A stretch of DNA of 45,511 nucleotides from Clostridiales bacterium (GTDB lineage: Bacteria; Bacillota; Clostridia; Clostridiales; Clostridiaceae), in contig JAAYOT010000237.1 of assembly GCA_012520205.1 (NCBI GenBank), forward strand, positions 1-45,511, written 5' to 3'. A program made the translations under genes and the position numbers. Below the pieces are notes generated by a model, which saw only the letters and a program-made list of their open reading frames with translations, did not search any database and was not told the DNA's origin. Shown here piece after piece: positions 1-45,511 of this stretch (the first letter of the stretch is position 1; each line of letters starts with the position of its first letter).

Positions 1-26
1 AGAATTTAAGATGTGAAATAAATAAA

Positions 27-64
27 AGCAAAGAGAGTTAAAATACCCTCTTTGCTTTTTTTGT
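27..64 (+). terminator. Rho-independent terminator of an upstream gene
   Basis: AAAGCAAAGAG ... CTCTTTGCTTTTTTT hairpin plus T-tract. Confidence 0.75.
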
Positions 65-143
65 TAATTAGATTTATTTGTGTAATTTTCTATATATTTT
101 TATCATAAATTACTATTAGTAAAAATATAAGAGGAGTTAAATT

Positions 144-422
144 ATGCAAAATAAAATTGAGAAAAGTAGAGAAGTTATAGCAGAAAAATTAGATATGCCA
201 AAAGACATAATCTTAAATATGCCTAAGATAACTATAATTGGGCAAGAAGAAATTACAATAGAGAATCATAAGGGTATAGTGCTTTTTGAAAGAAACATAA
301 TAAAAGTAAATACTAAATTAAAGCCACTTTGCATTGAAGGTGATAATTTTGAAATATTATATATTGGGGATTCCACTATAACTATTAGTGGTAGATTTAA
401 TTCTATATCATACGAGGTGTAA
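144..422 (+). CDS. yqfC: Sporulation protein YqfC
   Basis: 92 aa ORF with YqfC-like sequence directly upstream of yqfD; RBS gaggag. Confidence 0.9.
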   Translation: MQNKIEKSREVIAEKLDMPKDIILNMPKITIIGQEEITIENHKGIVLFERNIIKVNTKLKPLCIEGDNFEILYIGDSTITISGRFNSISYEV

Positions 423-423
423 A

Positions 424-1563
424 ATGGCAGGGGGAATATTTGAAACAGGTAAATTAGTAGTTGAAATAAAAGCACTAAATCCTGAAAGGGTTTTAAACAT
501 ATTATGGAATGAAAATATAAACATATTGAAGGTAAAAAAAGTAGACGTGGTAACTATAAGGGGGACAATAGAATATAAGGATTACGATGATTTAAAAAGG
601 ATTGTAAAAAGATTAAATGGGAAAGTAAAAATAGTTGGAGAAAGAGGAATTTTATTCTTTTTCTTTAGATTAAAAAATAAAATGTTTCTATGTATAGGTG
701 CAGGCGTTTTTTTACTTATTCTTTTATACCTTTCAACCTTTATTTGGAGCATAGAAATTAACACAAGAAATAATTTATCACCTTACGAAATAAGGCAAGA
801 CCTATTTGACTTAGGTATTATGCCTGGTATAAAGAAAAAGGAAATAGATGTTAAGGAATTAGAGAAAAAGATAGAGGATATTAATTCTGATATACTTTGG
901 ATAAGAGCGAGAATTGAAGGATCCACATTAAAAATCAGTATAGAAGAAAAAGTTAATCCTCCACAGATAGTAGAAGAGGAAATGGGCAATTTAGTTTCTA
1001 AAATGGAGGGAGAAGTAAGCAGAGTATATGTATTTTCAGGACGATCTGTTGTTCATAAAGGGGATTTGGTAAAACCCGGGGATGTATTAATTGAAGGAAT
1101 AAATGGTAAGGAAGAAAATCCTTATGAAGTTGTGCCTGATGGAGTAGTAATGGCAAATACATTTTATGAAAAATCCATGGTTATGAAAATAGAAGGTACT
1201 GAACTTAAAAGAAATGGAAATAAAGATACAGATATTTACTTAGAAGTAATGGGGAAAAAAATTTATCTTAAAAAAGCTATAAAAGGTTTTAAAGAATATG
1301 ATAAAATAGAGGAAAGTGGAAAAATATTTAAAAAAGTTAATTATTATGAAAAAGAAGAAGTTCCAGTGCAGTTAACTAAGGAAGAGGCTGTAGATAATGC
1401 AGTTGAACAATTACAAGAATCTCTTTATAATAATTTAACACGAGAAGCAAAAATTATAGATAAAATAGTAACCACTAAAGATGAATCAAATGGAAATATT
1501 ATTGTAAATGTTATTTTTGTAGTTGAACAAAATATAGTTGATAATAATCCTGTTGATTACTAA
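424..1563 (+). CDS. yqfD: Sporulation protein YqfD
   Basis: Long ORF with single TM and YqfD-like sequence; ATG at 424 preferred over the GTG at 388 that overlaps yqfC. Confidence 0.9.
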   Translation: MAGGIFETGKLVVEIKALNPERVLNILWNENINILKVKKVDVVTIRGTIEYKDYDDLKRIVKRLNGKVKIVGERGILFFFFRLKNKMFLCIGAGVFLLILLYLSTFIWSIEINTRNNLSPYEIRQDLFDLGIMPGIKKKEIDVKELEKKIEDINSDILWIRARIEGSTLKISIEEKVNPPQIVEEEMGNLVSKMEGEVSRVYVFSGRSVVHKGDLVKPGDVLIEGINGKEENPYEVVPDGVVMANTFYEKSMVMKIEGTELKRNGNKDTDIYLEVMGKKIYLKKAIKGFKEYDKIEESGKIFKKVNYYEKEEVPVQLTKEEAVDNAVEQLQESLYNNLTREAKIIDKIVTTKDESNGNIIVNVIFVVEQNIVDNNPVDY

Positions 1564-1582
1564 AAACTATAAAGATTAGAAG

Positions 1583-3676
1583 GTGATTGATGTGTTCTTA
1601 AATAAAGAAAAGTGGGTAAAAATAAGGGAAAACAAAAATTTTATTCAAGATAAATATAAAATACCAATGATTTATTTTGTTGTATTTATAGTTATATATC
1701 TGCTATTGCTTACCGTTGTAGCGCCCAAGAAACATAATTTATCAGTTGGTGATATTGCAGATGTAGATATAAAAGCACCAGTTGATCTTGTTGATGAAGC
1801 TGCTACTTTAGAGAAACAACAGGAAGCAGCATCGAAAGTAGATAAACAATATACAATAAAGAGTGAAGTAAGGATAGATGCTTTAGCAAAAGTAAATACA
1901 TTTTTTGAAAATATAAATAAAGCTATTTCCTCAAATAAAACTGATGAAGATACTAATAAATTAGAAAATATAGAAAAGGTTAAGGGGATAACACTAAGTG
2001 ATGAAGATTATAATATATTATTAACTTTAGAAAAAGAAAAACTTACGGAAATAAAAAACTTTATCATTAGTTCCTTAGAAGCAGTATATGAAGAAAATAT
2101 TGAAGAAAATAATTATGATAATATACAAAGAGCAAGAAATATTGTAGATAATTTATTAGCAGAAAAAAATTATGATAGAAATTTAGAAGAAATAATTAAA
2201 GAAATATGCTACAGTCAAATAAAACCAAATATGTTTTATGATAGTGAGAAGACAGAGGAAAAGATAGAAGAAACTAAAAAAAGTATTGAACCAGAAATAA
2301 TAAAGAAAAATCAAACCATCATAAAGGAAGGTGAACCTGTAACACAGGAACAAATAAATTTATTAGAACAATTAGGGATGCTTAATGATGGAATAAATAG
2401 AAGTTCAATAAAGATATTTATTTCTTTAGCCGTAGCGGTTATTGTTATTTTATTTTTACAATATAGGTATTTGTTAAAGGAAGATAGTGAAATATTAAAG
2501 AACAAAAAGATGTTAATTTTAATTAGTTCTATTAATATCATTCTTATTATTCTTTCCATACCATTAAGGGGAGTTTCACCATATTTAATACCTATTGTAT
2601 GCAGTAGTATGCTAATGGCAATTTTAATAAACAGCAAAACTTCTTTAGTTATGAATTTATTAAATATTATTTTAGTTTCCATTGTGGTAGGTTTTGATGT
2701 AGGAGTAATATTAATATCAATTGTTAATGTTATAATATCGACAATGGCTTTAAACAAGGTTCAGCAGAGAAATGACATTATTTATTCAACAATTTATATA
2801 ACAGTAATATCCACTTTAATTACTATAACATCTAGTATGTTATACTCAAATAATTTAAGAGAAATATTAATAAAAACAATGTACACTTCAATAGGTTGTT
2901 TTCTTTCAGGAATACTTGCTTTAGGATTACTACCTTTCTTTGAATCAATCTTTGATGTTGTAACAAATATAAAATTACTAGAATTATCAAATCCTAATCA
3001 GCCCCTTATGAAAAAACTGCTTATGGAGGCGCCTGGTACCTATCATCATAGTATGATGGTTGCTAATATTGCTGAATCTGCTACAGAAGCTGTAGGAGGT
3101 AATCCGGTAATTGCAAGGGTTGGAGCCTATTATCATGATATAGGAAAAACAAAAAGGCCCTACTTCTTTGGAGAAAATCAAATTGGAAGGGAAAATCCTC
3201 ATGAAAAAATTACCCCAAATTTAAGCGCATTAATAATTTTATCCCATGGAAAAGATGGAATAGAATTAGCTAAAGAGCATAAAATTCCAAAGGTTATTCA
3301 AGATATGATTGTTGAGCATCATGGAACGACTTTAGTTAAATATTTTTACTATAAGGCAAAGGAAGCAGCAGATAATCCAGAAGATATAAAAGAGGAGGAT
3401 TTTAGGTATTCTGGCCCTATACCACATACTAAGGAGGCAGGAATACTAATGTTAGCAGATAGTGCAGAAGCAGCTGTAAGGTCTATTAGTGAACCAACAA
3501 AGGCTAAAATAGAGGAAATGGTTAACAATATTTTTAATGATAAGATAAAGTCAAATCAATTGATAAATTGTGATTTAACTTTAAAAGATATAGAAATAAT
3601 AAAAAAGAGCTTTTTGAAGTCCTTTGATGGAATGTATCATCAGAGAATAGAATATCCAACAGAAAAGAAGAAATAG
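1583..3676 (+). CDS. pgpH: HD-family phosphohydrolase with 7TM region (PgpH/YqfF type)
   Basis: 7TM stretch, then HD motifs (YHHSMMVANIAE, YYHDIGKTKRP, VEHHGTTLVKYFY). Confidence 0.93.
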   Translation: MIDVFLNKEKWVKIRENKNFIQDKYKIPMIYFVVFIVIYLLLLTVVAPKKHNLSVGDIADVDIKAPVDLVDEAATLEKQQEAASKVDKQYTIKSEVRIDALAKVNTFFENINKAISSNKTDEDTNKLENIEKVKGITLSDEDYNILLTLEKEKLTEIKNFIISSLEAVYEENIEENNYDNIQRARNIVDNLLAEKNYDRNLEEIIKEICYSQIKPNMFYDSEKTEEKIEETKKSIEPEIIKKNQTIIKEGEPVTQEQINLLEQLGMLNDGINRSSIKIFISLAVAVIVILFLQYRYLLKEDSEILKNKKMLILISSINIILIILSIPLRGVSPYLIPIVCSSMLMAILINSKTSLVMNLLNIILVSIVVGFDVGVILISIVNVIISTMALNKVQQRNDIIYSTIYITVISTLITITSSMLYSNNLREILIKTMYTSIGCFLSGILALGLLPFFESIFDVVTNIKLLELSNPNQPLMKKLLMEAPGTYHHSMMVANIAESATEAVGGNPVIARVGAYYHDIGKTKRPYFFGENQIGRENPHEKITPNLSALIILSHGKDGIELAKEHKIPKVIQDMIVEHHGTTLVKYFYYKAKEAADNPEDIKEEDFRYSGPIPHTKEAGILMLADSAEAAVRSISEPTKAKIEEMVNNIFNDKIKSNQLINCDLTLKDIEIIKKSFLKSFDGMYHQRIEYPTEKKK

Positions 3677-3816
3677 ATAAATAGTATATGCTAAGAATTA
3701 AGAATTAAAATTAAGGATTATAGCTGAATTTTAATTCTTAATTTATATTATGATTTTTAACTGCTATAAAAAATTAAATGTACATTTAAAAAAGAGAAAT
3801 AATAAAGGAGATTTAT

Positions 3817-4317
3817 ATGTTATATACAGAAAATAGACAAGAAAATATAGAAATTACAGAGGAGTTTATTGACAATATACAAAAGGTTTGCGATTTTGTT
3901 TTAAAAGAAGAAGGTGTAAAAGGAGAATATCAAATTTCTCTTCTTTTTGTTGACAATGAAGAAATAAGGGAAATTAATAATGAAACTAGAAATATAGATA
4001 AAGTAACAGATGTCCTTTCTTTTCCCATGCTGGAATATGAAGAAGGAAAGGTATTTAAAGATATCTATTTAGATTTTGATTTTGATGAAAGATATAAGGA
4101 TGGAGATGAATTAGTACTTGGAGATATGGTTCTATCTTTAGAAAGAGCTTTAGAACAAAGTAAAGAATATGGTCACTCTTATGAAAGGGAAGTAAGCTAT
4201 TTAGTTGTCCACTCAATATTACATTTATTAGGTTATGATCATATGGTTGAGGAAGACAAGATCAAGATGAGACAAAGAGAAGAGGAAATGTTGAATAAAT
4301 TAGAAATAAGAAGATAA
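3817..4317 (+). CDS. ybeY: rRNA maturation RNase YbeY
   Basis: Motif [11 protein letters not shown]; synteny. Confidence 0.95.
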
Positions 4318-4334
4318 AATAATGAGAGGAATAT

Positions 4335-5036
4335 ATGAAAATAAGAAAGATAGTTGAAAGCTTTAATTATGCTATTGAGGGAATTATTGAAACAGTAAGA
4401 ACTCAAAGAAATATGAGGATTCATTTATTAGCAGCCTTGATAATATTAACTGCATGTTTTTTTGTTGATTTATCAAAGGTAGAATTTCTTATACTATTAA
4501 TTACTATTACATTAGTTTTAGTAGGGGAAATTATTAATACAGCTATAGAATCTACTATTGATATGAGTATGAATCATTATCATCCCTTAGCCAAAATAGC
4601 AAAAAATGCAGCTGCTGGGGCGGTCTTGATTGCTGCAATAAATGCTGTCATAGTTGGATATATAATGTTTTGGGATAAGATAACAAAAATATCTTATAGC
4701 GTTATATTTAAAATTAAAAATTCGGAGCCGTATACTATATTTATAGCCTTAGCAATAGTGACAATAGTAACCCTTATAATAAAGGCCATATTTGGGGAAG
4801 GAACCCCTTTAAGAGGAGGAATGCCAAGTGGGCATAGTGCTCTAGCCTTTTCTTTAGCTACAGCAATATCATTAATAACAGAAGAACCTATATGTATAGT
4901 ATTAAGTTATTTAATGGCTCTTATAACGGCACAAAGCAGGGTAGATTCAAATATACATTCAATTTTTGAAGTTATTATTGGTTCCATTTTTGGAACCTTA
5001 CTAACATTGCTAATTTTCATAGTATTTAAAATTTAA
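4335..5036 (+). CDS. dgkA: DgkA-type diacylglycerol/undecaprenol kinase fused to C-terminal PAP2 phosphatase domain
   Basis: N-terminal EIINTAIESTID...HPLAKIAKNAAAGAVL (DgkA); C-terminal PSGHSALAF and SRVDSNIHS (PAP2). Confidence 0.88.
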   Translation: MKIRKIVESFNYAIEGIIETVRTQRNMRIHLLAALIILTACFFVDLSKVEFLILLITITLVLVGEIINTAIESTIDMSMNHYHPLAKIAKNAAAGAVLIAAINAVIVGYIMFWDKITKISYSVIFKIKNSEPYTIFIALAIVTIVTLIIKAIFGEGTPLRGGMPSGHSALAFSLATAISLITEEPICIVLSYLMALITAQSRVDSNIHSIFEVIIGSIFGTLLTLLIFIVFKI

Positions 5037-5127
5037 GAAACTTAATTTATTTATATTGAACGAGTTTAATTTTATATGAGAAATGATATAATTAAAGGTA
5101 CAATAACCGTAAAATGGAGGAAATGAC

Positions 5128-5529
5128 ATGGATTATAAATACCTGATCGAAAAAGCTTTAGAAGTAAGAGAAAAAGCATATGTCCCATATTCCAAATTTA
5201 AAGTAGGAGCTGCGGTGTTATTTGAAGATAATAAAATATACACTGGGTGCAATATAGAAAATGCATCCTTTGGCGCAACTAATTGTGCAGAAAGAACGGC
5301 AATTTTCAAGGGAGTTTCAGAAGGTAATAGGATTATCAAGGCAGTTGCAATAGTTGGAGATATAAGAACCTATACAACACCTTGTGGAATTTGCAGACAA
5401 GTAATTAGCGAATTTGTTGAAGGTGAAAATACTCCAATTATTTTAATAAAAAATAAGGAAGATTATATTATAAAAACTTTTGGAGAAGTTATGCCAGGGG
5501 CATTTTCTAAAAAGGATTTAGAAAACTAA
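5128..5529 (+). CDS. cdd: Cytidine deaminase
   Basis: CAERTAI and PCGICRQVISEF motifs. Confidence 0.96.
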   Translation: MDYKYLIEKALEVREKAYVPYSKFKVGAAVLFEDNKIYTGCNIENASFGATNCAERTAIFKGVSEGNRIIKAVAIVGDIRTYTTPCGICRQVISEFVEGENTPIILIKNKEDYIIKTFGEVMPGAFSKKDLEN

Positions 5530-5538
5530 GGAGGAAAA

Positions 5539-6429
5539 ATGTTTAAATCAGGATTCGTAACTATAGTTGGAAGACCTAACGTAGGTAAATCAACTTTATT
5601 AAATCAAATAATGGGTGAAAAATTATCAATAGTTTCAAATAAACCACAAACAACAAGAAATAATATTCAAACAATATTAAATGGGGAAGATTATCAACTG
5701 GTGTTCGTAGATACACCAGGAATACATAAGCCAAAACATAAATTAGGAGAATATATGGTTAACTCTGCCAAGGATTCCATTAAAGATGTAGATTTAATTT
5801 TATTTTTAATTAATCCAGAAGAAAAAATAGGAAGAGGAGATCAATATATTATAGAAACATTAAAAAATTCTAAGGCTCCTGTATTTTTAGTTGTAAATAA
5901 AATAGATGAATTTACACAAGATAGGGTTGCAAAGACATTGCAAATGTATTCAGATGAAATGGACTTTAAGGAAATCGTACCAATATCAGCCCTTAAGAAT
6001 AAAAATGTAGATAAACTAGTAAATCTTATGATTGAAAATATGCCGGAAGGTCCAAAATACTATCCAGATGATATGATAGCAAATGTGCAAGAAAGGTTTG
6101 TTGTTGCAGAAATTGTAAGAGAAAAAGCATTAAGAAACTTAAGGGAAGAAATACCCCATGGAATTGCAGTAGACATTATTCAAATGAAGCAAAAAGATAA
6201 TGGAACATGGCATATAGAGGTAGATATGATATGCGAAAAAGACTCTCATAAGGGAATAATAATAGGAAAAAATGGTCAATCCCTTAAAAAGATAGGTGAA
6301 ACTGCAAGATATGAAATTGAAAGATTTTTAAGAGCCAAGGTGAATATAAAGATCTGGGTTAAGGTAAGAAAAGAATGGCGTGATAATCAAGTTCTTTTAA
6401 AGGAGTTAGGTTATAAAAAACTTAAATAG
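5539..6429 (+). CDS. era: GTPase Era
   Basis: [19 protein letters not shown] domain [15 protein letters not shown]. Confidence 0.97.
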
Positions 6430-6436
6430 ATAGGGG

Positions 6437-7186
6437 ATGTTACGTCTGTCGCTGCATAAGATAAATGGAGTTATTATTAAAACTAAGGAGTTTAAAGAAA
6501 ATGATAAATTAGTGTGGTTATATACTGATAATTTGGGTAAAATAACTACGATAGCAAAGGGTGCAAAAAAAAATAAAAGCAGGCTTTTCCCAATTACTTT
6601 ACCATTTTGTTATGGAGAGTTTGTTTTGTTTAAAGGAAAAAGTCTATATAACCTACAAGAAGGAAAAATAATTAATTCCTTTCAAGGATTAATGGAAAAT
6701 TTAGATAAACTAACATATTCATCTTATCTTTGCGAGTTGATTGATATCTGCATAGAAGAGGGGGAAATTAATAAAAGTTTATTTAGAGATTTTATAACTT
6801 GTATGTATTTATTAAATACTAATGCACTAAATTATGAGATATTAATAAGATCCTTTGAACTTAGACTTTTAAAATCAACTGGTTATGGTTTAAGTCTGGA
6901 AAATTGTGTGGTTTGTAATAAAAAAATTTCAGTATCAAATTATATATCCTTATCTGATTATGGTGGAGTTTGTGAAAGTTGTGAAAAATATCAAGGAATT
7001 TATATTTCTAAACCTGCATATAATTCTATAAAATTTCTTTTAAAAACTCCAATGGGTAAATTGTATAGACTTAATATTAACGAAGATATAAAAAAAGAAA
7101 TTTATAAAATTACAAACTATATAATATCATCAAACTATACAAGAAAGCCTAAAAGCTTAGAAATGTTAAATTATATAAAGGAGTGA
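6437..7186 (+). CDS. recO: DNA repair protein RecO
   Basis: RecO fold with Cys pairs CVVC...CESC; follows era. Confidence 0.93.
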   Translation: MLRLSLHKINGVIIKTKEFKENDKLVWLYTDNLGKITTIAKGAKKNKSRLFPITLPFCYGEFVLFKGKSLYNLQEGKIINSFQGLMENLDKLTYSSYLCELIDICIEEGEINKSLFRDFITCMYLLNTNALNYEILIRSFELRLLKSTGYGLSLENCVVCNKKISVSNYISLSDYGGVCESCEKYQGIYISKPAYNSIKFLLKTPMGKLYRLNINEDIKKEIYKITNYIISSNYTRKPKSLEMLNYIKE

Positions 7187-7190
7187 TATT

Positions 7191-7784
7191 ATGTCAATTA
7201 CATTAGAAAAAGTTGATCAAGTAATAGAAAGAACAGGGGTAAGCTATGCTGAAGCTAAAGAAGCTTTAGAATTAAGCAATGAAGATGTGGTAGATGCTAT
7301 AATTTATATAGAAAATCAAAAGAAAGCTGAAAAGATAAAGAGTAAAGAAGAAAAATATGAAACCATAGAAGATTTAAAAAATTGGTTTAAGGAATTAATA
7401 AATAAGGGAAATGTAACTAGGATTAGAGTAAGCAAAGATGGTAAGGAAATTGTAGATGTTCCTGTAAATGCAGGAATTGCTGCAGGTGTTATCGGAGTAT
7501 TAATTCCACCAATTTTAGCTTTTGTTGTTATTGCAGCTGTAGTTACAAAAATAACTATAGAAATTACTAAAGCAGATGGAACTGTTGAAGTAGTTAACAA
7601 ATATATAACTAAAACTATGGAAGATATAAAAGATACAGCAACTAATGTAGCAACTAAAGTAAAAGATAAGGTTGTAGATATTAAAGATGATGTTGTGACT
7701 AATACAAAAAAAGATGAAAATACTTTAGAAGATAATGTTTTTAGTTATAGCGTTAAATTTGATGAAGATGAGAAGGAAGAGTAA
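7191..7784 (+). CDS. DUF4342-like protein with N-terminal UBA-like segment
   Basis: N-terminal helical SYAEAKEALELSNEDVVDAI, central hydrophobic segment. Confidence 0.75.
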   Translation: MSITLEKVDQVIERTGVSYAEAKEALELSNEDVVDAIIYIENQKKAEKIKSKEEKYETIEDLKNWFKELINKGNVTRIRVSKDGKEIVDVPVNAGIAAGVIGVLIPPILAFVVIAAVVTKITIEITKADGTVEVVNKYITKTMEDIKDTATNVATKVKDKVVDIKDDVVTNTKKDENTLEDNVFSYSVKFDEDEKEE

Positions 7785-7973
7785 TTAGAAGAAAAAATAA
7801 GATAAACAGAGTGGATTTGAAATAAATTCATGTAATAGGGAATATTCAGAAAATTTAATGAAAAAAATATAAAAATTAATATAGTAAAGTTGTAATAAAA
7901 TGTTATAATATAAATATCAGATTAATCAAAATTGTCTGAATATTCTCTTTATGTTTAAGAAAGAGGGATAAGT

Positions 7974-8612
7974 TTGAAATTATCACATAGACAAGAAGAA
8001 ATCGTTAAGATAGTAAAAATGGGACAGCCAGTGACAAGTGAAGCCTTGGCTGAGAAGCTTGGAGTAACAAGGGCTGCCTTAAGAGCAGATTTAGCGATTT
8101 TGACTATGTTAGGTATTTTAGAGGCTAAACCAAAGGTTGGCTATATTTACTTAGGTGCACATAAAAATTTTAAAATTATAGACAAGGTTTCAAAAATTCT
8201 TGCAAAAGAAATAATGTCAAAACCAACAACAGTTAATGAAGAAACAATGGTATATGATGCAATAGTATTTCTATTTTTAAATGATGTAGGAACACTTTTT
8301 GTAGAAAATAATGGGGCATTAGTAGGAGCTATTTCAAGAAAGGATTTTTTAAAAATAGCAATAGGGGGAACCGATATACATAAGGTTCCGGTAGGTGTAA
8401 TTATGACAAGGATGCCCAATATCATTTGTGGATTTGCAGAGGATAGAGCATACGATTTAGCAAAAAAAATAATTGAACATGAAATTGATAGCATTCCAAT
8501 AGTTGAAAAAATTGAAACAGAAAATGATAAAAAAAATCAGTATAGGGTAATAGGTAAAGTTTCCAAGACTAACATAACAAAGCTTTTTGTAAAGTTAGGG
8601 GAAGAGAATTAA
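7974..8612 (+). CDS. Helix-turn-helix transcriptional regulator with CBS domains (CcpN/YqzB-like)
   Basis: N-terminal winged HTH, tandem CBS domains; immediately upstream of ppdK. Confidence 0.87.
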   Translation: MKLSHRQEEIVKIVKMGQPVTSEALAEKLGVTRAALRADLAILTMLGILEAKPKVGYIYLGAHKNFKIIDKVSKILAKEIMSKPTTVNEETMVYDAIVFLFLNDVGTLFVENNGALVGAISRKDFLKIAIGGTDIHKVPVGVIMTRMPNIICGFAEDRAYDLAKKIIEHEIDSIPIVEKIETENDKKNQYRVIGKVSKTNITKLFVKLGEEN

Positions 8613-8706
8613 TTATTATGGTATTAAAGGTATATTAATTTAGGGTAGCTACAATACGAAAGTATTGTTACTATATATCAATTTGATTAAACGGAGGAGT
8701 ATTGAG

Positions 8707-11340
8707 ATGGAGAAAAAGAAGTATGTTTACCTTTTTAATGAAGGAAATGGTTCAATGAGAAACCTTCTTGGGGGTAAAGGGGCAAATTTATCAGAAATGA
8801 TATTACTAGGAATTCCAGTACCGCAAGGATTTACAGTAACAACTGAGGCTTGCAACAAGTATTACGAGGATGGTCAAGTAATAGCAGAAGAAATTATTGA
8901 AGAGATTCATGAAAAAATTTCTGAACTGGAAAAAATAACAGGTAAAGAACTTGGTAGTTTAACAAACCCGCTTTTACTTTCAGTTAGATCTGGAGCTAGA
9001 GTTTCAATGCCTGGAATGATGGATACTGTATTAAATCTAGGACTAAATGATGAATCAGTAGAAGCTATGGCTGATTTAACAAAGAATCCAAGATTTGCAT
9101 ATGATTCTTACAGAAGATTTATTCAAATGTTCTCAGATGTAGTTATGGGTATTGAAAAGAGATTATTTGACAATATACTAGATGAATTAAAAGAAAGTAG
9201 AGGGGTAGAATTAGATTCAGATTTAACAGCAGATGATTTAAAAGAATTAACTGTTAAATACAAGGAGCTTTATAAGAAAGAACGTGGAGAGGATTTCCCA
9301 CAAGATCCAAAACATCAATTAATCGAATCTATAACTGCAGTATTTAGATCTTGGAATAACCCAAGAGCAATAGTATATAGAAGATTAAATGATATACCTG
9401 GAGAATGGGGTACTGCTGTAAACGTTCAAGAAATGGTATTTGGTAATAAGGGTGAAACTTCAGGAACAGGAGTTGTATTCTCAAGAAACCCTGCAACTGG
9501 AGAAAATGAAATATATGGTGAATACTTAATGAATGCACAAGGTGAAGACGTTGTTGCAGGTATAAGAACACCACTTCCAATTGCAAAATTAGAAGAACAA
9601 AATCCTGAAATATATAAAGAGTTTGCTGATATAGTTCATAAATTAGAGCAACATTACAAAGACATGCAAGACATGGAAATAACTATAGAAGAAGGAAAAC
9701 TATACTTCTTACAAACAAGAAATGGTAAGAGAACAGCTCAAGCTGCCTTAAAAATTGCTGTTGACTTAGTTGAAGAAGGTATGTTAACTAAGGAAGAAGC
9801 AATATTAAAGGTTGAACCAATTCAATTAGATACATTATTACACCCTGCATTCCAAGAAGATGGACTAAAGAAAGCTACTCCTATAGCTAAAGGTTTAGCA
9901 GCTTCTCCAGGAGCAGCTTATGGAAAAATAGCATTTACAGCTGAAGCTGCTAAAGAAAGAAGTGAAAAGGGTGAAAAGGTAGTTTTAGTAAGACTTGAAA
10001 CATCACCAGAAGATATCGAAGGAATGGTTGCAGCTGAAGGTATCTTAACAGTAAGAGGGGGAATGACTTCTCACGCAGCGGTTGTTGCTAGAGGAATGGG
10101 AACTTGCTGTGTAGCTGGATGCGGTGATTTAAAAGTTAATGAAGATGCTAAAACTTTAGAAGTTAACGGAAAAGTTTATACAGAAAATGATTATATTTCA
10201 ATAGATGGATCAACTGGAAAGGTTTATGGAGAAAAGATAGCTACAGTTACTCCAGAAATTTCAGGACATTTTGCTAAATTTATGGGCTGGGCTGATGAAA
10301 TCAGAAAATTAAAAATAAGAACTAATGCTGATACTCCAAGAGATGCAAAACAAGCTGTGGAATTTGGAGCAGAAGGTATAGGTCTTTGTAGAACTGAGCA
10401 TATGTTCTTTGCTGAAGATAGAATTATGACAGTAAGAGAAATGATAGTTGCTAAGAACGAAGAGGATAGAAGAAAGGCTTTAGATAAGCTTCTACCAATA
10501 CAAAGAGAAGACTTTATCGGAATTTATGAAGCTTTAGAAGATAGACCAGCAACTATAAGATTCTTAGATCCACCTCTACACGAATTCTTACCTCATACAG
10601 ATGAAGAAATTCGTGAATTAGCAGAAAAGTTAGGCATAACCTTTGAAGAATTAAAGGCAACTGTTGCAGATCTTCATGAATTTAACCCAATGATGGGTCA
10701 TAGAGGTTGTAGACTTGCAGTATCTTACCCAGAAATTGCAGAAATGCAAACAAGAGCTGTAATAGAAGCTGCAATCGAAGTTAAAAAGAATAAAGGATAC
10801 AATATTGTTCCTGAAATAATGATTCCGCTTGTTGGAGAAATTAAGGAATTAAAATATGTTAAAGATGTTGTTGTAGAAACAGCTGAAAAAGTTATGGCTG
10901 AAAAAGGTGTTAAATTAGACTATATGGTAGGAACTATGATAGAAATACCAAGAGCAGCTTTAACTGCAGATGAAATAGCTAAAGAAGCTGAATTCTTCTC
11001 CTTTGGAACAAATGACTTAACTCAAATGACATTTGGATTCTCAAGAGATGATGCAGCTAAATTCTTAAATCACTACTATGACAAAAATATTTACGAGCAA
11101 GATCCATTTGCAAAAATTGACCAAACAGGTGTTGGACAATTAGTTAAGCTAGCAGTAGAAAGAGGAAGAGCTTCAAGACCTAATATTAAATTAGGAATAT
11201 GTGGAGAACACGGTGGAGATCCTTCATCAGTTGAATTCTTCCATAATGTAGGTCTTGACTATGTATCATGCTCACCATTTAGGGTTCCAATTGCAAGACT
11301 AGCTGCTGCACAAGCAGAAGTTAAAAATCCAAGAAAATAA
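8707..11340 (+). CDS. ppdK: Pyruvate, phosphate dikinase
   Basis: TVRGGMTSHAAVVARGMGTCCVAGCG and C-terminal FGTNDLTQM; RBS ggaggag then ATG at 8707. Confidence 0.97.
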   Translation: MEKKKYVYLFNEGNGSMRNLLGGKGANLSEMILLGIPVPQGFTVTTEACNKYYEDGQVIAEEIIEEIHEKISELEKITGKELGSLTNPLLLSVRSGARVSMPGMMDTVLNLGLNDESVEAMADLTKNPRFAYDSYRRFIQMFSDVVMGIEKRLFDNILDELKESRGVELDSDLTADDLKELTVKYKELYKKERGEDFPQDPKHQLIESITAVFRSWNNPRAIVYRRLNDIPGEWGTAVNVQEMVFGNKGETSGTGVVFSRNPATGENEIYGEYLMNAQGEDVVAGIRTPLPIAKLEEQNPEIYKEFADIVHKLEQHYKDMQDMEITIEEGKLYFLQTRNGKRTAQAALKIAVDLVEEGMLTKEEAILKVEPIQLDTLLHPAFQEDGLKKATPIAKGLAASPGAAYGKIAFTAEAAKERSEKGEKVVLVRLETSPEDIEGMVAAEGILTVRGGMTSHAAVVARGMGTCCVAGCGDLKVNEDAKTLEVNGKVYTENDYISIDGSTGKVYGEKIATVTPEISGHFAKFMGWADEIRKLKIRTNADTPRDAKQAVEFGAEGIGLCRTEHMFFAEDRIMTVREMIVAKNEEDRRKALDKLLPIQREDFIGIYEALEDRPATIRFLDPPLHEFLPHTDEEIRELAEKLGITFEELKATVADLHEFNPMMGHRGCRLAVSYPEIAEMQTRAVIEAAIEVKKNKGYNIVPEIMIPLVGEIKELKYVKDVVVETAEKVMAEKGVKLDYMVGTMIEIPRAALTADEIAKEAEFFSFGTNDLTQMTFGFSRDDAAKFLNHYYDKNIYEQDPFAKIDQTGVGQLVKLAVERGRASRPNIKLGICGEHGGDPSSVEFFHNVGLDYVSCSPFRVPIARLAAAQAEVKNPRK

Positions 11341-11379
11341 AAAAATAGATGTTACACATTTTGTGTAACATCTATTTTT
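11341..11379 (+). terminator. Terminator of ppdK
   Basis: Perfect AAATAGATGTTACACA/TGTGTAACATCTATTT hairpin plus T-tract. Confidence 0.88.
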
Positions 11380-11428
11380 TCTAGTGTTGAGTAAAATTTA
11401 TTTTCAGTTTACCGAAAATCGCTCTTAT

Positions 11429-11498
11429 CTCCACACTCCACCCTCCAAACTCCAAACTCCAAACTCAGTACTCCACCCTCCAAACCCAGTACTCCACA
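11429..11498. repeat. Ten in-register degenerate heptamers (CTCCAMA/CTCCACC/CTCAGTA type)
   Basis: ctccaca ctccacc ctccaaa ctccaaa ctccaaa ctcagta ctccacc ctccaaa cccagta ctccaca with no indel. Confidence 0.95.
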
Positions 11499-11502
11499 CT
11501 GA

Positions 11503-12564
11503 TTATATCCTAGTATTATAATACTTATTAAAAGTTTTAATAAGCTCATAAATAAAATCTAATTGATTTTCCGATCTTCTAAGTGCTTTCTCCAGAAGAA
11601 GAATAAAGGCATTTCTATTACATCTTTTAATATTTCTATAATAATCTCTTGAAAGTTTCCAAAGTTTTTGTGGAAAAGCAATATAGGATAGGATATATTT
11701 TAAATCATCTTCAGTTAAGCTGTTTTCTTCCATATAACTATCTAAAATATCTATAGTAAGGCTCATTTGCCAGTTGGTAGTTTCTCGCTTAAGCAACCTT
11801 CTTAAAAAATATGAAATATCCCTTGCGCAATAATCTAATTTACATTTATCAAAGTCAATAATTGATATACCATCTTCAGAAATTAATATATTTTTATTAA
11901 CAAAATCACCATGACATAAGGACTTAGAAAGATTTGAAGGATTAATTGAAGAAGAAATTTCAAAGGATATTTTAGCTAATTCAAGATTTTCGTCTATATT
12001 ATTAAGAAATAAATTTGAAAATCTATCTTTATGAAAATAAGCTTTATCTATACTATTTAAAAGTTGCTTGAAATGCTTTGAAATACTAACAGTAAGATCA
12101 TCGCAAGCTTCTCTTTGATAACTTCCTTCAATAGGATAAAAGTCTACAGAGGTTCTATGTAATTTACCTAGAGTTTTTGAAGAAATTAACATATGATCTA
12201 AGTTGTCAAAATCGCATTTAACTCCATCAAGCCAAGGAGTTAATATAAAAAGCATATCTTTATACTTTAGATACCTATTTCCATCTACAGTTGCAAGAAG
12301 TTTAGGAACATTTATACCATTTCTAAAGCACCATTCTAATGCAGAATATACATATAAAAGATTTTCTTCATCATAATAGACTTTCTTTAAGCAATAGGAC
12401 TTATCTTCTAAATCAACCCTATATACAGCCCTTTGTTTTTCTGTATCTTTGAATTTAATGTTAGTTAATGAGGCATTTACAAGGTCATATATAGGAAATA
12501 TATTCTCTTTTATTTCATCTAAAGGAAGTAAACCATTTTTTGTTTCAGTAAATATACTCTTCAT
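11503..12564 (-). CDS. CotS-family spore coat / aminoglycoside phosphotransferase-like protein
   Basis: Kinase-like LCHGDFVNKNILI and IIDFDKCKLDYCARD motifs. Confidence 0.87.
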   Translation of the reverse strand: MKSIFTETKNGLLPLDEIKENIFPIYDLVNASLTNIKFKDTEKQRAVYRVDLEDKSYCLKKVYYDEENLLYVYSALEWCFRNGINVPKLLATVDGNRYLKYKDMLFILTPWLDGVKCDFDNLDHMLISSKTLGKLHRTSVDFYPIEGSYQREACDDLTVSISKHFKQLLNSIDKAYFHKDRFSNLFLNNIDENLELAKISFEISSSINPSNLSKSLCHGDFVNKNILISEDGISIIDFDKCKLDYCARDISYFLRRLLKRETTNWQMSLTIDILDSYMEENSLTEDDLKYILSYIAFPQKLWKLSRDYYRNIKRCNRNAFILLLEKALRRSENQLDFIYELIKTFNKYYNTRI

Positions 12565-12708
12565 AATACTCTCCTTAAAAATTCTTCATTACTAAGATAT
12601 TATTATAAAAAGCAAAATATACTAGTACAGGTAGATATATTCTAAAAATATGTTTAATTAAAGGAAATTAGAGAAAAATATAGAATAGGTAATATAGAGG
12701 TGAGATAT

Positions 12709-13740
12709 ATGAACGTAAGAAATAAAATAGAGGGATTTGAAAGGTTGACATTAATAAAAGAAGCAGCGTTTAGTGATTCAAGCCTTGGTAGAAAAAGATT
12801 TGAGGAAGAAGATAAGGTTAGGACCTGCTACATGGTAGATAGAGACAGAATTATCCATAGTAAATCCTTCAGAAGATTAAAACATAAAACGCAAGTATAT
12901 ATAAAAGCCTTTGGAGATCATTATAGAACAAGATTAACTCACACCTTAGAAGTTTCTCAAATTGCAAGGACTATAGGAGCAGGAATAGGATTAAATGAGA
13001 TATTAATTGAAGCCATAGCCTTAGGTCATGATTTAGGGCATGTGGCCTTTGCTCATAGTGGTGAAGAAGTCCTAAATAACTTTCTAGACGGAGGTTTTAG
13101 ACATAGGGAGCAAAGTGTTAGAGTTGTAGAAAAGCTAGAGAGAAATGGTGAGGGCTTAAACTTAACAGAAGAAGTAATAGATGGAATATTAAATCATAGC
13201 GGTCTTAATTTGGAGGGAAAGAATAGGGCTAAAACTTTAGAAGGAAGAGTAGTTAGAATAAGTGATAAGATTGCCTATTTAAACCATGATATAGATGATT
13301 CTATAAGAGCAGGATTATTAAGTGAAGATATTATTCCAAAAGAAATTGTGAAAGTCCTAGGAAAAACTAACTCTGAAAGAATAGATACTCTAGTAAATGA
13401 TATTATTCATAACACTATAAAATCTATTGATAATAATTGTATTGATATTAAGTTCAGTGATGAAGTATTGGAAGCAATGCAGGAACTTAGGAAGTTTATG
13501 TTTAAAAATATCTACTTAGGGGATATTCTAAGAGTAGAGAGAAATAAGGCCCAATTTATATTAGAAAATTTGATTGAATATTATTGCACTCATGAAAATG
13601 AGTTAAAGGGAATATATAGAAAAATAGCAGAGGAAGAGGGATTGAAAAGAGCCGTTGCAGACTATATAGCAGGAATGAGCGATGATTATTGTTTAAATAC
13701 ATTTAATTCTCTATTTGTGCCAAAATTAGTAATATACTAA
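12709..13740 (+). CDS. Deoxyguanosinetriphosphate triphosphohydrolase-like protein (HD domain)
   Basis: [42 protein letters not shown]. Confidence 0.95.
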
Positions 13741-13900
13741 ATAAAATTAAAAAAATAAGAGGAATTTTGAGATTAGTAAAGAATAATAATAAAGAAGATT
13801 AAATATATCGAAAGAATTTATAAAATTCCAGAAGGAATTCTATAAAAAATGTCGAAAATAATAAAAGTTGACGAAAATTACAGTAAGGAGGTGAATCTCC

Positions 13901-15679
13901 TTGCAGATTTCTGAAGAGATTCTAGAGAAAGTCAAGGAACATAACGACATAGTTGATGTTATATCTGAAACTGTAAAATTAAAAAGAGCCGGACGAAACT
14001 TTACAGGTTTATGTCCATTTCATAATGAAAAGACGCCTTCATTTTCAGTATCACCAGAAAAGCAGATATATAAATGCTTTGGCTGTGGAGAAGCAGGGAA
14101 TGTAATAACATTTATTATGAAAAATAGAAATATGCCCTTTATTGAAGCAGTAAAGTATTTAGCTGATAGAGTTAATATTCATATTGATACTAATAGAAGA
14201 AGTGAAGATCCTAAGGCTAAAAAAAGAAATCTACTTTATAACGTCAACGTAGCAGCAGCCAGATTCTTTTATTCAAATTTAAAAAAATCGAAAGTAGCAA
14301 AAGATTACTTTTTGAGAAGAGGAATAAAAGAAGAAACTATCACAAAATTTGGGTTAGGCTTTGCCATGGATAGTTGGAATAGCCTACTTAATCATTTAAA
14401 AAGGTTAGGCTTTAAAGAGGAATTACTAGATGAAGCAGGCTTAATTTCTACTTCAGTAAAAACAGGAAAAAAATATGATAGGTTTAGGAATAGGGTGATA
14501 TTTCCTGTTTTTAATTATAGGGGCAAAGTTATAGGATTTGGTGGAAGGGTGTTAGATGATTCCAAACCAAAATACTTAAATTCTCCAGAAACATTAATTT
14601 TTCAAAAGGGAACTAATCTTTATGGATTAAATTTTGCTTTAAAAGGTAAAATGAATGAAAGATATTTTATTATAGTAGAAGGTTATATGGATTTAATATC
14701 ATTGCATCAGCAAGGGATTACCAATGTTGTAGCATCTTTAGGAACAGCTTTAACTCCTGAGCAAGCAAGGTTATTAAAAAGATATGCAGATAAGGTTATA
14801 ATTTCTTATGATGCTGATGTAGCAGGACAGACTGCAACATTAAGAGGACTTAATATTCTTAGAGATGCAGGTTTTGACGTAAGAGTTTTAAATATACCTG
14901 ACGGAAAGGACCCGGACGATTTTATTAGAAGCAATGGAAAAGAAGCCTTTCTAGGATTAGTCAAAAATGCAGAAAGTCTAATAGATTATCGAATAAGAAA
15001 AGCTGGTGATGGAATTAATCTAGAAGATAGTGCTGAGCTAGTTAAGTATGGGAAAAGGGTAACTGAAATATTAGCTGACGTTAATCCCTTAGAAAAAGAT
15101 ATATATATTAAGAAGATATCAGAAAAAACAGGGATAAGAGAACAGACATTATTTGATTTATTATCAAAAGAAATGACAAAAAACATAAATAAAAATAATT
15201 TTATGAATAATAAGGAAGAAAATGGAACAAAATTATATGTAGAGCCACCATTTTTGAAAGCAGAAAGAGCTTTATTAAAATTATCTCTAGAAGATGAATA
15301 TTTTGATGAAATTCATAAATTAATAAGTAATGAAGAACTAATTTTACCAGAACATATAGAGATATTTTCTATTATTAAAGAAGCTAAAAAGGGGAAAATA
15401 AATAATATAATGAGTTATTTAGAAACCCAATTTACTGATGCAAAAATATTAGAAGAGCTTGTTAAAATAAGGGAAGAAAAAATTTTAATAGGAAATAATA
15501 ATAAAAAGCTTATAAGAGATTTGATTAAGCAAATAATTAATTACAAATTAAATAGAAAATTAGAAAATTTAAAAAGTCAGCAAAGAGCTTTTGAAAAACA
15601 AGGAAAAATAGAGGAGACAATAAAAATAGCAATGGAAATCAATAAGATAAATGAGCAACTTAAGAAAGGTGTGAAGTAA
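13901..15679 (+). CDS. dnaG: DNA primase
   Basis: Zinc finger CPFHNEKTPSFSVSPEKQIYKCFGCGEAGN; toprim EGYMDLI; TTG start after aaggaggtg. Confidence 0.97.
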   Translation: MQISEEILEKVKEHNDIVDVISETVKLKRAGRNFTGLCPFHNEKTPSFSVSPEKQIYKCFGCGEAGNVITFIMKNRNMPFIEAVKYLADRVNIHIDTNRRSEDPKAKKRNLLYNVNVAAARFFYSNLKKSKVAKDYFLRRGIKEETITKFGLGFAMDSWNSLLNHLKRLGFKEELLDEAGLISTSVKTGKKYDRFRNRVIFPVFNYRGKVIGFGGRVLDDSKPKYLNSPETLIFQKGTNLYGLNFALKGKMNERYFIIVEGYMDLISLHQQGITNVVASLGTALTPEQARLLKRYADKVIISYDADVAGQTATLRGLNILRDAGFDVRVLNIPDGKDPDDFIRSNGKEAFLGLVKNAESLIDYRIRKAGDGINLEDSAELVKYGKRVTEILADVNPLEKDIYIKKISEKTGIREQTLFDLLSKEMTKNINKNNFMNNKEENGTKLYVEPPFLKAERALLKLSLEDEYFDEIHKLISNEELILPEHIEIFSIIKEAKKGKINNIMSYLETQFTDAKILEELVKIREEKILIGNNNKKLIRDLIKQIINYKLNRKLENLKSQQRAFEKQGKIEETIKIAMEINKINEQLKKGVK

Positions 15680-15706
15680 GTGGTAAAAGCGGAAGGAGGT
15701 AAAAAA

Positions 15707-16816
15707 ATGGTAGATGGAAAAACAAAAGCTAAGGAAAGTAAGAAAGATAGTGAAACTAAAACTAGTAAAATGGCAATAGTTAAAAATCTACTAGATAAAG
15801 CAAAGAGCAAGGGTTCTATAACATATAAGGAAATGATGGATGAAATTGATCATATAGAGTTAACCCCTGAACAAATAGAAAAAATTTATGAAGTCTTAGA
15901 GTCTATGGGAATAGAAATAATTGGTGATGAAACTTCCGAAGACAATATCGAAGAAGAAGAATTAGATTTAAGTGTACCAGAAGGAATAGCAATAGATGAC
16001 CCTGTAAGAATGTATTTAAAAGAAATAGGAAAAGTACCATTATTGTCATCAGAGGAAGAGATAGAATTAGCCACAAGAATAGAACAAGGTGATGAGAGAG
16101 CTAAGAAGAAATTAGCTGAAGCAAACCTTAGACTTGTTGTAAGTATAGCAAAAAGATATGTAGGAAGAGGAATGTTATTCCTAGATTTAATTCAAGAAGG
16201 AAACTTAGGGCTTATAAAAGCAGTAGAAAAATTTGATTATAGAAAGGGCTTTAAATTTTCTACATATGCTACATGGTGGATAAGACAGGCGATAACTAGA
16301 GCTATTGCAGACCAGGCAAGAACTATTAGAATACCTGTTCATATGGTTGAAACTATTAATAAATTAATAAGAATTCAACGTCAGTTATTACAAGAATTAG
16401 GTAGAGATCCTCATCCAGAAGAAATTGCTGAAATTATGGAACTGCCAGTTGAAAAGGTAAGAGAAATACAAAAAACAGCTCAAGAACCAGTATCCCTTGA
16501 AACACCAATTGGTGAAGAAGAAGATTCACATCTTGGCGATTTTATACCTGATGATGATGCTTTAGCACCAGCAGAAGCTGCCGCTTTTACAATGCTTAAG
16601 GAACAATTAATAAATGTATTAGATACTTTAACACCTAGAGAAGAAAAGGTATTAAGGTTAAGATTTGGGTTAGATGATGGTAGAGCAAGAACTCTTGAAG
16701 AAGTAGGAAAAGAGTTTAATGTAACTAGAGAAAGAATAAGACAAATTGAAGCGAAGGCTCTTAGAAAATTAAGACACCCTTCAAGAAGTAAAAAATTAAA
16801 GGATTATTTAGATTAG
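15707..16816 (+). CDS. rpoD: RNA polymerase primary sigma factor RpoD/SigA
   Basis: Region 2 [32 protein letters not shown]; region 4 [10 protein letters not shown]...[24 protein letters not shown] ggaggt then ATG 15707. Confidence 0.98.
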
Positions 16817-16832
16817 CACCCAAAGGTGCTAA
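16813..16832 (+). terminator. Short hairpin overlapping the rpoD stop codon
   Basis: TTAGCACC caaa GGTGCTAA followed by TTTTATTT. Confidence 0.7.
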
Positions 16833-16856
16833 TTTTATTTAGCAAGGAGCAGAAAA

Positions 16857-17549
16857 ATGGAATTAAGCAAAAGATTAAAATTTATAATAAAAAATGTAGA
16901 TAAAACAAATGTTTTAGCAGACATAGGAACAGATCATGGATATATACCTTTATATGCAGTAAAAAATAAGATTTGCAAAAGAGCAATAGCAACTGATATT
17001 AACAAACTTCCATTAGATAAAGCAAAGCTAAATGCAATTTTAGAAGGAGTAGACGAAGAATTAGAATTTAGGCTGGGTAATGGTCTTGAACCATTAAAAG
17101 ATAAAGAAGCTAATGTTGTAATAATTGCAGGAATGGGTGGAAATCTAATAAAAGAAATATTAGAAAAGAGCATTAATAAGGTAAATGAGCTTGATTACCT
17201 AGTGCTGCAGCCAGCTCAAAATCCAGAGGTTTTAAGAGAATATTTATATAATAATGGTTATGAAATAATTAAAGAGGATCTTTGTTTAGATGAAGAGATA
17301 TATTATGAACTCTTTAAGGTAAAAAGGAAAGAGGGAGAAGATACAAAGCTAGACCCAATATACTATGAGGTAAGTCCTAAATTATTAATGGAAAAACATC
17401 CTCTTTTAAAAGATTATTTAAAATTAAAAATAGATAGCTATAAACGAGTGCTAGAACATATAAATGAAGAAACAGAAAATGCTAAAATAAGAAAAGAATC
17501 AATAAATGAAAAAATAAGTTTAATTTCTAACATAATAAATTATTTATAA
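16857..17549 (+). CDS. trmK: tRNA (adenine(22)-N(1))-methyltransferase TrmK
   Basis: ADIGTDHGYIPLYAV, AGMGGNLI; synteny after rpoD. Confidence 0.93.
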   Translation: MELSKRLKFIIKNVDKTNVLADIGTDHGYIPLYAVKNKICKRAIATDINKLPLDKAKLNAILEGVDEELEFRLGNGLEPLKDKEANVVIIAGMGGNLIKEILEKSINKVNELDYLVLQPAQNPEVLREYLYNNGYEIIKEDLCLDEEIYYELFKVKRKEGEDTKLDPIYYEVSPKLLMEKHPLLKDYLKLKIDSYKRVLEHINEETENAKIRKESINEKISLISNIINYL

Positions 17550-17561
17550 GGATGATGATTT

Positions 17562-18356
17562 ATGAAAAGAGTTAAGGATGTAATTAAGCAGATGGAGGAT
17601 TTTTCTCCAAGTAATTTAAAAGAAGATTTTGATAATGTAGGATTAATGGTGGGAAATAAGGAAGCAGAAGTAAAAAAGATCCTATTAGCTTTAGACTGCA
17701 CCTTAGAAGTTATAGAAGAAGCAAAAGAAAATAATGTAGATTTAATTATAACCCACCACCCTCTTATTTTCAAAAAGCCAAGCAGCATAACAACTGATAC
17801 TTTATTAGGTAAAAAAATAATTGAGCTAATAAAAAACAATATAAATCTTTATTCAAGCCATACAAATTTAGATTCGGCAGAAAAGGGATTAAATGAAACT
17901 ATAGTTAAAATCCTTGGTTTTGAAAAAGGTGAATTATTAGAAGTAAATAAAAATTCAAGGGATAATAAATCAGAAGGCCTTGGAAGATTAGTAACTCTTG
18001 ATAAAGATATGGGCATAGAAGAATTAATAAAGTCTATTAAAGAAAAGTTAAATATAAAATCAGTGAAGGCTGTAATTGGAAAAGAGAAAATAAAAAAAAT
18101 AGCAATAATAAATGGAAGTGGTTCATCCTTCTTTAATCTTGCATATAATAAAGGTGCTGATTGTATTATAACAGGGGATACAACTTATCATTATGCTTCA
18201 GATTATAAAGAAATGGGTGTATCAATAATAGATATTGGTCACTTTGATTCAGAATGGATAGTTTTCCAAGAGGTTATGAAAGAAATACAAGAAAACTTTA
18301 GTGAAGTTGAAGTTTTAGTGTCTAAAAAATCCAAGGATCCATATACATTTTTATAA
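17562..18356 (+). CDS. Nif3-like dinuclear metal center hexameric protein (YqfO)
   Basis: NVGLMVG, ITHHPLIF, SHTNLD, GDTTYHYA motifs. Confidence 0.95.
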   Translation: MKRVKDVIKQMEDFSPSNLKEDFDNVGLMVGNKEAEVKKILLALDCTLEVIEEAKENNVDLIITHHPLIFKKPSSITTDTLLGKKIIELIKNNINLYSSHTNLDSAEKGLNETIVKILGFEKGELLEVNKNSRDNKSEGLGRLVTLDKDMGIEELIKSIKEKLNIKSVKAVIGKEKIKKIAIINGSGSSFFNLAYNKGADCIITGDTTYHYASDYKEMGVSIIDIGHFDSEWIVFQEVMKEIQENFSEVEVLVSKKSKDPYTFL

Positions 18357-18410
18357 TTCTCACATAATATTTCCATATTAATAATATAAATAATAAGAGT
18401 AATATTTGTT

Positions 18411-18668
18411 ATGGAGATAATTGTGAGTAAGTATTATTATAAAAAGAAGAAAAGTTCTTGGACAAAAGTTCTTCAAGATACATTTAAAGAATTTGTTCAT
18501 GGTATAAATAAAAGAATTATTTCAGGAAAGTGTACGCCAAAATCAGAAAACACAGCAGCTAAGATATGTGTAATTGTTCTTATGGTGTTAACACTGCTAT
18601 TTTCAGGAATAGGTTTTTATTCCTGGGTTATTTTAATTATGCTGATTATTATTTTTCAATTTTTGTAA
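18411..18668 (+). CDS. Small membrane protein of unknown function
   Basis: 85 aa, two hydrophobic C-terminal segments. Confidence 0.5.
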   Translation: MEIIVSKYYYKKKKSSWTKVLQDTFKEFVHGINKRIISGKCTPKSENTAAKICVIVLMVLTLLFSGIGFYSWVILIMLIIIFQFL

Positions 18669-18718
18669 ACTAAAAAATGTATTTGCAAAATAAAATTATT
18701 TATGTTAAGATACTTTTT

Positions 18719-19060
18719 GCAAGTAAGACATGCAATCGCTGCTAGACTTGATCTAGGAGAGGAAAGTCGGAGCTCCACAGGGCAGGGTGCTGGATAACGT
18801 CCAGTCAAGGCGACTTGAAGGAAAGTGCAACAGAGAGATACCGCCTTAATATTAAGGTAAGGGTGGAAAGGTGAGGTAAGAGCTCACCAGCATCATGGTG
18901 ACATGGTGGCTATGTAAACCCCACCTGGAGCAAGGCCGAATAGGGAGACATTATGGAGTTGCCCGCTCCGTCTCCGGGTGTGCCGCTTGAGCTTATTGGT
19001 AACAATAAGCCTAGATAGATGATTGCTTAATACAGAACTCCGCTTACGGCTTGCTTGCAA
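18719..19060 (+). ncRNA. rnpB: RNase P RNA
   Basis: GAGGAAAGTCGGAGCTCCACAGGGCAG, ACAGAGAGATACCGCC, GCAAGGCCGAATAGGGAGAC, AGATAGATGATTGC; terminal helix gcaagtaag/cttgcttgc. Confidence 0.96.
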
Positions 19061-19148
19061 CCAAGCATTTATGCGGGTTTGGATAAGTGGGTATAGCGTT
19101 TTGCACTTATCCTTCCCTTATTAAATTTATTGAGAATAGTAAGAAAGA

Positions 19149-19180
19149 GATTATCACTTAATGATAATCTTTTTTTATTT
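19149..19180 (+). terminator. Terminator downstream of rnpB
   Basis: AGATTATCA cttaa TGATAATCT plus T-tract. Confidence 0.8.
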
Positions 19181-19261
19181 TAGATTTTTTGAAAAATTAG
19201 CATTTAAACTAAGTAGTTAGAATAAATTTTAATAAGTTTTAAATATTAAAGGAGAGTTTAA

Positions 19262-19552
19262 ATGCAAAATTTATTTATTATTATAATTATTTCTATACTT
19301 GCGGAAAGTATATGGGAAACATTGAAAATGGTTTGGCAAAATGGGAAATTATGCATAGATAAGGTTGGTGCTTTACTTGTCTCTATACTTATAACAATAT
19401 CAACTGGTTTAGATATATTTGAGCTATTAAAAATAAATAACAAAATACCTTATCTGGGAATAATATTAACAGGAATATTAGTAAGTAGAGGTTCAAATTT
19501 TGTACATGATTTAATAGTAAAACTGACTAGTAATATTGTTAAGAAAAATTAA
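19262..19552 (+). CDS. Small integral membrane protein
   Basis: 96 aa, hydrophobic segments, RBS aaggagag. Confidence 0.6.
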   Translation: MQNLFIIIIISILAESIWETLKMVWQNGKLCIDKVGALLVSILITISTGLDIFELLKINNKIPYLGIILTGILVSRGSNFVHDLIVKLTSNIVKKN

Positions 19553-19638
19553 ACATAAATAATTCTTTTCATTTATGCAAATAATATAATTGTTTAATAG
19601 ATATTAAACAAATTATATAAACATAGGAGGAATAATTT

Positions 19639-19992
19639 ATGGAACATAATAAGGTAGAAAGTGGTGCAATGTCATGGATCTTAAGACTTGTAATGGTAGC
19701 TGTTATTCTAGCTATTACATCTTTCTTCACTCCGGGATTTAGCATAAATGGGTTATGGTCATTTTTAATTGCAGCAGTTGTGATTACCGTATTAGATTAT
19801 TTAGTTGAAAGAATGATGGGAAGCGAAATTTCACCATTAGGAAGGGGGCTAAAAGGATTTATAATATCAGCAATAATTATATATGCTGCGCAGTTCATTG
19901 TTCCTAATATGAGGGTTTCAATGATAGGAGCATTATTAGCTGCATTAGTTATAGGAATTATAGATGCCATTATTCCAGGTAAAGCTTTTTAA
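19639..19992 (+). CDS. Phage holin family 4-TM superfamily protein (chromosomal type)
   Basis: Four hydrophobic segments; SPLGRGLKGFIISAIIIYAAQFIVPNMRVS resembles the phage_holin_4_2 family. Confidence 0.7.
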   Translation: MEHNKVESGAMSWILRLVMVAVILAITSFFTPGFSINGLWSFLIAAVVITVLDYLVERMMGSEISPLGRGLKGFIISAIIIYAAQFIVPNMRVSMIGALLAALVIGIIDAIIPGKAF

Positions 19993-20056
19993 ATTATAAT
20001 TGGCAGAAAAAGAAGGGATAATAAAGGGATAAACTACTAATTAGTTTATAAAATTT

Positions 20057-20097
20057 AACTAAACTCATAAACTTTTTCAAAGTTCATGAGTTTAGTT
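20057..20097 (+). terminator. Terminator downstream of holin-like gene
   Basis: AACTAAACTCAT ... ATGAGTTTAGTT hairpin plus T-rich tail. Confidence 0.75.
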
Positions 20098-20177
20098 TTA
20101 ATTTATAATATCTGTTTGAAATGCACTTATAAATGTGATATTATATCTTATATAAAATAAAATATAATATATATTAT

Positions 20178-20264
20178 ATGTGCTAGGGGTGCTTCGGCTG
20201 AGAAATGATTTTATCATTAACCCTTTTACCTGATATAGATAATACTAGCGTAGGGAAGCCACAA
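20178..20264 (+). promoter_or_regulatory. TPP riboswitch
   Basis: GGGGTGC ... GCTGAGA ... ACCC ... ACCTGATATAGATAATACTAGCGTAGGGAAG thi-box consensus. Confidence 0.96.
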
Positions 20265-20294
20265 ATAAGTTAAACAAATACTTATTGGTTGTAT

Positions 20295-20321
20295 GCCGTG
20301 TTCCCGCGAACACGGCTTTTT
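20295..20321 (+). terminator. Riboswitch expression-platform terminator
   Basis: GCCGTGTTC ccgc GAACACGGC TTTTT between aptamer and thiT. Confidence 0.92.
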
Positions 20322-20375
20322 GTATTAGATAGTAAAGGTAGATACTCCTTAGCACTAATAAAAGGAGGATTTTTT

Positions 20376-20999
20376 ATGGAAATTTTAGAAAACATTAAAG
20401 GAATTATGTCCAATTGGACAAGCGTAGCTACAATAATAGGTATGCTAATAATATTTTTTGTCTTTATTAAGGTAAAAAAAGTTGAATTTACTTCAAGGCT
20501 AATGGCCCACATTGCCATAACTTTGGCTATGACTGTGGTTTTAGAGATGATAAAGATAATTCAATTACCTTTTGGAGGAAGTGCATCAATCGCGGGAATG
20601 CTTCCAATAATATTAATTTCATTAATTTATGGTCCTATTATAGGAATCTTTACAGGTTTCTTATATGGTATTTTAAATTTTATTATAGGACCAGCATATA
20701 TTTTACATCCTATACAAGTTTTATTTGATTATATACTTCCCTTTATGGCAGTAGGCTTATCAGGATTCTTTAAAAATAACAAATACATGGCCATAGCCAT
20801 AGGATTCTTTGGAATGTTTATATTCAACTTTATTGCAGGAGTAGTATTCTGGGGAAGCTATGCAGCTGATTATAATATGACACCTGTATTATATTCAATT
20901 GTATACAATGGTTCATTTATTTTGCCTGATTGTTTAATATGTATGGGGGTAGCATCTGTTATAAATATAGAAAGTCTTATTAAAAGACTTAAAATATAA
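20376..20999 (+). CDS. thiT: Energy-coupled thiamine transporter ThiT
   Basis: Multi-TM protein under TPP riboswitch; RBS aaaggaggat then ATG 20376. Confidence 0.92.
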   Translation: MEILENIKGIMSNWTSVATIIGMLIIFFVFIKVKKVEFTSRLMAHIAITLAMTVVLEMIKIIQLPFGGSASIAGMLPIILISLIYGPIIGIFTGFLYGILNFIIGPAYILHPIQVLFDYILPFMAVGLSGFFKNNKYMAIAIGFFGMFIFNFIAGVVFWGSYAADYNMTPVLYSIVYNGSFILPDCLICMGVASVINIESLIKRLKI

Positions 21000-21026
21000 T
21001 TAAAGTAATTTAATAATGCTGAAAAT

Positions 21027-21066
21027 AAAGGGAGCTTGTTTTATGTTTATGAGACAAGCTCCCTTT
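21027..21066 (+). terminator. Terminator of thiT
   Basis: AAAGGGAGCTTGT ... ACAAGCTCCCTTT. Confidence 0.75.
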
Positions 21067-21182
21067 GATTAAGGTAGGTAAAAATAACTTTTTTAAATTT
21101 AATAAAGGACTAAAGATTATTGACTTTAAATAGGAAGAAAGTTTATAGTTAAATTATAAGGTATTATGAAAGGGAGAGTGCT

Positions 21183-22237
21183 ATGAGAAATGAAAAGGTT
21201 TTAATAAGAATGAAGGATAACAGTGAAATTATAAGTTTCAATTTAAGAAATTCAAAGGGATTTGGAATTAATTTTATAAATTTAGGTGGAGTAATTACAG
21301 ATCTTTTAGTTCCAGATAAAAATGGAAATATAGAAAATGTAGTCTTAAAATACAAAGATATAGAATCTTATAAGGATAACCCATCTTATTACGGTGCCAT
21401 AATAGGAAGAACTGCAGGAAGGATTGCAAGTGGGACTACAGAGTTAAATGATGAAGTTTTAACTTTTAACAAAAATTATGGAGTCAATCAAGGCCATGGA
21501 GGTCCTAATGGATTTTGCTATAAAACTTTTAAGGTAGAAACCTTTGAAAGTGAAAATGAGATTGGTGCAGAATTGTCATATTTTAGTAAAGATGGAGAAG
21601 AAGCTATCCTGGAAATTTAAAGGTTAAGATAATATATACAATAAATGAGAATAATGAATTTAAGATCACTTATAAAGCAATAAGCGATAAAGATACTTTA
21701 GCTAATTTAACAAATCATTCTTACTTTAATTTAAGCGGGAATTGTAAGGAAGATATATTAAATCACTATTTATATGTAAATAGCGACTTTTTAGTAGAAT
21801 TAAATAAGAACCAAGTTCCTACCGGGAAATTACTTTATGTAGAAAATACACCTTTTGACTTTAGTGTAGCAAAGAAAATAGGAAAAGATATTGATGTGGC
21901 AGATCCACAATTAGAAATTGGACAAGGTTATGATCATCCTTGGATCTTAAATAATGAAGGGGATTTAAAATTAAAGCTATTCCACAAGGAATCAGGAAGA
22001 GTAATGGATGTATATACAAATCAAAGCTCTATAGTTCTATATTCATTAAATTTCCCAGATGATAATACTTTAGCTTGGGGAAGAAAACCAAATAGAAGAG
22101 ATGCAATTGCCATTGAAACACAAAGCCCTCCAATTGGAGAAAATAACATATTTACAAAATACTCTATACTAAGAAAAGGAGAGGAGTACTGCAAAGAAAC
22201 TATTTATAAGTTTTCTGTATTAAGCGAAGATATCTAA
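21183..22237 (+). pseudogene. galM: Aldose 1-epimerase interrupted by a single frameshift
   Basis: Frame 1 gives NQGHGGPNGF...KDGEE; after 21603 the reading continues in another frame as YPGNLKVKIIYTINENNEFKITYKA...NLTNHSYFNLSG...GQGYDHPWIL. Confidence 0.9.
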
Positions 22238-22256
22238 AGATTGCGAAGCAATCTTT
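22236..22256 (+). terminator. Terminator after galM
   Basis: AAAGATTGC gaa GCAATCTTT. Confidence 0.7.
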
Positions 22257-22340
22257 TACTATTGTAAATTAACTTTTTATTAATTATATCATTTTATTAG
22301 AAATATAATTATAGAATATAGAGAGCAGTATTAGAGAGGA

Positions 22341-23111
22341 ATGATTATGAATAAAGTTAATTTACATAAAGTTTTTATGGGTTTATTGTCTTTGATGAGT
22401 TCTATAATAATAGTAATAAAATTAATGTATAGTTTACCTGATGTAGTACAAAAAAGTTTATTATATATAAATCTAATAATAGCTATTATTTTCTTGCTAG
22501 ATTATATTTTTAGGATAAGTAAAAGTAAAAATATATTTAGATTTATTTTTAGTAACAAGGTAGATCTTATTTCATTAATTCCAATAATATATATTGATAA
22601 ATTATCTGCTTTTCTTATTGTAGATTATAATATAAATTTAATATTTAATTTAGTCTATCTTTTTGTACTAATTATAAAATTTAAAAATAATATAAAGTAT
22701 TTAGTAAGAGAAAATAAGTTTAACTATTTATTGATTTTAACAACCATAATAATTGTTCTAGGAGCAGTAGTTATTTCTCTTTTAGAAGAAATGTCCTTTG
22801 TAGATGCTGTTTGGTGGAGCTTTGTTACCTTTACTACAGTGGGTTATGGGGACATTTTAATAGAGAGCCCTTTAGGTAAACTTGTAGCCATATTATTAAT
22901 GACATTAGGGGTAGGCTTTATAAGCGTTACAACTAGTACAATGGCTGTATATATAATTAATAAAGAAGGTTATAAAAAACAAAAGAAGGGATATAGAGAG
23001 CATACAATTGATTTAATAAAATACAACTTAGATAATATTGATGATCTAAGTGATGAAGATTTAGAAAATATCTATTACACTTTAAAAGGGTTAAAACGTA
23101 ATAAGAAATGA
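22341..23111 (+). CDS. Potassium channel family protein
   Basis: TM segments and selectivity filter TFTTVGYGDI. Confidence 0.92.
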   Translation: MIMNKVNLHKVFMGLLSLMSSIIIVIKLMYSLPDVVQKSLLYINLIIAIIFLLDYIFRISKSKNIFRFIFSNKVDLISLIPIIYIDKLSAFLIVDYNINLIFNLVYLFVLIIKFKNNIKYLVRENKFNYLLILTTIIIVLGAVVISLLEEMSFVDAVWWSFVTFTTVGYGDILIESPLGKLVAILLMTLGVGFISVTTSTMAVYIINKEGYKKQKKGYREHTIDLIKYNLDNIDDLSDEDLENIYYTLKGLKRNKK

Positions 23112-23139
23112 AAAATAGACTGCGTAGGCAGTCTATTTT
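23112..23139. terminator. Terminator of channel gene
   Basis: AAAATAGACTGC gtag GCAGTCTATTTT. Confidence 0.82.
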
Positions 23140-23191
23140 AATGTAGAATGAATGAAAATTTTTATAATTTAGTTCGCTAAATTATTTCCTA

Positions 23192-23226
23192 AATTGAAAA
23201 CTGAAAAGTGATAACTGAAAATTGAC
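23192..23226. repeat. Five in-register heptamers (AAYTGAA type) abutting treR stop
   Basis: aattgaa aactgaa aagtgat aactgaa aattgac. Confidence 0.85.
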
Positions 23227-23940
23227 TTAAAGTCTTTTTGCATATGTAGAAAAAATAAATTTATCGGGTCTATGTCTAGATTCTGTATATTCAAATAATG
23301 TTCCGTCATCTAAATTTACATAATTCTTAATAATTGCAACTAAATTATATTTTTTTAGTTCTAAGTATTTTTTATCACACTTAGATGCTGGCTCAACAGA
23401 AATTATTTTTTGTGCACCAGCAATTTTTAATGAAAGATTATTTTCTAAGTAATCATAAATGGAGTTTTGGGCAATATCTCTAGAAAGATCCTTAACTACA
23501 TCCTTTAAGAAATAGTTTATATCAAGTATAGTTTCTTCGCCATCAATATTTCTTGACCTAATAATGTGAAAAACTTTAGAGCTTAAAGGAAAACCAGTAA
23601 GTTTTGCAAGTTTTTCATCTACTACTATTTCTTCGAAAGTATGTATATTGGTAGAGTAAAAAACTTCATTAGTTTCGGAGGCTTCTTTAAAACTTTGAAG
23701 ACCTCCAACTAAAAATTTTAGTTGATGTTTTTCTATAATAAATACTCCTTTTCCATGAACACTAGTTACAAATCCTTCAAAGGAAAGTTTGTCTATAGCT
23801 CTTCTTACTGTATTTCTGCTGACACTAAATAGATTTGTTAGTTCTTTTTCAGAAGGAATTTTTTCGCCAGCTTTATATTCATTGGATATAATTTTATTTT
23901 TTAAGTAGTCGTATATTTCTGTGTATTTAATTTGTTTCAT
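23227..23940 (-). CDS. treR: Trehalose operon repressor TreR (GntR/HutC family)
   Basis: N-terminal GntR HTH, UTRA-like C-terminus; divergent from treB. Confidence 0.92.
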   Translation of the reverse strand: MKQIKYTEIYDYLKNKIISNEYKAGEKIPSEKELTNLFSVSRNTVRRAIDKLSFEGFVTSVHGKGVFIIEKHQLKFLVGGLQSFKEASETNEVFYSTNIHTFEEIVVDEKLAKLTGFPLSSKVFHIIRSRNIDGEETILDINYFLKDVVKDLSRDIAQNSIYDYLENNLSLKIAGAQKIISVEPASKCDKKYLELKKYNLVAIIKNYVNLDDGTLFEYTESRHRPDKFIFSTYAKRL

Positions 23941-24030
23941 AGAATAACAGTTCTCCTTTAAAGAATAATATAAATCTATTATATCATTTAAAATTAAAAA
24001 TAAAAATTAAAGAAATACAAAAAATATTAA

Positions 24031-24078
24031 AAACATGTTTAAACAACTATTGACAAACATGTTTAAACAAGGTATACT
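24031..24078 (+). promoter_or_regulatory. treB promoter with two tandem operator-like 16-mers
   Basis: AAACATGTTTAAACAA at 24031-24046 and 24055-24070; TTGACA 24050-24055, 17-nt spacer, TATACT 24073-24078. Confidence 0.88.
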
Positions 24079-24123
24079 GTAATCGTAATCAAAAATATTA
24101 ATATTATATACGAGGTGAAGAGA

Positions 24124-25584
24124 ATGGGTAAATTTAAACAAGAAGCCTTAGACCTATTAAAACTTGTAGGGGGAAAAGAAAATATTGCAAGTTTGAGTCA
24201 TTGTGTGACAAGGTTAAGGTTTGTACTAAAGGATGAAGGAAAAGCAAAAGTTAAAGATATTGAAAAATTACCATCAGTAAAAGGTACCTTTACTAACGCA
24301 GGTCAATTCCAAGTTATAATTGGAAATCAAGTGAAAGCATTTTATGATGATTTTGTAGAGGTATCAGGTGTTCAGGGTGTATCAAAAGAAGAGGCTAAAA
24401 AAGCAGCTCAACAGAACATGTCATTTTTACAAAGGCTAATAAGTGGACTAGCTGAAATCTTTGTTCCAATATTACCAGCAATTATAACAGGTGGTTTAAT
24501 ACTAGGTTTTAGAAATGTTATCGGAGACATGAAGGTCTTTGGAGATGGAACTCAAGCCCTTACAGATTTATACCCAGTATTAGCTGAAATTCATAGTTTC
24601 TTATGGATATTAGGAGAAGCTATATTCCACTTCTTACCGGTAGCAATAACTTGGTCAACCGTTAAAAAGTTTGGTGGGTCAGAAATTTTAGGAATTGTAC
24701 TAGGAATTACTTTAGTATCACCACAACTTTTAAATGCTTATGGTTATGCAGCAGCGGTACAAGAAGGAACTGTTCCATTCTGGGATTTTGGATTATTTAC
24801 AATTGATAAGGTTGGATATCAAGCACAGGTAATTCCAGCAATGTTATCTGGAATCTTGCTAAGTAAAATAGAACTTTCATTACGTAAGTACATTCCAGAT
24901 GTATTAAAAATGATCATCATACCATTTGTAACATTATTAGTAACGCTATTATTATCTTATATAATTATAGGACCAGTATCAAGAGTACTTGGTGACAACA
25001 TCGCCCTTGTATTTAATTATTTATTAACAGGACCATTAAAGTTACTTGGAGCAGTTATTTATGGATTATTATATGCACCATTAGTAATTACAGGATTACA
25101 CCATACATTTATAGCTGTAGATTTACAACTTATTGCAAATAATGGAGGAACAATGATATGGCCTCTTATAGCTTTAAGTAATATAGCTCAAGGATCAGCA
25201 GCAGTTGCAATGTTAATTATCTATAAAAATAATGCAAGACTTAAGTCTGTAGCAGCATCAGCTGGTATTTCAGCATGGCTTGGAGTTACTGAACCTGCAA
25301 TGTTTGGTGTTAACTTAAAATACAAATATCCCTTCTATGCAGCACTAATTGGATCAGCAGCTGCAGCAGTTATATCAATACTAACTGGAGTATTAGCTAA
25401 CTCAATTGGTATAGGAGGATTACCAGGATTCTTAGCAATTCAACCTCAATATTGGTTACAATTTATAATTTCTATGATAGTTGCAATAATAGTTCCTGCT
25501 GCTTTAACCTTTGTATTTGATAAAAAGTATGCAAAAGATTATGATGAATTAGTTGAGGCAAAAGAATCTGCAACAATGAATTAA
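24124..25584 (+). CDS. treB: PTS trehalose transporter subunit EIIBC
   Basis: EIIB SLSHCVTRLRFVLKDE and EIIC GLHHTFIAVD/GVTEPAMFGV motifs; next to treR and treA. Confidence 0.94.
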   Translation: MGKFKQEALDLLKLVGGKENIASLSHCVTRLRFVLKDEGKAKVKDIEKLPSVKGTFTNAGQFQVIIGNQVKAFYDDFVEVSGVQGVSKEEAKKAAQQNMSFLQRLISGLAEIFVPILPAIITGGLILGFRNVIGDMKVFGDGTQALTDLYPVLAEIHSFLWILGEAIFHFLPVAITWSTVKKFGGSEILGIVLGITLVSPQLLNAYGYAAAVQEGTVPFWDFGLFTIDKVGYQAQVIPAMLSGILLSKIELSLRKYIPDVLKMIIIPFVTLLVTLLLSYIIIGPVSRVLGDNIALVFNYLLTGPLKLLGAVIYGLLYAPLVITGLHHTFIAVDLQLIANNGGTMIWPLIALSNIAQGSAAVAMLIIYKNNARLKSVAASAGISAWLGVTEPAMFGVNLKYKYPFYAALIGSAAAAVISILTGVLANSIGIGGLPGFLAIQPQYWLQFIISMIVAIIVPAALTFVFDKKYAKDYDELVEAKESATMN

Positions 25585-25590
25585 TTTAAA

Positions 25591-25615
25591 GTGGTTGTAG
25601 CTTCGCTGCAACCAC
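25591..25615 (+). promoter_or_regulatory. Intercistronic hairpin between treB and treA
   Basis: GTGGTTGTAGC ttc GCTGCAACCAC. Confidence 0.8.
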
Positions 25616-25639
25616 CTATTATTTTTAAGAGGTGAAATT

Positions 25640-27301
25640 ATGAATAATAATGATTGGTGGAAATCATCAGTAGTATATCAAATTTATCCAAAGAGTTTTA
25701 AGGATAGTAATGGAGATGGAATCGGAGATATAGTAGGAATAATAGAAGAATTAGATTATCTAAATAGTCTAGGGGTAAAGGTTATATGGCTTACACCTAT
25801 TTATGTGTCACCTCAGAATGACAATGGATATGACATAGCAGACTACTATAACATTGATAAAATGTTTGGAACTCTAGAGGATTTTAAAAGACTTTTAAAG
25901 GAAACTCATAAAAGAGGTATGAAACTAATAATGGATATGGTGGTTAACCATACATCAACAGAAAATTATTGGTTTAAAGAGGCTTTAAAAGGAGAGGACA
26001 ATCCATATCATGATTTCTATATATGGAGAGATAAGCCTAATAACTGGAGTTCAAAATTTGGGGGATCAGCTTGGGAATATGTTGAAAGTTTAAATAAATA
26101 TTATTTACATTTATTTGATGTTACTCAAGCAGATTTAAATTGGGAAAATCCTAAAGTCAGGGAAGAAATTTTCAAAATGATGAGATACTGGCTTGATATG
26201 GGGGTAGATGGTTTTAGACTAGATGTGGTAAATTTATTATCTAAGGATCAGAGATTTTTAGATGATGATTATGAAAGTGCAACAAGGGACGGAAGAAGAT
26301 TTTATACAGATGGACCTAGAATCCATGAGTATTTAAATCTTATGAACAAAGAGGTATTCTCAAAGTATGAGGGTATAATGACTGTTGGGGAGATGTCATC
26401 AACTAATATAGAAAATTGTATTAAATATACTAATCCGGAAAATAAGGAATTAGATATGGTATTTAATTTTCACCATTTAAAGGTAGATTACAAGAATGGC
26501 AAAAAGTGGGAGTTGATGCCTTTTGATTTCAAGGCCCTAAAAGAACTTTTCTTTACATGGCAAGTTGAAATGGAAGAGGGAAATGGATGGAATGCATTAT
26601 TCTGGTGTAATCACGACCAGCCAAGGGCATTATCAAGATTCGGAAATGATACCACTTATAGAGTAGAATCAGCTAAAATGCTTGGAACGGCAATTCATTT
26701 AATGAGGGGAACTCCTTATATATATCAAGGGGAAGAAATTGGGATGACAAATCCAAATTTTGAAAGTATAGAAGAGTTTAGAGATGTAGAATCCCTAAAT
26801 GCTTATGAGATATTATTAAAAAAAGGAGTAGAGGAAAAAGAAGTATTAAATATCTTAAATAACAGATCAAGAGATAACTCGAGAACTCCTATGCAATGGA
26901 ATAGCGAAAAAAATGGAGGCTTTACAAAGGGAAGGCCTTGGATAAATGTAGTTAAAAATTATACTGAAATTAATGTTGAATCAGAAGAAAAAGATGAAAA
27001 TTCAATTTTAAATTATCATAAACAACTTATTAAGCTAAGAGAAGAAAATGACGTAATTTCAGAGGGAAAGTTTATACCTATTTTAGAAGATCATCCACAA
27101 GTATTAGCTTATATAAGAGAAAAAGATAATAAGAAAATTATAGTATTATGTAATTTCTATGAAGAAAAAATTAGTGTTGATTTAGAAGAATTAAATAATA
27201 CAAATGAAATTCTTCTAAGCAATTCTGATGAAAATAAGATAGAAGGAAATAAGGTGTTCTTAGGACCTTATGGAACAATAACAATATCAGTTAATAGTTA
27301 A
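25640..27301 (+). CDS. treA: Alpha,alpha-phosphotrehalase (GH13)
   Basis: WWKSSVVYQIYPKSFKDSNGDGIGD, DGFRLDVVNLLSK, NHDQPR. Confidence 0.94.
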   Translation: MNNNDWWKSSVVYQIYPKSFKDSNGDGIGDIVGIIEELDYLNSLGVKVIWLTPIYVSPQNDNGYDIADYYNIDKMFGTLEDFKRLLKETHKRGMKLIMDMVVNHTSTENYWFKEALKGEDNPYHDFYIWRDKPNNWSSKFGGSAWEYVESLNKYYLHLFDVTQADLNWENPKVREEIFKMMRYWLDMGVDGFRLDVVNLLSKDQRFLDDDYESATRDGRRFYTDGPRIHEYLNLMNKEVFSKYEGIMTVGEMSSTNIENCIKYTNPENKELDMVFNFHHLKVDYKNGKKWELMPFDFKALKELFFTWQVEMEEGNGWNALFWCNHDQPRALSRFGNDTTYRVESAKMLGTAIHLMRGTPYIYQGEEIGMTNPNFESIEEFRDVESLNAYEILLKKGVEEKEVLNILNNRSRDNSRTPMQWNSEKNGGFTKGRPWINVVKNYTEINVESEEKDENSILNYHKQLIKLREENDVISEGKFIPILEDHPQVLAYIREKDNKKIIVLCNFYEEKISVDLEELNNTNEILLSNSDENKIEGNKVFLGPYGTITISVNS

Positions 27302-27353
27302 GGACTAACAATTAAGGAATATTTTCAGCTAGGCTGAAAAGGGGAATATAAAT

Positions 27354-27383
27354 AAGGGGCTGTGGGAACAGCCTCCTTTTTTG
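27354..27383 (+). terminator. Terminator of tre operon
   Basis: AAGGGGCTGT ggga ACAGCCTCCTTTTTT. Confidence 0.8.
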
Positions 27384-27463
27384 AATTTATGGAAGGATAA
27401 ATTGAATTATTTTTGCTATTGAAAGTTTTATTAATATAGATTAAAATTAATTATACAAAATAT

Positions 27464-27549
27464 GCAGATGTGGCGGAATGGCAGACGCATCATCTTGAGG
27501 GGGTGACGAGGAAATCCTCGTGCGGGTTCAAGTCCCGCCATCTGCACCA
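27464..27549 (+). tRNA. tRNA-Leu (anticodon GAG)
   Basis: 86 nt including encoded CCA; acceptor GCAGATG/CATCTGC; anticodon loop TTGAGGG; long variable arm; GGTTCAAGTCC T-arm. Confidence 0.95.
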
Positions 27550-27554
27550 ATATA

Positions 27555-28358
27555 TTATTTTCTTAAATGATAGTTCTTAAGCTTTTCTAAGATATTGTGG
27601 TACCTTTTTGATTTTAAATTTGGAAAGGCTTTTAGAATTCTGTTATGACTGCGTACATTTTTCTCAAATAGTTCCTTATATTTTATCTTCAATTCATCCA
27701 CCTTTAATATATGCCTATTTAAATCTTCTTTTATAGGAGAAATTCTTTCTGAAACCTTTAAACTTGTATCTGAAATAGTTTGACCAAAATCATCTGAAAT
27801 TCTTTTTAGGTTCCTTGAAATATCACTAATTAATTTTAACCTCTTGTTAAGATTTAATACTGTTATTATAGTGGCAATAAGATCTACAAGAAGGAGCAAT
27901 AGCATAATTAAAATGATTAATTTACTTAGGAAAATAGGAATTACACCTATAAAGTTATAAATAAATGGATGAATGATTTTCATAAGAAATATACATGCAA
28001 TGCCCCAGTAAAGAGAAAATCTAAGACATATATAGCCTCCTATATTAAAGGGGAGACTAGAGTAGTCCCACCATTTATTTTGAAAAACCTTCTCTAATAT
28101 GAACCCTGCAATAAGCTCTAAAAGGCTAGTGAGTAAAACAGAGCCTAAGAATAAAATTAAAATATTGTCTATAATTGGGCTTAGAGAAATAATCACAATG
28201 GTTGCCCCTATTCCGTAGATTGGACAAACTGCTCCATATAAAAAGCCTCTATTTACAAATTCACCTGTTTCAATAGCGGCATAAGAAACTTCCAAGCACC
28301 AACCTAAAAAAGAATATATGAAAAATATTAATATCAATTCATATAGCTGGAAATTCAT
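27555..28358 (-). CDS. Putative ABC transporter permease (PF06541-like membrane protein)
   Basis: FFIYSFLGWCLEVSYAAIETGEFVNRGFLYGAVCPIYGIGA. Confidence 0.85.
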   Translation of the reverse strand: MNFQLYELILIFFIYSFLGWCLEVSYAAIETGEFVNRGFLYGAVCPIYGIGATIVIISLSPIIDNILILFLGSVLLTSLLELIAGFILEKVFQNKWWDYSSLPFNIGGYICLRFSLYWGIACIFLMKIIHPFIYNFIGVIPIFLSKLIILIMLLLLLVDLIATIITVLNLNKRLKLISDISRNLKRISDDFGQTISDTSLKVSERISPIKEDLNRHILKVDELKIKYKELFEKNVRSHNRILKAFPNLKSKRYHNILEKLKNYHLRK

Positions 28359-28595
28359 AATAAAGCCTCCACTTGCTTATTTTAAATAAAAGTTTCTTTT
28401 ATATTATTATAAGAAATTTATTTTAACAAAGTGCTACATATTCATGAATAGATTATTAATTATATATATTAATATAGCCCAAAAGTTACTTAGGTTGTTT
28501 TTTATAGAAAAAAACTTTATAATATGTATAGAAATAAAAAATAAGTAGTTATTAGTTAAACAAATATAATAAAAAATGTACTATAGGAGAAGTGA

Positions 28596-29249
28596 ATGAT
28601 AAAAGCAGTATTATTTGATTTAGATGGAACATTATTAGATACAAATGAGTTAATCTATAATTCCTTTGATAAAACTTTTAAGGACAAGCTTGGTCTTACT
28701 TTAAAAAGAGAAGAAATAGTTAGCTTTTTTGGAGTTCCCCTAAAGGATTCCTTTAAACCATATTTAAAAGAGCTAGGAAAATTTAATGAAGATTTTTTAG
28801 AGGAATTGATAAAGTATTATAGAAGTAATAATGAGGAAATGCATGATAAAATGTGCTTTGCTTTTGATGGAGTAAAGGAATTATTAACAGAGCTTAAGGC
28901 AAAAGGAATAAAGATGGGAATAGTTACATCAAAAAGAGGAAACCTTGCTAAAAGGGGAATGAAGATAGCAGGAATCTTTGATTTTATGGATGTTATAATT
29001 AGCCCAGAATTAACAGAGCTACATAAACCTAATGCAGAACCAGCATTAAAGGCTTGCTCAGAACTTTCAATTGATCCAAAGGAAGCTATCATGGTAGGGG
29101 ATAGTAATTACGATATATTGTGTGGTAACAATGCAGGATGTAAAACTTGCGCAGTTGAATATAGTTTTGTTGATATAGAAAAACTAAAAGAATCAAATCC
29201 AGATTATATTGTAAGTAATCCATTAGAAATATTAAATTTAATTAATTAA
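28596..29249 (+). CDS. HAD-family hydrolase (PpaX/phosphoglycolate phosphatase-like)
   Basis: FDLDGTLLDT, VTSKR, KPNAEPAL, MVGDSNYDI. Confidence 0.92.
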   Translation: MIKAVLFDLDGTLLDTNELIYNSFDKTFKDKLGLTLKREEIVSFFGVPLKDSFKPYLKELGKFNEDFLEELIKYYRSNNEEMHDKMCFAFDGVKELLTELKAKGIKMGIVTSKRGNLAKRGMKIAGIFDFMDVIISPELTELHKPNAEPALKACSELSIDPKEAIMVGDSNYDILCGNNAGCKTCAVEYSFVDIEKLKESNPDYIVSNPLEILNLIN

Positions 29250-29254
29250 AATTG

Positions 29255-29298
29255 ACCGTATAGATTACTATAGCTATAAAATTAGTGATTTATACGGT
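29255..29298 (+). terminator. Terminator of HAD gene
   Basis: ACCGTATAGATTA ... TAGTGATTTATACGGT plus TTTTGTTTT. Confidence 0.7.
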
Positions 29299-29327
29299 TT
29301 TGTTTTAATATAGATTGTGAGGGGAAC

Positions 29328-29963
29328 ATGAGGGAATTAGGAACATATAGAGGGATAGAAAATTATAAAATAGTTAATAAGAGAAGGAATATAAAAAATA
29401 AATTAACACTAATATTAATTTTGGTTTTTATAAGCTTTATTATAAGTATTAATATTTTTTCTAAAAAAAATAATAATGAAACATATGCTTCAAAAGAGGA
29501 ATTTATAGAAATGGTTAAGGAGGGAGCCTTAGCAAATTATAAAAAGTATGGAATCCTGCCTTCCATAACAATAGCACAAGCAGTAGTAGAATCTGACTTT
29601 GGAAATTCTACTTTGGCAAAGGAATATCATAATTTATTTGGAATAAAGGCTGATGAAAGCTATAAGGGAGAAATAGCTACCTTTGAAACTATGGAAAATT
29701 ATGAAGATACAATTATTGCAAATTTTAGAGCATATGATAATTATAAGGATTCAATTAAAGATCACGGTAAGTTTTTATATGAGAATTCAAGGTATTCAGA
29801 AAATGGTTTATTTGATAGCAAAGATTATATAGGACAGGCAGAAGCCTTAGAAAGAGCAGGATATGCTACTGTGCAAGATGGAAATGGAGAGTTAATATAT
29901 GCAGATATATTAATAGAAGTAATTGAAGAATACAAACTTTATGAAATAGACAAGGAGGTGTAA
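29328..29963 (+). CDS. Membrane-anchored glucosaminidase (mannosyl-glycoprotein endo-beta-N-acetylglucosaminidase family)
   Basis: N-terminal TM; SITIAQAVVESDFGNSTLAKEYHNLFGIKAD...YSENGLF. Confidence 0.9.
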   Translation: MRELGTYRGIENYKIVNKRRNIKNKLTLILILVFISFIISINIFSKKNNNETYASKEEFIEMVKEGALANYKKYGILPSITIAQAVVESDFGNSTLAKEYHNLFGIKADESYKGEIATFETMENYEDTIIANFRAYDNYKDSIKDHGKFLYENSRYSENGLFDSKDYIGQAEALERAGYATVQDGNGELIYADILIEVIEEYKLYEIDKEV

Positions 29964-30004
29964 TATTTTGCTTACAAAATATTACGATTTAAAATTCAAA
30001 ATGC

Positions 30005-30045
30005 ACAATGAAGGATGTTTTGCCTAGCAAAACATCCTTCATTGT
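30005..30045. terminator. 19-bp perfect inverted repeat, probable bidirectional terminator
   Basis: ACAATGAAGGATGTTTTGC cta GCAAAACATCCTTCATTGT. Confidence 0.75.
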
Positions 30046-30052
30046 ACATTAG

Positions 30053-30071
30053 AAAAGTGCTAGGCACTTTT
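30053..30071. terminator. Terminator hairpin upstream of acyP 3' end
   Basis: AAAAGTGC tag GCACTTTT plus T-tract. Confidence 0.75.
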
Positions 30072-30344
30072 TTAGTATTTGGTTGAAAACCTCTTTTCTT
30101 TATCTTTAACATCGATTTCCTTTATGTCTAAATTATCTATACGTATAAATCTATTTCCTTTATTAATAATTTCAATAAATTTATTAACTTTATTTATATC
30201 ACCTTGAACTTCCATTTCTACATCGCCTTTATATAAGTTTCTTATCCAACCTGTTAAGCCTAAAGATGTTGCATTTGTCTGGCAAAAAAATCTAAAACCT
30301 ACACCTTGAACTCTTCCTTGAGCTAAAATATAAAATCTTACCAT
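30072..30344 (-). CDS. acyP: Acylphosphatase
   Basis: AQGRVQGVGFRFF...GLTGWIRNLYKGDVEMEVQG. Confidence 0.95.
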   Translation of the reverse strand: MVRFYILAQGRVQGVGFRFFCQTNATSLGLTGWIRNLYKGDVEMEVQGDINKVNKFIEIINKGNRFIRIDNLDIKEIDVKDKEKRFSTKY

Positions 30345-30441
30345 AAAATACCTCCATAACTCTTTATAAAAAAATTATATCATATATAATAATATTGGGT
30401 GATAAAATAATATACAAATTTTAATAAATGGGAGGAGAATT

Positions 30442-30846
30442 ATGGAGAGATCATTAGTACTAATTAAACCAGATGCGGTGGAAAGAAACTTAGTAGGGAA
30501 AATAATCAGTATGTATGAGGAAAAGGGATTAAAGATTGCTGGATTAAAGATGGAAACTATAAGTAGAGACTTTGCAGCTGAACATTATAAAGAACATATA
30601 GGAAAAGTTTTTTATGACTCCTTAATAGATTTCATTACAAAAGGACCCTTATGCGCTATGGTTTTAGAGGGAGAAAATGCAATAGAAAAAATCAGAAAAA
30701 TTAATGGTAGTACCGATCCTGCAAAAGCAGAAGAAGGTACAATAAGAAGATTATTTGCTACAAGTACTAGAGAAAATTGTGTACATGCATCAGATAGTGC
30801 AGAAAGTGCTAAGAGAGAAATAGAACTATGGTTCAAAGACAATTAG
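30442..30846 (+). CDS. ndk: Nucleoside-diphosphate kinase
   Basis: MERSLVLIKPDAVERNLVGKII; NCVHASDSAESAKREI. Confidence 0.97.
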   Translation: MERSLVLIKPDAVERNLVGKIISMYEEKGLKIAGLKMETISRDFAAEHYKEHIGKVFYDSLIDFITKGPLCAMVLEGENAIEKIRKINGSTDPAKAEEGTIRRLFATSTRENCVHASDSAESAKREIELWFKDN

Positions 30847-30874
30847 CAGTTTTCGGTTTTCAATTATCAATTAA
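30847..30874. repeat. Four in-register heptamers starting directly after ndk stop
   Basis: cagtttt cggtttt caattat caattaa. Confidence 0.75.
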
Positions 30875-30946
30875 GATAGATTTTCAGATTGCTGAAAATC
30901 TTAAAATATAAAAAAGAATTAAAATTTTATTTAAATTATAAAGAAG

Positions 30947-30988
30947 AGGGAACTTTATTGTAACTGAGTAGTTAATATAAAGTTCCCT
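30947..30988. terminator. Bidirectional terminator between ndk and potD
   Basis: AGGGAACTTTAT ... ATAAAGTTCCCT. Confidence 0.78.
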
Positions 30989-31003
30989 TTGTTATTTAAG
31001 AAA

Positions 31004-32074
31004 TTATTGCATTTTTACATTTAACCATGCATCATCGTAAAGTTTAAGATTTTCACCTAAGTCTCTAAAAATTTCGCAATTCTTAAGAACTTCTTCTGGT
31101 GGATATACTGTTTCGTCTTTTTGAGTTTCTTCATCTAAAAGTTCGTAAGCAGATGTATTTGGAGTAGCATATCCTATATATTCAACATTTTGTTTTGCAT
31201 TTTCAGGATCGCTTAGGAAGTTGATAAATTCTTCAGCTTCATCCTTGTTTGCAGCACCTTTAGGAATAACCATAGCATCAAACCAAATGTTAGAACCTTC
31301 TTTAGGAACTACATATTTTAAGTTCATGTCAGGTGCTTCTTCTTGAATATATATTGCATCCCCTGAATAAACAGTTGCAAAGTTAGCTTCGCCATTAACT
31401 ATCTTTTCTTTTACTTCATCCATAACATAGGCTTGAACTAAAGGTTTTTGTTTTATTAATTCATTTGCAGCTACTTCTATTTCTTCTACATTAGTAGAGT
31501 TAATAGAATATCCTTTTCTTGCTAATGAAATTGCAAGGGTATCTCTTATTGAGTCAAACATTAAGATATCTCCAGAGTATTTTTCATTCCAAAGATTATC
31601 CCAGCTATCAATATTATCTTTAATGTTATCAGCGTTATATATTATTCCAATAGTTCCCCACATATAAGGTACGGAATATTCATTGTTTGGATCATAAATT
31701 AAATTTTTATATTGAGCGCCAATGTGTTCATAGTTAGGAATATTATTGAAGTCTAATTTTTCCAACATATCTTCCTTAATCATTTTTTCTATCATATAAT
31801 CAGATGGAAATAATATGTCATAGGCACCTGAATTACTCTTTACTTTTTGATACATGATTTCATTAGTTTCATAAGTATCATAAACAACTTTGATTCCAGT
31901 TTCTTCTTCAAATTTGTCTAAAAGATCCTCATCAATATAATCTCCATAATTAAATACATTTAAAACTCTTTCTTCTTTATTGCTTCCATTACCTTTAGAT
32001 GAACAAGCAGCTAAAGTTGAGGATAGTAATAATAATGATGTGCAAAGTGCAAGGATTTTTTTAATTTTTTTCAA
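31004..32074 (-). CDS. potD: Spermidine/putrescine ABC transporter substrate-binding lipoprotein
   Basis: Lipobox LLSSTLAACSS; periplasmic-binding fold sequence; TTG start at 32074 after aagaggtgat. Confidence 0.92.
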   Translation of the reverse strand: MKKIKKILALCTSLLLLSSTLAACSSKGNGSNKEERVLNVFNYGDYIDEDLLDKFEEETGIKVVYDTYETNEIMYQKVKSNSGAYDILFPSDYMIEKMIKEDMLEKLDFNNIPNYEHIGAQYKNLIYDPNNEYSVPYMWGTIGIIYNADNIKDNIDSWDNLWNEKYSGDILMFDSIRDTLAISLARKGYSINSTNVEEIEVAANELIKQKPLVQAYVMDEVKEKIVNGEANFATVYSGDAIYIQEEAPDMNLKYVVPKEGSNIWFDAMVIPKGAANKDEAEEFINFLSDPENAKQNVEYIGYATPNTSAYELLDEETQKDETVYPPEEVLKNCEIFRDLGENLKLYDDAWLNVKMQ

Positions 32075-32873
32075 TTTTATCACCTCTTGATATAAATTCT
32101 TTTCTATTTGCAATTAATAGAAGACATAAAACAGTAATGAACATTAAAGTTGATAATGCATTAATTTCTGGTTTTATACCTCTTCTAGCCATGGAGTATA
32201 TTTCTATAGAAAGATTAGTAACTCCGGGACCAGTAGTAAAGAAACTAATAACAAAATCATCAATTGACATAGTAAAAGCTATAAGCAGACCTGATATAAT
32301 TCCTGGCTTTATTTGTGGCAATATTATTTTTCGTAAGGTATAGCCAGGAGTAGCACCTAAGTCTAAAGCGGCTTCTTCTATGTTGTCAGGTAATTGCCTT
32401 AGTTTTGGTAAAACTGCTAATATAACATAAGGTATATCAAAAGTTATATGAGCTAAAAGCATTGTTGTAAACCCAAATTCTATATCTATTAATGGTCTAA
32501 TGAAGATAAATAAGCTCATTAGAGATATTCCTGTTACTATATCAGGGTTTAAAACAGGCAAATAATTAATGTTTAATAAAAGAGCCCTTCTAGATTTCTT
32601 CATTTTATTAATTCCAATTGCAGCGAAAGTACCGATTATTGTGGCAATAATTGATGAAATTACTGCAATTAAAACTGTATAAAATAATGCTTCCATTATT
32701 CTATCGTTATCAAAGAGTTGTTTATACCATTTGAAAGTAAAACCAGTCCAGTTACCCATGGTTTTTGATTCATTAAAGGAGAATACCATTAGGGAGATTA
32801 TTGGAGTATATAAGAAAATAAATATCAATAAAAGATAAAATCTTTTTATGAAATTTTCTAATTTTTTTACCAT
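32061..32873 (-). CDS. potC: Spermidine/putrescine ABC transporter permease
   Basis: EAALDLGATPGYTLRKIILPQIKPGI permease motif. Confidence 0.93.
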   Translation of the reverse strand: MVKKLENFIKRFYLLLIFIFLYTPIISLMVFSFNESKTMGNWTGFTFKWYKQLFDNDRIMEALFYTVLIAVISSIIATIIGTFAAIGINKMKKSRRALLLNINYLPVLNPDIVTGISLMSLFIFIRPLIDIEFGFTTMLLAHITFDIPYVILAVLPKLRQLPDNIEEAALDLGATPGYTLRKIILPQIKPGIISGLLIAFTMSIDDFVISFFTTGPGVTNLSIEIYSMARRGIKPEINALSTLMFITVLCLLLIANRKEFISRGDKIEKN

Positions 32874-33721
32874 AATTGTCCTCCTCCTTCTTTTGAATCA
32901 GCACTATCAAATTTACTCATAATAGCCATGGATATTAAGATTATTATCATCATAAATACAGATATAGCAGAACCAAAGTTCCAATCTCCAACTGTTGTAA
33001 ATTGCTGTTCTATTAAGTTACCAAGAAGCATATATTGGCCTCCGCCTAATAATCTTGAAATTACAAAGGTTGAAACAGCAGGCATAAATACCATTGTTAT
33101 TCCTGATATTACCCCTGGCATACTAAGCGGAAGGACAACCTTTTGAAACACTTGAAATCTATTAGCTCCAAGATCTGAAGCTGCATTTAAAAGATTTTTA
33201 TCCATTTTTATTAAAACTGTATATATTGGCAGAATCATGAAAGGTAAGAAGTTATAAATCATACCTAAAATAACTGCACCGTCATTATATAAAAATTGAT
33301 AAGGTCCTAAATTTAAGTATCCAAGGATATTGTTTATAAATCCGTTTTTTCCAAGTATAGGCATCCAAGCATAAGTTCTAAGCAAGAAATTCATCCACAT
33401 AGGAACTATAAATAACATTATCATTATACTTCCTTTGGAAGGTTTCATTTTTGAAATGAAATATGCTACAGGATATCCTAAAATTAAACACCAAATTGTT
33501 GATAAAAGGGCTAGCCATAAACTTCTTTTGAAAACTTTCATATATTCTGTATTTAATAATTTATTAAAGTTCTCAAAGGAAAGTGCATAGTCCCCGCTAG
33601 GGCTTTTAACTGTAAAGGCAAAAAACAAAACTATTAATAAAGGTACTACAATAAAGATTGTGCTCCAAATGACAAAGGGATATGCTAAAAGGTTAGTTTT
33701 ATTTTGCTTTATTCTATTCAT
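32867..33721 (-). CDS. potB: Spermidine/putrescine ABC transporter permease
   Basis: [26 protein letters not shown] permease motif. Confidence 0.93.
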
Positions 33722-34763
33722 TTTCAGCTGCCTTTCTCATTATATGGATATCTTCAGGATAAATATCTAGTCCAATAACTGAATCTACCTCTGCAGATTT
33801 AGTATTGTGTAATATCCATTTATTATTACCTTCTTCAACCTCGATTTCATAGTGAACACCTTTAAAAATTACTGATTTAACAGTTCCTTTTAACATACCT
33901 TTATCAGCTGAAACAATTTTAATATCTTCAGGTCTAATTACGATATCAATATTTTCATTTGAGCAAAAGCCTTTATCTACACATTCAAATATTTTATTAG
34001 AGAATTTAACCTTATAATCCTCAAGCATAATACCATCTAATATGTTACTTTCACCTATGAATCCAGCAACAAAAGCATTAGCAGGTTCATTATATATATC
34101 TTCTGGAGAACCCATTTGTTGTATTTTACCCTTATTCATAACAACTATTTTGTCTGACATGGTTAAAGCTTCTTCTTGATCATGGGTTACAAAAATAAAA
34201 GTAATTCCAAGTCTTTTTTGAATTTTCTTTAACTCTAATTGCATTTCTTTTCTTAGTTTTAAATCTAATGCTCCAAGAGGTTCATCAAGGAGTAAAACCT
34301 TTGGTTCGTTAACAAGAGCTCTAGCTATAGCAACTCTTTGTTGCTGACCACCACTTAGTGATTCAATATTTCTTTTTTCAAAACCTTCTAATGAAATAAG
34401 TTTAAGAATATCCTTTACTTTTTTATCAATTTCAGATTTTGAGAGTTTTTTTATTTTAAGACCAAAAGCTATATTGTCATAGATATTCATATGGGGAAAT
34501 AAAGCATATTTCTGAAATACGGTGTTTACTTGCCTTTTGTAAGGAGGTAAAGCGGAAATATCTGTACCATTAAACAATAATTCACCCCTATCACTTTCTT
34601 CAAAACCGGCAATAATTCTTAAGGTAGTAGTTTTACCGCATCCACTTGGGCCCAGTAATGTTAAAAATTCATTTTCTTTAATACTTAAATTAATATTATC
34701 TAAAACAAGGTTATCTTCAAAAGTTTTAGAAATCCCCTTAAGTTCAATAATGTTTTGTTTCAT
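33714..34763 (-). CDS. potA: Spermidine/putrescine ABC transporter ATP-binding protein
   Basis: Walker [29 protein letters not shown]-like C-terminus. Confidence 0.95.
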
Positions 34764-34785
34764 TTAAACACCTCTTTTATATAAA

Positions 34786-35325
34786 TTAAAATGATGGTGG
34801 CGTACTAATCCAAAGGACCTTGGCCTGGGTTTTTCCATTATTAGAAATATAATGATTTGATTTAGGCTTAAAGTAAAAGCTTTCTCCTTTTTTTACTTTA
34901 AACTTTTTATTTCCTATATGAAGTATTATTGACCCTGCAAGGACATATCCAAATTCTTCGCCTTCATGGGGCTCCTCTTCAATATATTGTCCGTTAGCTT
35001 CTAAAGTTATCATAATAGGTTCCATTTGATTTTTTTGAGCATTAGGTATAAGCCATTTTATGTTATACTTTAGTTCATCATTTTCAGTTTCAAACATATC
35101 TTCATGGGTGAAGGTGATTTTTTCTTCACTAGCATCACTAAAAAATTCAGTGAGGTTTGTACCTAAGGTTTCTAATATATCTACTAAGGTAGCTATGGAA
35201 GGAGAGGTTAATTCATTTTCTACCTGAGATATAAAACCTTTAGAAAGCTCACACCTATTAGCAAGTTCTTCCTGAGTTAATTGTCTTTCAATACGCAATC
35301 GACGTATTTTTTCTCCAATATTCAC
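34786..35325 (-). CDS. XRE-family regulator with C-terminal cupin domain
   Basis: HTH RRLRIERQLTQEELANRCELSKGFISQVENE; cupin HEGEEFGYVLAGSIILHIG. Confidence 0.93.
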   Translation of the reverse strand: MNIGEKIRRLRIERQLTQEELANRCELSKGFISQVENELTSPSIATLVDILETLGTNLTEFFSDASEEKITFTHEDMFETENDELKYNIKWLIPNAQKNQMEPIMITLEANGQYIEEEPHEGEEFGYVLAGSIILHIGNKKFKVKKGESFYFKPKSNHYISNNGKTQAKVLWISTPPSF

Positions 35326-35790
35326 AAATACACCTCTATTTATTATTATTCTTATTATTATTGTCTATTAAAATGAAATAATTATTAATAGAACAAACGT
35401 CTTTATAATACTAAACATTTAGTTTATGATTACTAAACAAACAATAGATATTATATCCATTAATATAATATAAATCAATATATTTTTAAAAAAATATTAG
35501 AATTTTTTTAAAAAGAAATAATTGCTGTAACCATTGAAAACATTGAGCTAAGAAATGCATAGAAAAATACAAAGTTTAATAAAACAACACTGAAAGTTTA
35601 GTAATACTAAATAATTTTTATGTTATATTTTTGTGGAAAAATTCTGAAAAATTTGGTTTAAAAATCTAAAATCTTATGAAATAAGAAAATAAGTAGATTT
35701 TTATAAGATATCTTTCTTGATAAAATTAGTAAATTATGAGATAGTAGTTTATATTAACTAAGATAATTATGTAAATAGATAGGTGGTATA

Positions 35791-36828
35791 ATGGTTAAAA
35801 GGCATAACTTATACATAAGGCGGGGAAATAAAGTATACATACGAAATCCTCAATTAAAGGAGTTATCTTTTGTAGAAAAATTATGGGGAAATGAAGAAAG
35901 CATGAAGGATATTGGGGGAACTTACCTTTTTCCTAAGGAAAAGTGGGAAATGTTTTATAGGAAAATGGTTTATCCAACGGATGGAAAGAACTTCTTTTGC
36001 CTTATTTATGATTTGCAAGATAATCCTGTAGGAGAGGTTAGTTTTCATGGCTATAATTCTATAACTAAAGTAGCAAGAATAAATGTAAAGGTTCATTATA
36101 AATATAGAGGCCTTGGATATGGAAGTGAGGCCTTAAAGCTGCTCCTAGAATATTATTTTTGGAATTTTGGGGGAGAGGCAATTATTGATTCAGTAGATAC
36201 CAAGGAAGCTAAAAGACTATTTGAGAAATTGGGCTTCGAAGTTATAAATAAATTTAAGGATCAGGTAACTTATAAGTTAGAAAAAAGTAGATTTTCTGCT
36301 TACGATAAAAAGGATACTAAAGATGTTTACATATTATGCTATGATAATATGAATATTTTAGACTACTCAATAGCAGTAAAAATATTTAATACTGCAAACA
36401 CATTATTGAAAAGTAATTATTTTAATATTTCTTTGGTTTCAGATAAGAAAGAAGTAGTAACGGAAGGTAAAATACATTTCTATGTTGAACAAAGTTCTAA
36501 TGAAGTAATTAATGAAAAGAGTATTTTAATAATTCCGGGAAGTGATAGCAAAGAATCAAACTTGGACAAGTCTTATCTTATTAATTACATAAAAAAAGAA
36601 TACTTGAATAGCGATTATATTGTTTTGCCATCAAAGGAATTGAATTTCTTAAAGGAGTTTTTAGGGGGAGAAGTTTTAGAAGGGGATAATAATTTACTGG
36701 ATTATGGTAAAGTTATTATAGCTAGAGATTATAAAGAAAATATAAATGCCTGTATAAATATTATAAGAAATATTTTAGGTGAAGAAATTGCCTCAAGTAT
36801 TAAATCGCAGTTCATGGGAAATAGTTAA
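35791..36828 (+). CDS. GNAT acetyltransferase fused to C-terminal DJ-1/PfpI-like domain
   Basis: GNAT VKVHYKYRGLGYGSEALKLLLEYYF...AKRLFEKLGFEV; C-terminal VYILCYDNMNILDYSIAVKIFNTAN...LIIPGS. Confidence 0.78.
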   Translation: MVKRHNLYIRRGNKVYIRNPQLKELSFVEKLWGNEESMKDIGGTYLFPKEKWEMFYRKMVYPTDGKNFFCLIYDLQDNPVGEVSFHGYNSITKVARINVKVHYKYRGLGYGSEALKLLLEYYFWNFGGEAIIDSVDTKEAKRLFEKLGFEVINKFKDQVTYKLEKSRFSAYDKKDTKDVYILCYDNMNILDYSIAVKIFNTANTLLKSNYFNISLVSDKKEVVTEGKIHFYVEQSSNEVINEKSILIIPGSDSKESNLDKSYLINYIKKEYLNSDYIVLPSKELNFLKEFLGGEVLEGDNNLLDYGKVIIARDYKENINACINIIRNILGEEIASSIKSQFMGNS

Positions 36829-36841
36829 GAGAGGCTTTTTT

Positions 36842-36897
36842 CAGTTCACAGTTCACAAGGCACGGTTCACAGTTGTGAGCTGTGCCTTGTGGGCTGT
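36842..36897. repeat. Eight in-register heptamers forming a long inverted repeat
   Basis: cagttca cagttca caaggca cggttca cagttgt gagctgt gccttgt gggctgt; arms 36848-36871 and 36874-36897 pair with G-U wobbles. Confidence 0.88.
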
Positions 36898-36904
36898 TAA
36901 AGTT

Positions 36905-37534
36905 TTATTTCTTCAAAAGGTTTGAAAAGTATCCAGGTCTTATTAGGCCTTTTTTTATACCTTGAATTACTAACAAATATGTAGCAGTGGTATCGAATCT
37001 TGCATCATGATAATTTCCACTTCCCTGGAAAAGATCATCAGCTTTTTTGATTATTTGATCTTCACTTATTTTTAGGAAATCTACAACTTCTGATAGTTTT
37101 GGATTTTTAATATTGCCGGAAGGGCTAGGGATTTTGCATATATTTTTGTAATAAGCCATTGTACAAAAAGTATTTTTTGGCTCCCACTTTTCTTCAATCA
37201 TTCCAGCGCCCCATAGCTGTTGTATTTCATGTTTTAAAAATTTTATATCAAATTGAACATTATGTCCAATTACAAAATCTGTTTCATAAAAATCAGGCAT
37301 AAATTCTTGTATAAAATCTATAAATTCGCGCCCATCAGATAATTCATATAATTTTTCAAGAGAAAAACCATGTACTGCTTCAGCACCTTCATCCATATTA
37401 TCTACAGTGAAAAAAAAGTTTTTTCCTATTGTTGTTTGTGGTTTAGAAGAAGCATCTACAAGTATATAGCTTAACTGGCATATGCTACCTGGTTTTATGC
37501 TAGTTGTTTCTGTATCAAAAAATAGTAATTTCAT
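36905..37534 (-). CDS. 3'-5' exonuclease (DnaQ-like DEDDh)
   Basis: FFDTETTSI, VIGHNVQFDIKFLKHE, HDARFDTTAT. Confidence 0.88.
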   Translation of the reverse strand: MKLLFFDTETTSIKPGSICQLSYILVDASSKPQTTIGKNFFFTVDNMDEGAEAVHGFSLEKLYELSDGREFIDFIQEFMPDFYETDFVIGHNVQFDIKFLKHEIQQLWGAGMIEEKWEPKNTFCTMAYYKNICKIPSPSGNIKNPKLSEVVDFLKISEDQIIKKADDLFQGSGNYHDARFDTTATYLLVIQGIKKGLIRPGYFSNLLKK

Positions 37535-37591
37535 TATATCCTCCTAAGGTACTTAGTTTACAAATTATATAATAACATAAATTATAAAAAA

Positions 37592-37625
37592 ATAACCAAT
37601 AGAAATAAATTTATCTATTGGTTAT
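37592..37625. terminator. Terminator of arginase gene
   Basis: ATAACCAATAG ... CTATTGGTTAT with T-tract on minus strand. Confidence 0.8.
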
Positions 37626-37648
37626 AAGATTTTAAAATCTTATTGTAG

Positions 37649-38590
37649 CTAAACCACTAAAGTATCAGCTGCTATCTCCATATTAGGTGTTTTATCCATT
37701 GATTTAGATATTATTTTTAATAATTCTAAACATATTTCAAGTGTTCTATTATTTTTATCTAGTAATGGATTAAATTCTACAAAATCCATTGCTTTAACTA
37801 AAGATGTACTAAGTACTCTCTCGATTATTTCTTTTCCCTCAGAAAAGGCTAGTCCATCTTTAACGGGAGTGCCTGTTCCAGGAACAATGAAAGAATCTAA
37901 ACTATCTATATCGAAACTAAAGTGTATATTATTTATATTTTTTGCATATAAGGCTTCAATTAATTCATCTAAAACTGTGCTTATGCCTTTTTCTTTAATG
38001 TCTTTCATTGTCCATACACTTAGATTATATTCCTTGATTAATTCTAATTCACCTAAATCTAAATCCCTACAGCCTAGTAAAAATACATTTTCAGGTTTTA
38101 CTTTTTGCCCTTGATAGAATAAATTAACTAAACTTTCATGACCTATTCCCATTGAAGCTGCTAAGGGCATTCCGTGAATATTACCACTAGGTGTAGTTTT
38201 GTCTGTATTTATATCGCCATGTGCATCTACCCAAACAACAGCAATATCTTTATTAAAAAACTTACTTGATCCAGCAATACTCCCTAAAGCTAGTGAATGG
38301 TCTCTCCCAATAACTAATGGGAGACTTGAACTTGATAAAGATTCATACACCTTAGAAGCTAATATAAAATTTGATCTTATAACTTCATCTAAATACTTCA
38401 TTTTTGCATTAGCTGTGTATTTATCCTTTGAAGAAACATTATTTACATGAACTTCGCCCATATCACAGACTAGGTGGCTTTGATTAAAGATATCTAGAAG
38501 GTTGTTCTCTCTTAAAACTTTTGGTCCTTTTTCAACACCAGGATTATCACATCCTAAAAATATTGGCATATCAATAATACTAATTTTCAT
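37649..38590 (-). CDS. rocF: Arginase
   Basis: GRDHSLALGS, VWVDAHGDINT, SGNIHGMPLA, SFDIDSLDSFIVPGTGTPV; start at 38590 after ggaggt. Confidence 0.93.
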   Translation of the reverse strand: MKISIIDMPIFLGCDNPGVEKGPKVLRENNLLDIFNQSHLVCDMGEVHVNNVSSKDKYTANAKMKYLDEVIRSNFILASKVYESLSSSSLPLVIGRDHSLALGSIAGSSKFFNKDIAVVWVDAHGDINTDKTTPSGNIHGMPLAASMGIGHESLVNLFYQGQKVKPENVFLLGCRDLDLGELELIKEYNLSVWTMKDIKEKGISTVLDELIEALYAKNINNIHFSFDIDSLDSFIVPGTGTPVKDGLAFSEGKEIIERVLSTSLVKAMDFVEFNPLLDKNNRTLEICLELLKIISKSMDKTPNMEIAADTLVV

Positions 38591-38747
38591 AAAACAAACC
38601 TCCAAATAGAAAAAATTTTGGTAAATCATTGGGCAATTTATATATTAATTCTTAATAGTTAAGTTGTAAATAGAAATTCCTTGGAGTTTATTACGAAAAT
38701 ATTAAATTTTTGCTAAAATACTAAAATAAATGTCTATATAAATCAAA

Positions 38748-38787
38748 AACTACTAAAACTAACTATAAAGTATATGTTTTAGTAGTT
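38748..38787. terminator. Hairpin downstream of 38804 CDS
   Basis: AACTACTAAAAC ... GTTTTAGTAGTT. Confidence 0.6.
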
Positions 38788-38803
38788 AAAATTTTTATTA
38801 TTT

Positions 38804-39418
38804 TTAAGAAACCATTTCACTTAATTTAATTAATGCTTCGTCTTTTGTATCAAAGAAAAATTCATTGTTCTTTATTGCTTCTTGATCTATCTCAGGAAGA
38901 TTATTTAGTGGCTTATATTCAGTATAAACCTTTTTTTCATCTTCGATTACTTTTCCGTTTTCATCAGTTTTAAATATACTGATATAGCCTTCCTCAGCCC
39001 CTAGATAATATTTATTTGGTTCCAAAGTGGTGGAGTTTACTTCTTCTGATCTTGTATATAGTATTTTAGAATCATTCCATTCAGAAAGTTTATATCCTAC
39101 TTTAGACAATTCTTCACTTAAGGAATCAAGGCTAAGGCTGCCATCTAAGTTTAATATGCTTTTTAAATTTGATAAGCTCTCAGAAAAATCTATATTATCT
39201 AAAGTTTTAAGAGTTACTAAAATATCTTCGTCTAAATAATTGGAAGTTTCGCTATAAACTGTTTTGTTATTATGGTTACTATCTTTAACTCTATAGCTTG
39301 GATTTGTAAGATAGTCGGATACAAAGTAGCTTACTAAGAAACAAATAACAAATAAAGAAATAATAAATATTGCTAGAGATACTTTCTTTTTTAATGTGCT
39401 AAATTTATTATTATTCAT
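38804..39418 (-). CDS. Membrane-anchored protein of unknown function
   Basis: N-terminal TM; start at 39418 (MNNNKFS) after gaggtgat. Confidence 0.65.
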   Translation of the reverse strand: MNNNKFSTLKKKVSLAIFIISLFVICFLVSYFVSDYLTNPSYRVKDSNHNNKTVYSETSNYLDEDILVTLKTLDNIDFSESLSNLKSILNLDGSLSLDSLSEELSKVGYKLSEWNDSKILYTRSEEVNSTTLEPNKYYLGAEEGYISIFKTDENGKVIEDEKKVYTEYKPLNNLPEIDQEAIKNNEFFFDTKDEALIKLSEMVS

Positions 39419-39626
39419 AAAATCACCTCGTATTTGAATTATTAACAAAAAAATTAAAAAATAAACATAAAAATGCATAAAAAGCATTAATTTATAAGAA
39501 AAAAATATATAATTAAAAATTGACATAAAATTGTAATGAAATTATTATCATAATTTGATAAAATATTTATTATGTTGTGAAATAATATTATTATTCCTAA
39601 GACATTAATTAGGGGAGGAGTAAAAA

Positions 39627-41078
39627 ATGAATAGTGAAAATTTAGATAGTGGTAAAAATAAAAGAGGTAAAAAGAAGAGAAGAATGGGGAAAAAGAAGAA
39701 AATTGTCTTAACATCCATTTTTGTTATATTGTTGGCTTTACTAATAGGGGGAATAGCTGTTTATAATAACTTTAGGAATAAAGTTTATGATGAATACGTT
39801 CCAGAGGAAAAGAAGGAAGAAAGTTATACTGAAGTTGATGGAATAACAAATGTTTTATTGATTGGAACGGACGGTAGAACATTAGATGAGCCTTCAAGAT
39901 CTGATTCGATAATTATAGCAACCTTGGATAATAATAATAAAAAAATAAAGTTATCTTCTATTATGAGGGATACATTAGTATACATTCCTGGTTATGATGA
40001 ATATAAAATTAACACTGCATTTTACTTAGGCAGCTTAGAGGAAGATGAAAAAGGTAATCCAAAGGGTGCAGAAGGTGGAGCTGCACTTTTAATGAAAACA
40101 ATAGAAGAAAATTTCAATTTACACTTAGATAAATATGTAATAGTTAATTTCTGGGGGTTTGAAGATATTATAGAAGAACTTGGTGGAATAGACGTAGAAG
40201 TAAAAGACTATGAAATAGATGAAGTTAATAAATATATTGGAGAAGCAACTGGCTTAAATTCACCTTTATTAACAGAGCCTGGTTTTCAACATTTAAATGG
40301 ACAACAAGCTTTAGCTTATGCCAGAATTAGATATGTTGGGAATGGTGGTTTTGAAAGAGCAGAAAGACAAAATAGAGTTTTATCAGAAGTAGCAAAGAAA
40401 TTTAGAAAAATTAATCCATTAAAATATGTTAGCTTAGCTAATACAGTAGCTGATTATGTAAGAACAAATATAGATATACCAGATGCCCTAAATTTAGCTT
40501 ATACAATATATAAACTTCCATCACTTAATATAGAACAGCTTCAAATACCACAAAATGAGTTGATAGCTGGAGATCGTCCTTTTAAAGATAAGGGATGGAG
40601 CTTATTAATTGATTTTGAGCAAAATTCAAAGGTATTATATGATTTTATATTTAATGACAAATTGCCAAATGTTGAAGAATTTGATTTATTTGCAGTAGAA
40701 AGTATTGCTGCGCAATACAATGCAGAAGAAGCAGCATATAATGCTATATATAATATAAATCCTGAAGATTATGATGATAGGGATAAAGAGCCTACTGTAG
40801 ATCCTAATAAAAATAAAGAGGAAAAGAAAGAGGAGGCTCCTGTAAATGAAGGTGAAGAAAATTCAACTGAAGAAAATAATAATGGTTCAACTCCTAATAA
40901 TTTAGAAGAAAATAATGAGGAGCCAGATATAAATAATGAAACTAATAATGGTTCTTCACAGGATCAGAATGTAGAAAATCCTACTAATCCTGATCTTCCT
41001 AATAATAGTGACCATAACACTAATACTAATACAAATCCGGTTAATCCAACTAATGTTGCGGATGAACAGCAGAGTTAG
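39627..41078 (+). CDS. LytR-CpsA-Psr (LCP) family cell wall polymer ligase
   Basis: LIGTDGRTLDEPSRSDSIIIATLD, SIMRDTLVYIPG, GGIDVEV, ALAYARIRYVGNGGFERAERQNRVL. Confidence 0.95.
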   Translation: MNSENLDSGKNKRGKKKRRMGKKKKIVLTSIFVILLALLIGGIAVYNNFRNKVYDEYVPEEKKEESYTEVDGITNVLLIGTDGRTLDEPSRSDSIIIATLDNNNKKIKLSSIMRDTLVYIPGYDEYKINTAFYLGSLEEDEKGNPKGAEGGAALLMKTIEENFNLHLDKYVIVNFWGFEDIIEELGGIDVEVKDYEIDEVNKYIGEATGLNSPLLTEPGFQHLNGQQALAYARIRYVGNGGFERAERQNRVLSEVAKKFRKINPLKYVSLANTVADYVRTNIDIPDALNLAYTIYKLPSLNIEQLQIPQNELIAGDRPFKDKGWSLLIDFEQNSKVLYDFIFNDKLPNVEEFDLFAVESIAAQYNAEEAAYNAIYNINPEDYDDRDKEPTVDPNKNKEEKKEEAPVNEGEENSTEENNNGSTPNNLEENNEEPDINNETNNGSSQDQNVENPTNPDLPNNSDHNTNTNTNPVNPTNVADEQQS

Positions 41079-41118
41079 AATATAAAAAATATATTAGTAA
41101 ATAAATTTTGTGACTAAT

Positions 41119-41169
41119 AGTTCACAGTTAAACTACATTTCTATAATTGATGTATTTTAACTGTGAATT
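41119..41169. repeat. 20-nt imperfect inverted repeat with heptamer-like arms
   Basis: AGTTCACAGTTAAACTACAT / ATGTATTTTAACTGTGAATT. Confidence 0.75.
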
Positions 41170-41275
41170 TCTTTTAAGATATTATATGCTTAGTGAAAAT
41201 AGCTATTTAATACAAATAAAAGTAGTTAATTTTCACAATTATGGTATAATACTAAATATATATAAGGAGGGAAAT

Positions 41276-41914
41276 ATGAATAATTTTTTATTAGAAAAAA
41301 TTTTAATTATTCCGGGGATATTAATTGCATTTACAGTGCAAGGCTATGCAAAGGCAAAAATGGCAGATAAATTAGGTGATAAAACACCAAGATTTCAAGG
41401 AAGGTTAAGTTTTAATCCATTAGATCATATAGATATTATGGGATTTATTATGATATTACTTGCAGGCTTTGGATGGACAAAACCTGTAGAAACTAATCCA
41501 AGTGCCTATAAAAATGGATATAAAGATGCTGTAAAAGTTACTTATGCATCATTATTTTCAACTTTAATAGTGGCATTTATATTTACATTTATATATACTT
41601 TGTGGCTAAAGTTAGGGATATATTTAAATATATCTAGTTTTATGATTATAACTCTTGCCCTTAGTTATATAATACAAATAAATATAAACTTATTTATATT
41701 TAACTTATTACCATTACCAGGTCTAGCGGGTTTTGATTTATTTAGATACTTAAGTCCTAGAAATTTTTATAAGTATTCAGGAATGATATATCAATATCAG
41801 CTTTTTATTTTGGTAGGAGTAGTACTTTTAGGTAAGTATATTTTAGATATTCCATCAAGATTAATCCTAGGGTTATTTTTAAAAATAGCTGGACTATTTT
41901 TGGGAATAATTTAA
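41276..41914 (+). CDS. Site-2 protease family membrane protein
   Basis: Multi-TM; RLSFNPLDHID...GFGWTKPVETNP, NLLPLPGLAGFD; RBS aaggaggg then ATG 41276. Confidence 0.85.
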   Translation: MNNFLLEKILIIPGILIAFTVQGYAKAKMADKLGDKTPRFQGRLSFNPLDHIDIMGFIMILLAGFGWTKPVETNPSAYKNGYKDAVKVTYASLFSTLIVAFIFTFIYTLWLKLGIYLNISSFMIITLALSYIIQININLFIFNLLPLPGLAGFDLFRYLSPRNFYKYSGMIYQYQLFILVGVVLLGKYILDIPSRLILGLFLKIAGLFLGII

Positions 41915-41939
41915 AGATGGCAAATACTAAATAAATTTC

Positions 41940-41968
41940 TTGCAATAATTTACCTACTTATGTATAAT
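41940..41968 (+). promoter_or_regulatory. Promoter of argS T-box leader
   Basis: TTGCAA - 17 nt - TATAAT. Confidence 0.75.
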
Positions 41969-41994
41969 TAGCTTGGTAAAAATCAATATTAATA

Positions 41995-42205
41995 ATATCG
42001 GTGAGAAGAAGAGTAGTGTAATAGATGCTTTTAGCGAGTAAGGGATGGTGTGAGCCTTATAAGATATATTACATGAAGAGAGCCTTTGAGATAACTATTT
42101 ATAGTCGTATTGCTGCGTTAAAGCTTTGAGTGGCATTTTATGCAATTAGAGTGGTACCGCGGAACACTATCCGTCTCTTATATATTTAAGAGGGGGATTT
42201 TTTAT
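41995..42205 (+). promoter_or_regulatory. T-box leader upstream of argS
   Basis: T-box AGAGTGGTACCGCGG at 42148-42162 followed by TCTCTTA...TAAGAGG terminator and T-tract; stem I-like GAAGAGTAGT...GTGTGAGCC. Confidence 0.93.
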
Positions 42206-42240
42206 TTTTAAGAATATATTATTAATTTAAGGAGGAAAAA

Positions 42241-43932
42241 ATGGATTATAAAAAGATAATAGCAGAATTATTAAATAAAGAAATAGATCTTGATATTGAA
42301 ACAATAGAAAATTTAATTGAGATTCCACCTAAACCAGAAATGGGGGATTATGCTTTTCCTTGTTTCCAATTAGCTAAAACTTTTAGAAAAGCACCTAATA
42401 TGATTTCAGAAGAATTAGTTTCTAAGTTAGATAAGAATGGATTTGAGAAAATAATTAATGTTGGACCTTATGTAAACTTCTTTGTAGATAAAAGTGTATT
42501 TACTAAGAATGCAATTGAAAGAATCCTTAAAGAGGGAGATGAATATGGTTCATCTAATATTGGGGAAGGGAAAACAGTTTGTGTTGAATATTCTTCACCT
42601 AATATTGCAAAGCCATTCCATGTAGGGCATTTATTCACAACAGCTATTGGTAATTCTCTATACAAATTATTCAAAAAAGAAGGATATGAAGTTCAAGGGT
42701 TAAATCACCTAGGAGACTGGGGAACACAATTTGGTAAACTAATTTCTGCCTATAAGAGATGGGGAAAGGAAGAAGCTTTAGAAGAAAATGCAATAAATGA
42801 ACTTTTAAGAATATATGTTAAATTCCATGAAGAAGCAGAAAAGGATAATTCATTAGAAGATGAAGCTAGGGCATACTTTAAGGCTTTAGAGGATGGAAAT
42901 GAAGAAGCAACAGAATTATGGAAGAGATTTAGAGATTTAAGTTTAAAAGAATTCTCAAGAATATATGAAATATTTAATGTAAAATTTGATTCCTATGCAG
43001 GAGAAGCCTTCTATAACGACAAAATGGATTCAGTTGTAAATGAACTTAAAGAAAAAGGCCTGTTAGTTGAAAGTAATGGAGCACAAGTTGTTATGCTGGA
43101 TGAGTATAATATGCCTCCATGTATAGTATTAAAGGCAGATGGTGCTTCTATATATGCAACTAGAGATTTAGCAGCTGCTATGTATAGAAAGAAAACTTAC
43201 GATTTCCATAAGTCTATTTACGTAGTTGGCTTGCCTCAAACCCTACATTTTAAACAAGTATTCAAGGTATTAGAACTTGCTGGTCATGAATGGGCAAAAG
43301 ATTGTATTCATGTTGGATTTGGAACGGTAAAATCAGCAACGGGTAAAATGTCAACAAGAAAGGGAGAAATGATTTTATTAGATGATTTAATAAATGAAGC
43401 TGTAGAAAAATCCCTAGAAGTTATTAATGAAAAAAATCCTAAATTAGAAAATAAAGAAGAAGTTGCTAAGAAGATTGGAATTGGATCCATATTATTCACA
43501 TATCTTAAAAATTCAAGAGAAAAAGATATTATATTTGATTGGAAGGAAATACTTTCATTTGATGGAGAAACTGGTCCATATGTACAATATTCTTATGCAA
43601 GAGCTAATAGCATTTTAGCAAGAACTGGAGAAATTAAAGGAGAAGCAGATTATTCAAAACTTAGTTCAAAAGAAGAATTTGAACTAGTTAAAACTTTAGA
43701 AAGCTTTGAAAAGCAAATACATTTAGCAACAGAAAAGTTAGAGCCTTCTGTAGTTACAAGATATGCAATTGAGGTGGCTAAAGATTTTAATAAATTCTAT
43801 AATTCACACTCAGTATTAAATTTAGAAGATGAGGAATTAAAACTTGCAAGAATAAACCTAGTTAAATCTACATGCCAAGTTATAAAAAATTCCCTAGCCC
43901 TATTAGGAATAGAAGTAGTTGAAAAAATGTAA
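42241..43932 (+). CDS. argS: Arginyl-tRNA synthetase
   Basis: [14 protein letters not shown] (HIGH), KMSTRKG, ARANSIL. Confidence 0.97.
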
Positions 43933-43934
43933 TG

Positions 43935-43985
43935 AAAAGGTGCTGTGGCGCAATTAAAAGTTTTAATTGTGTTCCGGCACCTTTT
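43935..43985 (+). terminator. Terminator of argS
   Basis: AAAAGGTGC..CGCAATTAAAA/TTTTAATTGTG..GCACCTTTT. Confidence 0.8.
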
Positions 43986-43992
43986 ATAATTA

Positions 43993-44160
43993 TCAATCCC
44001 TTGCAATTCTTATATTTTCCATACTATTTTGTGAGCATCCAGAACAATTAGCCTTGCTTTTATCACTACAGTTGCAGCCACCTTTAGATGCTTTACTAAA
44101 GCTTTTATAAAGAGCTGAAATAGCAAATGCTACAATAAGTATTGTTAGTAATATTTCCAT
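43993..44160 (-). CDS. FeoB-associated Cys-rich membrane protein (55 aa, not in supplied ORF track)
   Basis: MEILLTILIVAFAISALYKSFSKASKGGCNCSDKSKANCSGCSQNSMENIRIARD; N-terminal TM plus Cys cluster; RBS-like gagggtg. Confidence 0.85.
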   Translation of the reverse strand: MEILLTILIVAFAISALYKSFSKASKGGCNCSDKSKANCSGCSQNSMENIRIARD

Positions 44161-44182
44161 AAAAACACCCTCTTTTACAATT

Positions 44183-44201
44183 TGAATTGAAAATCATTAT
44201 C
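44183..44201 (-). promoter_or_regulatory. Fur-box-like sequence upstream of Cys-rich small ORF
   Basis: TGAATTGAAAATCATTATC, 14/19 matches to GATAATGATAATCATTATC. Confidence 0.55.
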
Positions 44202-44442
44202 ATATAAATAGTATAACTAATTGTAAAATCTTAGTCAATAGACTTACTGGTAAATATTATAATACTTAATATAAATATCAAGAATAAATATAAATTAATT
44301 AGAACTTATAGTAAATTACATAATATTATATAACTATATAATTTTTAAATATAACATATTCTTATATTTATTTAAAAATGATATAATGTTATAAGATAGT
44401 AATAATACAAGGTGATAATGATAAGGAAGAAAGAGTGGTAAT

Positions 44443-45180
44443 GTGATTATTCGAGAAAATATTATAGAAGTAGAGCCCACACTTGAAAAATATATGCTGA
44501 AGACGGACTATATTAATAAAACACCGGAAGAACTTATATTTTTCGATTTAGAGCATTACGTTTATAAGAAACCTAAATGTATTGGTGTTTTTGGAGCCTG
44601 TGTTTATGAAAACAATAAGCTGCATGTTACTCAATATATGATAGAAAATAAAAGTGAAGTTGTTCAGATACTATATTTAGCCAAAAAATATTTTGTTAAA
44701 ATGAAAAGAAAAGGAAAAAATGCAATAGTTACTTTTTCGGGAAATAACGATTACACTGTGATAAATTATCTTTTTGAAAAATATAATATTGATTTTAACT
44801 TTTCTAGAGAATTTCAGGATATTGATATTCAAAGGGAATATGAAAAAGAAAAAAAACATTCTATAGGACTTAAGAATTTAGAAAAGGAATTTGGAATAAA
44901 AAGAGAAGAAAGAGATTTAATAAGTGGATCAAATTTAGCAAAAACCTTTAATAAAGTATTAAAAGACAGGGAATATATTATTAGAATGCCAAAAGAAAAA
45001 ATTGAAACAATACTTCTTTATAATGAAGCAGATGTAACAAATTTATATCATATTTATACTTCTTGGAATGAGTATATTAATAAAGATGCTGAAGAGACTA
45101 TAGCTGGGAATAATTTAGAAGAAAAGAATATAGATTTAGAAGAAAAAATAGATGAAGATTTGAAGAAAGACAAAGAATAA
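44443..45180 (+). CDS. Ribonuclease H-like (YprB-type) exonuclease-like protein
   Basis: FFDLEHYVY, GNNDYTVI, LYNEADVTNLYHIY acidic motifs. Confidence 0.75.
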   Translation: MIIRENIIEVEPTLEKYMLKTDYINKTPEELIFFDLEHYVYKKPKCIGVFGACVYENNKLHVTQYMIENKSEVVQILYLAKKYFVKMKRKGKNAIVTFSGNNDYTVINYLFEKYNIDFNFSREFQDIDIQREYEKEKKHSIGLKNLEKEFGIKREERDLISGSNLAKTFNKVLKDREYIIRMPKEKIETILLYNEADVTNLYHIYTSWNEYINKDAEETIAGNNLEEKNIDLEEKIDEDLKKDKE

Positions 45181-45223
45181 ATTTTTTTATTATAGAATTA
45201 TATTAATTTAAGAAGAAATTCTT

Positions 45224-45264
45224 AAATGATAGATGCTCCTAATTTTTAGGAGCATCTATCATTT
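45224..45264. terminator. Bidirectional terminator with 19-bp perfect stem
   Basis: AAATGATAGATGCTCCTAA ttt TTAGGAGCATCTATCATTT. Confidence 0.88.
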
Positions 45265-45511
45265 TTAAAGACTTTCCGTCAGATATAATAACAATTGTAC
45301 CCTTAAGATCTGTTCTAAAAACTTTAGTATCCTTAATCCTTTCTAAGACTTCCTTAGTAGGGTGTCCATAATTATTATTTTCTCCTGCTGAAATGACACT
45401 TATATAAGGATCTACTTTAGAGAAAAATTCCTTGCTAGTTGAAGAGGAGGACCCGTGATGACCAATTTTTAAAAGGTCAGCTTTTAAATTATAGCCTGAA
45501 TTTATAACCTC
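45239..45511 (-). CDS. ComEC/Rec2-type MBL-fold hydrolase, C-terminal part (runs off window)
   Basis: Minus-strand translation EVINSGYNLKADLLKIGHHGSSSSTSKEFFSKVDPYISVISAGENNNYGHPTKEVLERIKDTKVFRTDLKGTIVIISDGKSLKMIDAPKN*. Confidence 0.87.
   Translation of the reverse strand, partial: EVINSGYNLKADLLKIGHHGSSSSTSKEFFSKVDPYISVISAGENNNYGHPTKEVLERIKDTKVFRTDLKGTIVIISDGKSLKMIDAPKN

Follow-up and report, generated by a model that had tools for sequence, protein, structure and literature searches.

A heptamer hairpin between convergent genes

The window analyzed here is a stretch of 45,511 nucleotides from the draft genome of a Clostridiales bacterium (contig JAAYOT010000237.1 of assembly GCA_012520205.1), in which a putative GNAT-type acetyltransferase gene and a putative exonuclease gene converge on a gap filled by heptamers (Table 1). 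The 56 bases at 36842-36897 comprise eight heptamers, of which the first five share one direction and the last three are inverted (CAGTTCA CAGTTCA CAAGGCA CGGTTCA CAGTTGT GAGCTGT GCCTTGT GGGCTGT). An initial inspection of the letters alone, referred to below as the sequence-only reading, described this array as a hairpin whose arms pair fully when G-U wobbles are allowed, and this description holds: an uninterrupted stem of 24 pairs joins 36848-36871 to 36874-36897, with GT between them, and comprises 20 Watson-Crick and four G-U pairs.

The hairpin is well above chance. It is the longest plus-strand stem of the whole window for loops of 2-12 nucleotides, a search in which the longest stem across 20 windows simulated with a Markov-1 model had 21 pairs. 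The plus-strand RNA is predicted to fold at -40.6 kcal/mol (z -9.4), which none of 200 shuffles equaled, compared to only -27.4 kcal/mol for the minus strand. Tandem Repeats Finder calls an array over the first 4.7 units only (score 38), since the heptamers to the right run in reverse complement. A search of the junction against Rfam returned nothing at the gathering threshold, the sub-threshold matches being mainly microRNA hairpins. The heptamer phase is indeed preserved across the symmetry axis, as the sequence-only reading had also stressed, but this register lock is weak evidence, because pairing arms of one heptamer family must be in register and because the repeat family described below has an invariant inner boundary, CAGTTG.

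Table 1. Coordinates of the heptamer hairpin, its neighboring genes and other repeat features in the window
Feature	Position	Strand	Basis
GNAT-type acetyltransferase gene (putative), upstream convergent neighbor	35791-36828	+	Name from the sequence-only reading
Left arm, five heptamers CAGTTCA CAGTTCA CAAGGCA CGGTTCA CAGTTGT	36842-36876	+	Sequence; orthologous to G018 left arm AAGTGAACAGTTCACAAGGCACGGTACACAGTTGTGG
Stem of 24 bp (20 Watson-Crick, 4 G-U), GT between arms, -40.6 kcal/mol	36848-36897	+	Pairing search, RNA fold
Right arm, inverted heptamers; reverse complement ACTTTAA CAGCCCA CAAGGCA CAGCTCA CA	36874-36903	-	Sequence; G018 right-arm comparison
Exonuclease gene (putative), downstream convergent neighbor	36905-37534	-	Name from the sequence-only reading
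Terminator-like stem plus seven T, inside the exonuclease gene 3' end; candidate terminator of the GNAT transcript	36935-36950	+	Consensus match only
Half element: hairpin ATAATTTAG-TTC-GCTAAATTAT, TTCC, then inverted heptamers; G018 without it at the same junction	23164-23224	-	
Half element: CAGTTTT CGGTTTT CAATTAT CAATTAA, then hairpin GATTTTCAG-ATTG-CTGAAAATC, located after the stop codon and before the native terminator; lacking in G018 and MSJ-32	30847-30900	+	
Reduced member: outer hairpins and short arms (AAATTCA AAATGCA CAATGAA GGATG) around TTTTGC-CTA-GCAAAA	29960-30073		
Half element with a different heptamer: ten CTCCAAA-type heptamers following the hairpin ATTTTCAG..CGAAAAT	11400-11500		
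Solitary outer palindrome AGATTGC-GAA-GCAATCT, alone past a stop codon	22238-22259		

A dispersed repeat family

The junction array is one of many in its genome. When the 2.28-Mb draft was searched with the CAGTTCA array CAGTTCACAGTTCACAGTT, allowing at most three mismatches, 122 matches were obtained, compared to two for the reversed query used as a control. Most of 40 array loci taken from this genome consist of two facing arrays that enclose smaller hairpins, examples of which are GAAACTAC-TGC-GTAGTTTC and AATTCAGC-nn-GCTGAATT, with GAGGA/TTCC joining hairpins to arrays. Arms typically have five heptamers with recurring position-specific variants, among them CAAGGCA, and end at a conserved inner boundary, CAGTT(G/A)AGGA, that the hairpins adjoin. 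A hairpin of at least six Watson-Crick pairs lies within 50 nucleotides inward of the arm in 141 of 253 cases, compared to 15.6% in shuffles. These hairpins have 117 different stem/loop cores, so the palindromic form persists as the sequence changes.

The order of a full element is an outer palindrome, an arm of about five heptamers, an inner hairpin, a spacer, a second inner hairpin, the inverted arm and another outer palindrome, for a total length of about 100-210 bp; the arm heptamer is CAGTTCA or a species variant of it. Arms usually start within about 20 nucleotides of a stop or start codon, and arrays face starts and stops alike, with either gene orientation. In four relatives, the outer array edges have median distances of 18-23.5 nucleotides to the gene edge and the inner edges of 100-119 nucleotides, the corresponding medians in the window's own genome being 87.5 and 134.5 nucleotides.

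The relative designated G018, whose genome is complete, carries a version of the element that looks recently mobile, judging from its copies. A 213-base query found seven full copies at unrelated loci, mostly 93-99% identical and 94-99% identical to the query itself, plus one truncated copy. The copies are 209 bp long, and their alignments end sharply at the outer palindrome AAAGATTGC-GAA-GCAATCTTT. As RNA, the whole element is predicted to form one nested hairpin (-78.7 kcal/mol). The element ends are AT-rich, and inspection by eye found no consistent target duplication. In three genomes, sequence matches to the 209-bp element comprised the non-coding element only. Short, non-coding and bounded by terminal palindromes, with near-identical copies dispersed over the genome, this subfamily shares these properties with MITEs.

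The junction in related genomes

The window shows synteny to both G018 and Caproiciproducens sp. MSJ-32 over the part that each covers, and the GNAT/exonuclease junction has a different state in each of the three genomes. A full element is present in G018, none is present in MSJ-32, and the window genome has two arms only, its copy being about 80 bp shorter in the middle than the full state. The left arm is almost identical in the window and in G018, whereas the right arm differs. Five positions separate the window's left arm from the right arm of G018; the window's right arm sides with its left arm at four of these and with the G018 right arm at one. At this site, only about 17 of the 24 arm pairs are present in the G018 element.

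The window copy would thus descend from a full element at this junction, about 80 bp of whose middle was lost, such that the arms came to lie side by side and to form the near-perfect 24-bp hairpin, after which fold-back (template-switch) synthesis probably rewrote part of one arm from the other. The simplest history is that about 80 bases were lost and that the right arm was then partly overwritten with a copy of the left, although deletion and conversion could have occurred in either order, and G018 might alternatively be the genome that diverged. Both window arms could also carry CAAGGCA by chance, because this variant recurs in the family. Of the inversion-type templating proposed in the sequence-only reading, inversion is apt in that the family consists of inverted arms and that one element lies in opposite orientations at a neighboring junction in two relatives, and templated copying is made plausible, not proven, by the four of five diagnostic bases, a comparison that spans five positions in two genomes. 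The copy might now serve as a 3'-end hairpin of the GNAT mRNA or as an insulator between the convergent genes.

Further family members in the window

The half elements at the junctions 23111-23227 and 30846-31004 are missing from relatives, and the native terminator is retained. At 29960-30073 the element junction is filled in all three relatives, with different contents, and at the junction 29963-30442 the elements of G018 and MSJ-32 occupy the same site and belong to one subfamily but lie in opposite orientation (L338-L340, L341-L343). A simple inversion is not required to explain this arrangement, since the MSJ-32 copy is 97.4% identical to another G018 copy and 94.4% identical to its positional counterpart in G018; re-insertion or conversion is therefore as likely as inversion.

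A second heptamer family, CTCCAAA/CTCCACA, occurs at 16 places in the window's own genome, one of them being 11429-11500. At 11340-11503, G018 shares the hairpin but has approximately two degenerate heptamers in place of the ten in the window, and on this comparison the CTCCAAA-type array at 11429-11500 reads as having grown in place. At one locus (L052), convergent CTCCAAA arrays surround ATTTTCAGC-ATA-GCTGAAAAT, a hairpin that other loci combine with CAGTTCA arms, and at two others (L042, L046) a CTCCAAA-type array is fused to a CAGTTTT array. Judging from these few loci, heptamer unit and hairpin module appear to vary independently of each other. Two further features were seen by eye: a TPP-riboswitch-like sequence at 20180-20240 (GGGGTGC..GGCTGAGA..ACCCTTT..ACCTGAT), upstream of the gene at 20289, and an apparent tRNA gene beside a possible half element in the intergenic region 27302-27554.

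Occurrence among relatives

In the genus Clostridium, to which the window is assigned from its named relatives, CAGTTCA-type arrays were found in 14 of 69 sampled species (E ≤ 0.001), and three genomes (G053, G057 and G070) have the same architecture with CAGTTTA/CAGTTAA arms. Among 399 genomes of the phylum, the exact test pattern matched in 11, several of which also matched the reversed control and thus have related but different arrays. Additional heptamer arrays in the genus include twenty CAATTAT-type heptamers at L227 2558-2697 and about twenty CAGTTTT/CAATTTA units at L083 798-937. Another repeat, TTTATGCCC..GGGTATCCTGTGGACAGT, breaks heptamer arms in G053, G057 and G070 (L295, L297, L310). 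In the window's draft genome, genes of contig C165 have 99-100% protein identity to G018 (L084 compared with L239/L264), compared to about 80-97% for most other shared genes, possibly reflecting contamination or recent transfer.

The RAYT transposase Y1_Tnp (PF01797) was considered as a mobilizer and rejected, since its occurrence does not track the arrays: it is absent from the array-bearing genomes G018, G008 and G020 and present in many array-free genomes. The search found no transposase partner for the family, and Y1_Tnp is lacking in the very genome with the freshest copies.

Competing explanations

The most probable explanation, held with reasonable confidence, is that the window hairpin belongs, as a reduced copy, to a Clostridium repeat family that is non-coding, dispersed and probably mobile in a non-autonomous, MITE/REPIN-like way, the two arms having been left by loss of the middle of the element. 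It has to be weighed against the proposal, made in the sequence-only reading from apparent compensatory and wobble changes, that a conserved RNA hairpin acting as a terminator or mRNA 3'-end stabilizer is selected for pairing in the plus-strand GNAT transcript. The hairpin does begin 20 nucleotides past the GNAT stop codon, its plus-strand fold is 13 kcal/mol better than that of the minus strand, and all four of its non-Watson-Crick pairs are G-U on the plus strand. Only three of these four wobbles are derived relative to G018, however, which is too few for a test of strand bias. Nor does a U-tract follow the stem, the combination of GC-rich stem and U-tract that marks an intrinsic terminator being absent here, and the sole terminator-like site within 36600-37200, a consensus match and the better candidate, lies outside the heptamer hairpin (Table 1). 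Selection for pairing is also difficult to reconcile with an unconserved junction at which G018 forms so few arm pairs and MSJ-32 lacks the element, and with the absence of an Rfam family at threshold. A cross-element control concerns pairing itself. Among 650 combinations of arms drawn from different elements of the clade, 4.8% pair 24/24 when G-U is allowed, and arms of the same element do so in one of 26 real pairs, which is the window copy. Two arms of one family can thus give such pairing without selection on this RNA, and perfect pairing was rejected as a sign of it. Family-wide arm covariation likewise did not exceed permutation in the window's genome (p = 0.094) or overall (p = 0.18), although this is a weak test because the set includes spurious low-complexity pairs. 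The wobble changes therefore lend no support to selection on RNA structure, which is improbable as the origin of this hairpin.

Two other accounts are more improbable still. The array might be a plain slippage microsatellite whose inverted half arose by coincidence or by simple inversion of part of the array. Arrays of this kind can expand in place, as the window's CTCCACA units do relative to G018, and the heptamer excess of bacteria has been attributed to slippage (PMC4692102). Slippage can account for array length, but not for arms that are stereotyped at about five units, mostly convergent, and end at a conserved boundary with hairpins; the entire 209-bp copies at unrelated loci largely refute it as the full explanation. 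An equally small chance is assigned to the array being a set of binding sites for a protein with 7-bp periodicity, such as the post-transcriptional regulator proposed for the TAACTGA repeats of Beggiatoaceae. The CAGTTAW/CAGTTCA class nearly equals TCAGTTA (PMC4679880), and arms are positioned immediately ahead of start codons or behind stop codons. The indifference of the copies to starts, stops and gene orientation argues against this account, as does a heptamer that differs between species and within a genome, which a specific protein would not readily tolerate.

Implications

Many bacteria have an excess of heptamer arrays, for which the literature found gives no tested cause. The heptamer array described here forms an arm of an element that is built of nested palindromes, has recent copies and is present, reduced or absent at orthologous junctions of three close relatives, such that the birth, spread, growth and decay of an array become testable. 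The window copy also teaches that a hairpin as striking and in phase as this one can be what is left of a repeat family rather than a selected RNA. A broader and rather unlikely proposition is that these repeats represent a class of small mobile DNA with interchangeable heptamer arms, which grow in place by slippage and are kept alike by fold-back copying. If true and general, this would offer a mechanistic explanation of why, as has long been noted, 7-bp tandem repeats are in excess in the intergenic DNA of bacteria.

Comparison with known repeats

REPINs and BIMEs are inverted pairs of palindromic repeats, mobilized by RAYTs, that are dispersed, intergenic, hairpin-forming and non-autonomous. 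The Clostridium family likewise comprises dispersed, multi-copy inverted palindromic units that are intergenic, form hairpins, and appear to be mobile and non-autonomous. It differs in having no identified REP motif and no RAYT-type Y1_Tnp gene found in G018, and REPINs have no counterpart to the heptamer arms. A search of openly licensed papers with the array sequence gave nothing relevant and no literature match for the family was found; a MITE-like repeat whose arms are heptamer arrays thus appears to be undescribed. Small modular intergenic stem-loop repeats are also known in Firmicutes from the pneumococcal BOX/RUP elements and the stem-loop families of Clostridium tetani and Clostridium perfringens (PMC2267715); one of these Clostridium families, Clot-3, holds CRISPR repeats. 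Template switching, a process and not a repeat family, is an established means by which inverted-repeat arms become alike, and it can also invert the spacer (PMC8604942, PMC7202029, PMC8794818); such quasipalindrome mutation fits the arm change proposed for the window copy at four of five positions.

Two heptamer systems offer closer parallels in the arms themselves. A study of Xanthomonas campestris and Xanthomonas axonopodis describes intergenic GGGAATC arrays, commonly of four units, in 70-75 convergent pairs per genome with one array per strand, which usually lie between the same genes in related species, near the preceding gene, and vary in length (PMC4692102). The Clostridium arrays are likewise intergenic and paired convergently, with about four heptamers or more. 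The Xanthomonas heptamer is G-rich and quadruplex-forming and belongs to an unrelated phylum, whereas the CAGTTCA unit of the window copy, as read from its letters, has no G-tracts and so fits neither the GGGANTN pattern nor a G-quadruplex; inner hairpins, outer palindromes and recent full-length copies do not feature in the sections of that study consulted. The TAACTGA repeats of Beggiatoaceae, Cyanobacteria and Bacteroidetes are intergenic, near start codons and patchy over lineages, and their reverse complement TCAGTTA approximates CAGTTAA, CAGTTTA and CAGTTCA (PMC4679880). They are direct repeats with one inverted pair in the main genome studied, and the sections consulted report neither flanking hairpins nor occurrence in Firmicutes. 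The closest known kinds are REPIN/MITE-like repeats (PMC3116915), the convergent GGGAATC pairs of Xanthomonas (PMC4692102) and the TAACTGA repeats (PMC4679880).
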